This document shows, piece after piece, positions 1 to 60,027 of a stretch of 60,027 nt of DNA; positions within the stretch are counted from its first letter, which is position 1, and every line of letters begins with the position of its first letter. The DNA comes from Candidatus Manganitrophaceae bacterium (GTDB taxonomy: Bacteria > Nitrospirota > Nitrospiria > SBBL01 > JAADHI01), in contig JAADHI010000121.1 in assembly GCA_013151935.1 (NCBI GenBank), positions 1 to 60,027 of the forward strand. The letters are read 5' to 3'. Under the pieces are notes generated by a model, which was given only the letters and a program-made list of their open reading frames with translations, was not told the DNA's origin and did not search any database. Both the position numbers and the translations under genes were made by a program.

Positions 1-615
1 TTAACAATATTATTGTCAATTTCCGGGTGTGGTGTTCCTCCTCCTTCTTGTGATGGGCCAGCAGGTTTTGAGAATAAATATGATGTACACTCGCTTCGTT
101 TAGCATTATCAAAAAACATAAATAGCAATGGTGATATCGATAAAAGAGTACTAGAGAGTGGAGATGTATTGAATTATAGTGATATTGTTTTTGATGTTTT
201 TGTTGATGATCGAACATTTACTTCTAAGAAGAGCGAATTCAAATTTGCTTTCGATTTCGTTACGAATGCGTACGCTTGTTCTCCACCCCCACCAACTACC
301 GATGAAATAATAGAAGACATTATTATTACAAGTGATTCCGATTTTGATAAACAGAATTTAGCGGGGATGAATTTGGTGAAATTGTTTGAAGTATATGATA
401 CTGGTTCTTATAATTATCCTGGTATAGATGAGGAGACTAATCCCTCGGTACCTCTTAATGAGTTTATTTCAAATAATTATCGCTCCGATGATTTTTTGGG
501 ATTAAGGTTAGTGTCAGGGCCCGACTTAGACAAGAAACATATTTTCACAATCAGATATCTACATGTCGGTGGTGAAGAGTTTGAAATGACCTCTCAAGAG
601 GTTTCATTCAATTGA
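1..615 (+). CDS. Lipoprotein of unknown function, 5' end outside the window
   Basis: The frame is open from base 1, so the true start lies upstream. The first residues read as the end of a signal peptide with a lipobox (I-S-G-C, Cys near residue 10), which predicts a lipid-anchored envelope protein. The rest is an acidic beta-rich sequence with a YDVHSLRL start, a proline run after Cys (ACSPPPP) and a DEII-EDI-ITSDSDFD stretch. This layout is like DUF5034-type lipoproteins common in Bacteroidota; that link is from memory of the family. The AT-rich coding differs from the housekeeping genes further on, which suggests transfer. No function can be given. Confidence 0.6.
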   Translation, partial: LTILLSISGCGVPPPSCDGPAGFENKYDVHSLRLALSKNINSNGDIDKRVLESGDVLNYSDIVFDVFVDDRTFTSKKSEFKFAFDFVTNAYACSPPPPTTDEIIEDIIITSDSDFDKQNLAGMNLVKLFEVYDTGSYNYPGIDEETNPSVPLNEFISNNYRSDDFLGLRLVSGPDLDKKHIFTIRYLHVGGEEFEMTSQEVSFN

Positions 616-666
616 ATATCTATTTTATACCGGTTAATAATCGAGTATTTTTAAACAAAAAATTAT

Positions 667-746
667 TACAAAGTAAAAGGGGAAAGTACAAAGTAAAAGG
701 GGAAAGTACAAAGTAAAAGGGGAAAGTACAAAGTAAAAGGGGAAAG
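667..746. repeat. Tandem array, four copies of a 20-bp unit
   Basis: Four perfect head-to-tail copies of tacaaagtaaaaggggaaag lie at 667-686, 687-706, 707-726 and 727-746. A partial fifth copy (taaaagggga) merges into the left arm of the REP-like element that follows. The shared gtaaaagggga core suggests the array grew from the edge of that element. It sits in a gene-free stretch between the lipoprotein and the metalloprotease gene. Confidence 0.95.
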
Positions 747-840
747 TAAAAGGGGACGCTACCCTTTTATTTCACCGCATTTTATTGGCCCTTCATTACA
801 CTAAAGGGTAGCGTCCCCTTTAGTGCGTCCCCTTTAGTGT
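747..840. repeat. REP-like inverted repeat element
   Basis: Arms at 748-767 and 803-822 are inverted copies (19 of 20 bases) of aaaaggggacgctaccctttt-type sequence, separated by 35 bases. Each arm is itself an imperfect palindrome (AAAAGGG-N7-CCCTTTT). A further partial copy of the right end (gcgtcccctttagtg) follows at 825-839. This matches the architecture of REP/BIME elements mobilised by REP-associated tyrosine transposases. No transposase is present here, so it would be non-autonomous. Confidence 0.7.
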
Positions 841-1140
841 TGCATGACCCGCAATATCGGGAAGATCCAAAGGTACGGAGAAATCGCGGCATAAGAGGTG
901 GAAATAAAGGCTAAGAAGCAATCAGAAAAGCAGCGCACTTTGACGGAGGATTCAAAACAAGATATTTTGAGACCTCAAAATGGGGTAAATTTTAAAAAAA
1001 TCGAGAAACAAAAAGAAACAAGGGCTGAATCCTGGGTTTTTCTACAGCCTCGTTGGGCAATAATTGTGCTAGAGGGTAGATAGGTGCTTAAAAAGGTTGT
1101 CTGGCCTAAACTTTTTTAGAAAACTAATAGGATGAAATAA
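841..1140. other. Intergenic stretch without a convincing gene
   Basis: No convincing gene is seen. A 61-codon GTG-initiated frame (898-1083) lacks a good ribosome site and any recognisable domain. Around 1020-1055 there is an agggctg...cagcct inverted repeat containing a ctgggtttttctacagcc string that resembles the ends of some insertion sequences, so this may be IS debris. I am not sure of that. Confidence 0.35.
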
Positions 1141-1674
1141 ATGGCCAAAATCAACACTCATGCGTCAGGACATGGGAGTAAAACAGAACACTACGCTGGC
1201 GGGACTATTATTCAATATAATATTTTCCCCAAGACCACCGCTAGTGATAAAAAACGTCTGGACAATGTTAATGATGCTTATAATATCCTTAGTAGGCTGG
1301 ATATCAAAATTGATCTGCAAGGGCCTTGCAATAGATACTTTAGGACTCTACCCAAAGGGAAAACATTCCGTCATTTCTGGCGAGATAATACAATTTTCAT
1401 CAATTATTCTCCGTCCATCGTCAGCGGTTTCTACGGTGCAACCCACAGTAACGATAGAGACATTTGTATTTCTGCATGGTGTCTGGATAACACTAATCGC
1501 TGGATGGTTGCCGCGACCATTATGCATGAGTTTGCCCATATAGGTGGCGCTCCAGGTGGTGCTTCTCATTCTGCTGAAAAAGCAGCAGATATGTGTGGTT
1601 TTAAACAGCAGTACAACCCAACCATACTTGGGTCTATAAAACAACTAGGAGCCTATCTTGAAAAACTGGCTTAA
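1141..1674 (+). CDS. Small HExxH zinc metalloprotease-like protein, possible toxin/effector
   Basis: This is a 177-residue protein without a signal peptide. Near residues 128-150 it carries a zincin signature: M-HEFAH-IGG, then SHSAE-KAADMCGF, giving HExxHxxG plus a downstream His and AE pair as candidate metal ligands. The N-terminal 100 residues are not recognised. The short stand-alone size, C-terminal catalytic motif and the gene for a secreted protein overlapping its 3' end by 17 bp resemble effector/immunity pairs delivered by type VI or contractile systems. That is inference from architecture; no delivery genes are in the window. An ordinary cytosolic peptidase is the alternative. Confidence 0.6.
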   Translation: MAKINTHASGHGSKTEHYAGGTIIQYNIFPKTTASDKKRLDNVNDAYNILSRLDIKIDLQGPCNRYFRTLPKGKTFRHFWRDNTIFINYSPSIVSGFYGATHSNDRDICISAWCLDNTNRWMVAATIMHEFAHIGGAPGGASHSAEKAADMCGFKQQYNPTILGSIKQLGAYLEKLA

Positions 1675-2176
1675 ATTATACTCCTCGCTCATTTTGTTTG
1701 TGTGTTTTGTTCTAGTTTCATCATCAACTACTTCAGCTCAACAAATAGGATTGCGTGAAACCCTCGCTAGCGCGATTGATATCATTGAACATCATAGTTA
1801 TGCAGAAATTGCTAATTTGGAAGTCGTAAGTGTAACAGAGTCGCAACAACATGCCCTTAAAAGTGTCGACCGAATCGCAGGTTATCCTGTTTTAGGGAGC
1901 ATCCTGAAGCTTAGCACGAAAAAATCTCAACAGATGGTAAATCTAATTCTGGATTCAAGTAATTATGCTAATATCCGGCAACGCTGTAAAAATGACTTCT
2001 TTCACGGAATTCGTTTTAGTAAAGAACACGAAAAAATTGAAGTGGCAATTGGTATTCCCTGTAATCAAGTGTTGATTGTCTTTCATGATGCAAAACAGAT
2101 TAGATGGTGGGGGGGGATTTGGGGCGATATAAGCATAAAAGAAGCTTTAAAGTTATTGGATCAGCAAGTTCCCTAA
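1658..2176 (+). CDS. Secreted protein of unknown function, possible immunity partner
   Basis: This gene starts at TTG 1658 inside the preceding gene, 7 bases after a TAGGAG ribosome site, so the two are translationally coupled. The 172-residue product has a clear Sec signal peptide (hydrophobic run to about residue 27, cleavage after TTSAQ). The mature part has two Cys (near 108 and 135), fitting a disulfide in the periplasm, and ends in a mixed alpha/beta segment. No family is recognised. A periplasmic inhibitor of the upstream metalloprotease is a reasonable guess because immunity proteins commonly follow their toxin and sit in the compartment being attacked. Confidence 0.6.
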   Translation: MKNWLKLYSSLILFVCFVLVSSSTTSAQQIGLRETLASAIDIIEHHSYAEIANLEVVSVTESQQHALKSVDRIAGYPVLGSILKLSTKKSQQMVNLILDSSNYANIRQRCKNDFFHGIRFSKEHEKIEVAIGIPCNQVLIVFHDAKQIRWWGGIWGDISIKEALKLLDQQVP

Positions 2177-2322
2177 CCAGTCAATATTCATCTGGGTGGT
2201 TTTTAGTGTGATGGGGCCACCTCTCTGGCAAACGACTATTCGATCATTGCTCTGTGGCGACGAATTTGAAGCTATTAAAAACTGAAGCTTGTCCCTCCGG
2301 CGCCGTGATACAGATCTACAGA

Positions 2323-2354
2323 AAATCATGATATTGAAGAGCATCTCATGATTT
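2323..2354. terminator. Weak stem-loop after the TonB receptor gene
   Basis: Nine-base arms (aaatcatga at 2323-2331, tcatgattt at 2346-2354) are separated by 14 bases just past the minus-strand receptor gene. There is no strong U-tract, so a terminator role is tentative. The surrounding 2177-2358 holds no gene. Confidence 0.3.
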
Positions 2355-2358
2355 ATCT

Positions 2359-4290
2359 TCACAGCGAGGCGATTGAAAAACGCAAGGCAAAACGGACCCT
2401 GATTCCAGGGGCCGGAAAGCCGATGGCTTCTTCGTAGCGCGTATCCAATAGATTGTCGACTGCAATTAAAGCTTTCCACTGAGGTGCCCACGACCAATTT
2501 GCACTGATATCCACCCGCGTATAATCGTCTAATCTTAGATCCCCTGTCGGGATTGAAGAATCGTGTATCTTCCCCACATAAAGAAACGCCAGGTGACTGG
2601 TGAGTTTTGGGTTTGCCTGCCAATAAAGATTGAAACCACCCCGCCAAAGGGGGCGATTGCGTAAAACTGCGTCACTGTTTTTAATCTCTGTTTTGCTATA
2701 ACTCAAGTGACTCTTTACAGAGAGGGCAGGGTTGACTTGAAGTGTCAAGGCCATCTCGCTTCCCTTTGTGGTCGTTTCTGACTGATTCACAAGACGTGGC
2801 GGCGGGCCTTCATCCAGGTCGATCAAATTAAAAAAACGGTTGTGAAAAAAACTTCCTGTCAAAACGGTTTGTTTTGACAGGAAGCCCTGCACAAAACCGA
2901 TTTCAAAACTTTTAGAACTTTCCGGCACAAGATTGGGATTGCCGACAATCGCATTGCCCAAGGCAAAAAAACTGGCCAGTTTGAATCCTTCACCCCAAGT
3001 GGTTTTTAGGGTCGTATCTGTCGTAGCAATGTGGTAAGACGCACCCAGCCGAGGACTCCATTCGGCATCAAAATGTTCGGGGTCATCAATGCGTAGACTG
3101 CCTTCGATACTGAGTCCTTGTGGCCCCACGACCTGTGTTTCCAAAAAGCCCGAATAGGTCCTCCTGTTGATTTTATAAGCACTGGGTATCGGGACGCCTG
3201 AAAAGAAAAGCAGGTCATCGCTTTTGCCTGATTCGTATTGCAACTCTGCGCCAAAACTGATCTTGAGTGCGGTGCTGGGGGTGTGCAGACTGTTGATTAA
3301 AAAACGACTGCGGCGAAATGTGGTATCGCTTCGATTCGGAGGAATACCAAAAGGGTCACGGACGCCGGGTGCAACACCGGGGGAGTCGAGTATTTCCTGG
3401 CGAGAAAAAAAATCTGCCTGGATTTGATAGTCCCACGTGCTGTTGAGTCTGTGCTCAAATGTTGTTCCGCTACGCCATTCTGATATTTCGCGCCGATCAA
3501 CTTGACGCAAGACAGCAAATCGAGATCCTCCGCTGTCGTCGGGAAAGCTTTCCCTGTTTTGTGTCCCATAAAAAGATGTGAATTTAAGTTGGCTGTCCTT
3601 TAAAGGAGATCCTGTGATTTTTCCCTGTAAGTTTGTCCCTTTGAAGCGACTACCGGAGAGAGGCGGACCGTCATTGGCATAGGTCCATTGCAGTGCATAC
3701 GCTGCTGCACGCAAGGGGCCGCGCAGAGAAAGACGGCCTAAGACCTCTCCTTGCGTGCCATTACCCAATTCGGCAGTGCCTTGCAGCCTTTTTGTTGCGC
3801 CGCGTGTGATGATGTTAATGACGCCAGCAATGCTATCTGAACCGTAGCGTGCAGAGAGTGGGCCGCGCACAATTTCAATACTTTCGATTTGATCTGGGTC
3901 CAGTAAGGAAAAATCGAAGGCCCCGCCCCGTCGTCCGCTGGGGTCATTGACTTTGATCCCATCGATCATAACGACAGTGAAGTTAGGATCTGCACCCCGC
4001 AGATACACTGAACTGACTCCCCCCCGCGCACCTGCCTGATCAATGTGCAATCCGGGAATATGCCGCAAGAGTTCAACGGTGGTTGCCGCTTGTCGGGCGA
4101 CAATATCTTCACGTGTCATCAAGGTTGTGCTTGAAGATATTTTGCTTAATGTTGAGGGGATGCGTGAGGTCGAAACAATGATGGGTTCTAAAATAACAAT
4201 TTCTGCATCTTCCGCCCAAAGGACTTCATTTGATCGAAGAGAGAGGCATTCAAAGAACAACAGAAGGCTTAAGACCCGAACCGTCTTCAT
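2359..4290 (-). CDS. TonB-dependent outer-membrane receptor, BtuB-like
   Basis: This 643-residue protein has a signal peptide, a TonB-box-like region (EPIIVSTSR, near residue 35), a plug domain (LLRHIPGLHID, VYLRGADPNF, VMIDGIKVND, IEIVRGPLSARYGSDSIAGVINIIT) and a 22-strand-type barrel ending in GIRVRFALRFS. The plug is closest in style to vitamin B12 receptor BtuB. No cobalamin riboswitch is visible upstream and no B12 ABC genes are nearby, so the substrate is uncertain. The ATG overlaps the stop of the TfoX-like gene (TAATG), placing it last in a three-gene minus-strand operon with the MFS transporter. Confidence 0.88.
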   Translation of the reverse strand: MKTVRVLSLLLFFECLSLRSNEVLWAEDAEIVILEPIIVSTSRIPSTLSKISSSTTLMTREDIVARQAATTVELLRHIPGLHIDQAGARGGVSSVYLRGADPNFTVVMIDGIKVNDPSGRRGGAFDFSLLDPDQIESIEIVRGPLSARYGSDSIAGVINIITRGATKRLQGTAELGNGTQGEVLGRLSLRGPLRAAAYALQWTYANDGPPLSGSRFKGTNLQGKITGSPLKDSQLKFTSFYGTQNRESFPDDSGGSRFAVLRQVDRREISEWRSGTTFEHRLNSTWDYQIQADFFSRQEILDSPGVAPGVRDPFGIPPNRSDTTFRRSRFLINSLHTPSTALKISFGAELQYESGKSDDLLFFSGVPIPSAYKINRRTYSGFLETQVVGPQGLSIEGSLRIDDPEHFDAEWSPRLGASYHIATTDTTLKTTWGEGFKLASFFALGNAIVGNPNLVPESSKSFEIGFVQGFLSKQTVLTGSFFHNRFFNLIDLDEGPPPRLVNQSETTTKGSEMALTLQVNPALSVKSHLSYSKTEIKNSDAVLRNRPLWRGGFNLYWQANPKLTSHLAFLYVGKIHDSSIPTGDLRLDDYTRVDISANWSWAPQWKALIAVDNLLDTRYEEAIGFPAPGIRVRFALRFSIASL

Positions 4291-4670
4291 TATTTTGCCG
4301 GGGGTTTCTTTTTTTTCTTTGCTGCGGCGCGTAAGGCCACGTCAAAAGCGTGTCGTCCCCAGTTTTGCATCTCGGATTGATCCTCAAGACATGCTTCAGG
4401 TGCCTGATAATAAGACATGGAGAATATTTTTCCCTTTTTGTCATAAGTAAACTGCTGTAAGCCTAAGTCTTGGAAGGATTTCTCAGTGTTCATGTCCACC
4501 TTGAAATAAAGCATTTCATCCGCCACCAGGGCAAACATCAGATCTTGTAAAAAGAGACCGTAGCCCCCAAACATTTTTCTGGCCCGAACAGGCCCAAGGC
4601 CTTGAAGCAATTCAAGTGCATGAGAGACAAAGGGGCTTTCAGGGGTTTTTTTAATGATCTTCTGATTCAT
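4290..4670 (-). CDS. TfoX N-terminal domain protein
   Basis: This 126-residue protein matches the TfoX/Sxy N-terminal domain: VSHALELLQGLGPVRARKMFGGYGLF near residues 15-41 and a later IFSMSYYQAPEAC segment, followed by a Lys-rich tail (AAKKKKKPPAK). TfoX proteins with both domains regulate competence. Single-domain forms like this are common and of unclear function. The stop codon overlaps the start of the TonB receptor, so the two are cotranslated. Confidence 0.85.
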   Translation of the reverse strand: MNQKIIKKTPESPFVSHALELLQGLGPVRARKMFGGYGLFLQDLMFALVADEMLYFKVDMNTEKSFQDLGLQQFTYDKKGKIFSMSYYQAPEACLEDQSEMQNWGRHAFDVALRAAAKKKKKPPAK

Positions 4671-4734
4671 ATTTCAATGCCCTCTTTATCAGATTGAGGT
4701 GGAGGGTTATCCCTAAATGATCGTGTTCATTGTT

Positions 4735-6078
4735 TTAACACTTAATGGTTTGACCTTTAACAGCGGCAAAGGCTTTTTTAACATCTACCTTTAGGAGAAG
4801 AAACAAGCCCGCAATAAAAAAGACGACCAATGAAAGCAAGGCAATCCGATAGTTTCCCGTAAATTGCAGGGCTAAACCAAAGATCAGAGGCCCGATCCAG
4901 CTGGTCCCCCGCTCGCTGATTTCGTAGAGGCTGAAATATTCTGCTTCCTGTCCTTTGGGAATCATCAAAGAAAAAAGGGCGCGGCTCAAGGCCTGACTGC
5001 CACCCAAGACAAGCCCAATCACCGCAGCCATGACAAAAAACTGGGTCTCGGTTTTAAGCCAAGCATAGGCGTAGATTAAAGTCGCGCTCCAAATCACCAA
5101 ACTCAGAAGAATGGCATTTTTTGTTGTGATCGCGTGGGCGATGCGCTCAAAAAGCAAGGCCCCAAAAAACGCCACAAATTGCACCATGAGAATCACAGTG
5201 GTGAGTGTTGCAATTGAAAGCCCTAGGGCTTCTTGCCCAAATTGAGATGAGAGCGCAATCACTGTTTGAATGCCATCATTGTAAAGTAAATACGCTGCGA
5301 GAAAGAGAAAGGTTTGCGGATACTTACGGCGATCAGACAAGGTTCGACGCAGTTGTTTAAAACCAGTCGTTAAATAATGTGCGCCTTTAGGCAGGGTTTT
5401 GATGGCTTGGCGGTTGGGCAAATATGAAAGCGAAATGAGCGTAAAAATCGCCCACCAAAGCCCCGCTGAACCCAGACAAATCTGAACGGCGTGTGCCGTA
5501 GAAATGCCAAATGTTTCCGCTTTAGAAAAAAGAACGAGATTCATGGCTAACAGCAGGCCGCCGCCCAGATAGCCTGCGGCCCAGCCACGTGAAGAGATTT
5601 TATTCCGCGTCTGTGGCTCAGAAATTTCGGGTAAAAATGCATTGTAAAAAACGATAGAAGCCCCAAAACTGAGGTTGGCGATGAGAAAAAGGAGTCCGCC
5701 AAGGAGATAGCGTTCTCCCTCTAAAAAATAAAGCCCCATGGTCGCAAAAGCTCCGATGTAAGCAAAGAGGCCCAACATGTGTTTTTTAGAGTGTGTGTAA
5801 TCCGCAATCGCGCCCAGTAGCGGCAAAATAAAAATTTGCAGTAAAACGGAACAGGACACAAGATAGGGGAAAAAAGCTCCGGCTTTTACTGCAAAACCCA
5901 AAGGATAGACAAAACCGCTGGCATCAGCCGCCGCTTTTGTCACAGATGTGAGATAAGGTCCTAAAAAGACGGTGACAACGGTCGTCGCAAAAGCAGAATT
6001 TGCCCAATCATAACAATACCAAGCCAGTGTTTCTCTGCGAAGGGATATATTGCGTGATGCGGCAGGGAGCGTTTTCAT
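4735..6078 (-). CDS. MFS transporter, UMF1/Atg22-like family
   Basis: A membrane protein of about 447 residues with some 12 hydrophobic helices. The N-terminus ETLAWYCYDWANSAFATTV is the hallmark of the UMF1 (Atg22-like, YxiO) group of the major facilitator superfamily, and GSQALSRALFSLMIPKGQEAEYFSLYEI is its conserved second-half motif. Substrates are unknown in most bacteria; the yeast homologue exports amino acids from the vacuole. I chose ATG 6078, with GGAA 7 bases upstream, over a TTG four codons earlier. It probably heads an operon with the TfoX-like and receptor genes 64 bp downstream. Confidence 0.85.
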   Translation of the reverse strand: MKTLPAASRNISLRRETLAWYCYDWANSAFATTVVTVFLGPYLTSVTKAAADASGFVYPLGFAVKAGAFFPYLVSCSVLLQIFILPLLGAIADYTHSKKHMLGLFAYIGAFATMGLYFLEGERYLLGGLLFLIANLSFGASIVFYNAFLPEISEPQTRNKISSRGWAAGYLGGGLLLAMNLVLFSKAETFGISTAHAVQICLGSAGLWWAIFTLISLSYLPNRQAIKTLPKGAHYLTTGFKQLRRTLSDRRKYPQTFLFLAAYLLYNDGIQTVIALSSQFGQEALGLSIATLTTVILMVQFVAFFGALLFERIAHAITTKNAILLSLVIWSATLIYAYAWLKTETQFFVMAAVIGLVLGGSQALSRALFSLMIPKGQEAEYFSLYEISERGTSWIGPLIFGLALQFTGNYRIALLSLVVFFIAGLFLLLKVDVKKAFAAVKGQTIKC

Positions 6079-6175
6079 GGAAATTTCCAAGTCAAAGAAT
6101 GGTTTTTATAGCAGACTTTGACTCAGAAATGGAATCTGTTTTCCGCTTGGATCGGACGTTTGCGAAAGTCCGGAG

Positions 6176-6236
6176 GCAACAAGGTCTTCACCCTAGGGGG
6201 GTAGGGGATCGGGAGAATCGGAGAAGACCTTGTTGC
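6176..6236. other. Long perfect stem-loop between genes
   Basis: Fourteen-base arms (gcaacaaggtcttc at 6176-6189 and its inverse at 6223-6236) flank a 33-base G-rich loop. It lies between the stop of the fibronectin gene (6263) and the start of the MFS gene (6078). There is no U-tract, so it is not a standard terminator. It could be an mRNA-end stabiliser or a processing site. Confidence 0.6.
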
Positions 6237-6262
6237 ACACCGGAACAACATCGTGGTGCGCT

Positions 6263-7339
6263 TTACACCATTCTTGCAGGCATTATTTTTAAAATGCCTT
6301 TTTTGAGTAAGACCAATAAGAGGAAACCCATCAGGGTCAACATGCCTGCAGCATCTCCTGGTGTTGGTGGTTGACCCCCACCATCTCCCGGACGAATGAG
6401 ACCGCAACCTCCGCCACCGCTGGATGCTCCGCCCGAGTCGCCAGGATCACTGCTGACTGAGGCCTGGGTCTTTGCTGAGGCAAAAACGGTGCTCTGGAAA
6501 TTCCCGCTCGTATCGTATGAAGCGGCGAGGTAATAATAAGTCACTCCTTCAGAAAGTCCCGTATGCTCGACTTCCATCGTGGCACCCGGACTGCCGCTAA
6601 TATCTCCAAAAGATTCACCATCGTTTATATCTGCAGGGAAACCATTGGTTTTGAAGCGGATACGGACACCGCTAAAATCGCTGTCTGATGGATTTGTCCA
6701 CCCCAAGACCACTTTTTGAGTGCTCCCGCTTGCGATAAAACTTTCCACATCTGCCGGAGCACTTGTGTCTGCACTCTCTGAGGCCACGGTTTGAAAGCTG
6801 TTATCGCTTGAGCTGGAAAGATTCCCCGCCGCATCCTTGCTTTTGACGCTAAAATGATAGGTGCTTCCTGCCGAGAGTCCTGTAACAATCTGCTGATGAC
6901 TCATGAGGAGGGTTTCATTTTTTGTGGTGCTGGAACCATAACCATCCGTCAAGCCAAAATCGACTTGCGATGTCGCAGGTTCATCGGTCGTCCAGGTTAA
7001 TGTCGCACTGCCTGTGGTGATGCTCTGTGCAAGAACACTCGAAATTACAGGGCCAGTTATATCCGCGCTAGCACCTGCGCTTGTAAAGCTGCCACCACCA
7101 GAGGTGCTGCTGTTATCTGCAGTATCTTTACTGATGACACGATAATGGTAGACCGTCGATGGACTCAAGCCTGACAAACTTCGACTGTGGCTACTCACCA
7201 AGCTGCTATTTAAAGCAGATAAACTGCCGTAGCTGGTTGTTGTGCCATATTCGACCTGCGAACTTGCGGCTTCATCGGTGCTCCAAGTGACTGTCGCGCC
7301 ATTGGGAGTGATATTCCCGACGTTAATACTCGAAATCAC
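6263..7339 (-). CDS. Fibronectin type III surface protein, C-terminal part (after frameshift)
   Basis: This is the 3' part of the gene that starts at 8304. It encodes FnIII-like repeats 4 to 6 (each beginning D-T/I-S/T-G/A-P and holding VTWSTDEAASSQVEYG-type strands), a Gly-rich linker and a C-terminal tail: GGGGCGLI, then a hydrophobic helix LTLMGFLLLVLL, then KKGILKIMPAR. Gly-rich/Cys, helix and basic end is the layout of C-terminal sorting tags of the CTERM type. The protein frame continues upstream of 7339 to about 7425, where the reading frame breaks. The likely role is an extracellular or cell-surface binding scaffold. Confidence 0.75.
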   Translation of the reverse strand: MISSINVGNITPNGATVTWSTDEAASSQVEYGTTTSYGSLSALNSSLVSSHSRSLSGLSPSTVYHYRVISKDTADNSSTSGGGSFTSAGASADITGPVISSVLAQSITTGSATLTWTTDEPATSQVDFGLTDGYGSSTTKNETLLMSHQQIVTGLSAGSTYHFSVKSKDAAGNLSSSSDNSFQTVASESADTSAPADVESFIASGSTQKVVLGWTNPSDSDFSGVRIRFKTNGFPADINDGESFGDISGSPGATMEVEHTGLSEGVTYYYLAASYDTSGNFQSTVFASAKTQASVSSDPGDSGGASSGGGGCGLIRPGDGGGQPPTPGDAAGMLTLMGFLLLVLLKKGILKIMPARMV

Positions 7340-8304
7340 AGGACCGCTGGTATCGCCTGGTAATGCCGTTGTTGTGAAGGTGTTGTTTCCAGACGTCGCA
7401 AGATTGCTGGCTGCGTCTTTGCTAGCACCCTAAAGTGATAGCTTGTGCCCGGAGACAAGCCTGAGATGTTTTGACTGTGTGCGGTCACTAAACTGGGATT
7501 CAAAGCAGTGAGAGTGCCATACGAAGTGTCTGTGCCGTACTCAATACGGCTATCTGCTGCCTCGTTTGTCGTCCAGGTAATGTTTGCAGCACTCGTACTC
7601 AAATTTCCACTCGCAATGTTTGAAATGGAAGGCGCCGTGGTATCTGGCGCCGCGGTCGTTGTGAACGTCTGATCCCCTGAAGTGGTTATATTTCCTGCCG
7701 CATCACGGCTTAAAACACGATAATGATACAAAGTCAGGTCATTAAGCCCTGTGAGCGCCATGCTGTGGGCGGTCACCATGGATGTATTGAGGGAGGTCGA
7801 GGCACCATAGGCCGTACTCGTGCCATATTCGACTTGGCTGTCAGAGGCCTCGTTGCTCGTCCATGAAATTGTTGCGCCATCATCCGAAATACTTGTGGCA
7901 GAGATATTCGAAACGACAGGGGCTGTTGTGTCTGCACTTGCCAATGTTTTGCTGACTTCAGTTGAAAAGCCACTTTCATTACCTGAAGTATCGAATGCCG
8001 TGACCGCAAAATAATAGGTCCCGGTGTTTAGACCCGGAACGGTATAGGTCGTCACATTTCCGACAGTCGTGGGTGTTCCATAGCTTCCTGAAGATGTGCC
8101 GAAATAAACCTTGTAACCGGAAAGGTCCGATTCGGAATTTGCATTCCAGGATAAAATGGCGCTCTCTGCAAATACATGGGGATTCAAAACAAATAAAAGA
8201 ACAAAAAATGTACTTTGTACAAGAAAAACACTTTTCCATAAAAAAGAAAGATTAAGACTAGAATGAGACCGTAATTTTAATCGTGCCAATAAAATTGCTT
8301 TCAT
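7336..8304 (-). CDS. Fibronectin type III surface protein, N-terminal part (frameshifted)
   Basis: Start ATG 8304 has an excellent GGAGGAG site. A signal peptide (to ...NPHVFAES) is followed by FnIII repeat 1 (about 85 residues) and the near-identical repeats 2 and 3 (SQVEYGTSTAYG and SRIEYGTDTSYG variants). At 7420-7426 one A appears to be missing: adding it restores VLAKDAASNLATSGNN and joins this part to the downstream frame, giving about 680 residues. Whether the change is biological or a sequencing error cannot be told from here. A c-di-GMP-I riboswitch lies in the leader, so expression should follow the second messenger, as expected for an adhesion or biofilm protein. Confidence 0.78.
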   Translation of the reverse strand: MKAILLARLKLRSHSSLNLSFLWKSVFLVQSTFFVLLFVLNPHVFAESAILSWNANSESDLSGYKVYFGTSSGSYGTPTTVGNVTTYTVPGLNTGTYYFAVTAFDTSGNESGFSTEVSKTLASADTTAPVVSNISATSISDDGATISWTSNEASDSQVEYGTSTAYGASTSLNTSMVTAHSMALTGLNDLTLYHYRVLSRDAAGNITTSGDQTFTTTAAPDTTAPSISNIASGNLSTSAANITWTTNEAADSRIEYGTDTSYGTLTALNPSLVTAHSQNISGLSPGTSYHFRVLAKTQPAILRRLETTPSQQRHYQAIPAVL

Positions 8305-8417
8305 ATAATTCTCCTCCATGCTCAAGAGACCGCTTAAGGAGTCCTTTGGCGGTTCGGCGGACATGGAAGAAGTAGATGGACAGAACACGAGAAAAATTTC
8401 TCTAAACCACACAGAGG

Positions 8418-8500
8418 TGATTGTTCTGCCGCCGATTCTTCTGTAGCCCCGTTACTCTGCGTCCCCAGCTTTCGATGGGTTTGCTCTGTGCAAAGGGTTT
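8418..8500 (-). promoter_or_regulatory. c-di-GMP-I (GEMM) riboswitch in the leader of the FnIII gene
   Basis: Read on the minus strand, the leader has GCACAGAGCAAACC (8491-8478), a CCCA stem capped by a GAAA tetraloop, GGGACGCAGAG, then AACGGGGCTAC and a GGCGGCAG segment. These follow in order the conserved blocks of the GEMM-I aptamer (GCACAGGGCAAACC, GAAA loop, GGGACGCAAAGC, GGCAG). It lies about 115 bases upstream of the ATG. CTCCTT at 8341-8336 could pair with the AGGAG ribosome site, suggesting translational control; that part is inference. Confidence 0.85.
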
Positions 8501-8533
8501 CGTGCGGATTTCGTTTAGGATGGGGGTAGAGCA

Positions 8534-8959
8534 AGTGCGATGCCCAATATTTCGAAGAAGACCTAAAAGTACTTCCCGGGCTTTAACTTGATGAATTTAA
8601 ATGGAATTAAAGCTGTTATTCTTTAAAATTTACAAGTATTTTCAAGGAAAACGAGCGTCCAGAGATTACATAAGACTGACTTGTGATGCCTGTCTTATGT
8701 AATAAGCTACCGAGTAAATATGAAAGATATTCCCCAAAACCTCAGTCTGAGAACAAAAAAATCCACAGAAACTCAAAATAGAACTTTAAGACAAGAAATA
8801 AGATAGGGGGATTTGAAGTCCTAGAGGGAAAGCCTATTTCCGCAAGGGACTCCGACTTGGTTCCTTATTATTTTATTCCTCACTTGCTTAAAAAAAGAAT
8901 ATAATGAGGGAAGCCTTCATTGAAGCAATGCTTTTGACGCCAGCGAGAAATGCAGAGAA
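8534..8959. other. Intergenic region with a 12-bp inverted repeat
   Basis: No gene is seen. Perfect 12-base arms (attacataagac at 8665-8676, gtcttatgtaat at 8692-8703) enclose 15 bases and could be a protein-binding site or a terminator-like hairpin. The divergent promoters of the FnIII gene and the SnoaL-VF530 gene must lie in this stretch. Confidence 0.5.
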
Positions 8960-9706
8960 GTGAACGATTTGGAAAACCAAAATCTAAAATCAATGCTGGA
9001 GTCCTTCATTCAAGATGTTTGGAACAGAGGCGATTTTAGCAATCTGGAGAACTACCTGGCCCCGCATTATCAAATCATCAGCGACCCCGGTGATCCCTGG
9101 GAAGGAGAAACGATTGATCATGCGACTTTCAAAAAAAGAGTCCTCTATTCACTCAATGCATTTCCAGATCTAAATTTCAGCCTGCAAGAAATGATTCAGG
9201 CAGATGGAATCGTCGCTGTTCGCTGGATCATGTCTGCGACTCATCTCGGTGATTTGCCCCAACTCCCCGCAACAGGAAAGTCCTTTTCAATCAATGGTTT
9301 GACTTTTTTTTATTTTGAAGGAAATAAACTCTGTGGGCACGCACAAAACGTTGACCGATTAGGGTTTTTGGCGCAAATCGAAAAATTTTCTCTAAGTTTT
9401 AGAAACCCCATCATGTCTTCACCTAAAGACCATTTTCCCGAGTCGTCGAGCGCCAAAAAAATCATGGACAAAGAACAACAAAATAACCCCTTACACGGGA
9501 TTACCCTGGAGATGCTTGTGACTTGGCTTCAAGACTATTACGGTTGGCAGGCATTAGGAGAACGGATTAAAATCCGCTGTTTTAATAGTGATCCCTCGGT
9601 CAAATCCAGCCTCAAATTTTTGAGAAAAACCGCCTGGGCAAGAAAAAAAGTCGAAGATTTATACATCAGCACACAAAAAGAGATTGAAAAATCCCCCTAC
9701 ACCTAA
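8960..9706 (+). CDS. SnoaL-like domain fused to a VF530 DNA-binding domain
   Basis: This 248-residue protein has a GTG start. Residues about 5-140 match the SnoaL-like/ester-cyclase fold of the NTF2 superfamily ([44 protein letters not shown]). Residues about 170-240 match the VF530 (DUF2132) DNA-binding domain almost from end to end: [54 protein letters not shown]530 is normally a stand-alone protein of 70-80 residues. I infer a small-ligand pocket tethered to DNA binding, but no ligand is known. Neighbours give no operon. Confidence 0.8.
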
Positions 9707-9776
9707 AAACGAAGAAAGACGTAAAAATACGTAGACTTGATCAAATTCTTTGTTCATTCCCTTGTGAGGTATTATT

Positions 9777-10247
9777 TTGTTACATATTTTTGTTGATGCG
9801 GACGCCTGCCCGGTCAAAAAAGAAGTCTATCGGGTCGCAAGCCGATACCAGCTTCAGGTTACCTTGGTTGCGAATGCCCGGATGCGTATTCCAGACGACG
9901 AAAGCGTTGTACTTAAAGTTGTTGGAGATGCGCTTGATGCTGCCGATGATTGGATTGCTGAAAACACCGAGACCTACGACATTGTGATTACCCAAGATGT
10001 CCCGCTTGCCAGCCGTTGTCTAAAAAAGGGCGCACGGGTCATCAGCACAACCGGAAAACCCTTCACAGCAGACAATATTGGTGACACCCTTGCGACACGC
10101 GATCTCATGTCACAACTCCGTGAATCAGGAGAGATTACGGGCGGGCCAGCTCCTTTGCTCAAACGTGACCGATCCCGTTTTCTACAACAACTCGACCAAG
10201 TGATTCAATACATCCGACGAAATCATGTTGCGGAGAGTGGCCTATAA
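9777..10247 (+). CDS. YaiI/YqxD family protein (DUF188)
   Basis: This 156-residue protein begins FVDADACPVKKEVYR and carries the family blocks DIVITQDVPLASRCLKKGA and TGKPFTADNIGDTLATRDLM, then GGPAPLLKRDRSRFLQQLD. This is a full-length YaiI/YqxD (DUF188) member with conserved Asp residues (residues 7, 9) like those of PIN-type nucleases. The cellular role is not established. I take TTG 9777 as start because a TGAGGT site precedes it and family members begin directly at this beta strand. Confidence 0.9.
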   Translation: MLHIFVDADACPVKKEVYRVASRYQLQVTLVANARMRIPDDESVVLKVVGDALDAADDWIAENTETYDIVITQDVPLASRCLKKGARVISTTGKPFTADNIGDTLATRDLMSQLRESGEITGGPAPLLKRDRSRFLQQLDQVIQYIRRNHVAESGL

Positions 10248-10262
10248 GTCACTTATTCAGAC

Positions 10263-10970
10263 TCAAACCTTCAATAAGGCTGCAATCAAACCAATCAAAC
10301 CCCCAAAAACGCCGCCCCAGACGACCAGCCAGCCCAGGTGCTTTTTAATCATTTCTTGAATGATTTCTTTTACGACTTGAGGGGTCAACTCGTCCAGACG
10401 TTTTTCGATGATTTCTTCGATTTGGCTTTTGATGTTCGCCAGGACATCGGGTTGTTCTAACTCCTCGCGGAGGTTTGCGATAAAAGCTTTATCCTGCGTC
10501 ATTCGAATCAGCGATTTCTTCATGGTTTTAATAAAAGGCTCTTTAAGCGGTTTAAGGGCCGCTTCTCCTCCCACAAAGCTGAGCATGTTGCCAAAAGAAG
10601 ATTCCTTAATGACGGTGACAAAAGCATCAAATGCAGGAGAAAAATCAACCTTTTCGATCACCGGGGCCAGGTGGAGCTCGGCTTGTATCCCGTTGCCGCC
10701 ACTCAAAAAACGGTCAATATTTTCATCGGTAAAAAATTGCGACATCATCAAGTGCCGAATCCCTGATTTGAATTCTTCAAATCGCGCGGGAATCACCCCA
10801 GAGCCGTAAAACCCCGGAACCTTTTCAAACAACATGTGAATGGCAATCCAATTGGTCAGTGCGCCTGCCACAGCAAAGAGACCAATATTCAGAATGAGGT
10901 CCTGTTTTAAGGCGTATCCTGCCAAGAGTAAGGATAAGGCAAGTAGATTTGTGAGCAAGCTTTTATTCAC
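10263..10970 (-). CDS. DUF445 family membrane protein
   Basis: This 235-residue protein has two hydrophobic helices at the N-terminus (to about residue 45), with GALTNWIAIHMLFEKVPGFYGSGVIPARFEEFKSGI, the defining DUF445 motif. The middle is amphipathic and charged (LDELTPQVVKEIIQEMIKKH), and a C-terminal Gly-rich hydrophobic helix (WGGVFGGLIGLIAALL) follows. Family function is unknown; members are inner-membrane proteins. It ends 16 bp from the convergent yaiI gene and is separated from the tRNA upstream by 80 bp. Confidence 0.88.
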   Translation of the reverse strand: MNKSLLTNLLALSLLLAGYALKQDLILNIGLFAVAGALTNWIAIHMLFEKVPGFYGSGVIPARFEEFKSGIRHLMMSQFFTDENIDRFLSGGNGIQAELHLAPVIEKVDFSPAFDAFVTVIKESSFGNMLSFVGGEAALKPLKEPFIKTMKKSLIRMTQDKAFIANLREELEQPDVLANIKSQIEEIIEKRLDELTPQVVKEIIQEMIKKHLGWLVVWGGVFGGLIGLIAALLKV

Positions 10971-11051
10971 ACCATTCCCCCTGATGAAACGTCAAAATAT
11001 GAGACCATCCTCAATCAATATTAAAGATTTGCCTTAAAAAATGGGCTGAAG

Positions 11052-11128
11052 TGGTGCGCCCGACAGGAATTGAACCTGTAACCTACGGCTTAGAAGGCCG
11101 TTGCTCTATCCAATTGAGCTACGGGCGC
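11052..11128 (-). tRNA. tRNA-Arg (anticodon TCT)
   Basis: On the minus strand this gives a full cloverleaf: acceptor GCGCCCG/CGGGCGC, D arm with AGCTCAATTGGATAGAGC, anticodon stem ACGGC/GCCGT with loop CTTCTAA (anticodon TCT), T arm with GGTTCAATTCC, and an encoded CCA end. It reads AGA/AGG arginine codons. Confidence 0.97.
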
Positions 11129-11297
11129 AATATTGGGACTGTCTCTTGGTTTTTTGAAGTGGATTATTGTAGCCAAGTCGTCTTCACAAGGCAAGATAGG
11201 ATTTTAGAAGTGAGGCTTAGTCCATTTCTTGACAGATTTTTTGGGCTTCTGCTAGGATGCGCCTCTGAGGCTTACCCCGAACCGGAAAGGGATTTCA

Positions 11298-12620
11298 TTG
11301 AAATTTTTGTCTCGCATCATTGTATTTTTATCCCTGTTTTTTCCTACAGTGCTTCCTGCGGCTGAGATTCAAAAAGTCATACTGGACAATGGTCTCAGCG
11401 TGGTGCTTTGGGAAGAACCCAAGGCACCCGTCGTCACCTTTCAAATCTGGTACAAAGTCGGTTCACGCAATGAGGTCAATGGAAAAACCGGGCTTTCCCA
11501 CCTGACCGAGCACATGATGTTTAAAGGCACTCAGAAATACGGTAAGGGAGAATTTTCACGTATCGTCGCGAAAAATGGTGGGACAGAAAATGCTTTTACC
11601 GGCAACGATTACACTGCCTATTTTGAAAGTTTCGCTGCCGACCGTATTGATCTTTCACTCATCCTTGAAGCAGACCGTATGCAAAACCTGATACTTGATG
11701 CGGAAGAGTTTCAATTGGAGCGCTCCGTCGTGATGGAAGAGCGCCGTTCTCGAACGGATGACGACCCTTATGCCTATCTCATCGAAAATCTTTACGCCAT
11801 TTCTTTTTTGGTTCATCCCTATCGTAGCCCTATTATTGGTTGGATGAGCGACCTCGAAAACCTCGTCAACGATGATGTGCGTCAACATTATGCACGTTAT
11901 TATGTTCCAAATAATGCGACCATTGTGGTCGTCGGAGATTTTGAAAGCGATGCACTGCTGCAAAAAATTAAACAACACTTTGAGGCCATTCCTCGAGGCA
12001 GGAATGCTCCACAAACCGTATCCCCTGAGCCCCCGCAATTGGGGCCACGTCGCAGCATCGTAAAACGAGAAGCCCAACTGCCTTTTGTTTTTGTTGCCTA
12101 CCACACCCCCAATTACAAGAGCCCTGATAGCCATGCCCTGACCCTGCTCTCCAGCATTCTTTCCAATGGCAAAAGTGCCAGACTTTACCGCAGCCTGGTC
12201 TATGAACAAGAAGTGGCCTTGGATTCAGGGGGATATTACAATGGGCTAACCACCGACCCCGAACTCTTTTATATCTACGCCACGGCCCAAAAGGGGAAAA
12301 CAACGACTGAATTAGAAACCGCACTTTCCACAGAAATTCAACGTATTCAAGAAGAAGGCGTTACGGCGAGAGAACTTGAGAAGGCAAAAAATCAAATCGA
12401 AGCTGAATATCTGATGGGCTTGGACTCCAATTTTTATCGCGCCATGCAACTGGGAAAAGCTGAAACCGTGGGTGCAGGGTACGAATATGTGCTCAATTAC
12501 ACACAAAACATTCTCAGAGTCAGCTTAGAAGAGATCCAAGATGTCGCACAAAGGTATTTGATTGAAGACGGCAAGAGCATCGGGGTTCTTATTCCTCAAA
12601 CAAAGCCGGTCATCAGATGA
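11298..12620 (+). CDS. M16 family zinc protease, catalytic subunit
   Basis: This 440-residue protein has a signal peptide (cleavage near LPAAEIQK). The inverted zinc motif HLTEH (HxxEH) lies near residues 67-71, followed about 75 residues on by the third ligand Glu in VVMEERRSR. The M16 fold continues with YRSPIIGWMSDLENL and YYVPNNATIVVVGDF. It is expected to be a periplasmic insulinase/pitrilysin-type peptidase. Its stop overlaps the start of the next gene (ATGA), which encodes a homologue lacking the zinc motif; such pairs form heterodimers. Confidence 0.93.
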   Translation: MKFLSRIIVFLSLFFPTVLPAAEIQKVILDNGLSVVLWEEPKAPVVTFQIWYKVGSRNEVNGKTGLSHLTEHMMFKGTQKYGKGEFSRIVAKNGGTENAFTGNDYTAYFESFAADRIDLSLILEADRMQNLILDAEEFQLERSVVMEERRSRTDDDPYAYLIENLYAISFLVHPYRSPIIGWMSDLENLVNDDVRQHYARYYVPNNATIVVVGDFESDALLQKIKQHFEAIPRGRNAPQTVSPEPPQLGPRRSIVKREAQLPFVFVAYHTPNYKSPDSHALTLLSSILSNGKSARLYRSLVYEQEVALDSGGYYNGLTTDPELFYIYATAQKGKTTTELETALSTEIQRIQEEGVTARELEKAKNQIEAEYLMGLDSNFYRAMQLGKAETVGAGYEYVLNYTQNILRVSLEEIQDVAQRYLIEDGKSIGVLIPQTKPVIR

Positions 12621-13990
12621 TCACTTTCTCTCGCTGGCACAAGGCGATTATTCTCACGGGACTGATTTCTTTTTTCGTCGCGAACACGTACGCACCTTTA
12701 CAGGCTGCCCCTTTAACGCCAAAACGCAGTGTCACAAAAAATGGCATTACCCTGCTTTGGTTGGAGCAGGCCTCACTCCCCGTGGTTTCCATTCAGGTTT
12801 TGGTGAGAACAGGCGCAATGCACGACCCACAAGGCAAAGCAGGTCTTGCAAATATGACGGCCAGTCTTTTAGAAGAGGGCACAGTGTCGCGTAGTGCCAC
12901 TGAAATCTCGGAAATGGCTGATTTTATCGGGGCACGTTTTGGGGCCAGTGCGGGTAAGGATTATACGACCCTGCGACTGCGTGTCCTCAAAAAAGAACTC
13001 GCAACGGGTTTTGATCTGCTCTCGGATGTCCTGATGCACGCGACCTTTGATGAAACTGAAGTCACACGGGTTCGGAAACAAGTTTTAGGCGGTATTCGTG
13101 CCGAAAAAGATCGTCCCAGGTCAATCGCGATGCGTGCATTTCAAACCGAAATTTACGGTGCCCACCCCTATCGCCATGCGATTGTCGGAAATGAAGACAG
13201 TGTAGCGACCATCAGCCCGTCCGATTTACGGGCTTTTCACCAACATTATTACCGACCGAATAATACAATCATCGCAATTGTAGGGGATATCAAGGAAGAC
13301 GAAGCCAAAAAATTATTACAAGACTACCTGGGGCTTTGGGAGCGTAAAAAAATGACCTTTCCCAAGATCACCCCGCCTTCGGCGCTGCATAAAAAGGTGG
13401 AACAACACATCGAAAAAAATCTAAGCCAGGCAACGGTCATGCTCGGTCATCTTGGCATTCGCCGCAGCAGTGCAGATTATTATCCCGTGCTTGTCATGAA
13501 CTATATTTTGGGCGGGGGCGGATTTTCCTCACGGATGATGGCCGATATTCGGGATGATCGTGGATTGGTGTACTCGATTTATTCTCGTTTTTCAACAAAT
13601 CTTCTCCAGGGCGATTTTCGTGTTTCTCTACAAACCAAGGGCAGCAGTGTTGGAGAAGCGATTGCGGGTGTGTTGCAGGAGATGGACAAAATCAAAAAAA
13701 CACCCGTGAGCGCGATCGAACTGGAAGAAGCCAAAGCCTATCTGGCAGGTAGTTTTCCGCTCAGAGTCGACAGCAGCAATAAGGTCGCACGCATGCTCAT
13801 GCAAATCGAATTTTATGACCTGGGTCTCGATTATTTTGAACAGCATGTCAAAGCGATCAAAGCTGTGACGAAAAACGAGGTGCAGGTCGTCGCAAAAAAA
13901 TATCTCAGTCCAGAACACTACGCCTTGATTGTGGTGGGTAAAAAATCTGAGATCGACCTTCACAATACAGAAAAGGGTCTTTCAGATTAA
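12617..13990 (+). CDS. M16 family protease-like, non-catalytic partner
   Basis: This 457-residue exported M16 homologue carries LANMTASLLEEGT where the HxxEH motif should be, so zinc binding is lost. The substrate-clamp half is retained (LGHLGIRRSSADYYPVLVMNY, GGGGFSSRMMADIRDDRGLVYSIYS, the R/Y pair that binds substrate backbone). It starts within the stop of the catalytic gene. Known two-subunit M16 proteases use exactly this split of roles. It most likely forms a periplasmic heterodimer with its upstream neighbour. Confidence 0.92.
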   Translation: MITFSRWHKAIILTGLISFFVANTYAPLQAAPLTPKRSVTKNGITLLWLEQASLPVVSIQVLVRTGAMHDPQGKAGLANMTASLLEEGTVSRSATEISEMADFIGARFGASAGKDYTTLRLRVLKKELATGFDLLSDVLMHATFDETEVTRVRKQVLGGIRAEKDRPRSIAMRAFQTEIYGAHPYRHAIVGNEDSVATISPSDLRAFHQHYYRPNNTIIAIVGDIKEDEAKKLLQDYLGLWERKKMTFPKITPPSALHKKVEQHIEKNLSQATVMLGHLGIRRSSADYYPVLVMNYILGGGGFSSRMMADIRDDRGLVYSIYSRFSTNLLQGDFRVSLQTKGSSVGEAIAGVLQEMDKIKKTPVSAIELEEAKAYLAGSFPLRVDSSNKVARMLMQIEFYDLGLDYFEQHVKAIKAVTKNEVQVVAKKYLSPEHYALIVVGKKSEIDLHNTEKGLSD

Positions 13991-13994
13991 AACA

Positions 13995-14618
13995 GTGTTT
14001 ATCTTGGCCATTTCATCGCGTGTGCGTCGATATCTCAGTCCGCTCTTCGTCATCGTTCTTCTTCTGTCTTCTGCCGACCTTCATGCCCAAATGCCAGCTT
14101 GGCAGACGAATTTCCGTCTTCAGGTTTTTTCTCCCAAGGTCAAAACAATTGTTTATGAGGGAAAACTTTTTTTAAAGGGCCTGAAGGCACGCATTGAACC
14201 CGCGGACGCAGAAGAAATTGATCTATATGATTTTGAGACACAAATGGAGATTCGAATTTTCCCAAAGGATGGCATTTATTTTAGAAAGTCCCTCTCCTTG
14301 GCCAAACAAATCAAAGCGGCCAAAGAAGGCTGGGGGCCCATGCCCGAAAGCTTTCATGAAAAAAAGGTTCTCTTACGAAAAGGAAACTTTAAAGGACAGG
14401 CTGCCCGACTTTATTTTATAACGATTGAACGACAGACACAAACAGCTTATATGATGCGCTGGGTGACGGATGAAGCCATGCCCCTCCCGCTTCGGGCCAT
14501 CTATTCGGGTTCGGGCAGAGAAACAATTATTGTAGATTTTGAGCCCAAGAAGGATGCAAATTTGAGGGATGAGACCTTCACGCCTCCCTCTGATTATTTA
14601 AGCCTCAATCCTTTTTAG
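13995..14618 (+). CDS. Exported protein, possibly LolA/DUF4412-like
   Basis: About 207 residues with a signal peptide (RRYLSPLFVIVLLLSSADLHAQ). The mature part is a run of beta strands: NFRLQVFSPKVKTIVYEGKLFLKGLKARIE, YDFETQMEIRIFPKDG, then later MMRWVTDEAMPLPLRAIYSG and a C-terminal TPPSDYLSLNPF. This resembles half-barrel lipoprotein-carrier-like or DUF4412 proteins, but no family can be fixed. I took GTG 13995 (TTG 14004 is possible) rather than the far upstream frame inside the protease gene. It overlaps the convergent algH gene by 14 bp. Confidence 0.6.
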   Translation: MFILAISSRVRRYLSPLFVIVLLLSSADLHAQMPAWQTNFRLQVFSPKVKTIVYEGKLFLKGLKARIEPADAEEIDLYDFETQMEIRIFPKDGIYFRKSLSLAKQIKAAKEGWGPMPESFHEKKVLLRKGNFKGQAARLYFITIERQTQTAYMMRWVTDEAMPLPLRAIYSGSGRETIIVDFEPKKDANLRDETFTPPSDYLSLNPF

Positions 14619-15327
14619 CGATGTTTTTGCTCAGGGGCTTAAAATGGAGAACGTGCGGATCTTTCTTCACAAAACGTCTTTGTGTGCGGGCAAACATTTT
14701 TGACCAGGTTTGGCTTACATCCTCGTCAAAGAGCACATCAACATCTGCAAAAAGCACATGCCAATCTCCTCGTCTTCGTTCCGCCTCAAGCTGCCCGGGC
14801 GACCAGCCCGCGTATCCCGCATAAAGTCGATGTCCCTTTGATTGTGTCTCATCCTGTAAAATGCCTGCAAAAATACGGGCTTTTCTTGTGACATAAACAT
14901 CTTTGAAAACAGGTTTCATATCTTGCGGTGTGCTTTTTGAGCGAAAAAGCAAGGCCAGTGTTTCGTCCCGTAAAACAGGCCCTCCCTCAAAAATTGCTTC
15001 GACAGGGACAGGCCATTCGACGGTGGGCAAGAGATCTTTTAGGACTTGCTCGGTCGGACGATTGATCACCAGTCCACTTGATCCGCCCGCATCATGATGT
15101 AAAATCAAGACAACGGTCTTGCCAAAATGCGCGTCCATGATTTTACGGTCGGCAACCAAGAACACGCCACTCTGAATCTCGACCTCATCGCGGGACAACT
15201 GGGAAATAGTCGTTTCATTTGGCTCGGCTGCATTTAATAAAAGGGGGAAGCATAATAAAAAAACGAGCACAAAATGAGACCAGAGGGAGAAAAAAACAAG
15301 GACACTAGTCCTCATTTGATTTCGCAT
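14605..15327 (-). CDS. AlgH/YqgE family protein with export signal
   Basis: A 240-residue protein. After an unusual hydrophobic N-terminal segment (FFSLWSHFVLVFLLCFPLLL), it carries the YqgE/AlgH core: GVFLVADRKIMDAHFGKTVVLI, GGSSGLVINRPTEQVL, FEGGPV, and AGYAGWSPGQLEAE. Most family members are cytosolic and about 185 residues long; the leader here predicts export, which would be atypical. The start may be this Met or the one five codons in. The first codons overlap the end of the upstream cytochrome gene, so the two are coupled. Confidence 0.88.
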   Translation of the reverse strand: MRNQMRTSVLVFFSLWSHFVLVFLLCFPLLLNAAEPNETTISQLSRDEVEIQSGVFLVADRKIMDAHFGKTVVLILHHDAGGSSGLVINRPTEQVLKDLLPTVEWPVPVEAIFEGGPVLRDETLALLFRSKSTPQDMKPVFKDVYVTRKARIFAGILQDETQSKGHRLYAGYAGWSPGQLEAERRRGDWHVLFADVDVLFDEDVSQTWSKMFARTQRRFVKKDPHVLHFKPLSKNIAKKD

Positions 15328-15703
15328 TTTCGGAAAGATAGGCGATTATCTTTTCTCGTTCTTCTGTCGTGGGAATAATCCATATCTGACCTGTAAAATC
15401 GGCCCGTCTTTTTTCTTCTAAGGCCGTGAGCATTTTTTCAACCACCGGAGGCCATTCCTCCGCAGTGTGTGCTTTAGGTGTTGGCACATCGTGGCATTGT
15501 ACACACACCTTGATGATAAGGTGGGTACGGGTATCATTGACGTCCAAAAATTCAGAACGATAGGACTCCGGGTCAACAAGCTGTTGGGTAAAAGATAAGT
15601 CTTTTTTCCCCGCTCCTTTTTCCTCAACCCAATAATCAATTCCCCGAAAGAGACCAAAACCCGCAAGCGTAAAACCAAGCAGGATAAGAATATTTTTAAA
15701 CAT
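15305..15703 (-). CDS. Membrane-anchored monoheme c-type cytochrome
   Basis: A 132-residue protein with one N-terminal membrane helix (NILILLGFTLAGFGLF) and a single heme c motif, CVQCH, near residue 71. A possible distal Met lies in VEKMLTAL, about 20 residues on. The C-terminal part PTTEEREKIIAYLSE is typical of small class-I-like cytochromes. It would carry electrons on the periplasmic face of the inner membrane. No partner oxidase or reductase is next to it; it overlaps algH by 23 bp. Confidence 0.8.
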   Translation of the reverse strand: MFKNILILLGFTLAGFGLFRGIDYWVEEKGAGKKDLSFTQQLVDPESYRSEFLDVNDTRTHLIIKVCVQCHDVPTPKAHTAEEWPPVVEKMLTALEEKRRADFTGQIWIIPTTEEREKIIAYLSENAKSNED

Positions 15704-15741
15704 TCGATAGGGGTTTTGTGTTTTTAAGGATAAACATTATT

Positions 15742-16206
15742 TTATTTTTTCATGCTTTTAAGATCGGCTGTTTTAAGTTTTTCGGCGATTTGGGCACCGA
15801 CTTCTCGATTCCAGATACGACCGACAGCCATTGATTCTTGTGTGATTTCAGGCAACTTCTGCAAATATTTTTTGCCCACGCTGGTTTTGTAGAACGCGAC
15901 GATGGTCTTCATTTCTTCAATGCTGAAATGTTTGACATAAACCGCAACAATTTTTTTATTTAAACCATCCGATTTAAGCGTTCCAGCCACCTCGCTCCAA
16001 AATTGTTCTGGAATATCAGGCATGTTTTTTCTTTGGTGTTTGATGAGCTGTGCTGTAATTTGTGTCCCCATTTTAGTCACTCCAGAAACTTCGAGCAGCT
16101 CATGGGCTACTTTTTCCGCCTCCGAAGCGTCGGCAAAGATCGGGCCACTCCATGCTGAAAAGATAAAAAAGAAAGTGGACACGAGCAAAATTGAACCTTT
16201 TTTCAT
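15742..16206 (-). CDS. Exported DUF2059 protein
   Basis: A 154-residue protein with a Sec signal peptide (SILLVSTFFFIFSAWSGPIFA). The mature part has the DUF2059 pattern: AHELLEVSGVTKMG near residue 33, then LNKKIVAVYVKHFSIEEMKTIVAFYKTSVGKKYLQKLPEI, a four-helix periplasmic domain. Function in the family is unknown. A GGAGT site precedes ATG 16206. The cytochrome gene follows 39 bp downstream on the same strand. Confidence 0.85.
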   Translation of the reverse strand: MKKGSILLVSTFFFIFSAWSGPIFADASEAEKVAHELLEVSGVTKMGTQITAQLIKHQRKNMPDIPEQFWSEVAGTLKSDGLNKKIVAVYVKHFSIEEMKTIVAFYKTSVGKKYLQKLPEITQESMAVGRIWNREVGAQIAEKLKTADLKSMKK

Positions 16207-16332
16207 TTGATACTCCTATTTATCTTTCAAAATACATTTTCGATGCACATCATACGGAAAAGATAAAAACAAGGCAAGATGACAAGCTCGCTCCCTATAA
16301 TAGAGTTGAATGAAAAAATCAGCACAGCAATA

Positions 16333-16373
16333 AAAAAAGAGCAGTCTGTTTATTAAACAGACTGCTCTTTTTT
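16333..16373. terminator. Strong Rho-independent terminator (bidirectional)
   Basis: A 20-bp perfect stem (AAAAAAGAGCAGTCTGTTTA and its inverse) around a one-base centre, with A-run and T-run on either side. It ends the minus-strand His-tailed protein gene whose stop is at 16403. Confidence 0.9.
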
Positions 16374-16402
16374 CTAAGACTTTTTTAGGGTGGTTTTATG
16401 AG

Positions 16403-16939
16403 TCAGTGCGAATGACCATGGTTGTGATCATGACTGTGTCCATCTTCATGGCTGTGATTGTGATCATGGCCTTCGTGGGAGTGACCATGAATTTCAGGAA
16501 TATCGTGAAAAGGGTCGTAAGTCGTATCTTTGCCTTTGCCTGAGGTCACTTCGATGCGAATCACCGATTTCACGTTGGAACACTCGTCATCACCCTGGGG
16601 AATGGCGAGTCGTACAGGACCGCCCTTCGATTCAGGCAAGGGTTCACCGTCACGTTTATAAATCAGAATGGCGCGATCAAGAATTTCTTCAAGTCCGACA
16701 CTGGCCGCAAATTTTCCATCCTGGGAATGAAAGGTCACGTGATCAGAATCAGGATGGGGAATGGCGGCATTTAGCAGGGCTTTTACTTGAACGCCCGATC
16801 CGGCCATGCCAGCAACATGTTGGCTCACATCTTCAATTTGGTACTCAGCGGGAATGCTTGCGAGGGATTCATAGCCCCATTTTATCGATTTTTGAACCGA
16901 CCCATCGACTTCCAATGTAAAATCTGATTCGCCTGCCAT
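16403..16939 (-). CDS. Molybdopterin-binding-fold protein with a His-rich tail
   Basis: A 178-residue protein. Residues about 5-140 follow the sulfite-oxidase-type molybdopterin-binding fold (LEVDGSVQKSIKWGYESLASIP, VKALLNAA, GEPLPESKGGPVRLAIPQ, SVIRIEVTSG). The Cys that ligates Mo in true enzymes is not in its usual place; only one Cys (DDECSNVK) is seen. The last 35 residues hold 14 His in GHSHEGHDHNH-type alternation, a likely Zn/Ni/Cu-binding tail. No signal peptide is present. GGAGGG precedes ATG 16939. I infer a metal-linked role, but cofactor binding may be lost. Confidence 0.75.
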   Translation of the reverse strand: MAGESDFTLEVDGSVQKSIKWGYESLASIPAEYQIEDVSQHVAGMAGSGVQVKALLNAAIPHPDSDHVTFHSQDGKFAASVGLEEILDRAILIYKRDGEPLPESKGGPVRLAIPQGDDECSNVKSVIRIEVTSGKGKDTTYDPFHDIPEIHGHSHEGHDHNHSHEDGHSHDHNHGHSH

Positions 16940-17171
16940 TGATTGCCCTCCTATTCATTTTCATTTTTTTATATAAAAAAGCAAGATTCAGTCTACCAGA
17001 GCACATAAAAGAGGTCAAGAAACCTGCCCCTTCTAATGTGTGATTTTGAATGTTTGAAGAGAGGGGGGGCGTATTGGTTTCTGCGATATTCGGAATGATA
17101 TGTTACAATTTTGGGATGAAATAGAGATTTAAAAATCTTTATTTCAAAATAAAATGGGACCCCCTTTAATC

Positions 17172-17483
17172 ATGGCAAAAAAAAAATTGGGCATCCTGCT
17201 TTCCACAGCACCAGAACATGCCAATCTAAAAACCGTGATGGGTCTTATTGAGGCTGCCTTAGAAAAAGATATCTTGTGTTATCTCTATCTTGTGGATGAA
17301 GGGGTTCAAAATATGAATGAAGCCCAGCTTGAGGCACTCACTCAAAAAGGCTTAAAACTCTTTCTTTGCGCTTACGGCGCACAGCGTTATCAGATTCCCG
17401 TCAGCGACAAAGCGGTTTTTGGTGGATTGGTTGTGCTCTCAGATTTAGTGAAGGGCTGTGAACGTTTTATCTCATTTAACTAA
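17172..17483 (+). CDS. DsrE/TusD-like sulfur-relay protein
   Basis: About 103 residues; ATG 17154 is an alternative start. The protein has the DsrE fold (KLGILLSTAPEHANLKTVMGLIEAAL, CYLYLVDEGVQ) and a Cys in LKLFLCAYGAQRYQI, which aligns with the catalytic, persulfide-carrying Cys of TusD/DsrE (C-x-x-x-x-x-R-x-x). It is first of three adjacent genes (E, F, H types). In known systems the trio forms a hexamer that passes sulfur to or from a DsrC/TusE partner; no such partner is in this window. Confidence 0.75.
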   Translation: MAKKKLGILLSTAPEHANLKTVMGLIEAALEKDILCYLYLVDEGVQNMNEAQLEALTQKGLKLFLCAYGAQRYQIPVSDKAVFGGLVVLSDLVKGCERFISFN

Positions 17484-17492
17484 GGTCGTTCT

Positions 17493-17840
17493 GTGCATAA
17501 AAAAATTGTTGTGCTCATTCAAAGTGATCCTCGGACAAACCATCGTGTTTGTGAAGGCATCCGCATCGCCTTGGGACTTGTTGCAAGTGAACACCAAGTT
17601 ACCGTTTTACTTATAAAACAGGCTGTGCACATATTAGAGACAGACAAAACAGATTTTGTGGATGAAGAACGGTTGGAGCATTTTCTGTTGGCTTTTGAAC
17701 ACTTTCCGGGTGTACTTTTTATGGATGCCGCAAGCAGAAAAACATGCGATTTTTGTCTAGAAGATGAAGGAGTGGGTTTATTATCACAATCTGTTTCTGC
17801 GGAGAAAATTTCAGAAGCAGATTGTTTTTTTATTTTTTGA
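17493..17840 (+). CDS. DsrF/TusC-like protein
   Basis: A 115-residue protein with GTG start 9 bp after its neighbour. It has a beta-alpha start (KKIVVLIQSDPRTNHRVCEGIRIALGLVASEHQVTVLLI) and an acidic C-terminal part ending SEADCFFIF, fitting the DsrE/F superfamily. The assignment to the F position rests mainly on order, between an E-like and an H-like gene; sequence similarity to DsrF is weak. It contains Cys in TCDFCLEDEG, a CxxC pair not typical of DsrF. Confidence 0.6.
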   Translation: MHKKIVVLIQSDPRTNHRVCEGIRIALGLVASEHQVTVLLIKQAVHILETDKTDFVDEERLEHFLLAFEHFPGVLFMDAASRKTCDFCLEDEGVGLLSQSVSAEKISEADCFFIF

Positions 17841-17850
17841 GGCAAAGACC

Positions 17851-18114
17851 GTGAACAAAAAAAAGACCCTTCACATCCTCAAGAATAAAAAGGATCAGAC
17901 CCCGCTTGATTTTATCAAACAGATTGAAGGTGCTCAAAAAATTGCTATTATTCTGATTCAAAATGCAGTCTTAATGGATCTCAGTGTTTTAAAAACCCAG
18001 CCCTTGGTTTTGGCTGAAGACCCGTGCGTAAACATAAAGACCTCACATCAAAAGATCAGCTACGAAGAAATGTTGGCGATGATTTTTGAATATGATGCTG
18101 TGGTGAGTTGGTAA
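17851..18114 (+). CDS. DsrH/TusB-like protein
   Basis: An 87-residue protein from GTG 17851 (11 bp after the previous stop). It starts KKTLHILKNKKDQTPLDF, matching the LH-x-x-N-x-S start of TusB/DsrH. It has a central IAIILIQNAVL strand (the LLLLQDGV position) and ends SYEEMLAMIFEYDAVVSW, matching the conserved Y-x-x-F-V-x-L...W end. Length and termini support the H role. With its two neighbours it makes a compact sulfur-transfer trio. Confidence 0.72.
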   Translation: MNKKKTLHILKNKKDQTPLDFIKQIEGAQKIAIILIQNAVLMDLSVLKTQPLVLAEDPCVNIKTSHQKISYEEMLAMIFEYDAVVSW

Positions 18115-18162
18115 ACGCCGTTTTTTTACAATAAACGTCCAGCCTTTCGGAACATCTCCAAA

Positions 18163-19128
18163 TTAGGCCTGGTTTATAAAAAGAATCACACCATAAGAAA
18201 CATAAACAAGTACGAGCAATGCCCCTTCCCAGCGCCTGAGCACAAAACCAGACTTCAAAAATGGAAAGAGCAAGAGCGTGAGCAAAATCATGACCGGGAA
18301 ATCCCGAACAAGCAGTTCTTTTTGAACCAGAATGGGTTGAGCCGCCGCACTTGCTCCCAGTACACCCAAGGTATTAAAAAGGTTGCTGCCCAGCACATTT
18401 CCAATGGCGATATCGCCGTGATTGCGCATTACGGCGACGATAGAAGTTACCATTTCCGGCAGTGAAGTCCCCACTGCCACAACCGTCAAACCAATCAGTA
18501 ATTCGGAAAGACCTGCCCAGCGCGCGATACCTACCGCACCGTCCACAAGCAAATGTCCCCCGCCCGCAAGACAGGCCAAACCAAAGACGATTTTGCCCAA
18601 ATTACGTGGCAGATTGCCACTTCCTTGGACTTTTTCAGAAAGGACTTCTTCAGAAAATTCGGCCTGGATTTCTTTTTTTTCCTTGCGCGACCAATAATAA
18701 TGTAAGCCAATGTAAACAAAGAGTCCTAATAAAAAAGTGCCACCAAACCAGCGCGGAAGAACACCTGTCAAGGCAACGAGGTAGGTCAAACAGGTAATCG
18801 CAAAAAGCAGTGGGACTTCAAAACGCACAAGGCGGGCCTGAACAACCAAAGGACGCACCATTGCGGCGATCCCCAAAGCCAAACCGATATTACTAATATT
18901 GCTCCCCACAACATTGCCAATGGCAATGTCTGGCTGTCCACCTAAACTAGCAGACAGGCTCACCGCCATTTCCGGTGCGGAAGTGCCAAAGGAGACAATG
19001 GTCAAACCAATTACTAAAGCGGAAACGCCCAAACGCCGCGCGAGTCGCGAAGCCCCGGCAACCATCACATCGGCGCCCCCCGTCAAAAGCAAGAGCCCAA
19101 TGATCATGTACAAAATATCTTTCAGCAC
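18163..19128 (-). CDS. Calcium/sodium antiporter (YrbG/CaCA family)
   Basis: This 321-residue protein has about 10 membrane helices and two inverted alpha repeats, GTSAPEMAVS...GNVVGSNISNIGL near residues 50-80 and GTSLPEMVTS...GNVLGSNLFNTLG near 215-250. These carry the Glu and Asn/Ser residues that bind Ca and Na in this family. It exchanges cytosolic Ca2+ for Na+ or H+. It stands alone, convergent with the DsrH-like gene and 45 bp from the DUF3047 gene upstream. Confidence 0.93.
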   Translation of the reverse strand: MLKDILYMIIGLLLLTGGADVMVAGASRLARRLGVSALVIGLTIVSFGTSAPEMAVSLSASLGGQPDIAIGNVVGSNISNIGLALGIAAMVRPLVVQARLVRFEVPLLFAITCLTYLVALTGVLPRWFGGTFLLGLFVYIGLHYYWSRKEKKEIQAEFSEEVLSEKVQGSGNLPRNLGKIVFGLACLAGGGHLLVDGAVGIARWAGLSELLIGLTVVAVGTSLPEMVTSIVAVMRNHGDIAIGNVLGSNLFNTLGVLGASAAAQPILVQKELLVRDFPVMILLTLLLFPFLKSGFVLRRWEGALLVLVYVSYGVILFINQA

Positions 19129-19173
19129 GAATTGATCACGCTCAGATCGTCGGATAGAGAAGAATGGGAGAGA

Positions 19174-19815
19174 CTATTTATGCGCGACAAATGCACCAAA
19201 TTCTGCGTCGAGTGTCGAGATAATGCCAAAACCATAGGCTTCATTGGGCGGATCTTCTCCATGAAGCCGTTTGTGTTCTTCCAGTACGTTAATGGTTTCG
19301 GTCACCCATTCGCCCGATGTCGGTTGACCACTGCGAATCACAATGGTCGTCGGTCGAAAGATGCCACCCGATTCTTCAGAACCCACGGCTTTGTTACTGC
19401 TCCAAGCATATTTTGTAAGTTTGGGAATGCCCAAAATGTCTGTCCCCAGCGCAACATAAATCGTCGCATTACGTTCTTTGTCTGGATCGTTAGGCACTTT
19501 TAGCATGCGCCATTTCCAAGTGATAAAGGGGTATTCGTAGGGATTCCATGTCATTTTTTTAAAGATTCGATTGGGTTTTCCATTCGCGTGAAGCAAAAAC
19601 CCTTCCCCGTTTTTTTTAATTTCGTAAGCCTTAGAGGGCGCGGGGTTTGCGTTCTGAGGTTTCCAAATCGGGGGTAGTCCATTCTCCTCCTGTTTGGAAA
19701 AATCCTCAAGAATCAGCGAATCGCCAGGTTTTTGCGTCTCACCTGAAAGGACCAATCCGGCTGAAAAAAACAGCCCATAGAACAAAATACCCGTCATAAA
19801 AAAATATTGTTTCAT
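19174..19815 (-). CDS. Exported DUF3047 protein
   Basis: About 213 residues with a signal peptide (FFMTGILFYGLFFSAGLVLSG). The DUF3047 pattern is clear: LILEDFSKQEENGLPPIW, WNPYEYPFITWKWRMLKVP, DKERNATIYVALGTD, YAWSSNKAVGSEE, and the end AYGFGIISTLDAEFGAFVAHK. The family is a jelly-roll-like periplasmic domain of unknown role. I prefer ATG 19815 with an AGGAAC site over the longer frame. Confidence 0.87.
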   Translation of the reverse strand: MKQYFFMTGILFYGLFFSAGLVLSGETQKPGDSLILEDFSKQEENGLPPIWKPQNANPAPSKAYEIKKNGEGFLLHANGKPNRIFKKMTWNPYEYPFITWKWRMLKVPNDPDKERNATIYVALGTDILGIPKLTKYAWSSNKAVGSEESGGIFRPTTIVIRSGQPTSGEWVTETINVLEEHKRLHGEDPPNEAYGFGIISTLDAEFGAFVAHK

Positions 19816-20048
19816 AAGATCTAAGTTCCTTTCTACCCAAAACACTCAACACCAATGCACAAAAGGAGAGGAGTTGGGGCTAAAAACTGCTGCCCATATT
19901 AGCAGGTAGGTGAATCTCTTGCCAATTGTTGTCCGGAAATCAAATGTTTTCGAACAACATTTTGGTTGTCACGACAAAGCCAATTTTAAAATTGATATGC
20001 AAATGTTAAGGCCTGGCATAGACCAAATTGTTTCTTCTGTCCTTGTCG
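19816..20048. other. Gene-free spacer
   Basis: No gene, repeat or clear terminator is seen in these 233 bases between two minus-strand genes. The DUF3047 promoter must lie here. Confidence 0.5.
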
Positions 20049-21047
20049 CTAAGGGCCATCCATCATGTTCACCGAGTCCGGTAGTTGGTGTTCGATTTCA
20101 GAAATTTCGCTTTCACTCAGCCGAAAATTCATCGCCTTTACAAAACCATCGACTTGCGCCGCATTGCGGGCACCTACGATTGCACCGGTGACTGCGGGCA
20201 GACGAAGCACCCATGCAATCGCCACTTCACCAGGCGACCGACCGTGCTGCTTCCCGATCTTGCGTAATATTTCAACAAAGGCCAGGTTACGTGACAAAAG
20301 CGGTTCTCTGAAGGCTGGGTTCCCTTTTTTTCGCCAATCCGAGTCAGGCAGTGTATCGATGCGTTCACGGCTCATCTTCCCGCTCAGCAAACCATTATGC
20401 ATCGGCGAATAAACAATAACGCCAATATTTTGTTTTTCACAAAAGGGCAGCACATCGTTTTCAACCGCTCGCATCAGTGAATAAGGGGGTTGTAAGGAGG
20501 TAATGGGCACAATTTTCTGAATACGTTCGAGTTGTTCAACAGAAAAATTGGACACCCCAATATGTCTTATTTTTCCTTCTGTGATTAAGTCTGCGAGGGT
20601 TTGCCAAGCCGTTTCCAAATCCGGTGAAGGGCTTCCCGGAGGAAAGGAAGGCCAATGGATTTGACACAAATCCAGCACCTCAGTCTGCAGACGCTTTAGG
20701 CTGGCTTCAACTTCCTTTCGAATCGAGTCGGGTTTCAGGCTGTGTCCGACATTTTTATTTTCATCCCACACCAGACCGCATTTTGTAAATACGAGAGGAC
20801 GGCGCGCACTGCCCAGTGTTTTCAGTGCTCGAGCAACAATTTTTTCCGCGTGACCCAAGCCATAAACGGGTGCGGTATCGATCCAGTTGATCCCGAGATC
20901 CACGGCACGTTCAATGGCTGCAATGGATTCGGCATCATCCTGAGCCCCCCAACCGAAGCTCCAATCTCCACCAATGGCCCAAGTTCCCAAACCAATCGGT
21001 GAAATTTCAAGCGCCAAGCGCTGTGTTTCCCAAAGTCGCTAAAGCCA
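20049..21047 (-). pseudogene. Aldo/keto reductase, frameshifted near the start by a 7-bp duplication
   Basis: The body (322 residues) is a normal aldo/keto reductase: GLGTWAIGGDWSFGWG, the catalytic Asp/Tyr block WIDTAPVYGLGHAE, LVFTKCGLVW (Lys), IDLCQIHWP-type strand, VSNFSVEQL and AIVGARNAAQ. ATG 21047 has an AAGGAG site and reads MALATLGNTAL, the expected family start. The heptamer GCGCTTG then occurs twice in tandem (21008-21021 on the plus strand as caagcgc), which throws the frame to a stop. Removing one copy gives a perfect N-terminus. Without a frame change only a TTG at 21017 could be used, losing 10 residues. Confidence 0.88.
21008..21021. repeat. 7-bp tandem duplication in the AKR gene
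   Basis: caagcgc is present twice back to back (21008-21014 and 21015-21021). It is the cause of the frameshift described for the aldo/keto reductase gene. Confidence 0.95.
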
Positions 21048-21251
21048 TAAGACGCTCCTTAGAAATCATTATGTAAAGATAAGGATAAAATCATACTCGT
21101 CTTCGATCAGGGCGTCAATTGAAGCATCTTATCTAAGATCAGCGCTTGATTTTGTTCGATTAAAACCTTGTATTTTTAAACAAATTTCTATAAAAAGAGA
21201 TCCTGTTTTTCAAAGTACGTGATAAAAACATCAAAACAAGGATAAGGTTGC

Positions 21252-21912
21252 ATGATGGAAATAATCCTGAGCGAAACGGAAATTCGGGTTTTGGGGGCTT
21301 TGATGGAAAAAGAGCTGACCACACCCGACCACACCCGACTACTACCCGCTGTCTTTAAATGCCCTCAAAAATGCCTGCAATCAAACCACCAATCGCAATC
21401 CCCTGGTTATTTATGACGACTCAATCATTCACGCGGCCCTCGAAGGTTTAATTGAAAAAGGACTGGCTTGGGATGCGCATTTGGGACGTGTCGCAAAATA
21501 CGGCGAAAATATCACAGAAAAATTTAAACTGGTGCCGCGTGAAATCATTGTGCTTGCCCTCCTGTTTCTTCGCGGGGCACAGACGGTTGGAGAGTTGCGT
21601 GGTCGCTCCGAGCGCGTCTATCACTTTGAAAATCTAGAGGCAGTCCATGAAGTGTTGGAGCATCTCGAATCTTTGGCATGGGTACACATGCTGCCTAGAC
21701 AGGCAGGCCGTAAAGAATCACGCTACATGCATCTGTTTTCAGATACGACAGAAGTCAAAATGGAAGACGCTGCGGCTCAAATAAAAATAATGAGGTCTCC
21801 ATCTGCTTTGCAAGAAGACAAGTTAAAAAAAATGGAGACAGAGCTCACTACTTTACGCGAAGCGTTTGAGGAACTCAAAAAAAACTTTCTTGATTTTAAG
21901 GCACAGTTTTAG
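21252..21912 (+). pseudogene. YceH family protein (DUF480), frameshifted by a 10-bp duplication
   Basis: ATG 21252/21255 reads IILSETEIRVLGALMEKELTTPD, the YceH start, and the frame should continue YYPLSLNALKNACNQTTNRNP (a winged-helix domain). Instead ccacacccga is present twice (21319-21328, 21329-21338), shifting the frame by one. The second frame carries the rest: LIEKGLAWDAHLGRVAKYGENITEKFKLVPREI, RGAQTVGELRGRSERVYHF (second winged helix) and a C-terminal coiled coil. Deleting one copy restores a full protein of about 217 residues. YceH proteins have no settled function. Confidence 0.88.
21319..21338. repeat. 10-bp tandem duplication in the YceH gene
   Basis: Two perfect adjacent copies of ccacacccga lie at 21319-21328 and 21329-21338. 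It is the only change needed to explain the broken YceH frame. Confidence 0.95.
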
Positions 21913-22061
21913 CGTTATCTTGATAATTAAGACAATCCCAAGACAGATGAACGATATAAGTAATTGATTTTAAATAAAAAATAAAATTTTAAATTTTTTA
22001 TTTAAAAAAAGCTAAAGTTTTCTCTTAGGTCTTCCGATAAGAGTTGATAGGAGGATTCCGT

Positions 22062-22406
22062 ATGATTTCAGCGATCAATAGCTCCCAGTCTGGCATCAGT
22101 GCCGGACTGAAACGACAAGAAGTTTCGGCGAACAATGTTGCCAATATCAGCACGGAAGGCTTTAAAAAGGACACGATCGTCCAAAATGAGGGCAGTACGG
22201 GTGGTGTGGTGGTTCAGATTGAAAAGAGCAGTATCCCCGGCCCACAGTTTCCAGAAGCCGACGGAAGCTTAATTGAAGGCTCAAACGTGGATTTGGCAGA
22301 AGAAGCGGTCAATCAGAGCATCGCAGCAACAACATTTGGTGCGAACTTGGCCGCCTTAAAAGCAACACAGCAAGCAGAGAAAAGTATTATTGATCTTTTT
22401 GCATAA
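22062..22406 (+). CDS. Flagellar basal-body rod-like protein, stand-alone
   Basis: This 114-residue protein has a perfect GGAGG site before ATG 22062. The start AINSSQSGISAGLKRQEVSANNVANISTEGFKKD is the conserved N-terminal domain of FlgB/FlgC/FlgG rod proteins, and the end AEEAVNQSIAATTFGANLAALKATQQAEKSIIDLF is the matching C-terminal heptad segment. The middle is short, so FlgC is closest in size. No other flagellar gene occurs in the window. It may be an outlying flagellar gene or a retained relic; I do not assign a symbol. Confidence 0.8.
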   Translation: MISAINSSQSGISAGLKRQEVSANNVANISTEGFKKDTIVQNEGSTGGVVVQIEKSSIPGPQFPEADGSLIEGSNVDLAEEAVNQSIAATTFGANLAALKATQQAEKSIIDLFA

Positions 22407-22422
22407 GGTGGCAAAGATCGGC

Positions 22423-23127
22423 TCAGCCGGCCTTTAAAAAAGCCAAGATCCATCGTGCAATCTGTGCATGGTCGTTCGGTACATGCAAGGATTGAAGTGC
22501 TTGTTCTGCGCGGGAAACCCCGATGATCTCCCGCCGACCTGTAATCAGGTGACGCAGGTAGGCGGGCTGAAATTCGGGGTGGCCCTGAAATGTTAAGATA
22601 TGGTGGCCCATCTGAAAACTGGCTTTGGGACAAAAATCATTTCCCGCAAGACATTCTGCTCCCGGCGGAATGTGAGTCACCTGATCTTGGTGACTCACTA
22701 AAATTTTAAACGTCTCTTCTGTATCGCCCATCCAATCTTTTTTCTGGAACCAATGCTGTGTGCTCAAGCCCACGCCCCAGCCTAAGTCACTTTTTTGAAC
22801 CGCTCCGCCCAAAGCTTGTGCGATCAGTTGATGCCCAAAACAAATACCGATGAGTTTTTTTTTATTGGCGTGAAGTATTTGGATCTCTTTCTCAAGCCGA
22901 CGAATCCAAGCTTTATCTTGATAGGGGCTGGCCTTGCTTCCGGTGATGAGGTAGGCATCGCAGTCATCTCTATTTTTCGGATATTCAAAATGGATGGTGT
23001 CATAAACTTGAAAAACCAGTTGATCGTCCAAGGGTGATAACAGCTTTTGAAACATTTTACTGTAAGGACCGTATTTTTTTTGGAGAGATTGTTCGAGTTG
23101 ATCCGTTTCTAAAATACCCAGTTTCAC
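22423..23127 (-). CDS. Class I glutamine amidotransferase (gamma-glutamyl hydrolase type)
   Basis: A 234-residue GATase1 protein. The nucleophile elbow is GICFGHQLIAQALGG (Cys near residue 96), with His/Glu in LTFQGHPEFQ (near 181-183). The similarity is to GMP-synthase-like stand-alone amidotransferases. It is last of four overlapping minus-strand genes (ATGA with the alcohol dehydrogenase). In gamma-glutamyl amine pathways an enzyme of this class removes the glutamyl group from the oxidised product, releasing glutamate. That role is inferred from the operon. Confidence 0.82.
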   Translation of the reverse strand: MKLGILETDQLEQSLQKKYGPYSKMFQKLLSPLDDQLVFQVYDTIHFEYPKNRDDCDAYLITGSKASPYQDKAWIRRLEKEIQILHANKKKLIGICFGHQLIAQALGGAVQKSDLGWGVGLSTQHWFQKKDWMGDTEETFKILVSHQDQVTHIPPGAECLAGNDFCPKASFQMGHHILTFQGHPEFQPAYLRHLITGRREIIGVSRAEQALQSLHVPNDHAQIARWILAFLKAG

Positions 23128-24302
23128 AAGCCTTTGCCCATGACGGCATTTTCAAAAATCGCGGCGTAATCTTCTGCGGTGAAAGAAATCGGATTACCCG
23201 AAGCGGAGGGATCGTCAAAGGCCATTTGCCCGATGCGATCCCGTTCGCTTGCCGTGATCCCAATGTCTTGAAGTGTTTCAGGAATTTGAAGGGTTTTTCT
23301 TAAGGACAAGATCCAATCATAGAAAACTTCAAATGAAGCATCGGACAATCCGATGTAAATTGCCGCACGTTTCATTTTTTTCTCAATCGCCGGACGGTTT
23401 CTTCGCAGAACATAGGGCAGGAGGATGGCGTTGAGTAGGCCGTGATGTTTGTCAAAAACGGCTCCCAGGGGATGGGCCAGGGCATGTACCGCACCTAAGC
23501 CTTTTTGAAAAGCGACAGCACCCATTAGAGAGGCGGACATCATGTAGGCCCGTGCCGATAAATCCTGTCCCGCTTCAAAGGCCCTGAGCAAATTTTCTTT
23601 GACCAAGCGCATTCCTTCTAAAGCAATGCCTTCAGCCATGGGGTGAAAACCGGGTGTGCAGTAGGCCTCAAGCAGATGAACGAAGGCATCCAAGCCCGTT
23701 GCGGCAGTGAGATGAGCAGGCAGGCTTCGTGTCAAAGCCGGGTCCGCAATGACAACTTCTGGCAGCATTTTTGGATGAAAAATGATTTTTTTGATTTGGC
23801 AGCTTGTATCCAGAATCACAGCGGCGCGTCCCACTTCTGATCCCGTGCCAGCCGTTGTTGGAATGGCAATGGTCGGCGCAATGGCCTCAGGCTTTACACG
23901 TAGCCAGTTCTCGCCGACATCCTCAAAATCCCAAATGGGCCGATCTTGCCCGACCATTAAAGCGATGGCTTTTCCCGCATCCAAGGCGCTACCCCCACCC
24001 ATCGCGATGACACCGTCGCATCCGGCCTCATGATAAGCGTTCACTCCCTCGTCAATATTTTTTCCCGTAGGGTTTGATTTCACCTTTGAAAACAAACGGC
24101 ATTCAAGCCCTGCCTCTGCGTTGGTTTCGAGTGATTTCAGAATAAAGTCCTGTGTGAGCAATCCAGTATCCGTCACCAATAAGGGATGGGAGATATTCAG
24201 TGAACGACAGGTTTCAGGCAAGCGGGAAATCCGTCCGACCCCGAAATAGACTGAAGTGGGGTAATTCCAATCGCCCTGTAGTTTGTTGTCTTCGGCACTC
24301 AT
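23124..24302 (-). CDS. Iron-containing alcohol dehydrogenase
   Basis: About 392 residues. It has the NAD-binding GGGSALDAGKAIAL motif near residue 95, TIPTTAGTGSEVGRAAV, and the metal-binding His set HALAHPLGAVFDKHHGLLNAILLPYV near 265-290, all of group III Fe-dependent alcohol dehydrogenases. ATG 24302 overlaps the stop of the aldehyde dehydrogenase (ATGA) and has GAAGG upstream, so I reject the longer frame that runs into its neighbour. In this operon it would oxidise an alcohol group, perhaps on a gamma-glutamylated amino alcohol. Confidence 0.92.
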   Translation of the reverse strand: MSAEDNKLQGDWNYPTSVYFGVGRISRLPETCRSLNISHPLLVTDTGLLTQDFILKSLETNAEAGLECRLFSKVKSNPTGKNIDEGVNAYHEAGCDGVIAMGGGSALDAGKAIALMVGQDRPIWDFEDVGENWLRVKPEAIAPTIAIPTTAGTGSEVGRAAVILDTSCQIKKIIFHPKMLPEVVIADPALTRSLPAHLTAATGLDAFVHLLEAYCTPGFHPMAEGIALEGMRLVKENLLRAFEAGQDLSARAYMMSASLMGAVAFQKGLGAVHALAHPLGAVFDKHHGLLNAILLPYVLRRNRPAIEKKMKRAAIYIGLSDASFEVFYDWILSLRKTLQIPETLQDIGITASERDRIGQMAFDDPSASGNPISFTAEDYAAIFENAVMGKGL

Positions 24303-25681
24303 GGAGAAGCCTTCAAATAAAAAGATTTTGGCCGTGTTAATTGAGCATAGCCCAGTTCTGAAAGCGCACACCCTCGCCCGGAATGTTTTACGCCCACCCA
24401 AGCTAACGCTGGGTCAAGATGGTCGCAACGATTCATAAAAACAGTCCCCGTCTGTATTTTGTTTCCGAGTGCCATTGCACGTGTCTCGTCCACCGTCCAA
24501 ATAGACGCCGTCAGTCCATAAGGGCTGTCATTCATCCGTGCTAAGGCGTCATCGTCATTGGCAACCTTCATAATGGTAACAACAGGGCCGAAAGTTTCTT
24601 CTTGCATGATGGTCATGGCATGATCCACATCAATCAAAACTTGCGGCGCCAAATAGGGCGATCCGTCTTTATTCATCATAAAATGTGTGGGCTTGATACA
24701 AGCCGTGGCGCCCGCACGAATGGCCTCGACAATCTGCCCTCGAACACGCTCAGCGGCTTGGGTATTAAGTAGGGGGCCAAGCGTCGTTTCTTTTTTAAGT
24801 GGATTTCCCAAACGATATTTTTTGACCTCAGCCACAAAGGCTTCGACAAAAGTCGCATAAAGCGAATCAGCCACATAAATACGTTCGACCGCGCAACAAG
24901 ACTGACCCGAATTAAAATAAGCCCCATCCACAAGTTGTGCAACGCTGTCTTCTAATACTGCATCTTCACAGACATAGGCCGGATCTTTTCCGCCCAATTC
25001 TAATGCCAGGCCTTTTACTAAACCTGCTGCACTTTTTTCGATCAGTCTCCCCGTCGCAAGTGAGCCCGTAAAAGAAACAAAATCAATTTCCGGGCTTTTG
25101 ATGACGGCGCTACAATCCTCATCGGAGAGATGTAAATATTGAAACACGCCTTCCGGTAAGCCCGCAGACTTGAATGCTTCTTGAAATCGTTCTGCACACA
25201 AAAGCGTTTGCGGCGCATGTTTGAGGATGACGACGTTCCCTGCCATAAGGGCCGGGATGATGGCATTCACCGCCGTGAGATAAGGGTAGTTCCACGGTGC
25301 GATGACAAAAACCACGCCCAAGGCTTCACGATGGATAAAACGAGAAAGCCCTGCTTCTTCCGGCAGCACAATGTTTGTGAGGGCTTTTTGTGCAATATCG
25401 ATCATGTAGCGCCCGCGCGTTGCCAGCCCGTCGATTTCTCCCGGTGTGTATTGAATGGGTCGCCCCATCTGCCAAGTGAGTTCTTCTGCAAAAACATCAC
25501 GATGCGCCATCATATATTCAATCATCTGCTGGCAATAATCAGCGCGTTTTTTAATGGGGATTGATTTCCAAAGCCTTTGCGCTTTGACCGCGGCACTTAA
25601 AGCAGAGGCGGTTTCTTGTGTGTCGGCAAAACTGCGTTTGGCAACAAGACGTCCATCAACCGGAGAAATAATTTTAATCAT
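24299..25681 (-). CDS. NAD(P)-dependent aldehyde dehydrogenase
   Basis: About 460 residues, a full-length ALDH. It shows APWNYPYLTAVNAIIPALMAGN, FTGSLATGRLI (Rossmann), the general base Glu in LELGGKDPAYV, the catalytic Cys in NSGQSCCAVERIYV, and EETFGPVV near the end. ATG 25681 is preceded by GGAGAAGA. It is second in the operon after the glutamine-synthetase-like gene (60 bp gap). The expected job is oxidation of an aldehyde intermediate to the acid before deglutamylation. Confidence 0.92.
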   Translation of the reverse strand: MIKIISPVDGRLVAKRSFADTQETASALSAAVKAQRLWKSIPIKKRADYCQQMIEYMMAHRDVFAEELTWQMGRPIQYTPGEIDGLATRGRYMIDIAQKALTNIVLPEEAGLSRFIHREALGVVFVIAPWNYPYLTAVNAIIPALMAGNVVILKHAPQTLLCAERFQEAFKSAGLPEGVFQYLHLSDEDCSAVIKSPEIDFVSFTGSLATGRLIEKSAAGLVKGLALELGGKDPAYVCEDAVLEDSVAQLVDGAYFNSGQSCCAVERIYVADSLYATFVEAFVAEVKKYRLGNPLKKETTLGPLLNTQAAERVRGQIVEAIRAGATACIKPTHFMMNKDGSPYLAPQVLIDVDHAMTIMQEETFGPVVTIMKVANDDDALARMNDSPYGLTASIWTVDETRAMALGNKIQTGTVFMNRCDHLDPALAWVGVKHSGRGCALSELGYAQLTRPKSFYLKASP

Positions 25682-25741
25682 TCTTCTCCATCTCATTTGA
25701 CCTCCCCCTTTTTTTAAGTGGGGAACAGGTACTTGCCTTTT

Positions 25742-27109
25742 TTATATAATTTCAAAATATCGCTCTAACTCCCACTGAGAAATATGTTTTCTAAATTCGC
25801 GTTCTTCCCACTCCCGGCTGGCGGCAAAATGATCTACAAAGGCGTCGCCAAAAGCACCTCTTGCCATATCGGAAAATTTGAGCGCCTGAGCGGCTTCCCA
25901 AAGTGTCGCTGGAAGATGCAGGTGTTTTGGAAATTTCTGATTATAGGCATTACCGGAAACCATGGTCTCGATTTCAGCTTTGTTTTCTATTCCCCAAAGC
26001 CCGGAAGCGATCACGGCTGATAAAATAATGTAGGGATTTGCATCTGCTGCGGCAACGCGATATTCCAAACGTTGCGACTGTTCACTGCCGGGAATAATGC
26101 GAATGGCACAAGTGCGATTGTCTATGCCGACACTGGCTTCCGTCGGTGCCCAGAAACCGGGGATGAGACGACGATAGCTATTGATTGTCGGTGCAATCAT
26201 CGCCATCAATTCTGGCATGCATTTTTGCTGACCCGCAACAAAGTGACACATTGTAGGACTCATCCCCGCTTTTTGTCCTTCTTCAAAAAAGAGGCTTTTG
26301 TCTTCCAAATTTTTCAGTGAAAGGTGGATGTGTCCGCTCTGACCTGCAAAATCAGGAGACCATTTTGCCATAAACGTCGCCAGCTTGCCTTGTTTTTGCA
26401 AGGCAACTTTTATGAAGGTTTTAAAAAGTGCAGCCTTGTCGGCAGAAGCCATGGCCTGGTCATAGGTCAAAGCAGCCTCTAAGACCCCCGGTCCCGTTTC
26501 TTCGTGTAAGCCTTCTAATGGGAAATCCATTGCTTCCGATAGATCCAATAGGCTCTGATAGATAGAAGATTCCACACTGTTGCGAATGATGGAATAGCCA
26601 AATTCAGCAGGACTCATGGGTTTGAGGTTTTGGTATTTTTTTTCGCGGATGCTTTGGGGTGTTTCGTTAAAAACAAAAAATTCATATTCAAATCCGGACA
26701 AAACCGCTAGACCCATGTCTTTGGCTTTATCAAGGACGCGCTGAAGGGTGGCACGGGGACAGATGGCTGCGCTGTCTCCTGAAAACTCCGCGAGAAAAAG
26801 TAGCATCTTGTCTTCAAGGGGAAGCGCACGGCAGCTTTCGGGTATGATGCGGGCCGTGGCATCGGGATAACCCGTATGCCAGCCCGTATACTTCACATTA
26901 TCATAGAGTTGGTCTGTCACATCCCAGCCCAAGACCACATCACAAAAACCGAAACCTTTGTCCAAGGCAGAAAAAAATTTATCACGCGACATATATTTGC
27001 CACGCATCACCCCGTCAATATCAAAGAGACCCACCTTCACATGTTTCAGTTTTCGCTCTTCAATAATTTGGCGGGCTTGTGCGGCATTTGAAACATCCCG
27101 TATTTGCAT
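25742..27109 (-). CDS. Glutamine synthetase family protein (gamma-glutamyl-amine ligase type)
   Basis: This 455-residue protein has the GS fold: GYPDATARIIPESCRALP, the metal-ligand Glu in FEYEFFVFN, HEETGPGVLEAAL, SGHIHLSL, NSYRRLIPGFWAPTEASVG and the R-x-E in RLEYRVAAADANPY. The N-terminal domain (VKVGLFDIDGVMRGKYMS) is of the PuuA/GlnT type, not housekeeping GlnA. Such enzymes join glutamate to amines (putrescine, isopropylamine, ethanolamine). First gene of the operon with ALDH, ADH and amidotransferase. The amine cannot be read from sequence. Confidence 0.88.
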   Translation of the reverse strand: MQIRDVSNAAQARQIIEERKLKHVKVGLFDIDGVMRGKYMSRDKFFSALDKGFGFCDVVLGWDVTDQLYDNVKYTGWHTGYPDATARIIPESCRALPLEDKMLLFLAEFSGDSAAICPRATLQRVLDKAKDMGLAVLSGFEYEFFVFNETPQSIREKKYQNLKPMSPAEFGYSIIRNSVESSIYQSLLDLSEAMDFPLEGLHEETGPGVLEAALTYDQAMASADKAALFKTFIKVALQKQGKLATFMAKWSPDFAGQSGHIHLSLKNLEDKSLFFEEGQKAGMSPTMCHFVAGQQKCMPELMAMIAPTINSYRRLIPGFWAPTEASVGIDNRTCAIRIIPGSEQSQRLEYRVAAADANPYIILSAVIASGLWGIENKAEIETMVSGNAYNQKFPKHLHLPATLWEAAQALKFSDMARGAFGDAFVDHFAASREWEEREFRKHISQWELERYFEII

Positions 27110-27214
27110 TATTTTAACTCCGGAGGGTTTTTATAAGCTTACCTTTTTGTCTGAAAATTGTATAGGGAGTTTTCTTAAACGAAGCTTAGAGCGCTTTGTT
27201 TAAGACCTCCTGTA

Positions 27215-30200
27215 TTACCTAATGTTTAAAAAGCTTGCGGAGGGATCTTCGAGTACGGGGCGGTGATAGAGATAGCCTTGCGCTTCGTCACAGCCGAGCG
27301 ATTGCAAAAACTGATGCTGCGCTTTTGTTTCAACACCACCGGCAATGACACCGATTTGAAGACTGTGTGCAAGGGTTTTGATGGCATGTATCACCCGCAC
27401 GCTCTCGTTATTTTTGGGTAGGTCTTGTACAAAAGATCGCTCGATTTTGAGACGATGAATGGGCAAACGGCTTAAATGACTGAGTGAAGAATATCCTGAG
27501 CCAAAGTCATCAATGGTGATGTGGACTCCTTTATGAGACAACTGATCTAAGACGTCGATACTGTGTGCGATCCGTTTCATGATGGCCGTTTCTGTAATCT
27601 CGAGCTCCAAGCGTTCGGCCGCTAAGCCCGTTTTTTTTAGGGCATGGAGAATCAAGTTTACGATGTCGCTGCGTTGGAATTGTACCCCGGAAATATTGAC
27701 GGCAACACGTTTTAAGGCTTGGCCTTGTTTGATCCAATTTGCCATTTGAGCGCAAGCCGTTTCGAGTATCCATTGTTCAATCTCTTGAATTAACCCTGAT
27801 TCTTCGGCAAAGGGGATAAACTTATCGGGGAAGAGAAGCCCAAATTCTGGATGGTTCCAGCGCACGAGTGCTTCCGCAGTGGTGACTTGATTTGTTTTTA
27901 GGGTGTACTGCGCTTGATAGTGTAAAACCAACTCATTTTCCCTCAAGGCCTGGGAGAGTGCTTTTTCAAAACTGAGATGTTCAAAGGTTGCCAGAGACAA
28001 AGAAGGTGTAGAAAACTGAAATTTGTTTCGGCCTGCTTTTTTTGCGCGGCTCATGGCCGTTTTTGCTGTTTCCATGAGCCCATCACCATCAGTCGCATCT
28101 TCGGGGTAAAAACTAATTCCGACACTGATATGCAGACGCATTTCATGGTCATTGATCATAAACGTTTCTTCAAAGATAGCCTTCAATTTTTTAACCAAAA
28201 AAACGACATCTTGTGCTTGACGCATCTTTTCCACGAGGATGACAAACTGGTCTCCCTCGAGACGTGCAACGGTATCCTCATCTCGCATGCTTTTTTTGAT
28301 TCGTCGGGCAACTTCTCTTAAGACCCCGTCGCCGACGGCGTATCCCAAGCGTTCGTTAATTTTTCTGAAAAAATCCAGATCAAGCAGAATGACCGCTAGT
28401 TTTTTTTCTTCGCGCTGGCCGTGTTGCAAGGCGTGTTCAAGGCGATCATTAAGCAAAATTTGATTAGGCAACTTTGTTAAAGGATCATGATGACCAAAAA
28501 AATTACGGTTTTTCTGTGAAGATTTGAGTGGAGAAACATCTGAAAAAACAGAAACATAGTTGACTATTTTCTGAGTGGGGCCGCGTAGTGTCGTGATGAT
28601 CGACCAGGTTGGAAAAAGTTCTCCATTTTTGCGTCTTTTCCAAACTTCTCCCTTCCAAAGGCCCTTATCTCGCAAGTCATGGACTTGCAGCTCATAAAAA
28701 CTTTCTGCATGTTTTCCTGACTTGAGCAGGTCTGGCTTTTTACCAAGCACCTCTTCTCGGCTATAGCCCGTAATTTCGCTATAGGCGGCGTTAATTTCAA
28801 TAATTTCATGTTTATCGTTCGTAATAGCAACAGCATCTTCGGTGTTATTCACGGCAATGAGGGATTGATGCAGTTTGGTTTCGACCTTTTTTTGATGGGT
28901 AATGTCCTGAACAATGCCAAAGGAGCGCACCGCTTTTTCGGTATCATCGTAGAAGGTTTCGCATTGTTCGTTGACGTATCTTATGGTTCCGTCGGCCAAA
29001 AGCAAACGATGTGTGATGTTGTAAGGTATTTTATTGATGACAGACTGGGTATAGGCCTGGTCTACTCTCGCGCGATCATCTGGGTGTACCAGTTTTAAGA
29101 ATCCCTCATAAGTGGCCTCCAGTTGTTTGGGCTGTAGACCAAATATTCGATAGATTTCGTCTGACCAAGTCAAACAATTGTCAACGATATCAAGATTCCA
29201 AATTCCAATATGGGCAATCCGCTGGGCCTCTGTCAGGATATAGTCACTTTTGCTCAGTTTTTTGATGGTGCGTAGGATGTAGAGTGTGTGGGGCAATTGC
29301 GCTGCAATTTCTGAAAAAAGGCTGTCTTCATCTTCAGAATATAAATGTGAGGCATTGTCGTAATGGATGCCAAAAATCCAAGGTTTTCCGATCTTTGTTT
29401 TGATCGCGGTACACATCATGGATTGTTCCCCGCTGAGATGCGGATCTTCGCGTGGCCAAGCTGTTTTGAGGTCGCACTTTAGAATTCCTTCGGACGCCAA
29501 GACTTGTTGACAGCGTGCGGGGTTGAGTGGAATGGGGGCCCTGGCATTGTTTGTAGGTAAGTGAGTTCGACTGACCATTTGTACGATTTGATAACCCTCT
29601 CCTTCGAGGTGAGTCGTTTGGATGAGCCAAGCCCGATCTGCACCAAAGCCTTCTAAAACAAGACGCAGCACTTCTTCTAAGAGGTCTTCGTTATAGCTTG
29701 CGCGCAAACAGGCTGCGGCGATACTTTTGAGGACCTTGTTCCGTGTTTCCCTTTGTTTTTGTTTAGAAATATCCCTTGTCATTCCTTCAAAAAAGAGGGG
29801 TTGTTCCTGTTTGTCGTAAACCCACATCCCATCTGTTTGAACCCACTTGCTTTTACCTGTAAGCGTTACGATCCGGTATTGCTGTGATAAGGCTATTTTT
29901 GTTTCCAGCGCATCTCGAACCTGTGTTTGCAGTATTTTCAAATCTTCTGAATGAATCAAAGAAAGATAGCCCACCTGTTTACGGATTAGTGTTGAAGATT
30001 CATGTCCTGTCAGTGAACGTCCGCCTTGACTGATAAAGAGAAGCGTTAAGGGTGTGTCATTTTGACATCTAAAAACCATGCCCGGAAAACGGTGCATCAT
30101 GGACAGCAGCTTATTTTGCTTGAGCAAGGCCGTGGTTTTTTTTTTCAAACGAAGGAGGATAAAAAGAGCGGCACAAAGAAAGACTAAACTGATGATTGAG

Positions 30201-30220
30201 GCTGAGTTCCAGAACATCAT
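27215..30220 (-). CDS. PAS/GAF sensor with degenerate GGDEF and intact EAL domains
   Basis: A 1001-residue protein. There is one N-terminal membrane helix, then PAS (about 35-155), GAF (165-320), PAS (325-450), PAS (455-570), GGDEF (about 580-740) and EAL (750-1000). The GGDEF signature is RLEGDQF, so two of five positions differ from GGDEF and cyclase activity is doubtful. The EAL domain keeps EALVRW, the Glu in LEITETAIM, DDFGSGYSSLSHL, Lys in RLKIERSFV and GVETKAQ, so it should hydrolyse c-di-GMP. No operon partner; the closest link is the c-di-GMP riboswitch at 8.4 kb. Confidence 0.92.
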   Translation of the reverse strand: MMFWNSASIISLVFLCAALFILLRLKKKTTALLKQNKLLSMMHRFPGMVFRCQNDTPLTLLFISQGGRSLTGHESSTLIRKQVGYLSLIHSEDLKILQTQVRDALETKIALSQQYRIVTLTGKSKWVQTDGMWVYDKQEQPLFFEGMTRDISKQKQRETRNKVLKSIAAACLRASYNEDLLEEVLRLVLEGFGADRAWLIQTTHLEGEGYQIVQMVSRTHLPTNNARAPIPLNPARCQQVLASEGILKCDLKTAWPREDPHLSGEQSMMCTAIKTKIGKPWIFGIHYDNASHLYSEDEDSLFSEIAAQLPHTLYILRTIKKLSKSDYILTEAQRIAHIGIWNLDIVDNCLTWSDEIYRIFGLQPKQLEATYEGFLKLVHPDDRARVDQAYTQSVINKIPYNITHRLLLADGTIRYVNEQCETFYDDTEKAVRSFGIVQDITHQKKVETKLHQSLIAVNNTEDAVAITNDKHEIIEINAAYSEITGYSREEVLGKKPDLLKSGKHAESFYELQVHDLRDKGLWKGEVWKRRKNGELFPTWSIITTLRGPTQKIVNYVSVFSDVSPLKSSQKNRNFFGHHDPLTKLPNQILLNDRLEHALQHGQREEKKLAVILLDLDFFRKINERLGYAVGDGVLREVARRIKKSMRDEDTVARLEGDQFVILVEKMRQAQDVVFLVKKLKAIFEETFMINDHEMRLHISVGISFYPEDATDGDGLMETAKTAMSRAKKAGRNKFQFSTPSLSLATFEHLSFEKALSQALRENELVLHYQAQYTLKTNQVTTAEALVRWNHPEFGLLFPDKFIPFAEESGLIQEIEQWILETACAQMANWIKQGQALKRVAVNISGVQFQRSDIVNLILHALKKTGLAAERLELEITETAIMKRIAHSIDVLDQLSHKGVHITIDDFGSGYSSLSHLSRLPIHRLKIERSFVQDLPKNNESVRVIHAIKTLAHSLQIGVIAGGVETKAQHQFLQSLGCDEAQGYLYHRPVLEDPSASFLNIR

Positions 30221-30423
30221 ACTCCCCCAAAAACAGAATCGGAGTCAAAGTCAATACCGATGAATATACACAAAAAAAATAAAAAATGCCACAATGACAG
30301 TAAAATAGGAAGGTCATCCCTCATTCCAAATCACCACCCGCGTCTGTCGTTTGCAGCTTTTGACAGAATTCGAGGATTCGATACACTTGTGAGAATGGAA
30401 ATTTTATCAAAATAGGGGGAGAG

Positions 30424-30444
30424 AGTCCCTTATTTTAGGGGACT
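30424..30444. promoter_or_regulatory. Small inverted repeat before the ferredoxin-globin gene
   Basis: agtccc and gggact arms (30424-30429, 30439-30444) lie 32 bases before the start of the fusion gene. This could be an operator or a leader hairpin. No regulator is recognised. Confidence 0.3.
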
Positions 30445-30475
30445 TAATTAGGGGTTGCTTAAAAACGGAGGTATT

Positions 30476-32074
30476 ATGAGCAAGCTTACCTTTAAGGGAA
30501 AAACCTATGTCGGCCGGGACGATGAAACCGTACTTCAGACCTTACAACGTTATGGCGTAACGACACCTTTTTCGTGCCGAGATGGGGTTTGTTATACCTG
30601 CATGTTAAAAAATGTCAGTGGCCCTCCGCCCAAGTCGTCTCAGGCGGGTTTGAGAGCGGGTTTACGCAAGTTGGACTATTTCCTGCCTTGTACCTGTATT
30701 CCAGAAATGGAGATGGAGATTGAAGCGCCGGATGATGCCGATTTGTTTTTACCCGCAACTGTTCTTAAAAAGACGCTGCTCTCCCCTGAAATTTGCCAAG
30801 TCCTGCTAAAACCCGTGACGGCCTTATATTTTCATCCGGGTCAGTTTATTCATTTGCGTCGCCCCGACGGTTTGACCCGAAGTTTTTCGCTTGCGGCCTT
30901 AGCACGTGAAGATTGGGTACTTGAAATACATGTGAAACGCATTCCCCGAGGAATAATGAGCCATTGGATTTTTGATGAATTGCAAGAAGGAGGCAGGGTG
31001 CAAATTGAAGGGCCACAGGGGCATTTTTGTTATCAAAAGGGTCGCTGGGATGCACCGATACTGCTTATCGGCACAGGCTCAGGTTTAGGCCCGCTCTTGG
31101 GTATTGTGCATGAAGCGTTAGAGCAGGGGCACACGGGCGATATTGTTATTTATCACGGCAGTCGCTCAAAAGCAGGTTTGTATGCGCGCGATTTGATTCA
31201 AAAACTCAGTCAAGATCATGCAAACTTTCACGCAGTGTCTTGTGTCTCGGGGCCGGAGGTCCCGGTAGGCTGTAAAGCGGGTCGTGCGAATGACCTTGCG
31301 TTTACAGACCACACAAATCTTGAAGGTACACTTGTTTATTTGTGTGGTCATCCTGAAATGGTCAAGACGGCTAAAAAAAATGCCCTGGGCTGTGGTGCAA
31401 ACGAGGCAGACATTCATGCCGACCCCTTCACCTATACACACGATGGGTCTGATTCACCCCATTCAGGAAAGGACTCAGTTCAAGAAAACGACGAGGCCTT
31501 AACTTATGATGAGCCTAAAGACCCTGCGCCGGACTTGGAGCTTTGGCAGGCCTTGGGGGAAGGAAAACGCTTGCAGGAAATTTTAACGGACTTTTATAGC
31601 CAAGTATATGATGACCCACAGTTGAGTCCCTTTTTTGCGGGCGTGACGCAGCAACGGCTGGCCGAAAAACAATATAATTTTTTATACCAACTCTTAACAG
31701 GAAAATCGGTTTATTTTGGTGAGCGCCCCAAAACGGCCCATCACTGGATGGTGATTTCGGAAAAGTTATTTGATCTGCGGGAAGTGATGATGTCAAATTG
31801 TCTGCGTAAACATGGTGTGCCGGAGCATTTGATTAAACGGTTACGTGCGCTGGAAGAGCGTTATCGTAAGGTCATTGTGAAATCACGTCCCTGGCCGAAA
31901 ATTATTTTTGGCGAAGAGATGCCGCTTGATGGTTATGATGAAATGGAATTAACAGTGGGTTCGCTCTGCGATAGCTGTCAGGGGGACATTCCCTCAGGCA
32001 GTGTGGTGCGATATCACCTTCGCCTTGGCACCATTTATTGTCATGCGTGTATGGGCGACGAAGCAGTGGCTTGA
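30476..32074 (+). CDS. Ferredoxin-FAD/NAD reductase-truncated globin fusion with Cys-pair tail
   Basis: A 532-residue protein whose ATG 30476 has a GGAGG site. In order: plant-type 2Fe-2S ferredoxin (CRDGVCYTC near 33-41, later LPCTC), ferredoxin-reductase FAD domain (RSFSLA near 132) and NAD domain (LLIGTGSGLGPLLG, YLCGHPEMV), an acidic linker, a truncated globin (about 355-470; FYSQVYDDPQLSPFF, proximal His in TAHHWMV), and a C-terminal CDSC...CHAC zinc-knuckle-like pair (about 505-525). This could pass electrons from NAD(P)H to heme, as in flavohemoglobin NO detoxification, but with a different layout. Function is inferred. Confidence 0.88.
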   Translation: MSKLTFKGKTYVGRDDETVLQTLQRYGVTTPFSCRDGVCYTCMLKNVSGPPPKSSQAGLRAGLRKLDYFLPCTCIPEMEMEIEAPDDADLFLPATVLKKTLLSPEICQVLLKPVTALYFHPGQFIHLRRPDGLTRSFSLAALAREDWVLEIHVKRIPRGIMSHWIFDELQEGGRVQIEGPQGHFCYQKGRWDAPILLIGTGSGLGPLLGIVHEALEQGHTGDIVIYHGSRSKAGLYARDLIQKLSQDHANFHAVSCVSGPEVPVGCKAGRANDLAFTDHTNLEGTLVYLCGHPEMVKTAKKNALGCGANEADIHADPFTYTHDGSDSPHSGKDSVQENDEALTYDEPKDPAPDLELWQALGEGKRLQEILTDFYSQVYDDPQLSPFFAGVTQQRLAEKQYNFLYQLLTGKSVYFGERPKTAHHWMVISEKLFDLREVMMSNCLRKHGVPEHLIKRLRALEERYRKVIVKSRPWPKIIFGEEMPLDGYDEMELTVGSLCDSCQGDIPSGSVVRYHLRLGTIYCHACMGDEAVA

Positions 32075-32090
32075 GGAAGTCTTGCGTTTC

Positions 32091-33116
32091 CTATTCGACA
32101 AAAGCCACAATGGAATGTAAACCTGAAGTCCCTTCAGGAAATGCCCCGGCGATGAATGAGGTCTGTGTGCGCCCGATACGGTCGGTCGCACGTACGTAAA
32201 CCCGATGATCTCCAGGGGACGCCGTTTCCCACGCATAGTGCCAGTGAACCCAGGCGTAAGGCGAGGTCGCCTTAGCATCCAGTTTCACGCGTTGCCAGGT
32301 TTTTGTATCGTCGAAAGAGATTTCTACCATGCCAATACCGTTATAGCCTGAAAAAGCGATACCGCGAAAGGTATCCCCTTTCTTGATGGTATTGTAGGGG
32401 CCGGGGGCATCAATTCTGGAGCTGACTTTGATGGTTCCCTGATCTGTCCAGCTCTTTTTCTGCCAATAGCCTTTGTAATCATAGTCCGTGAGTTCGAGTT
32501 GTGTGAGCCATTTCACATTTTTAATGCCATAGAGACCCGGTACAATTGCGCGGAGTGGGAAGCCGTGATTTTTATCGAGTGCTTCTCCATTCATTTCATA
32601 GGCCAAGAAGACATCATATTGTGTGGCGCGTTCAAAAGTGATGCTGTCGGAATAATCATCCGCGCCGTAGAGGGCGACATCAACAACAGCGGATTGCGGT
32701 TGGGCTTCTGCCAGAAGATCTTTGAGTTCGATCCCTTTCCATAGGGCGTTACTGATTAAATCGCCCGCGACCTCGTTATCGATACAGGTCAGGGTCACCA
32801 TGCGCTCAATCGCGGGTCTTTTGAGGATGTCATCGTAAGTCAGACGGAGTGGTTTTCTGACCTTGCCTGTAATTTTAAGTGACCAGGTATTGACGTCGAC
32901 TGTTTGTGGCCCGGAATATTGTACGATATAAAAATCTTCAGTCGGGGTGATAAAGGGGGTTTTTTTTGGCGGCAAGGCCAGAAAGCGCTTCATAAAAAAT
33001 GAACCGGCTTCGGCGCGTTTTGCAAAGAGCGTTGAGGTAATGCCTAGACCGGAAACCTGTAGAAATTTCCGGCGCTTTAGTTTTTCGACGTAAATCCCAG
33101 GGGTGATTTTCGGCAT
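32091..33116 (-). CDS. Tat-exported sulfite-oxidase-family molybdoenzyme
   Basis: About 341 residues. The N-terminus has a twin-arginine signal (LKRRKFLQVSGLG). The catalytic domain carries the Mo-ligand Cys in VTLTCIDNEVAG, GFPLRAIVPGLYGIKNVKWLTQLEL, and a C-terminal Mo-co dimerisation domain (GIAFSGYNGIGMVEISFDDTKTWQ, RATDRIGRTQ). The match is to periplasmic sulfite-oxidase-like oxidoreductases without heme. The substrate may be sulfite or another S- or N-oxide. Start at ATG 33116 is preferred to a TTG 14 codons upstream. It converges on the ferredoxin-globin gene. Confidence 0.9.
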   Translation of the reverse strand: MPKITPGIYVEKLKRRKFLQVSGLGITSTLFAKRAEAGSFFMKRFLALPPKKTPFITPTEDFYIVQYSGPQTVDVNTWSLKITGKVRKPLRLTYDDILKRPAIERMVTLTCIDNEVAGDLISNALWKGIELKDLLAEAQPQSAVVDVALYGADDYSDSITFERATQYDVFLAYEMNGEALDKNHGFPLRAIVPGLYGIKNVKWLTQLELTDYDYKGYWQKKSWTDQGTIKVSSRIDAPGPYNTIKKGDTFRGIAFSGYNGIGMVEISFDDTKTWQRVKLDAKATSPYAWVHWHYAWETASPGDHRVYVRATDRIGRTQTSFIAGAFPEGTSGLHSIVAFVE

Positions 33117-33239
33117 GGCCGAAATTATATCGAGACAGTCTTTACTTTTCAATAGCACAAGGCTTCCAAATCACTTCGATGCTATTTTTTTATGCTGGGT
33201 TGCCCGGACAAGCATAAAAAAAATGCTAAGATTGACTCC

Positions 33240-34844
33240 ATGATCAAGCGCCCAGACACCCCATCTCGTCTCCCGCAACAATTGAAACAAAAGATTGCGG
33301 GACTCATGATTCCGCTCTTTTCTATTCGAACGGAGCACAATCTGGGGGCTGGAGAAATTTTAGACCTCATTCCTTGTATGGATTATATGAAGACGCATCA
33401 CCTCGGTGTGTTACAAATGCTCCCGATTTATGAAACGGCTCCCGATGAAACAAGCCCCTATCAGGCTCTGAGTAGTTTTGCGATTGATCCGGCCTATCTG
33501 TCTGTTTTGGGAACAACACGCTTTCAAAATGATGATGCGGTGAGAGCCTATCTTGCTTCTGAGGATATTCAAACCCATTTGAAAGCCTTGGAGGAAAAAA
33601 AGACTGCTGATTTAAAAACCCTCCGGGCGCTAAAGTATCAATTGCTGCACTTGGTCTTTAAAACCTTTAAATCTGAAGAATGGGACAAGGAGACGGCGCA
33701 GGCTAGGATGTTGCAGGATTTTATACAAGAAAAATCGGAATGGCTTGAAGATTATGCGCTCTTTTGGCAAATCAAAGAAAATCAGAACTGGATGCCCTGG
33801 TGTGATTGGCCGGAGCGCTTAAAAAATCGAGATAAAGAATGCCTAAAACAGTTTCAGGTAGACCATGCGGAAGGGATTCTTTTTATCCAGTATGTGCAAT
33901 GGGTTCTATGGTCGCAGTGGGCAGAAGTGCGTCAACATGCAAAGACCCATAATATGAAGATAATGGGGGACTTGCCTTTTTTATTGAGTCAAGACAGTGC
34001 TGAAATCTGGCGAGCCCCACATCTTTTTCATGCAGACCTTTCGGTCGGGGCACCCCCTGACGATTTTAGTGAAACAGGGCAGGACTGGGGGCTTCCCTGC
34101 TTTAATTGGGAAGAGATGGAAAAAGAAAATCTCAATTGGTGGCGGCTTCGTATTCGAGAGGCGGCGCACTGTTATGATCTGATTCGATTGGATCATGTCG
34201 TTGGCTTTTTCAGGGTTTGGGTTATGCCTAAAACGGGTGATCCCTATTTTGAACCTTGGGCGGAAGATGCGCAGATCGTCCGTGGCAAGACTTTGCTCTC
34301 CGTTATCATCGAAGAAGCAGGGCAATGTATCCCTATTGCTGAAGATTTGGGTTGTATTCCCGATTTTGTGCGGAATATTTTAAATGAGATGCAAATCGCG
34401 GGTCTCAAAATTATGCGCTGGGAAAAGCAGGGGGAGGTCTATATTCATCCGAGGGATTATGCGCCTTTGTCCCTTGCAACGACAGGTACGCATGACACAT
34501 CGACCTTATTGGCTTGGTGGCAAGAGATGTCTCTTGAGCTACGGAGAAACTTTTTAGGTTTATTGGACGTGCTTGATGTTCATTCTCCAGAATCTGATTT
34601 TTCGGAAATATTGCAACAACGTGTACTCGACCTACTCCTGGGGAGTCCTTCGCAGCTTGTCATTTTGCCGATTCAGGATATCTTGTTGGAAGAAGATCGG
34701 ATCAATATTCCTGGAACGGTGGGGCCCCATAACTGGGGCTATCGTATGCCCATCCTGCTCTCTGGCTTAGATCAAGACCCGCGCTATTGTAAAAAAATTT
34801 CGTACTTGTCTCAGGCGATTTTACGTTCGGAACGTTCAGGGTAA
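33240..34844 (+). CDS. malQ: 4-alpha-glucanotransferase (amylomaltase)
   Basis: About 534 residues of the GH77 family. The start (GLMIPLFSIRTEHNLGAGEILDLI) is typical, the nucleophile Asp lies in LIRLDHVVGFFR (about residue 318), the acid/base Glu in PIAEDLG (about 365), and THDTSTLLAWW follows; the end is INIPGTVGPHNWGYRMP. It transfers 1,4-glucan segments in maltodextrin or glycogen metabolism. No other glycogen gene is nearby. ATG 33240 begins just before the family core; the earlier ATG 33192 would add an unusual 16-residue leader. Confidence 0.92.
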   Translation: MIKRPDTPSRLPQQLKQKIAGLMIPLFSIRTEHNLGAGEILDLIPCMDYMKTHHLGVLQMLPIYETAPDETSPYQALSSFAIDPAYLSVLGTTRFQNDDAVRAYLASEDIQTHLKALEEKKTADLKTLRALKYQLLHLVFKTFKSEEWDKETAQARMLQDFIQEKSEWLEDYALFWQIKENQNWMPWCDWPERLKNRDKECLKQFQVDHAEGILFIQYVQWVLWSQWAEVRQHAKTHNMKIMGDLPFLLSQDSAEIWRAPHLFHADLSVGAPPDDFSETGQDWGLPCFNWEEMEKENLNWWRLRIREAAHCYDLIRLDHVVGFFRVWVMPKTGDPYFEPWAEDAQIVRGKTLLSVIIEEAGQCIPIAEDLGCIPDFVRNILNEMQIAGLKIMRWEKQGEVYIHPRDYAPLSLATTGTHDTSTLLAWWQEMSLELRRNFLGLLDVLDVHSPESDFSEILQQRVLDLLLGSPSQLVILPIQDILLEEDRINIPGTVGPHNWGYRMPILLSGLDQDPRYCKKISYLSQAILRSERSG

Positions 34845-35033
34845 AGGGTTGGAAAGTGGGTCTTTTGTGGGATATCCTCCATCTATTGCGTATTACGCGC
34901 TCTATTTTGGTTTTCATCTGAGTATCAGTTATCGCTGTTCCCTCGAGTCATTGTTAAAAAATGCACATTTTTTTCTTGAAAGCGGTATGTAAAGCTTGTA
35001 CATTGCATTTTGGAATTTCAAGAGGAGTTTGTT

Positions 35034-35294
35034 TTGAAAAAAATTTTTTTAGAATTAGATGTTTCCGGGACATTAGGTGACGCCGCCTGGAATGAAACAG
35101 AAGAGCCCAAGGGTTTTATTAAGGCCGAGATTCAAAAGCCTAAAGCATCCCTTTGTGATCACAGTCAGAAAACATCCCATTTAGATGGGGAATGGCGTGA
35201 AGTCACCGTTCAAATTGACGAAACTTGTTTTGAGGACGCACTGACCTTTTATCGAGGTCTCGACCGTATTCTCGCGGTTGAAACCGAAGACTAA
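35034..35294 (+). CDS. Small hypothetical protein
   Basis: About 86 residues from TTG 35034, which has a GAGGAG site 8 bases upstream; a longer TTG frame is possible. No domain is recognised. The sequence is acidic with an N-terminal beta strand (KKIFLELDVSG), a middle KAEIQKPKASLCDH and a C-terminal REVTVQIDETCFEDALTFYRGLDRIL. It is followed by a strong terminator, which supports a real single-gene unit. Confidence 0.55.
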   Translation: MKKIFLELDVSGTLGDAAWNETEEPKGFIKAEIQKPKASLCDHSQKTSHLDGEWREVTVQIDETCFEDALTFYRGLDRILAVETED

Positions 35295-35320
35295 GTCTTC
35301 CTCCTTGGTTTGGAATATAC

Positions 35321-35355
35321 AAAAAAAGAGGCTCTCATTCAGAGCCTCTTTTTTT
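35321..35355. terminator. Rho-independent terminator between convergent genes
   Basis: A 15-bp stem (AAAAAAAGAGGCTCT and its inverse) with a cattc loop, flanked by A and T runs. It serves the small hypothetical gene and the minus-strand orn gene. Confidence 0.92.
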
Positions 35356-35414
35356 ACGCATATTTTATGTGTTGTCGCCTGAAAATCACTCCAATGCTTC
35401 CTTCCCATTCCAGA

Positions 35415-35972
35415 TCATACTGATCTGACAAAGTACGTATCCCGGTAGAACTGAAGCTCTGTAATCGATTCTCTGATATCGTTGAGGGCCAAATGGCTCC
35501 CTGCTTTTGTGGGGGCTGATGTCCCTTTTGGGTACCAGCGTTTTACGAGTTCTTTGATGGTGCTGACGTCAATATTTCGGTAGTGGAGGTATTCAAAAAA
35601 GGTCGGCATATAGCGTTCTAGAAAACGTCTGTCATGACCGATAGAATTCCCACAGAGTGGGGATTTCTTTTCTGCACAGTAGCGTTTGACAAAACGCAGC
35701 GTTTCTTTTTCGGCATCAGCAAGGCTGATCGTGGAAGACTCAATTCTTTTCAGTAAACCCGATTTTGTGTGCGTGTTTCGGCTCCACTTTTCCATATTGT
35801 TGAGGATTGTTTCGTCCTGATGGATGGCAAGTACGGGGCCTTCTTCAAGTACATTTAGGTGACTGTCTGTGATAATTGTCGCAATCTCGACAATGGTGTG
35901 TTCGTTTGGGTTTAGCCCTGTCATCTCAAGGTCAAGCCAGACGAGATGTGCCTTGTTTTGGGAGTGGCTCAT
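35415..35972 (-). CDS. orn: Oligoribonuclease
   Basis: This 185-residue DEDDh exonuclease is almost entirely family sequence: LVWLDLEMTGLNPNEHTIVEIATIITD (D, E), CGNSIGHDRRFLERYMP (D), YRNIDVSTIKELVKRWYP, and KAGSHLALNDIRESITELQFYR (H, D). It degrades dinucleotides to mononucleotides and, in c-di-GMP-using bacteria, clears pGpG made by EAL enzymes. It is alone on its strand between the terminator and the GAF-ANTAR gene. Confidence 0.96.
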   Translation of the reverse strand: MSHSQNKAHLVWLDLEMTGLNPNEHTIVEIATIITDSHLNVLEEGPVLAIHQDETILNNMEKWSRNTHTKSGLLKRIESSTISLADAEKETLRFVKRYCAEKKSPLCGNSIGHDRRFLERYMPTFFEYLHYRNIDVSTIKELVKRWYPKGTSAPTKAGSHLALNDIRESITELQFYRDTYFVRSV

Positions 35973-36017
35973 TGATGTCCTTATGGGGTTAGAGGAGAGG
36001 CAGAATGTTCCTTTAAA

Positions 36018-37274
36018 TCAGCGTCGACTAATTTTAGCACTTAAAATAACGGCATCAGCAACTTCCCGCATGGTTTTTCTGTTGTTCATGCTTTGACGTT
36101 GGATCAGCCGGAAGGCTTCTTCTTCGCTGATCTTGGCCTGTTTCATTAAAATGCCCTTTGCCCGTTCAACGGTTTTTCGGGTTTCAAGGGCTTCTTGCAT
36201 CGCGGATGATTGTTCAGACAGGCTTGTATTTTCCATCGCAACGGCGGCTTGATTTGTAACCCCCTGAAGCAGGGCAATTTCTTCTTGTGAAAAAATATGT
36301 TTTTTAGAGGTGTAGCTGTTCAGGACACCCACAACACGACTTTTAATCATCATTGGAACAGAAAGCAGGGAAACAAGTCCTTCCTTTTTTGCAAGTTCAG
36401 GGAAGTGGTAGAGCGGGTGAGTCTTGACATCCAGTACCGAAATAGGCTGTTTCTCCTGCACGGTGCGCCCCGAAATGCTTTCCCCTATTTTGACATTGGC
36501 TTTTCGGCGGTATTCTTCACTGAGGCTTTGTGTCGCAACGATTTTAAGCTCGCCTTGTTTTTTATCCAGCAGCATAATGGAGCAAATTTTAGAGCCCATC
36601 ATGCCCGCGGTCATACTCACAATCAGATTGAGCACTTCTTCGATGTAACGGTCAGATGTGATGGTACTGCTGACACGAGAAAGTGTGTCGACCTGCATGG
36701 CCTTCCTTTTCATTTCATCGTACAGTCGTGCATTGCCGATGGCATTTCCCACCTGATGTGCAATGGTAGAGAGCAAGCGGATATCTTCTTGACTGTGCTC
36801 GTGGGGGCTTTTGTATTGAATGTTGAAGACCCCGATCATTTCCTCTTTGCTAATGACGGGCACGGACAAAAAGGCTTGATAGCGATCTTCGGGTAAATGC
36901 TGAAACGACTTGAAACGAGGGTCTTCTTCGGCATTTTCTGAAATGGCCACAGGACGCCGCTCTTTTGCAACCCATCCTGTAATTCCTTCCCCCAACTCAA
37001 CCCGGATCTGCCCGATCAACTTCGGGTGAGGAATTTTTGAGGCCTGAAGCACGAGGGCATCCTTGGATTCGTTAACGAGATAGACGAGACAGGCATCTGC
37101 ATTACTTTTTTCAACGACTAAGGCAACGATCTCTTTGAGAACAACACCGAGGTCGAGATTAGAACTGATGGATTCGGTGATACGCTGAAGCAGTTCGAGT
37201 TCTTGCGTTTTTTCTTCAAGTGCCGTTTTGCAAGAAATAAGTGTCTTGGGTTCCTTGGTTGGGAGTGACGCCAT
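36018..37274 (-). CDS. GAF-GAF-ANTAR antitermination regulator
   Basis: About 418 residues. A short coiled coil (about 10-30), then GAF 1 (about 30-175; LGEGITGWVAKERRP, SVPVISKEEMIGVFNIQ), GAF 2 (about 200-345; GESISGRTVQEKQPISVLD, SVPMMIKSRVVGVLNSY) and a C-terminal ANTAR domain (about 358-415; TVERAKGILMKQAKISEEEAFRLIQRQSM). ANTAR proteins bind paired hairpins in leader RNA and stop termination. The GAF domains would sense a ligand or redox state. ATG 37274 has a GGAGG site. I found no ANTAR-type hairpin pair beside a neighbour gene. Confidence 0.9.
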   Translation of the reverse strand: MASLPTKEPKTLISCKTALEEKTQELELLQRITESISSNLDLGVVLKEIVALVVEKSNADACLVYLVNESKDALVLQASKIPHPKLIGQIRVELGEGITGWVAKERRPVAISENAEEDPRFKSFQHLPEDRYQAFLSVPVISKEEMIGVFNIQYKSPHEHSQEDIRLLSTIAHQVGNAIGNARLYDEMKRKAMQVDTLSRVSSTITSDRYIEEVLNLIVSMTAGMMGSKICSIMLLDKKQGELKIVATQSLSEEYRRKANVKIGESISGRTVQEKQPISVLDVKTHPLYHFPELAKKEGLVSLLSVPMMIKSRVVGVLNSYTSKKHIFSQEEIALLQGVTNQAAVAMENTSLSEQSSAMQEALETRKTVERAKGILMKQAKISEEEAFRLIQRQSMNNRKTMREVADAVILSAKISRR

Positions 37275-37437
37275 TGTCACCGCCTCCTTCAATAAGTGTG
37301 TATCGTAAACGCATGGATAATTTCTGGGGATTTGCGGACAAAAGAGTACCATGTTTTTTCATTATCGGCAAGAACGATTCCATCTGAAGAAGGGGTATTT
37401 TATGGATTCCTTTGTTTTAATCCACGGTTTTTTGAGC

Positions 37438-38562
37438 TCAAACGTAGCATCTTTTGACCCGGGACCCGATGCCGCAAAGAATCTCGTAGACATGGGTCTT
37501 TGCCAGGCTTGCGACTTGTTGCGCCCACATGGATGTCGAACCTTCCGAGCCGATGACGGTGACATAATCCCCGATGGTGAGCGGTGGCGCATCGCTGACA
37601 TCAAGCATACACATATCCATGCAAACCCGTCCGGTTACAGGAACGAGTTTTCCTTTCGCAATCATCATGCCTCGGTTTGAAAGTGAAAGGGGATAACCAT
37701 CCGCATACCCGATGGCGACGGTGGCAATACGGCTCTTCCGTTTCGTGACAAAGGTGCGCCCATAACTAATGGGTGTGCCTTTTGGCACGGTTTTCAGTGT
37801 GATGATCCGCGCCTTCACTTGCATGATAGGTATCAGTTTGTGCGGAATGGCTTCTTGTAAGGGGGAATAGCCGTAGAGCATGATCCCGGGACGGACACAG
37901 TCCAGTTGAGCTGATTTGAGTTGGGAAATACCCGCACTATTGGCCAGATGGCAATAAGGGACGTTTAGCCCTTTATCTGCAAAATCCTCCAAAATGGTTT
38001 GAAGTTTAGATAACTGTTTTTGTGCAAAGGAGAGGTCCTTGAGATCCGCTTCTGCAAAATGGCTCAAGATCCCTTCGAGGGTAACGCTCGGACAGGAAAG
38101 GACTTTGAGCATAAAAGCCCGAACCGCTTCTGGGCGAATGCCAAGTCGTCCCATGCCTGTATCGATTTTGAGGTGGATTTTGACGGGTTTTTCCTGTTTT
38201 ATTGCAGCGGTGTTGATTGCCTCTAAGGTCTGTACATCAAAAACAACGGGGGTTAATTCCTCTGCAATCATGTCGGGGATTTGCTCTGGCATACAGCCGG
38301 TTAAAATGAGAATAGGATCGCGTATGCCCGCAGATCTAAGGGCAAGTCCTTCTTCAAAAAAGGCAACCCCAAACATTTTGATTTTGTCCTTTTGTTGAGA
38401 GAGAAATTGGGTGATGGGGACTGCGCCATGACCATAGGCATTGGCTTTTACAATGGCCAAAATGGGGGTGTTTTTAGCCTGGATCTGAACTTGTCGTAGG
38501 TTTTCCTTCAGGGCACTCAGGCTAATTTCTGCAAAACTGGAAGTGTGTTTGGAAGGGGACAT
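37438..38562 (-). CDS. alr: Alanine racemase
   Basis: This 374-residue fold-III PLP enzyme has the PLP Lys in AIVKANAYGHG (residue 39), IDTGMGRLGIRPEA, HLANSAG, RPGIMLYGYSP and the second base Tyr in PISYGRTFVTKRKSRIATVAIGYADGYP, then GRVCMDMCMLDVS. It interconverts L- and D-alanine for peptidoglycan. It lies downstream of pyrH-frr on the same strand, with a 72-bp gap to frr. Confidence 0.96.
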   Translation of the reverse strand: MSPSKHTSSFAEISLSALKENLRQVQIQAKNTPILAIVKANAYGHGAVPITQFLSQQKDKIKMFGVAFFEEGLALRSAGIRDPILILTGCMPEQIPDMIAEELTPVVFDVQTLEAINTAAIKQEKPVKIHLKIDTGMGRLGIRPEAVRAFMLKVLSCPSVTLEGILSHFAEADLKDLSFAQKQLSKLQTILEDFADKGLNVPYCHLANSAGISQLKSAQLDCVRPGIMLYGYSPLQEAIPHKLIPIMQVKARIITLKTVPKGTPISYGRTFVTKRKSRIATVAIGYADGYPLSLSNRGMMIAKGKLVPVTGRVCMDMCMLDVSDAPPLTIGDYVTVIGSEGSTSMWAQQVASLAKTHVYEILCGIGSRVKRCYV

Positions 38563-38634
38563 GGTCGTCGTTGACGTGTATTAAAAAACTGAAGGAATCC
38601 GGGTCTTTGTTTGCATGGGTAATAAAGCGCTGTT

Positions 38635-39192
38635 TTAGATCGCGAGTACTTCAGCTTCTTTTTTCTGGAGTACACCCTCAATGACTGAAATTTGTTGATC
38701 GGTTAGTTTTTGAACGTTGGCTTGTTCGGTGTGTACCATGTCTTCTGAAATATGGTCTTCTTTTTGGGTGGTTTTAAAACCCTCATTGGCTTCCCGGCGG
38801 ATGTTTCGGATGGAAATGCGACTTTCTTCTCCCATCCGTTTGACGAGTTTAACCAACTCTTTTCGGCGTTCTTCAGTCAAAGGAGGGATGGTGATTCGGA
38901 TGAGCTTCCCGTCGTTAGAAGCCGAAAGTCCTAAGCTTGAGGAAGTCAGTGCTTTTTCAATTTCTTGAAGCAGGCTGATATCCCAGGGCTGAATGATGAC
39001 CGTTCGGCTGTCTGGAATCGAGAGCGAGGACATTTGTTGAAGGGGTGTCAGTGTGCCATAAAAATTGACTTTGACCGAATCAAAGAGGGCCAGCGAAGCG
39101 CGACCTGTTCGAATTGTGGCGAGTTCCGTTTTGAGATGTTGAATCGCCTTTTCCATTTTTTCGATCATTTTTGCTTTTAAGTCATCGGCCAT
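38635..39192 (-). CDS. frr: Ribosome recycling factor
   Basis: About 185 residues, full length: MIEKMEKAIQHLKTELATIRTGRASLALFDSVKVNFYG, LSIPDSRTVIIQPWD, IRITIPPLTEERRKELVKLVKRMGEESRISIRNIRREAN. With EF-G it splits post-termination ribosomes. ATG 39192 has GAGGAA at the right spacing; earlier starts (39213, 39231) would overlap pyrH but add an atypical leader. pyrH-frr order is universal; tsf and rpsB, which often precede it, are absent here. Confidence 0.96.
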   Translation of the reverse strand: MADDLKAKMIEKMEKAIQHLKTELATIRTGRASLALFDSVKVNFYGTLTPLQQMSSLSIPDSRTVIIQPWDISLLQEIEKALTSSSLGLSASNDGKLIRITIPPLTEERRKELVKLVKRMGEESRISIRNIRREANEGFKTTQKEDHISEDMVHTEQANVQKLTDQQISVIEGVLQKKEAEVLAI

Positions 39193-39227
39193 GGGTTTCC
39201 TCGTTTCATTCATTGAAGCAGATTCGC

Positions 39228-39956
39228 TCAAGCTGTTAGCGGTTTCCGGACCAAAGTCCCGATGGGCTCTCCTCTGAGTACCTTGCGGATATTTTCTTTT
39301 TCTTTGATGTTAAAGACAATGAGGGGCAGGTTGTTGTCCATGCACAGTGTCACAGCAGTAAAATCCATGACTTGAAGCCCCTTGCTGATCACATCAATGT
39401 AACTCAATTCTTCAAATTTTTTCGCGCTTGCATCTTTTACGGGATCTTTATCGTAGACGCCATCTACCTTCGTTCCTTTTAAGACAACGTCTGCGTTGAT
39501 TTCCATCGCGCGCAAAACCGCGGCAGTATCGGTCGAGAAATAGGGGTTGCCCGTCCCTGCGGCGAAAATGACCACGCGTTTTTTTTCCAAATGACGGATG
39601 GCGCGCCGACGGATATAACTTTCAGCCAGTTCCTTCATCTCAATGGCAGATTGCACCCGTGTGTCAACGCCTTTTCCCTCCAGAACATTTTGCAAAGCCA
39701 AGGCATTTAAGACTGTGGCGAGCATGCCCATGTAGTCGGCAGAGGTGCGTTCCATTCCAGAGCTATGGCCTGCGATGCCCCGAAAAATATTACCCCCACC
39801 AATGACAACGGCTGTTTCTACGCCAAGCTTTGTCATTTCTCTAATCTGCTCTGCAATCAGGTCGATCATCTCTGGCTGAATGCCAAAACGATCACCGCCT
39901 GCCAAGACTTCACCACTGACTTTGAGTAGAACACGTTTGTATTTTACTTCTGACAT
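39228..39956 (-). CDS. pyrH: UMP kinase
   Basis: A 242-residue amino-acid-kinase-fold enzyme: [79 protein letters not shown] and ATK-type [13 protein letters not shown]. It phosphorylates UMP to UDP for nucleotide and wall-precursor synthesis. It starts the pyrH-frr-alr cluster. The divergent pdxJ operon starts about 320 bp away, and the space between (39957-40275) shows no other gene. Confidence 0.97.
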
Positions 39957-40275
39957 TTAAGCTCCAGTCTAAGGGCAAAAAACAAGTGTGATCGCTCATT
40001 TTTAGGGGCGGATTTAAAGTCCTTTGTACTCAAAATTGACGCCAGAACATAACATAGGTGTCAGGGACTTCACAATAAAAAGATCGGGGTTTTACTGAAG
40101 TGCTGTTTGGATTTTAAGGCGAAGCGTTTTATCTGAATTGTGTTTTGTTGTGAACAGACTTTCTTGACGGTATTTTGGGATTCTGTAATAATAAACGGAT
40201 AATTCTCTCATGCGAAACACCTTGGTGGAAATCACGTTTTTTACGTTTTTTTAATTTGTGATGGAAGGAAGAACA

Positions 40276-41016
40276 ATGCTGAAACTCGGGGTTAATATTG
40301 ATCACGTCGCAACACTTCGTGAGGCCAGAAAGGGAATCTCTCCAGAACCCGTGACAGCCGCATCCCTTGCGGAGCTTGCGGGTGCCGATGGCATTGTGGT
40401 GCATTTGCGTGAAGACCGACGTCATATTCAAGATCGGGACCTACACCTCTTACGTGAAGTCATTCAAACAAAGCTGTGTCTTGAAATGGCCGCAACCCCT
40501 GAAATGGTAAAAATTGCGTCCGAGATTCGTCCCGAGTTGGTTTCGCTTGTGCCTGAACGCCGTGAGGAACTGACGACGGAAGGGGGTTTGGATGTCATTT
40601 CAACTCAGGAAGCACTCTTTGGGGTGATTGAAACCCTGCACGCAGCAGGGATTGCAGTCGCTTTATTTATCGACCCTGAAGCCAATCAAATTAAGGCGGC
40701 GCAAAAAGTTGCGGCCGATTTTGTTGAAATTCACACGGGGGCTTATGCCAATGCCAAGGGCGACGCACGCCGTGGACATTTGAAGGATCTTGTCGAATCC
40801 GCAAAGCTTGCCGTAAGCTTGGGCTTGAAGGTCAATGCGGGTCATGGTCTGGATTACATGAATGTGCTTCCGGTTGCACAAATTCCTGAAGTGGAAGAAT
40901 TGAATATTGGGCACAGCATCATCGCTCGGGCGGTTTTAGTGGGCATAGGCGCTGCGGTTTCTGAAATGAAATCTCTCATCCGATTGGCCACGCGCTCGTC
41001 TTCAGTGTTGCATTGA
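40276..41016 (+). CDS. pdxJ: Pyridoxine 5'-phosphate synthase
   Basis: About 246 residues, a TIM-barrel with all family blocks: [101 protein letters not shown]. It condenses aminoacetone phosphate and deoxyxylulose phosphate to PNP (vitamin B6). ATG 40276 with GGAAGGAAG upstream is the standard family start. It heads the operon pdxJ-acpS-nnr-...-lapA; pdxJ-acpS is a widely conserved pair. Confidence 0.97.
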
Positions 41017-41017
41017 A

Positions 41018-41413
41018 GTGAATATGACAACCTTAGGCATTGGCATTGATATGGTAAAAGTTTCTCGCATGAAGTCTATCATGCAGCGCTGGGATCGAAA
41101 TTTTTTAGATCGTGTTTTTACCCAGGCTGAGCGGGAGTATTGCCTCCAAAAGAAAATCGCCCATGTACATTTTTCCGGTCGTTTCGCCGTGAAAGAAGCA
41201 CTTTTAAAGGCACTGGGTTCAGGGCTGAGCCAGGGGATTTCCTGGAAGGAAATTGAAACTCTGCCGGACGCTTCAGGTCAGCCTTGTGTTCATTTGTCCG
41301 GCCGTGTACGGGATTTGGCTCAGCAACTCGGAACTTGCGATATTTTATCCAGTATCACGCACGATGCGGATTACGCCATCGCTCAGGTCTTACTACAGGG
41401 GACGCAACGATAA
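41018..41413 (+). CDS. acpS: Holo-[acyl-carrier-protein] synthase
   Basis: A 131-residue protein. GIGIDMVKVSRMKSI (Mg-binding Asp), FTQAEREYC and FSGRFAVKEALLKALGSGL (Glu, Lys) are the AcpS signatures. It transfers phosphopantetheine from CoA to ACP. GTG 41018 or ATG 41024 may be used, directly after the pdxJ stop. Its stop overlaps the nnr start (TAATG). Confidence 0.95.
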   Translation: MNMTTLGIGIDMVKVSRMKSIMQRWDRNFLDRVFTQAEREYCLQKKIAHVHFSGRFAVKEALLKALGSGLSQGISWKEIETLPDASGQPCVHLSGRVRDLAQQLGTCDILSSITHDADYAIAQVLLQGTQR

Positions 41414-42969
41414 TGCATATTGTAACTGCTGCTGAAATGAAGGCCCTTGATAAAGATGCAACTGCTGATTACAAAATTCCTTCCTTGCTGTTGATGGAAA
41501 ATGCCGCCAGAGGCATGGTGGACGAAATTGAAGTAAATTACGGTAAGGTCAAAAAAAAGGTCGTCACTGTCATTGCAGGCTGTGGCAATAACGGAGGGGA
41601 TGGTTTGGCTGCGGCACGTCATTTACGTATGCGTGGGGCTTTGGTCAAGGTTTATCTCTTTTCGAAAGAAGTTTTGTTGCGAGGCGATGCCGGTATTTCT
41701 TTACAAATTTGGCAAAAAACCGATGGCGCACTACGTGAAGAAGGGGCTTTTACCTTGGAGCACTTGATTTCGGATGTCACAAAGAGCGATTTTGTGATTG
41801 ATGCCTTTCTCGGCACAGGGCTTTCTCATGCGATTATCGGGCGTCATGCCGAAATGGTTGAAATCATTAACCGTTGTGCGCGTCGGATCATTGCGTGTGA
41901 TATTCCTTCTGGGATTTCTGCCGATACGGGTGAAATTTTAGGTGTGGCGATCAAGGCAGATGCGACCCTGACCATGGCAATGCCAAAAAGAGGGCATTTT
42001 ATGCAGGAAGGCCTTTCACATTCAGGCGCGCTTAGTGTGATTGATATCGGTTTTCCTGATGCATTGATTGAAAAAAAGAAGCTCAATGTTTCGCTCATAG
42101 GGACTGATGTCGTTCAAGGATTTCTGTCGCCCCGTTTAAAAGGGGTCCACAAGGGGACTATGGGGCATTTATTGGTCATTGCGGGTTCATCCGGAAAACA
42201 GGGCGCACCGCAGATGACGAGCCTTGCGGCTTTACGTTCCGGGACGGGGCTTGTGACCACGGCTTTGCCAAAATCGATTGAAAAAGGTTTTTCACATCAA
42301 GCCATGGAAATCATGACACTCCCGCTTCCAGAGACAAAGTTGGGCTCCATTGCAATGGGCGCAGAGAAGCGACTCCTCAAGGCAGTTGAAGGAAAAACGG
42401 CTTTGGCCATTGGGCCGGGGCTTTCCCAACATCCCGATTCACAACACCTGGTACTAAAACTCATTACCTCGGTTTCCCTTCCCATGGTCATTGATGCGGA
42501 TGGGCTCAATGCAGTGGCCGTGGAACTTGTCATTTTGAAGAAAAAAAAGGGCCCTTTGATCCTAACCCCTCATCCGGGCGAAATGGGTCGTTTGATTGGA
42601 AAATCGGCTGCAGATGTACAAAAAGATCGTTTTAATATTGCCGCAGCATTTGCAAACTTGTGGGACGTGATTCTTGTTCTAAAGGATGCACGAACGATTG
42701 TTGCTTTTCCCGATGGCAGGCTTTGGGTGAACAATACGGGAAATCCTGGGATGGCGACGGCAGGCATGGGAGATGCCTTGACAGGGATGATTGCAGGTTT
42801 TATTGCGCAGGGACTTTCTCCTGAAGACGCGACCCTTTTAGCCGTTTTCCTTCATGGAAAGGCGGGCGACCTTGCGGCGGCACAACGGGGGGAAGCGGGG
42901 CTATTAACCTCCGATTTAATTGACGAAATCCCGAAGGCAATTGTTGAATATTTGAAGGAGCATTCATAA
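41413..42969 (+). CDS. nnr: Bifunctional NAD(P)H-hydrate epimerase/dehydratase
   Basis: About 518 residues in two parts. The N-terminal epimerase (YjeF-N, about 1-215) has SLLLMENAARGMVDEI, GCGNNGGDGLAAARHL and AFLGTGLSH. The C-terminal ADP-dependent dehydratase (about 225-510) has KGTMGHLLVIAGSSGKQGAPQM, LAIGPGLSQ, VIDADGLNA, ILTPHPGEMGRLI and NTGNPGMATAGMGDALTGMIAGF. It repairs hydrated NADH/NADPH. ATG 41413 overlaps the acpS stop; the longer upstream frame is an artefact of acpS. Confidence 0.96.
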   Translation: MHIVTAAEMKALDKDATADYKIPSLLLMENAARGMVDEIEVNYGKVKKKVVTVIAGCGNNGGDGLAAARHLRMRGALVKVYLFSKEVLLRGDAGISLQIWQKTDGALREEGAFTLEHLISDVTKSDFVIDAFLGTGLSHAIIGRHAEMVEIINRCARRIIACDIPSGISADTGEILGVAIKADATLTMAMPKRGHFMQEGLSHSGALSVIDIGFPDALIEKKKLNVSLIGTDVVQGFLSPRLKGVHKGTMGHLLVIAGSSGKQGAPQMTSLAALRSGTGLVTTALPKSIEKGFSHQAMEIMTLPLPETKLGSIAMGAEKRLLKAVEGKTALAIGPGLSQHPDSQHLVLKLITSVSLPMVIDADGLNAVAVELVILKKKKGPLILTPHPGEMGRLIGKSAADVQKDRFNIAAAFANLWDVILVLKDARTIVAFPDGRLWVNNTGNPGMATAGMGDALTGMIAGFIAQGLSPEDATLLAVFLHGKAGDLAAAQRGEAGLLTSDLIDEIPKAIVEYLKEHS

Positions 42970-42973
42970 GATT

Positions 42974-43591
42974 ATGTCACAGATGGGTATCACGCTTTTT
43001 TTCTTATTTGTTGTTGGGGTCATCGCTTTGGCGATGATTGTGCATGGGTGGATTGACAAAAAACGGATCAGCAAAAATTTCTTGCAACTCTCAGAACCGC
43101 TTTCTGGGCGCGTGGTTCAGGAAAGTCGATTTTTTTACCCCCGGTTTACCGGGGAAATTGAGGGACGACAGGTCGACCTCTTTTTTGAGGTGGTTAAAGT
43201 GGGTCGCAAACACATCCTCTACTACATCTACAGCTTGAAATCGGAGATTACCTGTAGTTTGTTACTACTGAAATCAGATGAATACAAAGCAGGAAAGGGT
43301 TCGGCCGAGGCGATTGAGGCTGCAGGGACACTGGTTTCTGAAGCAAAAGATGCTTATGAAATACGCACTCAAAACGAGGCTGAGGCCAGTGCAATCATCG
43401 AAGGCGCTGATTTAAAAGAACGATTGACCGCTCTGGATGAGTTTTCAAGTTTACAGCTTGGGCCGGATGCGCTCGTTGTGGGCAAACCTTATGATGGGAT
43501 TGCAGACACAGAGTCCGTCAATATTATGAAAAATGTCCGGGCTTTGGTCGATCTTGCAAAGGCCATGGAGCAATGTCAAGTTCCCGCCTAA
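42974..43591 (+). CDS. Membrane-anchored hypothetical protein
   Basis: This 205-residue protein has one N-terminal membrane helix (ITLFFLFVVGVIALAMIVHGW) and a cytosolic part with beta strands (GRVVQESRFFYPRFTGEIEGRQVDLFFEVVKVG) followed by helices (SAEAIEAAGTLVSEAKDAYEI). No family is recognised. It lies 4 bp after nnr and overlaps tsaE by 19 bp, so it belongs to the operon. Confidence 0.7.
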   Translation: MSQMGITLFFLFVVGVIALAMIVHGWIDKKRISKNFLQLSEPLSGRVVQESRFFYPRFTGEIEGRQVDLFFEVVKVGRKHILYYIYSLKSEITCSLLLLKSDEYKAGKGSAEAIEAAGTLVSEAKDAYEIRTQNEAEASAIIEGADLKERLTALDEFSSLQLGPDALVVGKPYDGIADTESVNIMKNVRALVDLAKAMEQCQVPA

Positions 43592-44103
43592 AAGATGTGG
43601 TGACGCTCAGGACACAAGGGCCAGAAGATACTTTTCAACTGGGTGTGTCTTTTGGCGGAACCGCTCAGGGAGGGGAAGTCGTCGCCCTCATTGGCACCTT
43701 GGGTGTGGGTAAAACACAGTTTGTCAAAGGGCTTGCGCAAGGTCTGGGAATTCTGCCGGAAGATGTAACGAGTCCGACTTTTTCCCTGATGCAATCTTAC
43801 GAGGGACGTTTGATCTTGACACATATTGATTTATATCGCCTAGAGAAGCAATCTGAAATGTTTGGCTTGGGTTTAGAAGAGGAGATAGAAGACGCATCGG
43901 GACTTGCAGCGATTGAGTGGGCGGACAAGGGGGCACATATATTGCCTCCGGGCAGATTGTTGATCAGTCTTAAACCCCTTGAGGGGATTTTGCGTGAAAT
44001 CGTCATTCAATCGACCGATGTTGTGCACCAGGCCTGGCAAAACCGTGGCTTAAAAAAATATGCTGGCGCACAGAGGACACATACTTTGGATGCTTCCAAA
44101 TGA
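43573..44103 (+). CDS. tsaE: tRNA threonylcarbamoyladenosine biosynthesis ATPase TsaE
   Basis: A 176-residue P-loop protein. Walker A is GTLGVGKTQFVKGLAQGLG (near residue 41), followed by DVTSPTFSLMQSYEG and HIDLYRL, then LAAIEWADKGAHILPPGRLLI (the Walker-B-like EW-x-D block). TsaE works with TsaB and TsaD to make t6A37 in tRNA. It overlaps the next gene by 4 bp. The C-terminal 30 residues (AWQNRGLKKYAGAQR) are an extra tail. Confidence 0.93.
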   Translation: MSSSRLKDVVTLRTQGPEDTFQLGVSFGGTAQGGEVVALIGTLGVGKTQFVKGLAQGLGILPEDVTSPTFSLMQSYEGRLILTHIDLYRLEKQSEMFGLGLEEEIEDASGLAAIEWADKGAHILPPGRLLISLKPLEGILREIVIQSTDVVHQAWQNRGLKKYAGAQRTHTLDASK

Positions 44104-44795
44104 CAGAGCGCGAAGAAATCAAAACCCTCGTTTCCGATCTGCATGATCATCTCTCTTGGTTAAAAGCAGAAGGCTTTGATACTTGGAAGTCCGAGGTGCC
44201 ATTTTCCGTACTTCAAGACAATCCACCGCCGCTCACTTTGCGGGGCATTCGTGCCGATTTGGGGGATTGTCAGCGCTGTCGATTGGGGGAAACGAGAAAA
44301 AACCTCGTTTTTGGTGTGGGAGATGCCAAGGCCGAATTGATGTTTGTCGGAGAAGGCCCTGGTGCCGACGAGGATGCAGAGGGGGAACCCTTTGTCGGAA
44401 AGGCGGGACAATTATTGACAAAAATGATCGAGGCCATGGGGCTTTCGCGTGAGCGGGTTTATATTGCAAATATCATTAAATGTCGTCCGCCACAAAACCG
44501 TAATCCACAAGCCGATGAAATCGCATCCTGCCGTCCTTTTTTAGATCAGCAAATCGCCGCAATTCGCCCAAAAATTATTTGTGCCTTAGGCACCTTCGCT
44601 GCGCAAACCCTGCTCAATACACAAACGCGGATTTCTGATTTACGGGGGCATTTTCATGAACGAAATGGCGTCAAGGTCCTGCCAACGTTTCACCCGGCCT
44701 ATTTATTACGCAACTCGGGGGAGAAAAAGCGGGTTTGGAGCGATCTTCAGCGCATCATGGTTGATTTGGGTTTGCCGCTGCCGGAGAGAAAATGA
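44100..44795 (+). CDS. Uracil-DNA glycosylase, family 4 (4Fe-4S)
   Basis: A 231-residue protein. The Fe-S cluster Cys pair lies in LGDCQRCRLGETRKNLVFG and further Cys in IKCRPPQNR and IASCRPF. Catalytic motif 1 is FVGEGPGADEDAEGEPFVGKAGQLL, motif 2 is TFHPAYLLRN. It removes uracil from DNA. The N-terminal 60 residues, a helical stretch, are common in bacterial members. It sits in the operon, overlapping tsaE and the HIT gene by 4 bp each. Confidence 0.94.
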   Translation: MTEREEIKTLVSDLHDHLSWLKAEGFDTWKSEVPFSVLQDNPPPLTLRGIRADLGDCQRCRLGETRKNLVFGVGDAKAELMFVGEGPGADEDAEGEPFVGKAGQLLTKMIEAMGLSRERVYIANIIKCRPPQNRNPQADEIASCRPFLDQQIAAIRPKIICALGTFAAQTLLNTQTRISDLRGHFHERNGVKVLPTFHPAYLLRNSGEKKRVWSDLQRIMVDLGLPLPERK

Positions 44796-45268
44796 ATCGG
44801 CTTTGGGCGCCTTGGCGTATCGACTACATTAGAGGAGAAAAACCCTTGGGATGCATTTTGTGTGACAAACCCAAAGAAGACAGAGATGCAGATAATCTCA
44901 TCCTGCATCGCGGAGAACATGGTTTTGTGATGATGAATCTCTATCCTTACAACAGCGGTCATTTAATGATTTGTCCTTACGAGCATGTGAATACACCCGA
45001 AGACCTCTCTGATGTGGTGACAAACAACCTCATGCAATTGTTAAAACAAAGTCTTGCTGCGCTTCGGAAATGTTTTCAGCCTGAGGGCCACAATGTGGGT
45101 CTCAATTTGGGTAAAGCCGCCGGAGCAGGCATTGATGATCATGTTCATTTTCATATTGTCCCGCGGTGGGTCGGGGATACAAATTTTATGACTGTGGTTT
45201 CAGACCATCGCGTTATCCCGGAAGATATCCATGAAACCTACTGTCTCCTCCTTCCTCAGTTTAGGTGA
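44792..45268 (+). CDS. HIT family hydrolase/AP4A phosphorylase-like
   Basis: A 158-residue protein. The triad is HVHFHIVPRW (H-phi-H-phi-H, near residue 112-116), with NVGLNLGKAAGAGIDDHVHFH before it and YPYNSGHLMICPYEHV earlier. The start LWAPWRIDYIRGEKPLGCILC carries a CxxC that can bind zinc with other His/Cys. This group acts on dinucleoside polyphosphates or nucleotide conjugates. The start overlaps the glycosylase stop. Confidence 0.93.
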   Translation: MNRLWAPWRIDYIRGEKPLGCILCDKPKEDRDADNLILHRGEHGFVMMNLYPYNSGHLMICPYEHVNTPEDLSDVVTNNLMQLLKQSLAALRKCFQPEGHNVGLNLGKAAGAGIDDHVHFHIVPRWVGDTNFMTVVSDHRVIPEDIHETYCLLLPQFR

Positions 45269-45274
45269 AAATTA

Positions 45275-45616
45275 ATGATTCGCCTGTTTTTGATTTCCGT
45301 GATCAGTGTTATTTTTTTTGGGGCTTTGTATTTGAATCAAGAACAGCAAGCCTCGCTTCATTTTTTTTGGGGGATGGAAACAAAGCCCTTGCCGATTCAC
45401 TTGATCGCCTTGGGCAGTTTTTTGATCGGATTGCTTTTTTCTGTACTGCTGTTTGTCCCGGGCTGGGTTCGTTCCATGCTCGATCGTCGGAAAAAATCTA
45501 AACGCATTGAGGCATTAGAAATTGACATTGATAAAATGCGTTCCGAAACCTTGAAAGAAAGCACGCCTGTTTTTACCCCCACAGAGATTGAAAAAAAAAC
45601 TGACGATTTTTCCTAG
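45275..45616 (+). CDS. LapA family (DUF1049) membrane protein
   Basis: A 113-residue protein with two membrane helices (LFLISVISVIFFGALYL and IALGSFLIGLLFSVLLFVPG) and a cytosolic coiled-coil-like tail (RRKKSKRIEALEIDIDKM). This is the LapA domain layout linked to lipopolysaccharide assembly in gamma-proteobacteria. It is the last gene of the pdxJ operon, 6 bp after the HIT gene. Confidence 0.83.
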   Translation: MIRLFLISVISVIFFGALYLNQEQQASLHFFWGMETKPLPIHLIALGSFLIGLLFSVLLFVPGWVRSMLDRRKKSKRIEALEIDIDKMRSETLKESTPVFTPTEIEKKTDDFS

Positions 45617-45678
45617 GAGTGTGTCGACAAGGCCTAGACCACGTCACTCTCTATTGTGCATGTTCCGAGTGGTGTGAT

Positions 45679-45707
45679 GGTATGTTGTCAGCTAAGAACA
45701 ACATACC
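45679..45707. repeat. 10-bp inverted repeat before the accessory membrane gene
   Basis: ggtatgttgt (45679-45688) and acaacatacc (45698-45707) form a perfect stem with a 9-base loop. It may terminate the pdxJ operon (no U-run) or be an operator for the next gene. Confidence 0.5.
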
Positions 45708-45763
45708 AGGGGTCGGCAAAAACATGGTTTAATTGTGCATTCTCTGGCGCTAGTGTTATAGAA

Positions 45764-46105
45764 ATGAAAAATGCAATAGGGTGGGTTGCTATATTATTGT
45801 CAATATTTTCTCTTGCTCCGAGCATTGTGCCGGGTGCTATGTCACTTATTGGGTTACTTATTTCAATATTCTCCCTTGTGCTGTCCGTATTTTCTGTTGA
45901 GAAAGAAAAAAGGAAGCATTTCATGGTTACACTTGTAATCGTAATTTTTGGCATACTCGTGGCTAATGATACCCTTAGATTATTAGGCGCTATTCCTAGG
46001 GTCCCAATGTCATTTAAATTGTCGGCTTATGGTGTTTCTTTTTTGTCTGTAGTTGTTTGTATATTCTGGACGAACAAGTTATTTAACCGAGAGTTAAACA
46101 CATAA
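45764..46105 (+). CDS. Small membrane protein, accessory
   Basis: About 113 residues from ATG 45764; a longer frame from 45656 has no clear ribosome site. It has four hydrophobic helices (WVAILLSIFSLAPSIV, LIGLLISIFSLVLSVF, FMVTLVIVIFGILV, SAYGVSFLSVVVCIFW) and a charged middle (SVEKEKRKH). No family is recognised. AT-rich coding and its place beside a toxin-antitoxin pair suggest acquired DNA. Confidence 0.5.
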   Translation: MKNAIGWVAILLSIFSLAPSIVPGAMSLIGLLISIFSLVLSVFSVEKEKRKHFMVTLVIVIFGILVANDTLRLLGAIPRVPMSFKLSAYGVSFLSVVVCIFWTNKLFNRELNT

Positions 46106-46167
46106 CAACGCTTTAAATTGCCGATGATTTGCGACGCTACGAGGCTTAATCCAATCAAGCTGAAGAG

Positions 46168-46596
46168 TTACACTTTCAAAATCTTCACGTATTTTTGGGC
46201 TCCGTATGAAATAATTTCTTTGTCGCGCGTCATCAAGGTCGCATCGAGTATTCTGGCAGTTGAAACAATCAGACGGTCTGCGGGATCACCATGAAACTTC
46301 CCAGGCAAACGGCTGCTTTCAATGGCGATTTTAGGGCTCATCGGCGCCAGTAAAATACCGGGGGCTTCTAATGCCTTGTTCACCCAATCCAAACAATTTG
46401 TTGGGATGTGAATGCGACCTTTCGACTCCAACATCCCCAGTTCCCAGATGGAGATCGCTGAGACCCTAATATTTGAAGATTGCACAGATTGATTGATCAC
46501 GGAAAGACAGGTTTTGCTGATCAGTTGGTCGTTGCCATTTAACAACCAAATCCACACGTGAGTGTCGAGTAGGATCAATCCTTCTGCCTTACTCAT
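46168..46596 (-). CDS. PIN-domain ribonuclease toxin (VapC type)
   Basis: About 142 residues. The PIN acidic set is visible: LLDTHVWIWLL (Asp), SIWELGMLESKG (Glu), GDPADRLIVSTARILDATLMTRDKEI (two Asp). VapC toxins cut tRNA or rRNA. ATG 46596 overlaps the antitoxin stop by 8 bases (ATGAGTAA), the usual coupling. The longer frame to 46623 is inside the antitoxin gene. Confidence 0.88.
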   Translation of the reverse strand: MSKAEGLILLDTHVWIWLLNGNDQLISKTCLSVINQSVQSSNIRVSAISIWELGMLESKGRIHIPTNCLDWVNKALEAPGILLAPMSPKIAIESSRLPGKFHGDPADRLIVSTARILDATLMTRDKEIISYGAQKYVKILKV

Positions 46597-46822
46597 CGTC
46601 ATCAGCAGACCATTTCTCTTCAAGAGGGTTGACGATATCGCCCTTGAGTATCAGAGTATCTTTCAAAAAACCAAATAATGGTCGTGGGGTCGTTTCTTCG
46701 ATTGCGGTGAGCCTTGCTACGGGTTTGCCATGTTTTGTAATGATAATGTCTTCATGGTATTTTTGAACGTCATCCATAAGTTTAAGACATTTTGCCTTGA
46801 ATTCACCTGCTGCAATTTCCAT
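46589..46822 (-). CDS. Phd/YefM-type antitoxin
   Basis: A 77-residue protein. The N-terminal DNA-binding part (EIAAGEFKAKCLKLMDDVQKYHEDIIITKHGKPVARL) is the Phd/YefM fold; the C-terminal acidic tail (IVNPLEEKWSADDDE) would bind and block the PIN toxin. It is first in the two-gene operon and likely binds the palindrome just upstream. Confidence 0.88.
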   Translation of the reverse strand: MEIAAGEFKAKCLKLMDDVQKYHEDIIITKHGKPVARLTAIEETTPRPLFGFLKDTLILKGDIVNPLEEKWSADDDE

Positions 46823-46859
46823 CTCGCCCTCGCTTTTTTTGCTGTCACGAATAAAAAAC

Positions 46860-46883
46860 CATGACTATATTACCATAGTCATG
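46860..46883. promoter_or_regulatory. Operator palindrome of the toxin-antitoxin operon
   Basis: catgactat and atagtcatg (46860-46868, 46875-46883) form a perfect 9-bp palindrome with a 6-base spacer, 38 bases upstream of the antitoxin start. It is a likely autoregulatory binding site for the antitoxin or the complex. Confidence 0.7.
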
Positions 46884-46945
46884 AAATCGTGATCGAGTCA
46901 AAATGGACATTTTTGTTGGGCTGCTTTTGTTAAAAGCTGTGTTCC

Positions 46946-47854
46946 TTAATCACAAGAAGAACTGGATGTCACTTGATATAAGGTCTCATTTACCTGTGCG
47001 CCTCTGTCTGTTTCTTCTATTGACCATAAAAAGTTTCTGCCGTCTACTGCATGCAAGATCAGGAAGGCTTCTCCAACCAAGTTTGCGACAAGACGCCACC
47101 GGCCTTGGTGGGCATCGCTACTGCTGTTATCAATAGACGTGCCCCCTGCTGAAAAAAAGGATTCGGTTTTTGTTTGATAAGCGTAGGAGGTATCGCCACA
47201 AAATGTCATTGTGGTCTCTGTGCCCGAAACGTGAGCACCTGATCCGCCTGCGCCTCCCTGAGAAGAATTTGAATCTGAACCCGAAGTGCTCAAGACTTTC
47301 CCTGCTAATTTTTTTTGCCAACGACGTGCTTCGGGTTTTTTCCATTCCACCTGCGCCAAAATGCGTTGTAGCTTTTTTTTGATTTTTTCTTCTTGATCGG
47401 CTTGCCCAAAACCAATCATTGCAATGGCATTGTTATCTTTGCCCACTTCTGCAATGCCCACCATGATGCCTCTGCCTCGATTGGAAAGGGTTTGATAAGT
47501 CGCCAATACGGTATTGGCATCCAAATCTTGCGTATCTACCGGGTTCAATTCAAAACCGAGCTTTTTGACGGCAGCACTGACCACCTCCGCGACTTCATTT
47601 AAAGTTGCTTCGGAAAAACCATAAATACCGAGCAAGAGGCCATCCTGATTCTTTAAAAAAAAAGTGCCTGTTTTTTTGTCGTAAGCCCCTCTAAAATGTC
47701 GTGGTGTCATAAAAGACAGGCCTGTCGCCGGAGAAGAAAGCAAGGTACGACTTAAAATACGAGATTGTACATGAAGGGCTTCTTCTGCATGCGCAGGCAG
47801 TGTAAAAAACAGGATTAAAAAAAGAGCGATCCTAGCGCTTTGCAGTGGCGTCAT
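46946..47854 (-). CDS. Exported protein with a C-terminal lipocalin-like domain
   Basis: A 302-residue protein with a signal peptide (ALFLILFFTLPAHAEE). The middle (about 40-195) is an alpha/beta domain (FSEATLNEVAEVVSAAVKKLGFEL); a Gly/Ser linker (SDSNSSQGGAGGSGAH) follows; the C-terminal 80 residues are beta-rich with TTMTFCGDTSYAY, HQGRWRLVANLVGEAFLIL and DGRNFLWSI. This tail is seen in many secreted proteins of unknown role. Two Cys (in TFCGD and SSSCD) may form a disulfide. The function is not known. Confidence 0.72.
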   Translation of the reverse strand: MTPLQSARIALFLILFFTLPAHAEEALHVQSRILSRTLLSSPATGLSFMTPRHFRGAYDKKTGTFFLKNQDGLLLGIYGFSEATLNEVAEVVSAAVKKLGFELNPVDTQDLDANTVLATYQTLSNRGRGIMVGIAEVGKDNNAIAMIGFGQADQEEKIKKKLQRILAQVEWKKPEARRWQKKLAGKVLSTSGSDSNSSQGGAGGSGAHVSGTETTMTFCGDTSYAYQTKTESFFSAGGTSIDNSSSDAHQGRWRLVANLVGEAFLILHAVDGRNFLWSIEETDRGAQVNETLYQVTSSSSCD

Positions 47855-48152
47855 TTCTTTCCCCTTCGTTTAAGAAAAATAATTTTAAAAATCAAGGAGA
47901 GTATCGTCAATTTATTCCCATTTTTCAAGCGGGAATTCAAGGCATTCTTTTGAGAAGCCTTAAGGGATAGAAACTGTTGTAGCCTTTTTCGAAATACCTG
48001 ACTTTGTTGAAATTATTCTGGAAAAGGCGTATACCAGCCAGAAGAATGCTGTTCATTTTTTTGGATCAAAAATTAAGAATACCGTAAAGTTGTAGAACAA
48101 GAGAAAATAGGCAGAAATATGTTTTGTCTTAAGGCCAGGATGGAGGGATGAA
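47855..48152. other. Intergenic region, divergent promoters
   Basis: No gene is seen in these 298 bases. An aaggc(a)ttct-agaagcctt imperfect hairpin lies near 47940-47965. The region holds the promoters of the exported protein (minus) and the MerR regulator (plus). Confidence 0.45.
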
Positions 48153-48569
48153 ATGACAGTGGTCCAGTTGGCAAGAAAGGTGAGTATCCCTGCTGAAATC
48201 GTGCGTTATTATACCCGCATCGGCCTTTTAAAACCGGAACGTCATCAAGAAAATGGCTACCGTCTTTTTTCCTTTGATGATATTAAACGTCTGAAATTCA
48301 TCCTGCGTGCAAAGGGGCTTGGGTTTACGCTTTCTGAGATTTCTAAAATCCTAGACCACGCTGAAAATCATAATTCCCCCTGTCCCTTAGTGCGTGATCT
48401 CATCACCTGTCGAATTAAAGAAAATCGGGAGAGGCTCGACGCCATGGCACATCTACAGATTCGAATGGAAAAAGCCCTTGCGCAATGGAAAGCCATGCCG
48501 GATGGAATGCCCAATGGGCATTCTGTTTGCCATTTGATAGAGGCGATGGATGAACGAGGGCAAGCGTAA
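48153..48569 (+). CDS. MerR family metal-responsive regulator
   Basis: A 138-residue protein with a GGAGG site before ATG 48153. The N-terminal winged helix (VVQLARKVSIPAEIVRYYTRIGLLKPERHQENGYRLFS) and LRAKGLGFTLSEISKILD are MerR signature blocks; a dimer helix follows. Cys residues in NSPCPLVRDLITC and GHSVC would be metal ligands. MerR proteins twist promoters with 19-20-bp spacers; two such promoters lie at 49143 and 49688, ahead of uspA and the P-type ATPase. Confidence 0.9.
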   Translation: MTVVQLARKVSIPAEIVRYYTRIGLLKPERHQENGYRLFSFDDIKRLKFILRAKGLGFTLSEISKILDHAENHNSPCPLVRDLITCRIKENRERLDAMAHLQIRMEKALAQWKAMPDGMPNGHSVCHLIEAMDERGQA

Positions 48570-48582
48570 AAGGAGGTAGATT

Positions 48583-49041
48583 TTGAAAGGTCAGAGCCGT
48601 CTTAGGAATTCCTGTCTAGTCCTTACGTTTGTTGTATTGTTGAGTACAATTCTTGTTGCATGTAGTGCGAGTTCCCTGAAACATGTTCGCGAGCACACCT
48701 ATCCCCCTAACTTCAATTACATTACCTCTCAGCAGTTACACACCACGATGTCGCGGCTGGCTCAAAAAGTTGTAAGTCTTGATCTCATCATGAGTGAAAT
48801 TGAGGAACCTGGAAAAATCCAAACGCGGGAAGCGGTAGAGATTATCTTGGAAATGGAGAGAATGACGGCGAGCCTTGGAACAGAAGGATGGCCCTCAAAC
48901 CATCAGGAGGTTTCGGGGCATATTAGCGAATTTCGGCAAGAACTCGTTGCCGCCCGACGTGCGCTCCTGGCTCAACCGCCGGGTTTTTATCTGGCCCGCA
49001 CGATTTCCGAAGCCTGCGGGCATTGCCACGAAACCCGCTAG
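48583..49041 (+). CDS. Heme c lipoprotein (cytochrome c'-like)
   Basis: A 152-residue protein from TTG 48583, 6 bases after AGGAGG-TAGA. It has a lipoprotein signal (VVLLSTILVAC), a helical middle (TMSRLAQKVVSLDLIMSEIEEP, TREAVEIILEMERMTASL, SGHISEFRQELVAARRALL) and a CGHCH heme motif at the very C-terminus. Four helices with a C-terminal heme site is the cytochrome c-prime or c556 layout. Attached to MerR by a 13-bp gap, so probably in its operon. Confidence 0.78.
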   Translation: MKGQSRLRNSCLVLTFVVLLSTILVACSASSLKHVREHTYPPNFNYITSQQLHTTMSRLAQKVVSLDLIMSEIEEPGKIQTREAVEIILEMERMTASLGTEGWPSNHQEVSGHISEFRQELVAARRALLAQPPGFYLARTISEACGHCHETR

Positions 49042-49142
49042 GCCGATTTTCTAGCACCGCAGTAGATCCTTTATTTATTTCTCCGACATCCTCCTAGATT
49101 TAGTCTCCACCTCAAGTTTTTTCAGTGCTCATAAAAAAAAGC

Positions 49143-49174
49143 TTGACCTGTGAGCGACACATAGGTTTTAGAAT
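49143..49174 (+). promoter_or_regulatory. MerR-type promoter before uspA
   Basis: TTGACC (49143-49148) and TAGAAT (49169-49174) are separated by 20 bases, longer than the usual 17, as in MerR-controlled promoters. The spacer holds an ACCTGTG-N7-CATAGGT near-palindrome. It shares most bases with the promoter at 49688. Confidence 0.75.
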
Positions 49175-49212
49175 TCAACTATAAGCTAATGATCTAGATA
49201 AGGAGGTGTGTG

Positions 49213-49656
49213 ATGAGTGTCAAAAAGGTACTGATTCCAACTGATTTTTCTGAATTATCCAATGAAGCAATTGATGCGGCTTTGCCGATGGTCAAGCAGT
49301 TTGGTGCTGAGGTGTGTTTTCTTCATGTCATTGATCGTCTCGATCATCCGGATGATATGACCGCGCTTTTCGATGAAGGCTACGCCTATATGATGGACCG
49401 TGCCCATGCCTTATTAAATGATCTGGTCATCCGTTCGGCCCAAGCAGAAATTACGGCCAAGTTCGAGATCGCCAATGGTACCCCCTATCTTGAAATTCTG
49501 CGTATGGCGAAAAAGATGGGTTCAGATCTCATCATGATGGGGACGCATGGCAGAAAGGGTGTTGACCATATGCTGATGGGGAGCCAGGCAGAACGGGTTG
49601 TACGAATGGCCGTTTGTCCGGTGACAACAATTAAAACGAGGAAGACATCCTCGTAA
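49213..49656 (+). CDS. Universal stress protein UspA family
   Basis: About 147 residues. It starts SVKKVLIPTDFSELSNEAIDAALPM and has the ATP-binding G-x2-G-x9-G-(S/T) pattern, MMGTHGRKGVDHMLMGSQAERV, near residues 113-130. Small cytosolic stress protein. A GGAGG site precedes ATG 49213. It is controlled by the adjacent MerR-type promoter, so it belongs to the metal regulon. Confidence 0.93.
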   Translation: MSVKKVLIPTDFSELSNEAIDAALPMVKQFGAEVCFLHVIDRLDHPDDMTALFDEGYAYMMDRAHALLNDLVIRSAQAEITAKFEIANGTPYLEILRMAKKMGSDLIMMGTHGRKGVDHMLMGSQAERVVRMAVCPVTTIKTRKTSS

Positions 49657-49687
49657 ATGGATCATTTTTAAAAGACTTCAAAAAAAC

Positions 49688-49719
49688 TTGACCTGTGAGT
49701 AAGACATCGTTTGTAGGAT
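49688..49719 (+). promoter_or_regulatory. MerR-type promoter before the P-type ATPase
   Basis: TTGACC (49688-49693) and TAGGAT (49714-49719) have a 20-base spacer with ACCTGTGAG in the same place as in the uspA promoter. The right half of the dyad is less well kept. Confidence 0.75.
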
Positions 49720-49758
49720 GAAACCATCAAATAAATATCAACTCGAGGAGGTGGCAAA

Positions 49759-52170
49759 ATGGTTAAGGATATTGTCTGTGGGATGGACATTGAAAAAGCG
49801 TCAGCGGCAGGCAGCCATCAGCACAAAGGAGAGACCTATTATTTTTGCAGTACAAAATGTTTATCGGCCTTTCAAAAAGAATCGGATAGATATCTAGCCC
49901 CTGCCAAGGAAGAAACCGTGGAGGAAAAAGACGCTCCCGAATCCGAGGCGACTTACACCTGCCCTATGCACCCGGAGGTTGAACAAGTCGGCCCCGGCGA
50001 CTGTCCTAAATGTGGCATGGCCTTGGAAATCAAGGGCGTCCCCCTTGTCGAGACTAAAACAGAGTACACCTGTCCGATGCATCCCGAAATCATCCAAGAC
50101 CATCCCGGTGATTGTCCAAGATGTGGGATGGCACTCGAAGCACGCACCGTAGAAGCAGAAGAAGATACGAGTGAACTGGATGACATGAACCGCCGTTTCT
50201 GGATAAGTGCTGTGTTGGCCATTCCGGTCTTTTTTAGTGCAATGGCGGCAGAGTTTTGGCCTGAGGCCATGGCAGAGATCATTGACCCGAAACTACGGCA
50301 ATGGATAGAGCTTGTGCTTTCCGCGCCCGTTGTTTGGTGGTGTGGTTGGATTTTTTATGTGCGTGCCGTGAAATCGGTCGTCACGCGTAACTTGAATATG
50401 TTTACCCTCATCGGTCTTGGTGTTTCGGTGGCTTGGCTCTATTCCTTCATTGGTGTTGTGATGCCGGGTATTTTCCCAGAAACTGTTTTTAACAAATTTG
50501 GGGTCGTCCCAGTTTATTTTGAAGCGACTGCGGTGATTACAGCGCTAGTGCTCTTAGGTCAATTGCTCGAACTGCGCGCCCGGAGCCAGACCAACGCCGC
50601 CATTAAACTCTTACTCGGACTGGCGCCAAAAACCGCCCGTCTCGTTCGAGAAGATGGCACAGAAGAGGACATTCCCTTAGAACATGTGAAACTCGGCTTC
50701 GTCTTGCGGGTTCGACCCGGCGAAAAAATTCCGGTCGACGGCACGGTGGTTGAAGGTGAAAGTAATGTCGATGAATCCATGGTGACAGGAGAGCCAATTC
50801 CGGTTGAAAAGTCTGCGGGAGAAAAACTCATCGGTGCAACGATCAACGGCACTGGCGGGCTTCTGATGCGTGCCGAAAAAGTAGGGGCCGATACCCTGCT
50901 TTCGCAAATTGTCAAAATGGTCGCCGATGCTCAGCGCACCCGTGCACCGATCCAGAAGCTGGTCGATGTTGTGGCGGGTTATTTTGTCCCGGTTGTGGTC
51001 ATCATTTCCATCTTAACCTTTATTATATGGGCGGCCGTTGGCCCGGAACCTGCTATCGCTTATGCGGTCATTAATGCAGTGGCGGTCTTGATTATCGCCT
51101 GCCCTTGTGCATTGGGTCTTGCGACGCCGATGTCGATTATGGTGGGTACGGGGAAAGGTGCGATGATGGGCGTTTTAATCAAAAATGCCGAGGCATTGGA
51201 AATTTTGAGAAAGGTCGATACTTTAGTTGTCGATAAAACCGGCACGCTCACAGAGGGAAAACCGAAACTGGTTTCCGTCACCACCGTCGGTGGTTTTGAA
51301 GAAAAGCTGGCTTTAGGTTTGGCCGCCAGTCTGGAACGGTCGAGCGAACATCCTTTGGCTGAAGCCATTGTTCGGGGGGCCGAGGAACGTGGTGTTGCTT
51401 TGAGTAAAACAAACGACTTCCAATCGATCACCGGTAAGGGGGTCACAGGCGAAGTTGATGGTCACACTGTTGCGCTTGGCAACATAAAATTGTTGGAAAG
51501 TCTCGACATCGAGGCGGGTGAACTCCCCGGACAGGCCGATCTTGGCCGGGCCGAGGGTCAGACGGTGATGTTTTTGGCGATTGACGGCAAAGCCGCAGGC
51601 CTTGTCGGTGTCGCCGATCCGATAAAGGCATCGACTCCAGAAGCCATTGAAAATCTGCACAAGGAAGGGATCAAAGTGGTAATGCTCACCGGAGACAGCC
51701 TAAAGACTGCAGAAGCGGTGGCCTCAAAACTCGACATTGATCAGGTTCAGGCAGAGGTTCTTCCCGACCAGAAAGCCTCGGTGGTGAAAGCCTTGCAGGC
51801 TGAAGGGAAGATTGTGGCGATGGCGGGTGATGGGATCAACGATGCTCCCGCCCTGGCTCAGGCACAGGTGGGTATCGCCATGGGAACGGGAACCGATGTG
51901 GCCATGGAAAGTGCGGGTGTGACACTTGTGAAAGGCGATCTGCGCGGCATTGTTCGGGCACGGCGTTTGAGCCGTGCGACAATGGCCAATATTCGACAGA
52001 ATCTATTCTTTGCCTTTATCTACAATGCACTCGGGGTGCCGGTTGCCGCTGGGGTCTTGTATCCCTTCTTCGGGATATTGCTTTCGCCGATTATTGCTGC
52101 AGCGGCGATGAGTTTCAGCTCAGTGTCGGTCATTATGAATGCACTTCGTCTTAGAAATGTGAACCTGTAG
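49759..52170 (+). CDS. Copper-type heavy-metal P1B ATPase with YHS and two HMBD domains
   Basis: An 803-residue protein. YHS domain (about 3-45, [16 protein letters not shown]), two heavy-metal-binding domains (YTCPMHPE...CPKCGMALE at 66-90 and again 103-127), eight membrane helices, an actuator TGEPIPV, the CPC motif in [13 protein letters not shown], phosphorylation site [11 protein letters not shown] in SEHPLAEA, and [15 protein letters not shown] and HMBD place it in the CopA/CopB Cu or Ag exporter group; it pumps metal to the periplasm. No classic HMA domain is present. A GGAGG site precedes ATG 49759. Confidence 0.95.
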
Positions 52171-52208
52171 TGATGAAAAGTACGGTCGATAAAAAAGGAG
52201 GTGAAGAC

Positions 52209-52478
52209 ATGATCAAGGATCCGGTTTGTGGAATGGATGTTGATGAAAAAAACACGAAATTAACGAGTACCTACAATGGTCGTTGTTACATCTTTTGTTC
52301 GATATCCTGCAAGACGACCTTTGAAAAAGACCCGAATCGTGTGTTGGGTGGCCGGGATAAAAACGGTCAAGCTCAACATGAGTCTGCTTGTTGCAGTGAT
52401 GATTCTGAGCAGACCTCTGGGTGTTGTTCCGAGGAGGAAAACAAAAGTATTTCTCAAAAAAGTAGTTGCTGTTGTTGA
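52209..52478 (+). CDS. YHS-domain protein with a Cys-rich tail
   Basis: About 89 residues from ATG 52209, which has AGGAGG upstream; in-frame starts from 52170 are weaker. The YHS domain (KDPVCGMDVDEKN, CYIFCSISCKTTFEKDP) is followed by a tail with 7 Cys in pairs and triples (ACCSDD, GCCSEE, SSCCC). It looks like a small metal-binding chaperone or buffer for the ATPase beside it. The role is inferred. Confidence 0.82.
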   Translation: MIKDPVCGMDVDEKNTKLTSTYNGRCYIFCSISCKTTFEKDPNRVLGGRDKNGQAQHESACCSDDSEQTSGCCSEEENKSISQKSSCCC

Positions 52479-52615
52479 TGGGATTGTAAGCAAAAAGTAG
52501 AAAGAAAAAAGGAGGTGAGGTCATGCTCACGGTTCTCTCTGTAACGATGGCTGAGGGATACCAAGGACATCTCCAACTCTCACTAAGACATAGAAATCGG
52601 AAAGGGGGAGGGGCT

Positions 52616-53263
52616 ATGAAAACAGGGGTTCCGGCGGGAGGCGCATGGGGTCTCACCGCCGTCATGGTTGTGATCACATCTTGGGTTCTCTATCGTTATC
52701 TCGCGCCCAAGGGCTGGCGGGAGTGGAGTCGGGCAGGCATCGTGCAGGCCTTCATTATTGCCCTTTATGCGGAGATGTATGGCTTCCCGCTCACGCTCTA
52801 CTTGGTTTCCGGTTTTTTTGGGATTGATATTCCGATACTGCATAATAGCGGACACCTCTGGGCAGCACTTTTTAACTGGGGAGATTTAGGGGCATTGGTT
52901 GAAATGCTGGTGGGCTACACCTTTGTCTTTTTAGGAATCTCTATCCTCATCGAAGGTTGGCGGGAAGTCTATATCGCCACACGAGATAAGCGTTTGGCGA
53001 CTGAGGGACTCTATGGTGTGGTTCGACATCCGCAATATACCGGGATATTTTTAGCGATCTTCGGGCAATTGATTCACTGGCCCACGATTCCGACACTGGT
53101 TATTTTTCCGATCATGGTGTGGGCTTATTATCGGCTTTCGCTCCGAGAAGAAAAACAGATGGTCAAACAATTTGGAAAGCGTTACGAAGACTACATGAAA
53201 AACCGACCGATGTTTCTGCCACGCAGAGGCAAATGGAAACAGTTCATCAATGCAAGCAGGTAA
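52616..53263 (+). CDS. Membrane methyltransferase, isoprenylcysteine carboxyl methyltransferase-like
   Basis: About 215 residues with five or six membrane helices. The C-terminal half has the ICMT/PEMT pattern: LATEGLYGVVRHPQYTGIFLAIFGQLIHWPT and LREEKQMVKQFGKRYEDYM. I prefer ATG 52616 (GGGGGAGGGG upstream) because the core starts there; an in-frame ATG at 52523 with a strong AGGAGGTGAGG site would add 31 polar residues and may be used. The substrate is unknown; such genes often sit in metal islands. Confidence 0.8.
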   Translation: MKTGVPAGGAWGLTAVMVVITSWVLYRYLAPKGWREWSRAGIVQAFIIALYAEMYGFPLTLYLVSGFFGIDIPILHNSGHLWAALFNWGDLGALVEMLVGYTFVFLGISILIEGWREVYIATRDKRLATEGLYGVVRHPQYTGIFLAIFGQLIHWPTIPTLVIFPIMVWAYYRLSLREEKQMVKQFGKRYEDYMKNRPMFLPRRGKWKQFINASR

Positions 53264-53288
53264 TAGATGAGAAAGGAAGGAGGCTACC

Positions 53289-53603
53289 ATGGAAGGCTTA
53301 GGATCATTTCTACTTTTTGCCGCTTTTTTCTACTTCATGATGCGATTTGGCTGTGGTGCGCACATGGTGAATGGCGGACACGATAAACATGGGAAAAAAG
53401 ACGAAAAACATGAACACACAAACACCCAGAAAGAAGATGGAAAACAGACCGATCCGGTCTGTGGTATGTCTGTTGAGTCCGACTCAGGTTACGGGAAAAT
53501 GCACAAGAATCAGCTCTATCGCTTTTGCTCAAAAAAATGTCTCGACCAATTTGATGCTGATCCCGAACCGTTTTTAAAACAACTGAAGGGAGGTGACTTA
53601 TGA
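53289..53603 (+). CDS. Membrane-anchored YHS-domain protein
   Basis: A 104-residue protein with one N-terminal helix (SFLLFAAFFYFMMRFGCGAH), a His/Lys-rich linker (DKHGKKDEKHEHTN) and a C-terminal YHS domain (DPVCGMSVESDSG, YRFCSKKCLDQFDADP). This is the third YHS domain in 4 kb. It probably binds metal near the membrane. GGAGG precedes ATG 53289; the stop overlaps the next gene by 4 bp. Confidence 0.82.
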   Translation: MEGLGSFLLFAAFFYFMMRFGCGAHMVNGGHDKHGKKDEKHEHTNTQKEDGKQTDPVCGMSVESDSGYGKMHKNQLYRFCSKKCLDQFDADPEPFLKQLKGGDL

Positions 53604-53887
53604 AACGGGGACTTTCGATTTCAGCAGTGGGTCATGCGACCAGTCTGACCATCGCCATCAGCTTCACGCTCTGTGTACTTTTCGATCTTCTTTTTCCAGC
53701 CCACGCGATGTACGGTGTTTGGCAAAAGCTACTACCAGGTTTTGAGTGGCTCACTTGGGGTAGTTTCTTCTTGGGTTTGATTGAAAGCTACGGTTATGGT
53801 TGGTTTTTCGCCTTAATTTGGACACCGATATACAATGTTACGGCAATGAGTGAATACAAAAAGAGAGGGAACAAAGATGTCAACTGA
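53600..53887 (+). CDS. DUF5676 family small membrane protein
   Basis: A 95-residue protein with two helices (LTIAISFTLCVLFDLLFPAHAMYG and WGSFFLGLIESYGYGWFFALIWTPIYNVT). The pattern FPAHAMYGVWQKLLPGFEWLTWGSF and the ESYGYGW block match DUF5676 proteins found in metal-resistance clusters. It starts in the stop of the YHS gene and its 3' end overlaps the glutamate dehydrogenase start. Confidence 0.8.
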   Translation: MKRGLSISAVGHATSLTIAISFTLCVLFDLLFPAHAMYGVWQKLLPGFEWLTWGSFFLGLIESYGYGWFFALIWTPIYNVTAMSEYKKRGNKDVN

Positions 53888-55136
53888 AATGAAAAAATGT
53901 GTCTGCCAGGATGCCCAGCATCACTTTTTTACACGCGCCTTTGATGGACTCAATTTGAATGAGTCTCAAAGGGCCTTGTTGCTTTCTTCCTTTAGAGAAA
54001 CGCAGGTGAGTATTCCGGTGCTCATTCATCGCGATGGAAAAGAACAACTTAAAACATTCACCGGTTATCGTGTTCAGCACAACCATGCACGTGGACCTTT
54101 CAAGGGCGGCTTGCGTTTTCATCCTGAAGTTAATTTAGGAGAAGTTCGGGCTTTGGCGCAACTGATGACCTGGAAAACCGCCTTGGTCGATATTCCCTTC
54201 GGCGGTGCCAAAGGAGGTATCTCTGTTGACCCGGCCAGTTTATCTTTATCTGAACTTGAAACCATTTCAAAACGGTTTTGCCAGAAGATGGCACCCATTA
54301 TTGGTATACATGTTGATATTCCTGCACCCGATGTTGGCACCGGCCCGCAAGTCATGGCCTGGATGCTGGAAGAGTATAGTAAGTCTAACGGTTTCAGCAA
54401 GGCAGTTGTCACCGGAAAACCTATAGAACTCGGTGGTTCTGCTGGAAGACTGGAGGCCACTGGTCACGGGGTTGCTCATTTAACCCATAAAGCTGCTTCA
54501 CAAAAAGGACTTGTGCCAAAAGAAACAAAGATTGTCATTCAGGGTTTTGGCAATGTTGGTTCACATACCGCGAGGCATCTTGCAAGACTTGGCTATTGCA
54601 TCGTGGGTCTTTCCGATGTCACGGGCGGCTTTTACGCCGAGAAGGGGATTGATATCGAAAAGGCAGTATCGCATGTCTCGGAAAGGACTTCTCTCAAGGG
54701 CCTGCCGGGATGCGAAACCATCAGTAACGAAAACTTGCTCAAGCTGCCCTGCGACATCCTCATCCCCGCCGCATTAGAAGCAACAATTACCTGTGACAAC
54801 GCGGGGGAGATCCAGGCGCAATTGATTGTCGAAGCGGCCAATATGCCACTCACCCACGGTGCGGATACGGAACTCCGCAATCGAGGGATTAACATTGTCC
54901 CGGATTTATTAGCAAATGTCGGTGGCGTACTCGTCTCCTACTATGAGTGGGTACAAAATTTACAAGAGTTTCCCTGGATGCGGGAAACCGTATTACGACG
55001 TCTTGAAGAGAGGCTTTCCGATGTTTATGCAAAGGTCAGCCATTTAGCGAAGGAAAAGCAAGTCGATCTACGCACTGCCGCCTACGAAATTGCAATAGAA
55101 AGGGTTAATCGGGCCAGCACACTCAGAGGGTTTTGA
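53877..55136 (+). CDS. Glutamate dehydrogenase family (Glu/Leu/Phe/Val dehydrogenase)
   Basis: About 419 residues. GYRVQHNHARGPFKGGLRFHPEV, LMTWKTALVDIPFGGAKGGI (catalytic Lys), DIPAPDVGTGPQVMAWM and the Rossmann block VIQGFGNVGSHTARHLA give a full hexameric GDH. It interconverts glutamate and 2-oxoglutarate. ATG 53877 has GAGGGAA upstream; it overlaps the DUF5676 gene by 11 bp, so the two are coupled. Its place among metal and stress genes is unusual for a housekeeping enzyme. Confidence 0.94.
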   Translation: MSTEMKKCVCQDAQHHFFTRAFDGLNLNESQRALLLSSFRETQVSIPVLIHRDGKEQLKTFTGYRVQHNHARGPFKGGLRFHPEVNLGEVRALAQLMTWKTALVDIPFGGAKGGISVDPASLSLSELETISKRFCQKMAPIIGIHVDIPAPDVGTGPQVMAWMLEEYSKSNGFSKAVVTGKPIELGGSAGRLEATGHGVAHLTHKAASQKGLVPKETKIVIQGFGNVGSHTARHLARLGYCIVGLSDVTGGFYAEKGIDIEKAVSHVSERTSLKGLPGCETISNENLLKLPCDILIPAALEATITCDNAGEIQAQLIVEAANMPLTHGADTELRNRGINIVPDLLANVGGVLVSYYEWVQNLQEFPWMRETVLRRLEERLSDVYAKVSHLAKEKQVDLRTAAYEIAIERVNRASTLRGF

Positions 55137-55154
55137 GTAAAGAGGAGAACTCTG

Positions 55155-57029
55155 ATGGAAAAAAATCAACAACAGTTTTCACTTTGGTACTTCATCATTG
55201 CTTTTTTTGTCTTGACGGTATTTCAAAGTCTGTTTTTTGCGCCTCACGTTGAAAACCTTACGTACAGCGATTTTAAATCGCTCTTGAGGACGGCGCAGAT
55301 CGAGGAGGTAACCCTTGGCACACAACGTATCAGTGGTAGTGTTTCGATTAAAGGCTTGGAAAAAGTGCTTCCACCGGAGAAGATTAAACGGCTAGAAAAA
55401 AACCTTGAAAAAACAGATGAAGGGAATCCTGTCCACCGTTTTACGACAATCCGGGTTGATGATCCTACACTGATTCAAGATTTGGAAAAATTCAATGTGC
55501 GTTTTGCCGGTCAAGTGGAGAGTACTTGGTTGAGTACCTTGCTTTCCTGGGTGTTGCCCGCCATCGTCTTTGTGGGGATTTGGTCTATTTTTATGCGGCG
55601 CATGGGTGGTGCAAGTGGTGTGATGGAAATCGGAAAAAACAAAGCGAAGGTCTATATTGAAAAAGAAACCGGCGTCACCTTTGACGATGTGGCTGGCATC
55701 GATGAAGCACGAGAAGAACTGATGGAGATTGTCTCCTTTTTAAAAACCCCAGAGCGCTATCGTAGGCTGGGTGGAAACATTCCAAAAGGGGTGCTCTTAG
55801 TCGGCGCACCGGGCACGGGGAAAACCCTCTTGGCCAAAGCCGTTGCTGGCGAAGCTGCCGTGCCTTTTTTTAGTATGAGTGGATCAGACTTTGTGGAAAT
55901 GTTTGTGGGCGTAGGTGCGGCCCGCGTGCGAGATCTTTTTGCTCGCGCGCAGGAAAAAGCCCCCTGCATTATCTTTATCGACGAACTGGATGCCATGGGA
56001 AAAGCCCGGAGCATGAGTCCTATGGGCGGAAATGACGAACGAGAGCAGACCTTGAATCAACTCCTGGTGCAAATGGATGGTTTTGATACCAACAAGGGCG
56101 TCATTATAATGGCTGCAACCAATCGCCCGGAGATCTTAGACCCTGCCCTGCTTCGTCCGGGACGATTTGATCGAAATGTGGCGATTGATCGTCCCGATGT
56201 GAAAGGGCGTGAAAAGATACTAAAGGTTCACACGAAAGGGGTGACCCTCTCTAAAGATCTTGATCTGACCGCCATCGCTGCAAAAACCCCCGGTTTTGTC
56301 GGGGCGGATTTGGCGAACTTGATCAATGAAGCGGCCTTGCTTGCCGCACGTAAAGAAAAAGATGCTGTTGAAATGGCTGATTTTGATGCTGCGATTGATC
56401 GCATCATTGGAGGGCTCGAAAAGAAAAACCGCGTTATCAATCCGCAAGAAAAAGAAACCGTCGCTTATCATGAAGCCGGACATGCCCTTATCGCCATGTT
56501 TCGGAAACATGCCGATCCGGTTGCAAAAATTTCCATTATACCGCGTGGCATTGCGGCTTTGGGTTACACACAACAACTTCCGACCGAAGACCGTTATTTA
56601 TTGAAAAAAACGGAGTTATTAGATCGTTTAGATGTCTTGCTGGGTGGTCGGGTGGCGGAAGAGATTATTTATAACGATATTTCAACGGGTGCTCAGAATG
56701 ATCTTCAGCGTGCCACTGATCTTTCTCGTCACATGATTACGCAATATGGGATGTCTGAGCAGCTTGGTCTGGTGACCTTTGAGTCTCCTCGTTCGCCCTC
56801 AGGCTTCGAGATGATGTCGCATTCCCAAAAGGAATATAGCGAAAAGACGGCCCAGACGATTGATGAAGAAATTCATGTGCTCCTCAGTCAGTCTCACGAG
56901 CGTGTTACAAAAACTTTAAACAAAAAAAAAGCAGTACTAGAAGCCCTGAAAGCGCGTTTGATTGAAAAGGAAGTGGTTGAGCGTCTTGAGTTGGAAGCAC
57001 TGATTAAGGAATACGACACTGCTGTTTGA
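55155..57029 (+). CDS. ftsH: ATP-dependent zinc metalloprotease FtsH
   Basis: A 624-residue protein. Two membrane helices ([20 protein letters not shown] and [18 protein letters not shown]) flank an FtsH extracellular domain, then AAA+ with Walker [11 protein letters not shown] (about 213), Walker [10 protein letters not shown], arginine fingers in RPGRFDR, and the zinc site HEAGHALIA (about 440). The C-terminus is a coiled coil. As it sits in an accessory island, it may be an extra copy for membrane quality control under metal stress. AGGAG precedes the start; 18 bp after gdh. Confidence 0.94.
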
Positions 57030-57054
57030 AGCGCGAATAAAGGAGTTGTGTGTG

Positions 57055-57495
57055 ATGAAGAAGTCTGACTTGATTCTCATGTTGTTCCTGCCACTCTTTG
57101 TCGCCTGCACCCAAGACAATGCGACCGTTCAAAAAGGTCAGCGCTGGTATACGCCCTCTCAAGTAAAGGAGGGGAAAGCGGTCTATGAGAAAAATTGCAT
57201 CAACTGCCACAAAAAAAATGCAGAAGGAATCGCAGATTGGAAAACGCCGCTCGCGGACGGTGCCTATCCACCGCCTCCGCTCAATGGCACGGCCCATACC
57301 TGGCACCATGCACTCCGTGTGTTGAAGAGAACGATTGAAGAAGGTGGTGTGCCTCTTGGCGGGACGATGCCGGGCTTTAAAGAGAAATTGATCAAAGAAG
57401 AAAAAGATGCAGTGATCGCCTATTTTCAGAATTTTTGGAGTGATGAAATATACCGTATGTGGCTGGATAGGACTGAGGGTCAACCTAAGAATTGA
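57055..57495 (+). CDS. Cytochrome c lipoprotein
   Basis: About 146 residues. The lipoprotein signal ends LFLPLFVAC; the heme motif is CINCH (near 47-51), and a Met in GGTMPGFKEKL is the likely sixth ligand. The size and the pattern V-KEGKAVYEKNC fit class I cytochrome c. It would carry electrons in the periplasm. ATG 57055 has GGAG at the right distance; the frame from 57046 uses TTG. Confidence 0.85.
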   Translation: MKKSDLILMLFLPLFVACTQDNATVQKGQRWYTPSQVKEGKAVYEKNCINCHKKNAEGIADWKTPLADGAYPPPPLNGTAHTWHHALRVLKRTIEEGGVPLGGTMPGFKEKLIKEEKDAVIAYFQNFWSDEIYRMWLDRTEGQPKN

Positions 57496-58225
57496 AGTGC
57501 TCCGGCTTAATCGGCAATGGCTATGGGGCATCGGAAAACGTGTGGCTGATGTGGTGACAGACTATCGGATTAAAGCAGCGGTACAAAAAGGAATCCGTGT
57601 TTTTTCGGCACTTCCTGAAAAAATAGAGGAGATGAAGAGTGCAGGCATTCCAGTTGCCGGAACCCTTGATGAACTGCTCAATTCAGTTGATGTCGTACTC
57701 GACTGTACACCCAAACAAATTGCAGCATTAAACAAGACACGTTATGAAAAAGTCGGTGTCAAGTCGATTTATCAAGGGGGAGCGTCCCATGCACTGACAG
57801 GGCATTCCTTTGTGTCCCAAGCGAATTACGAGAGCGCCCTGAATCGACAGAGTACACGGGTTGTCTCCTGCAACACCACCTCTATTGTGCGCCGGGCTTC
57901 GGATCCCTGGGAAGGACATCTGGAAGGGATTATGAATACTGTCATCCCGGAAAAGGTCATTCCCAGCCACCAAGGGACGGACGCAAAGACGGTTCTTCCC
58001 GATCTCGACGTGTTCACCATCGCGGTAAAAGCCTCACATAACACCAGCCATCTCCATACCTGGTGGGTAGAACTCACACGCTCAGCGAGATTGAAAAAGA
58101 AGGACATTGCTCTATTGAAAAAACAGATCGCGCGCTTGGTATTACGCAGGGTTTTCTCGCAATTAAACCAGGTTTTCTATGAAAAGAGGTTAGGGACAGA
58201 GAGAATATGGGGGGGGCTTGGGTGA
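57492..58225 (+). pseudogene. Type II (archaeal-type) glyceraldehyde-3-phosphate dehydrogenase, decayed
   Basis: TTG 57492 starts KCSGLIGNGYG, the Rossmann G-x-G-x-x-G of type II GAPDH; a missing base in the G4 run at 57525-57528 breaks the frame, and GIGKRVADVV continues in another frame. Later blocks fit the family: AGIPVAGTLDELL, IYQGGASHA, the catalytic Cys in VVSCNTT, then IVRRASDPWEGHLEGI and IPSHQGTDAKTVLP. About 20 residues between CNTT and IVRRA seen in normal members are absent, and the last 60-70 residues are missing. Three separate lesions make activity unlikely. The stop overlaps the next gene (GTGA). Confidence 0.85.
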
Positions 58226-58557
58226 ATCAGATTAATCGCTACATGCCGGTTTTTTCCCTGGTCATTGCATGGCTGTTTGTAGTGGGTTCTCTCTATTTCG
58301 AACCCTATTTCGAAAGGGATTTGTTTTCCAGGTCCGGTTCCATAATGGTCTTGTTTGCGGGTATGTCTGAATACAGTCTCTTGAGAATGCGTGATACGTA
58401 TCATGGGAATCAGTTGAAAAGGTATTCTGCAGGAGATCTTGTCAACCTTAAGGATATCCATCCCTCAAAAGGCCATCAATACCAAGAGACGGCTGCACAC
58501 ATTACGGTTGTTTTTGGCACGATCATTTGGGGCTACGGTGATTTTATATATCTATAA
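58222..58557 (+). CDS. Small membrane protein
   Basis: About 111 residues from GTG 58222, which overlaps the GAPDH stop (GTGA); ATG 58207 is an alternative just before an eight-G run (58209-58216). It has one or two membrane helices at the start (YMPVFSLVIAWLFVVGSLYF, GSIMVLFAGMSEYSLL) and one at the end (HITVVFGTIIWGYGDFIYL). No family is recognised. It is 12 bp before the permease. Confidence 0.6.
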   Translation: MNQINRYMPVFSLVIAWLFVVGSLYFEPYFERDLFSRSGSIMVLFAGMSEYSLLRMRDTYHGNQLKRYSAGDLVNLKDIHPSKGHQYQETAAHITVVFGTIIWGYGDFIYL

Positions 58558-58569
58558 AAGGAGTTATTT

Positions 58570-59679
58570 ATGAAGCATGATGTGGCCGGAAAGAAACTGT
58601 CCCTTGTGGGTTCCGTATCCCTTGGCACAGGCGTCATGATTGGGGCGGGCATATTTGTACTCATCGGACAAGTTGCTGAGCTTGCAGGTGAACTTTTCCC
58701 GCTTGCCTTTTTTTTCGGCGCATGCGTCACGGGTTTTAGTGCATATTCTTATGTGAAATTTTCCAGTGTTTATCCTTCCTCCGGGGGCGTTGCCAAGTTT
58801 CTAAGAAAGGCCTATGGCCCCGGTACAATCACAGGGACTTTTTCGCTTTTGATGTATGTCTCAATGGTGATTGCGGAAAGCTTGGTTGCCAGAACCTTTG
58901 GGACCTATACCTTGAGATTGTTCGATATCGAAAGTACTAGTATGTTTGTGCCGATACTCGCCGTGATTTTAATCACACTGGGATATGTCATTAATGTTGC
59001 GGGAAACACAATCATCGAAACGACTGCGACGATGACCGCGACGATTAAGATATTAGGAATTGCCGTATTGGCCATATCGGGTTTGGTGGCAGGGGGCTTT
59101 CCGTCTTTTAAGTCTGCGACTGCTGTGGTGGGTAATGATGTGAGTTTAGGCGGTTTTATTGCCGCTTTGGCCTTGTCGATTCTGGCCTACAAAGGGTTTA
59201 CAACCATCACAAACCAAGGCGGAGATATTATAAACCCCAAACGTAATATCGGCCGATCCATTATTTTTTCTGTCATTATTTGTACCTTTATTTACGTGGC
59301 GCTCGCCTTGTCTGTCGCAGCAAATCTAAGTGTTTTGGAAATTATAAAGTCAAAAGACTATGCGCTTGCAGAGGCCGCACGACCTGTATTTGGCAATTGG
59401 GGGTTGTGGTTTACGGTTGTCCTCGCGATTGTTGCGACGGTCTCAGGTTTAATCGCCAGTGTTTTTTCCGCCTCTCGATTACTGGCGATGTTAGGTAAAA
59501 TGAAACAGGTTCCTGGTCTCAATTTGAGTGTCGGTCATCCTGCGCTGATCATTACTGTTTTGCTCGCGATTTTACTAGCCGTTTTATTTGATTTGACGCG
59601 AATTGCTGCAATAGGTGCGATTTTTTACTTAATTATGGATATCGCTGTTCATTGGAATATTGCTTGTGATTATTGCTGA
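58570..59679 (+). CDS. APC family amino-acid permease, 3' truncated
   Basis: A 369-residue protein with about 10 helices. The start KLSLVGSVSLGTGVMIGAGIFVLIGQVAELAG is the APC core (helix 1 with G-x-G), and LSILAYKGFTTITNQGGDIINPKRNIGRSI is the helix 6 block. Family members continue about 80 residues past GAIFYLIMDIAVHW; here the frame ends after NIACDYC. The last helix and tail survive in another frame to 59791, so a deletion with frameshift has removed helices 11-12. AGGAG precedes ATG 58570. Confidence 0.82.
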   Translation: MKHDVAGKKLSLVGSVSLGTGVMIGAGIFVLIGQVAELAGELFPLAFFFGACVTGFSAYSYVKFSSVYPSSGGVAKFLRKAYGPGTITGTFSLLMYVSMVIAESLVARTFGTYTLRLFDIESTSMFVPILAVILITLGYVINVAGNTIIETTATMTATIKILGIAVLAISGLVAGGFPSFKSATAVVGNDVSLGGFIAALALSILAYKGFTTITNQGGDIINPKRNIGRSIIFSVIICTFIYVALALSVAANLSVLEIIKSKDYALAEAARPVFGNWGLWFTVVLAIVATVSGLIASVFSASRLLAMLGKMKQVPGLNLSVGHPALIITVLLAILLAVLFDLTRIAAIGAIFYLIMDIAVHWNIACDYC

Positions 59680-59791
59680 GCGGCTTTTTATGATGACACA
59701 CACAGATCGTGAAGGGAAAATGCATATGGAGATGGAGACGTCTAAAACAAATCCGGAGAGCAAGAAGAAAATGAATATGGATATGGAATGA
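59651..59791 (+). pseudogene. Out-of-frame remnant of the permease C-terminus with Met-rich tail
   Basis: This frame reads IGILLVIIAERLFMMTHTDREG, which fits the last helix of an APC permease, then a tail rich in Met and Glu/Asp/Lys (KMHMEMETS, KKKMNMDME) to TGA 59789. It is the lost end of the preceding gene. The Met pattern is of the sort that binds Cu(I) or Ag(I). The remnant has no start of its own. Confidence 0.65.
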
Positions 59792-59896
59792 ATCGCGATA
59801 CCTGATCTATGTTGTATCGCATAAGATGATGGGCTGTGCGCAGAGAAACCAGTCGATACATAATTGATTTGAGGGTTTTGAATACTTAATAAATAA

Positions 59897-60027
<131 letters not shown>

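Follow-up and report, generated by a model that had tools for sequence, protein, structure and literature searches.

Which cyclic dinucleotide is sensed by the RNA that precedes a fibronectin type III (FnIII) surface-protein gene in a Candidatus Manganitrophaceae bacterium (assembly GCA_013151935.1, contig JAADHI010000121.1), and with what effect on that gene, is the question raised by this locus. The window analysed was the whole stretch of 60,027 nucleotides of this contig, and the leader lies on its minus strand. A preliminary description had presented it as a c-di-GMP-I riboswitch in front of an FnIII protein gene; the GEMM-I architecture and the FnIII target stood, but the sensing of c-di-GMP came into doubt, as position 20 of the aptamer is A and not G. 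That the element is built on the GEMM scaffold is nearly certain, and a cyclic-dinucleotide riboswitch of GEMM-I architecture located 5' of the FnIII surface-protein gene is well supported. The features recognised are detailed in Table 1.

Table 1. Coordinates in the window of the aptamer, the expression platform and the target gene.
Feature	Position	Strand	Basis or remark
FnIII-repeat surface protein gene, Gly/Cys-hydrophobic C-terminal tail	6263..8304	-	Frame broken near 7415-7440
Complete GEMM-I-type aptamer, A20/G48 class, long P3 tip	8343..8496	-	Alignments to class model R1 and RF03167
P1 5' strand CCUUUG	8491..8496	-	Pairs with CAAAGG, 8343-8348
J1/2 CACAGA, position-20 base A at 8485	8485..8490	-	Sequence, class alignment, 3IRW contact list
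P2 with GAAA tetraloop	8459..8484	-	R1 and RF03167 alignments
A47 (8458) and position 48, G (8457)	8457..8458	-	Sequence and class alignment
P3 5' strand GUAACGGGGC	8446..8455	-	R1 alignment
P3 tip, 83 nt	8363..8445	-	Constrained fold
P3 3' strand, J1/3 and C92 equivalent (8349)	8349..8362	-	R1 alignment
P1 3' strand CAAAGG	8343..8348	-	R1 alignment and sequence
Anti-aptamer hairpin ACCGCCAAAGG/CCUUAAGCGGU, site of the terminator of relatives, no U-run after it	8329..8353	-	Sequence; terminators of relatives
Shine-Dalgarno GGAGGAG	8311..8317	-	SD bases taken up by the UUCUUCCAUG strand when folded without constraint

The 5' half of the aptamer was present in the order described before, with GCACAGAGCAAACC, the GAAA-capped P2 and GGGACGCAGAG on the minus strand, and the pattern CAGAGCAAACC-N6..18-GGGACGCAGAG had a single occurrence in the window and none in 100 shuffles. 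The 3' half had been misplaced. The GGCGGCAG previously taken for it (8433-8426) falls inside the tip of P3, and it was rejected because the alignments to RF03167 and to the class model R1 both give about 8362-8343, past the 83-nt tip; this placement is supported by a U-A pair in P3 of the window at a place where C-G predominates among the class rows. The distance from the aptamer to the ATG (8304) is 38 nt, instead of the roughly 115 bases once given, and the start codon itself proved well placed after its Shine-Dalgarno (SD) sequence. All parts of the GEMM-I scaffold (clan CL00126) are present, namely P1, the GNRA-capped P2 and P3 around a three-way junction, together with both A47 and C92, and P2 shows a single U-C mismatch next to the loop-closing pair. 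Position 48, which is G in the window, is A in the G20 aptamers read. P3 tips measured 16-25 nt in 23 of the 36 distinct class rows; the remaining 13, among them the window, range from 34 to 128 nt. The tip of the window exceeds the commonest form by about 66 nt, and those of three own-genus RNAs measured 57, 58 and 86 nt. A possible extension of P3, pairing GAAGAA (8441-8436) with UUCUUC (8371-8366), appeared in the constrained fold. A sigma-70 scan gave one site, about the same number as in shuffles.

When the whole window was searched at the Rfam gathering thresholds, no GEMM family was matched and a tRNA alone was found. RF01051, the check that the preliminary description had set for itself, was narrowly missed in a search of the own genome, with 31.2 bits against a gathering threshold of 35, and its alignment (8439-8495) was rejected, since it closes the aptamer inside the P3 tip. 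RF03167 (c-di-GMP-I-GGC), searched in permissive mode over the 701 bases 8200-8900, aligned at 8494-8344 with 38.8 bits (E 1.5e-7) and below its gathering threshold of 59. The long P3 tip (83 nt) is a likely cause of the low Rfam score; many members of the A20/G48 class exceed the RF01051 cut-off. R1, which was built from 28 relatives picked for short P3 tips, none of them of the genus of the window, gave 78.4 bits for the window (E 2.3e-20, positions 1-88 of 88), 81.4 to 84.3 bits for three same-genus orthologs and 41.6 bits for the G20 aptamer of the own genome.

The relatives carry two kinds of aptamer, one with G before GCAAACC plus GGGACGCAAAG, and the other, designated A20/G48, with CCUUUG-NU-CAGA-GCAAACC followed by GGGACGCAGAG and then GCCGAGCCGCCAAAGG. 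The view that all A20 matches form one class was rejected, as other J1/2 or 3' sequences occur among them. From 41 A20 elements found by expression, 28 with a matching 3' half were kept and 13 dropped; two of the latter (L099 and L134) are class-like but were missed by the expression, and the other 11 differ in J1/2 or 3' sequence. In the class alignment (n=28) 97.2% of the cells are paired and both sides have changed in 11 of the 22 pairs, including 4/6 in P1, with a covariation of 0.393 versus 0.187 in shuffles and at most 0.137 in slid versions. R1 yielded 63 matches over 45 sequence sources, which fell into two separate groups, the A20/G48 elements, with scores of at least 78.4 bits apart from one partial match at 62.2, and the rest, at 55.4 bits or less. 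The 47 distinct rows comprised 36 of the A20/G48 class, 9 with G20 and 2 (L301, L305) with A20 in another setting. The strict class pattern was found in 66 stretches of the genome collection, and the class occurs in records labelled Nitrospirota, Gemmatimonadota, Acidobacteria, Desulfuromonadales and other Proteobacteria. The own genome also has a second GEMM aptamer, of the G20 type (L001; L051 3907-4003, G000:C38), whose target is a lipoprotein-like gene without a Pfam match that is common to the relatives; a G20 class with different targets coexists with the A20/G48 class in the same genomes. Judged by sequence and covariation, A20/G48 forms a GEMM-I variant class of its own, with a wide distribution and a clear gap to the G20 aptamers that occur in the same genomes. 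No description of it, or of cGAMP riboswitches in Nitrospirota, was found in the literature searched, which mostly excluded subscription papers, among them the two 2015 founding papers on GEMM-Ib.

The binding pocket was compared with that of Vc2 (3IRW), for which the ligand contacts are listed as G14, C15, A16, C17, A18, G19, G21, C46, A47, A48, A49 and G50 (PMC7288161), and from this list the numbering of position 20 was derived. The window keeps all of these contacts, those of J1/2 (G14 C15 A16 C17 A18 G19 and G21) included, except A48, which is G; its position 20 is A, and the base equivalent to position 92 is C. With c-di-GMP-I (RF01051 / RF03167, Vc2) it shares the three-helix fold, the GNRA-capped P2, A47 and the C92 equivalent, and it differs in A20, G48, the 83-nt P3 tip and scores below both Rfam cut-offs. 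The G of the Rfam c-di-GMP-I consensus at position 20 is replaced at 8485 by A, the base that GEMM-Ib has at this position. G20 has been reported as less conserved than A47 (PMC9049102), 4YB1 is the solved structure of a G20A GEMM-I RNA with 3',3'-cGAMP (PMC6274999), and G20A GEMM-I has been used as a sensor of c-AMP-GMP (PMC11352751).

A source of cGAMP was looked for among the GGDEF enzymes. The own genome (2.53 Mb, 171 contigs), which was assigned to the genus of G001 and the order of G017, gave 24 GGDEF matches, and the selectivity residue, read in 23 of them (L117 unread), was Asp in 22 and Ser in one. The Ser enzyme is a GAF-GGDEF protein (GHIMGS, G000:C87:96186-96656) with the Hypr feature of Ser or Thr at the position of PleD D344; as a caveat, judged by spacing it presumably has Arg at the position that is Tyr in GacA. 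In the window itself, 28022-28492 encode a GGDEF domain within a 1009-aa open frame, with GYAVGD (Asp at the selectivity position) and the altered signature EGDQF. Ser or Thr at the selectivity position is the mark of Hypr enzymes and occurs in 0.17% of GGDEF domains (PMC9140294). Orthologs of the Hypr GAF-GGDEF (at least 270 bits) were present in 37 of the 265 class genomes; Ser was read in 29 of the 30 ortholog loci fetched, the 30th codon being AGN, and the matches in G013 and G017, both of which bear the class, contain an in-frame stop. Among 21 genomes, the ortholog was found in 14 of 14 that bear A20/G48 versus 2 of 7 others, two class-free relatives also having it (Fisher P 0.001, confounded by common descent; the elements of the window and L087 are partial matches in this comparison, and membership was drawn also from R1 scores). 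Since G20A GEMM-I binds 3',3'-cGAMP, the A20 pocket together with the Hypr GAF-GGDEF and its orthologs in class-bearing relatives makes cGAMP a serious candidate, and on these sequence grounds we lean slightly towards it as the physiological ligand of the riboswitch. c-di-GMP is a possible ligand.

For other phyla, 30 class loci outside the order were taken, and the Hypr DNA motif was matched in 18 of the 30 genomes. It was accepted by its letters in 15; the matches in G273, G276 and G293 were set aside as likely due to chance. Many of the matches end in AG with the third base unseen, so that Ser is likely, and the location inside a GGDEF was confirmed for the two Gemmatimonadota motifs only. 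Accepted motifs were distributed over Acidobacteria (4/4), Desulfuromonadales and Geobacteraceae (5/6), Deltaproteobacteria (3/4), another Proteobacterium (1/1), a Gammaproteobacterium (0/1) and Gemmatimonadota (2/14), which amounts to 13 of the 16 class-bearing genomes outside both the order and Gemmatimonadota. In 12 of the 14 Gemmatimonadota genomes, 125 GGDEF matches were found, and all 35 selectivity residues read there (30 of 30 loci and 5 of 9 further stretches) were Asp; in the three Gemmatimonadota genomes with only five GGDEF matches each, 11 of the 15 residues were read, and all are Asp. The strongest finding against cGAMP is that Gemmatimonadota carry the class although, in a search that covered GGDEFs, a Hypr motif was recognised in few of them; CD-NTases are another source of cGAMP.

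FnIII repeats were confirmed in the target, as previously claimed, but not as a single open frame: they are carried jointly by the frames 7336-8412 and 6263-7339, which differ in phase. The sorting-like C-terminal tail attributed to the protein matched no sorting-signal family from NCBIfam. A same-genus ortholog (G003, L182) reads through without interruption for 683 aa and ends in a similar hydrophobic tail rich in Gly and Cys, and all four own-genus class members (window, L087, L088 and L089) have an FnIII protein downstream. The fn3 domain was found in 24 of 35 class targets, that of the window included, versus 0 of 19 G20 targets (Fisher P 3e-7, the members being non-independent by descent). 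The class set included the window and excluded L281, which has no ORF, and L296, with a doubtful 70-aa ORF; the G20 set consisted of the 19 G20 aptamers among 23 elements found by expression in loci L001-L071 (the others having A in three and C in one), and ORF starts were chosen by a scoring rule and not from annotation. Other class targets were di-haem oxidoreductases (2) and PD40 proteins (3), and 13 of the 19 G20 targets belong to one lipoprotein-like family. Since G20 aptamers of Geobacteraceae also precede FnIII genes, in tandem with A20 aptamers, the count of 0/19 is valid for this clade only. A20/G48 aptamers were also seen before genes in G022 and G027 (L095, L096), whose starts resemble two members of the target set that match PF06537 (di-haem oxidoreductase).

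Another close known system is the GEMM-Ib of Geobacter (for example Gs1761 and pilM of G. metallireducens), with which the window shares A20, as read in Geobacteraceae loci, a Hypr GGDEF in the genome and a known FnIII target. GEMM aptamers stand before the Geobacter FnIII proteins GSU1945, KN400_1971 and Gbem_1796/1798/1799 as in the window, and 4 of 6 Geobacteraceae proteins chosen for comparison have an N-terminal FnIII domain homologous to that of the window (35-49% identity over 84-115 aa, best E 2e-22), while one gave no match. By eye, such homologous proteins lie behind A20 aptamers (8 of 10) and behind G20 ones as well; A20 and G20 aptamers are often tandem in Geobacteraceae loci, whereas the window has one A20/G48 aptamer. 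In two Geobacteraceae loci (L329 and L330), the genes after similar GEMM aptamers, one G20 and one A20, encode what we take to resemble ribosomal protein L21. GEMM control of Geobacter FnIII genes has been described (PMC2996986, PMC13194489), GSU1945 is an FnIII protein (PMC10599522), and its transcript is named in the set of 13 GEMM-Ib riboswitches whose binding of cGAMP was characterised (PMC8835794). The two systems differ at the base of P2, which is G-C/G-C in the window and C-U/G-G in GEMM-Ib, in J1/2, which is CACAGA in the window but ACAAUA-like in GEMM-Ib, and at position 48, which is G in the window. A20 followed by C-U, with G-G opposite, was read in 10 of 23 Geobacteraceae aptamers, in accordance with the U15-G38 pair of pilM (PMC9262584), and was not found in the window. 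With A20 in common and C-U/G-G absent, the class of the window has the specificity base of GEMM-Ib but not its P2-base feature.

In the most far-reaching reading, to which we assign a probability of roughly 0.45, the A20/G48 RNAs with their G-C based P2 would constitute a second class of riboswitches for 3',3'-cGAMP that evolved independently, outside the Geobacter GEMM-Ib group; Nitrospirota, Ca. Manganitrophus included, would possess a full pathway of Hypr GAF-GGDEF, A20/G48 RNA and FnIII surface proteins, with a separate c-di-GMP G20 regulon alongside. A plain c-di-GMP-I riboswitch that tolerates A at position 20 and receives its c-di-GMP from the many canonical cyclases of the genome deserves serious weight, though we do not favour it. 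It agrees with the many class members above the RF01051 cut-off, with the retention of the 3IRW contacts save A48, with Asp in 22 of the 23 residues read in the own genome, with the lesser conservation of G20 relative to A47 (PMC9049102) and with the Gemmatimonadota, in which the class accompanies Asp-type GGDEFs; a separate G20 class with other targets in the same genomes, the presence of the Hypr ortholog in all 14 class-bearing relatives tested and the cGAMP binding that G20A enables in GEMM-I speak against it.

A degenerating leader, that is, a relic aptamer which has lost its terminator and precedes a gene broken in this genome, appears improbable. The missing U-run, the P2 mismatch, the broken FnIII frame and a stability no better than that of shuffles are what such decay would leave, but the bases of the pocket are preserved, as are the P1 and P3 pairs, including U-A for C-G in P3, three same-genus orthologs retain both the aptamer and the FnIII target, and in a genome that is a draft of 171 contigs the frame change may reflect faulty assembly. 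A chance resemblance with no riboswitch at all would fit the absence of any GEMM match at the Rfam gathering threshold; its probability is negligible in view of the E value of 2.3e-20 from a class model without own-genus sequences and the absence of the pattern from 100 shuffles.

Regarding the mechanism of the cGAMP riboswitch proposed, the aptamer 3' strand GCCGCCAAAGG also forms the 5' arm of a U-run terminator in 26 or more of 39 elements of the class that were picked by hand (mostly R1 matches without repeat copies, plus L073, L074, L076, L095 and L096); the count is a lower bound, since the coordinates of L095 and L096 are rough, which makes their terminator scores invalid, and one terminator of L132 was missed. 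Because this strand is shared with the terminator, the ligand should turn the gene on, as in pilM, a ligand-ON switch in which terminator and aptamer are mutually exclusive (PMC9262584). The same ON switch is seen in relatives of the element, many of which appear to do this job by transcription termination, while the window keeps the hairpin 8353-8329 over the aptamer 3' strand and is without the U-run. The riboswitch of the window is likewise quite probably ligand-ON.

In the minimum-energy fold of the window, UUCUUCCAUG (8371-8362) pairs with CAUGGAGGAG, and the SD bases in that pairing have an unpaired probability of 0.01 for 8 of 10, the last two having 0.03 and 0.21. When the aptamer was forced, at a cost of 8.3 kcal/mol over the minimum, the AUG was opened and GAGGAG still paired with CUCCUU. 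The CTCCTT noted earlier does lie at 8341-8336, and its proposed masking of the ribosome site was borne out in part: CUCCUU pairs with the SD when the aptamer fold is computed, whereas the minimum-energy fold without constraint has the SD held by UUCUUCCAUG, which lies at the base of the P3 tip. The ortholog L087 showed the same SD sequestration and partial release; L088 and L089 did not, and in L089 forming the aptamer increased the pairing of the SD relative to the free fold. The whole-leader fold gave z -1.23, with 22 of 200 shuffles equally good. As the folds of these orthologs are mixed and the leader is no more stable than shuffles, we infer translational control in the window as a model suggested by folding. 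According to this model, in the absence of ligand the aptamer 3' strand would be taken up by the anti-aptamer hairpin, which would free the P3 strand UUCUUCCAUG to cover the ribosome site; with ligand bound, the aptamer would keep both strands, leaving the ribosome site less covered, and the riboswitch would turn on the FnIII-repeat surface protein. The ligand, 3',3'-cGAMP alone or with c-di-GMP, may be made by the GAF-GGDEF with the Hypr serine of the genome.

Enzymes making cGAMP are broadly distributed, whereas riboswitches for it abound above all in Geobacter, and other bacteria have been proposed to have ones still to be found (PMC8835794). The A20/G48 class is a concrete and testable candidate for cGAMP riboswitches beyond Geobacter. 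If cGAMP is indeed the ligand, signalling through cGAMP riboswitches extends past that genus and the c-di-GMP regulons annotated in these groups would need to be split in two.

Upstream of the riboswitch, a perfect 12-bp inverted repeat, ATTACATAAGAC / GTCTTATGTAAT, was observed at 8665-8676 and 8692-8703 with a spacer of 15 nt; its core pattern has a single site in the own genome and none in 10 relatives. The window also contains a tRNA-Arg (tct) at 11052-11128 on the minus strand.

Follow-up and report, generated by a model that had tools for sequence, protein, structure and literature searches.

We found that a gene in the window (the whole 60,027-nucleotide stretch of DNA analysed here) encodes a single-chain fusion of a ferredoxin domain, an FAD/NAD reductase, a truncated globin and a C-terminal tail with two pairs of cysteines. 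The fusion family is rare and previously unnamed, and it is present in two phyla. What is also new here is that its globin and tail (the globin-C4 unit), with or without the reductase, are encoded with a module of roadblock, ABC-phosphatase and small-GTPase genes. In the reading that we consider the most likely, at about even confidence, the protein would be a self-reducing heme unit for O2 or NO that serves as a redox or gas input to the roadblock/ABC-phosphatase module. The fusion gene, its signals, its domains and its flanking genes are located as follows.

27215 to 30220, minus strand: divergent neighbour of the PAS/GAF-GGDEF-EAL type, 1001 aa (GGDEF profile match); order kept in the congener locus L003
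30360 to 30387, plus strand: promoter-like TTGACA-16-TACACT (10/12, consensus scan), weak, as the number found is not above that in shuffles
30466 to 30470, plus strand: ribosome-binding site GGAGG, 5 bases before the fusion ATG (read in the sequence)
30476 to 32074, plus strand: fusion gene, 532 aa, in the order Fer2, FAD, NAD, truncated globin and C4 tail (ORF, translation, Pfam, 21 intact family members)
30494 to 30703, plus strand: plant-type [2Fe-2S] domain, aa 7-76, ligands C34, C39, C42 and C72 (Pfam Fer2, E 1.8e-8)
30767 to 31033, plus strand: FAD-binding domain, aa 98-186, with R135-x-(Y/F)-S138 (Pfam FAD_binding_6, E 1.7e-10)
31064 to 31375, plus strand: NAD(P)-binding domain, aa 197-300, with motifs G-T-G-S-G and C-G-H-P (Pfam NAD_binding_1, E 2.8e-15)
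31376 to 31531, plus strand: variable linker, aa ~301-352, of which aa 319-345 are predicted disordered (congener identity, pLDDT)
31541 to 31849, plus strand: truncated globin domain, aa 356-458, with TyrB10 Y374, GlnE11 Q399 and HisF8 H422, then H423-W424-M425 (Pfam Bac_globin, E 2e-11; HbN alignment)
31967 to 32050, plus strand: C4 knuckle C498-x2-C501-x20-C522-x2-C525, probable zinc treble-clef or ribbon (invariant Cys)
32091 to 33158, minus strand: SorA/SoxC-like molybdopterin oxidoreductase (Oxidored_molyb and Mo-co_dimer), convergent, its stop codon 17 bases from that of the fusion

The ORF list and translation show 532 codons open from the ATG at 30476-32074, while the opposite strand over the same positions is interrupted by many stops. 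All four Pfam domains (Fer2, FAD_binding_6, NAD_binding_1 and Bac_globin) lie above their own curated cut-offs. For the C4 tail, Pfam gave no match above cut-off, zinc-finger matches being sub-threshold only. No NCBIfam model reached its cut-off for the protein, the best being reductases of the BenC/MmoC/PRK05713 type. When the PDB was searched by sequence, the first 320 residues matched the P450 reductase GcoB (5ogx, E 1e-39), and the best match of the globin part was Mycobacterium tuberculosis HbN (1idr). The first-pass annotation, made from the letters of the DNA, had described ferredoxin, reductase, truncated globin and CxxC...CxxC in one chain, and this description was confirmed by the ORF, by Pfam and by 20 further intact relatives.

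AlphaFold2 was run on the globin plus tail and on the full-length fusion. The globin-plus-tail model (pLDDT 79) has a globin fold that matches the group 1 truncated hemoglobins, with TM scores of 0.79 to 0.86 normalised by target length. The fold of the reductase part is nearest to that of GcoB (5ogx), and it also matches the reductase part of the flavohemoglobin structure 1gvh. In the full-length model, the reductase and globin cores are confident and the linker at aa 319-345 has a pLDDT below 50. Since the pTM is 0.52 and the linker is disordered, the model does not fix the placement of the domains, and hence the electron path from cluster to heme.

In the public genome scan, the whole protein is encoded on only one other contig, at locus L003, with 77% identity. 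L003 belongs to a MAG filed as Nitrospira sp., and its sequence is identical to locus L050 of G003, a congener of the window's own genome (G000; 2.5 Mb, 91% complete). The gene order around the fusion is the same in L003, with the GGDEF-type gene upstream and the SorA-like gene downstream. Using a globin-plus-tail profile, we found many further members in the Gammaproteobacteria, giving 21 intact fusions in all: the window, L003 and 19 gammaproteobacterial proteins (L082-L084, L094-L100, L102, L103, L106, L107, L109-L112 and L148, of which a few begin or stop at the edge of a contig). Partial forms also occur: in L104 the reductase and globin are split over two ORFs, in L105 the N-terminal part lies in another frame, and L044, L101, L158 and L159 encode globin-C4 alone, without reductase. 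At L108:1504-2436 (minus strand), Fer2 is joined straight to globin-C4 without FAD and NAD domains, which may be a natural deletion or may stem from faulty assembly.

Among 296 sampled genomes, no fusion was found besides that of G000, with G003 of the same genus also carrying it; a wide spread in Nitrospirota was therefore rejected. A plasmid or mobile origin was likewise set aside: no plasmid record covers at least 80% of the protein, and the plasmid matches are reductase relatives only. We found no description of the fusion architecture or of the roadblock/ABC-phosphatase module in the open-access literature; an earlier account elsewhere is possible.

We then compared the window protein with that of L003, in which synonymous sites are near saturation, so that the dN/dS ratios are indicative only. 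These ratios are about 0.1 for the reductase domains and 0.06 for the tail. The globin, whose synonymous sites are saturated, has the lowest dN of all domains (0.09) and the highest protein identity (86%). The linker has the highest dN (0.44), with 44% identity over aa 321-352, and only the linker evolves freely between the two congeners. The congener with the same gene order, the 19 further intact members and the low dN/dS, which indicates purifying selection, together rule out chance, a frameshift or a misassembly as the source of the fusion.

Conservation of the cofactor and tail residues was counted in an alignment of 25 family members, partial forms included. The four Fer2 ligand cysteines are kept in 20/20, 20/20, 20/20 and 21/21 of the members having the domain, and the Arg and Ser of the FAD domain in 21/21. 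In the globin, TyrB10, HisF8 and the His, Trp and Met that follow it are each present in 25/25 members; loss of the proximal His in an alignment, a check proposed in the first-pass annotation, is thus not seen. GlnE11 is kept in 23/25 members, and the G8 residue varies between Trp, Leu, Phe, Ile and Met (Leu in the window protein). The alignment also shows that the Gly-Gly hinge motifs of group 1 truncated hemoglobins (A-B and E-F) are altered in the fused globin, from LGG to LGE and from GGP to TGK. In the tail, the four Cys and G518 are present in all 25 members and H514 in 23, and the tail is probably a zinc knuckle.

The closest stand-alone relatives of the reductase half, 34-44% identical, occur in methanotrophs, Gallionellaceae, Ferrovum, Pseudoalteromonas and Armatimonadota. 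At 41 of the 44 loci of this kind, a separate glbN-type truncated-globin gene ends within about 240 bp upstream of the reductase, often with a divergent NsrR-like gene and sometimes with a RIC/YtfE-like gene downstream. Methylocystis plasmids carry the same gene pair. Loci L004-L049 (for example L004:3715-6708), with glbN, a Fer2-FAD-NAD reductase and often NsrR or RIC, make up a broad and little-described NO-response gene set, and the stand-alone glbN-reductase sets with NsrR and RIC are predicted to act in NO detoxification.

The reductase tree places the fused halves on a single branch (SH-aLRT 86) nested inside the clade of glbN-linked reductases, and this clade, fused halves included, is split from the outgroups at SH-aLRT 99. 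A single origin of the fused reductase halves is likely on this tree. In the globin tree, the fused globins fall among other truncated globins, including the second one encoded by the window's genome, and a branch of 2.24 (SH-aLRT 100) sets them apart from all operon GlbN globins. A joint alignment with the operon globins misplaced sequences and was kept out of folding. The trees rule out that a neighbouring glbN was fused to its own reductase, since the reductase is of that clade and the globin is not; together they indicate that the fusion combined an NO-related reductase with a globin of different descent. As judged from the sequences, this mixed ancestry gives strong indirect support to an NAD(P)H-driven globin, and not to orthology with the NsrR system. 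The second truncated globin of G000 (L002:1465-1899, plus strand, contig C142) is a single domain without a C4 tail and shares its broad lineage with the fused globin. Another locus, L089:1153-2022 (minus strand), encodes a tandem protein in which a globin-like domain at the N terminus precedes a truncated globin.

Single-chain globin-reductases are known mainly as flavohemoglobins, in which the globin comes first. Like flavohemoglobin (Hmp/FHb), the fusion has a globin and an FNR-type FAD/NAD reductase in one chain, for transfer from NAD(P)H to heme. However, the globin of Hmp is N-terminal and of the 3/3 type, and Hmp lacks a [2Fe-2S] domain, whereas the fusion has Fer2 and reductase first, a truncated 2/2 globin and the C4 tail last. 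The contrast with flavohemoglobin in domain order, already drawn in the first-pass annotation, is borne out by Pfam and the fold matches, which place the globin at aa 356-458, after the reductase. Thus the fusion works like a flavohemoglobin in principle but is not one, since it differs in domain order, in the class of its globin and in having an iron-sulfur domain. It represents a single-chain globin-reductase that was built independently: the order is reversed, an iron-sulfur step is added, the globin is of the truncated type, and the putative metal-binding tail is invariant. This design is conserved in two phyla. The globin itself resembles group 1 truncated hemoglobins: its 2/2 fold is closest to HbN/GlbN, and HisF8, TyrB10 and GlnE11 are present.

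The fusion also resembles the NsrR-type glbN-reductase system, in that its reductase has the same clade and domain order and its partner is a truncated globin. In Legionella, glbN-lpg2536 was predicted to be the sole NsrR target and to oxidise NO like Hmp (PMC1274295; PMC3820574 cited alongside). In that system, however, the genes are separate and the globin is of another lineage and has no C4 tail, and the NsrR/RIC context is absent at the fusion. Both its globin lineage and its context therefore place the fusion outside the NsrR glbN system as that system is defined. The NR2-2/2HbN protein of raphidophytes differs from the fusion in its eukaryotic nitrate reductase frame, in having the reductase C-terminal to the globin, and in lacking Fer2 and the C4 tail, as judged from its description and from general knowledge. 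Its likeness to the fusion lies in a truncated globin in one chain with a flavin reductase; it is a nitrate reductase with an inserted truncated hemoglobin, described as NO-metabolising (PMC3820574).

Clustering of the neighbouring genes over the family loci revealed a co-directional gene set in the Gammaproteobacteria. Directly upstream of the fusion in 15 of 23 loci, which span several divergent lineages, lie genes for a 384-aa protein, a GTPase, the ABC-phosphatase, roadblock 1, and roadblock 2 or a YkgJ-like protein, in this order. The 384-aa protein has no assigned function, and the ABC-phosphatase combines an ABC-ATPase with a phosphatase of the dual-specificity type in one fused protein. 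Roadblock 1 has no match in Pfam and is termed roadblock-like from its weak similarity to roadblock 2. Parts of the module lie beside three more members; such neighbours are present at L148, L158 and L159. Several gammaproteobacterial members are followed or flanked by PAS-GGDEF-EAL genes. The link with the module is kept by stand-alone globin-C4 without reductase (L044, L158 and L159). The globin-C4 unit is the constant core, and the reductase is a usual but dispensable addition.

We found the ABC-phosphatase in 22 of 23 fusion genomes, including G000 and G003, with matches covering the phosphatase part, whereas six relatives without the fusion (G001, G002 and G004-G007) match it only as generic ABC ATPases. 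Roadblock 1 is present in 24 of 25 genomes with globin-C4 versus 6 of 55 without (Fisher p 8e-14, kinship ignored). Within the genus, roadblock 1 and globin-C4 are both found in G000 and G003, and neither in G001, G002 and G004.

The small GTPase and roadblock occur in the same genome in the Gammaproteobacteria. In the genomes G000 (91% complete) and G003, the ABC-phosphatase adjoins roadblock 1 on another contig, unlinked to the fusion, and the GTPase of the module was not found. The window's lineage retains only roadblock 1 and the ABC-phosphatase of the module; since the pair is unlinked and the GTPase was not found, a GTPase circuit of the same form cannot be at work there. On contig C104 of G000 (L133:8778-10410, minus strand), the roadblock-like gene and then the ABC-ATPase/phosphatase gene stand beside nuo genes.

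Six genomes have the module without the globin, which indicates that the module is autonomous and the globin an optional partner. Five of the six keep roadblock and ABC-phosphatase with the GTPase and 384-aa genes, and in the sixth, G716, the gene set ends at the contig end. These globin-less loci (L142-L147, for example L146:2034-5549, minus strand) represent an apparently undescribed autonomous proteobacterial small-GTPase module; the module in L144 is cut by a contig end, and the ABC-phosphatase of L147 is in pieces.

The co-occurrence with the module suggests that a bacterial signalling system receives a heme-based input, and the company of globin-C4 gives this unstudied proteobacterial module a candidate input: heme, redox, NO or O2. 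It would also be a second, independent case of a globin associated with roadblock, beside the HGbRL protein of Methylacidiphilum, a globin fused to a Roadblock/LC7 domain that was proposed to be a sensor (PMC4476040). HGbRL shares with the fusion family the link between a globin and a roadblock protein, but carries both in one chain, has a globin of another group with GlnE7, and has no reductase. In actinobacterial conservons (CvnA-D) and MglA/MglB, a roadblock protein and a small Ras-like GTPase are likewise encoded together; in contrast, the module here has no CvnA-type kinase, and has an ABC-ATPase/phosphatase fusion instead and a globin-reductase as heme partner. Globin-coupled sensors have an N-terminal sensor-type 3/3 globin and a transmitter, whereas in the fusion the truncated globin is C-terminal and Pfam finds no transmitter domain.

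Fer2-bearing reductases of the FNR type pass hydride electrons from NAD(P)H to FAD and then to [2Fe-2S]; O2 binding and NO oxidation are known for HbN-like pockets. In the mechanism that we propose, electrons would pass from NAD(P)H through FAD and the N-terminal [2Fe-2S] cluster to the heme of the C-terminal truncated globin, the cluster handing them over within the same chain or within a dimer. The heme, with HisF8 as proximal and TyrB10/GlnE11 as distal residues, would be kept ferrous and would bind O2 and NO, and cycling with NO would lead to NO dioxygenation. The C4 tail may bind zinc and dock to a partner. Globin-C4 would most likely feed a heme-based redox or gas (NO/O2) signal into the roadblock/ABC-ATPase-phosphatase module, often together with a Ras-like GTPase, and c-di-GMP enzymes are possible downstream partners. 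While the domains, cofactor residues, family-wide conservation, mixed ancestry, gene linkage and co-occurrence are read directly in the sequences, we infer the cofactor occupancy, electron path, ligand, zinc and direction of signalling. The self-sufficient chain from NAD(P)H through FAD and [2Fe-2S] to heme, as envisaged in the first-pass annotation, is well supported as anatomy by the sequence, the invariant cofactor residues and the fold matches. NO or O2 chemistry is plausible from the HbN-like TyrB10/GlnE11 and the glbN-operon lineage of the reductase.

The input reading is the most likely because the globin-C4 core keeps the company of the module even without the reductase or with the genes unlinked. 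More tentatively, the family may represent a new class of heme input for Ras-like/roadblock signalling, in which an NADH-driven [2Fe-2S]/flavin reductase and a truncated hemoglobin would reset or read O2/NO and signal through the C4 zinc knuckle to the roadblock/ABC-ATPase-phosphatase proteins, with or without the GTPase, and with c-di-GMP outputs. The fusion also bears on the old question of what reduces truncated hemoglobins in vivo.

The main alternative is that the protein is a plain NO dioxygenase or O2/NO scavenger, a flavohemoglobin analogue made from other parts, with the module linkage reflecting co-regulation or being incidental. It would fit the TyrB10/GlnE11 pocket as in HbN and the descent of the reductase half from a lineage paired with glbN in NsrR/RIC gene sets, as well as the Legionella prediction of Hmp-like NO oxidation (PMC1274295) and the description of fused truncated hemoglobin-reductases such as NR2-2/2HbN as NO-metabolising (PMC3820574). 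However, the globin comes from another truncated hemoglobin lineage, the linked genes are signalling genes, and some members are without a reductase, which turnover would require; neither in the window nor in the family loci that were read was an NsrR, RIC or denitrification gene found close to the fusion. We regard plain NO removal as somewhat unlikely. Given the tie to the roadblock/GTPase/ABC-phosphatase module, a role as signalling or redox input is no less likely than simple removal of NO, and signalling input and NO dioxygenation can both hold for one protein.

It is improbable that the fusion is a heme enzyme with another substrate (for example a peroxidase, a superoxide/H2O2-producing oxidase or an enzyme for a terminal step of oxygen activation) that is linked with the metabolism of sulfur or nitrogen. 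Its reductase does resemble those feeding oxygenases and P450s, and the SorA/SoxC-like sulfite dehydrogenase gene is convergent with the fusion in both Nitrospirota members (the window and L003). But this neighbour occurs in the two congeners only and was rejected as a functional partner, and no metabolic neighbour is shared in the other members read. That the globin binds no heme and is only a docking module for the reductase, as its distance from the glbN clade and its degenerate Gly-Gly motifs might suggest, is very hard to reconcile with the strict conservation of TyrB10 and HisF8, and the near-complete conservation of GlnE11, across 25 divergent members, and with the globin having the lowest dN of all domains.

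The remaining neighbours of the fusion in the window are housekeeping genes. Elsewhere in the window, a glutamine synthetase-like gene (25742-27109) is followed by an aldehyde-dehydrogenase-like gene (24299-25696) on the minus strand (24299-27109), as in polyamine use. On the plus strand, a gene run at 49759-53603 carries YHS-like 'DPVCGM(D)' metal motifs, and its first product, of 803 aa, resembles a metal P-type ATPase.
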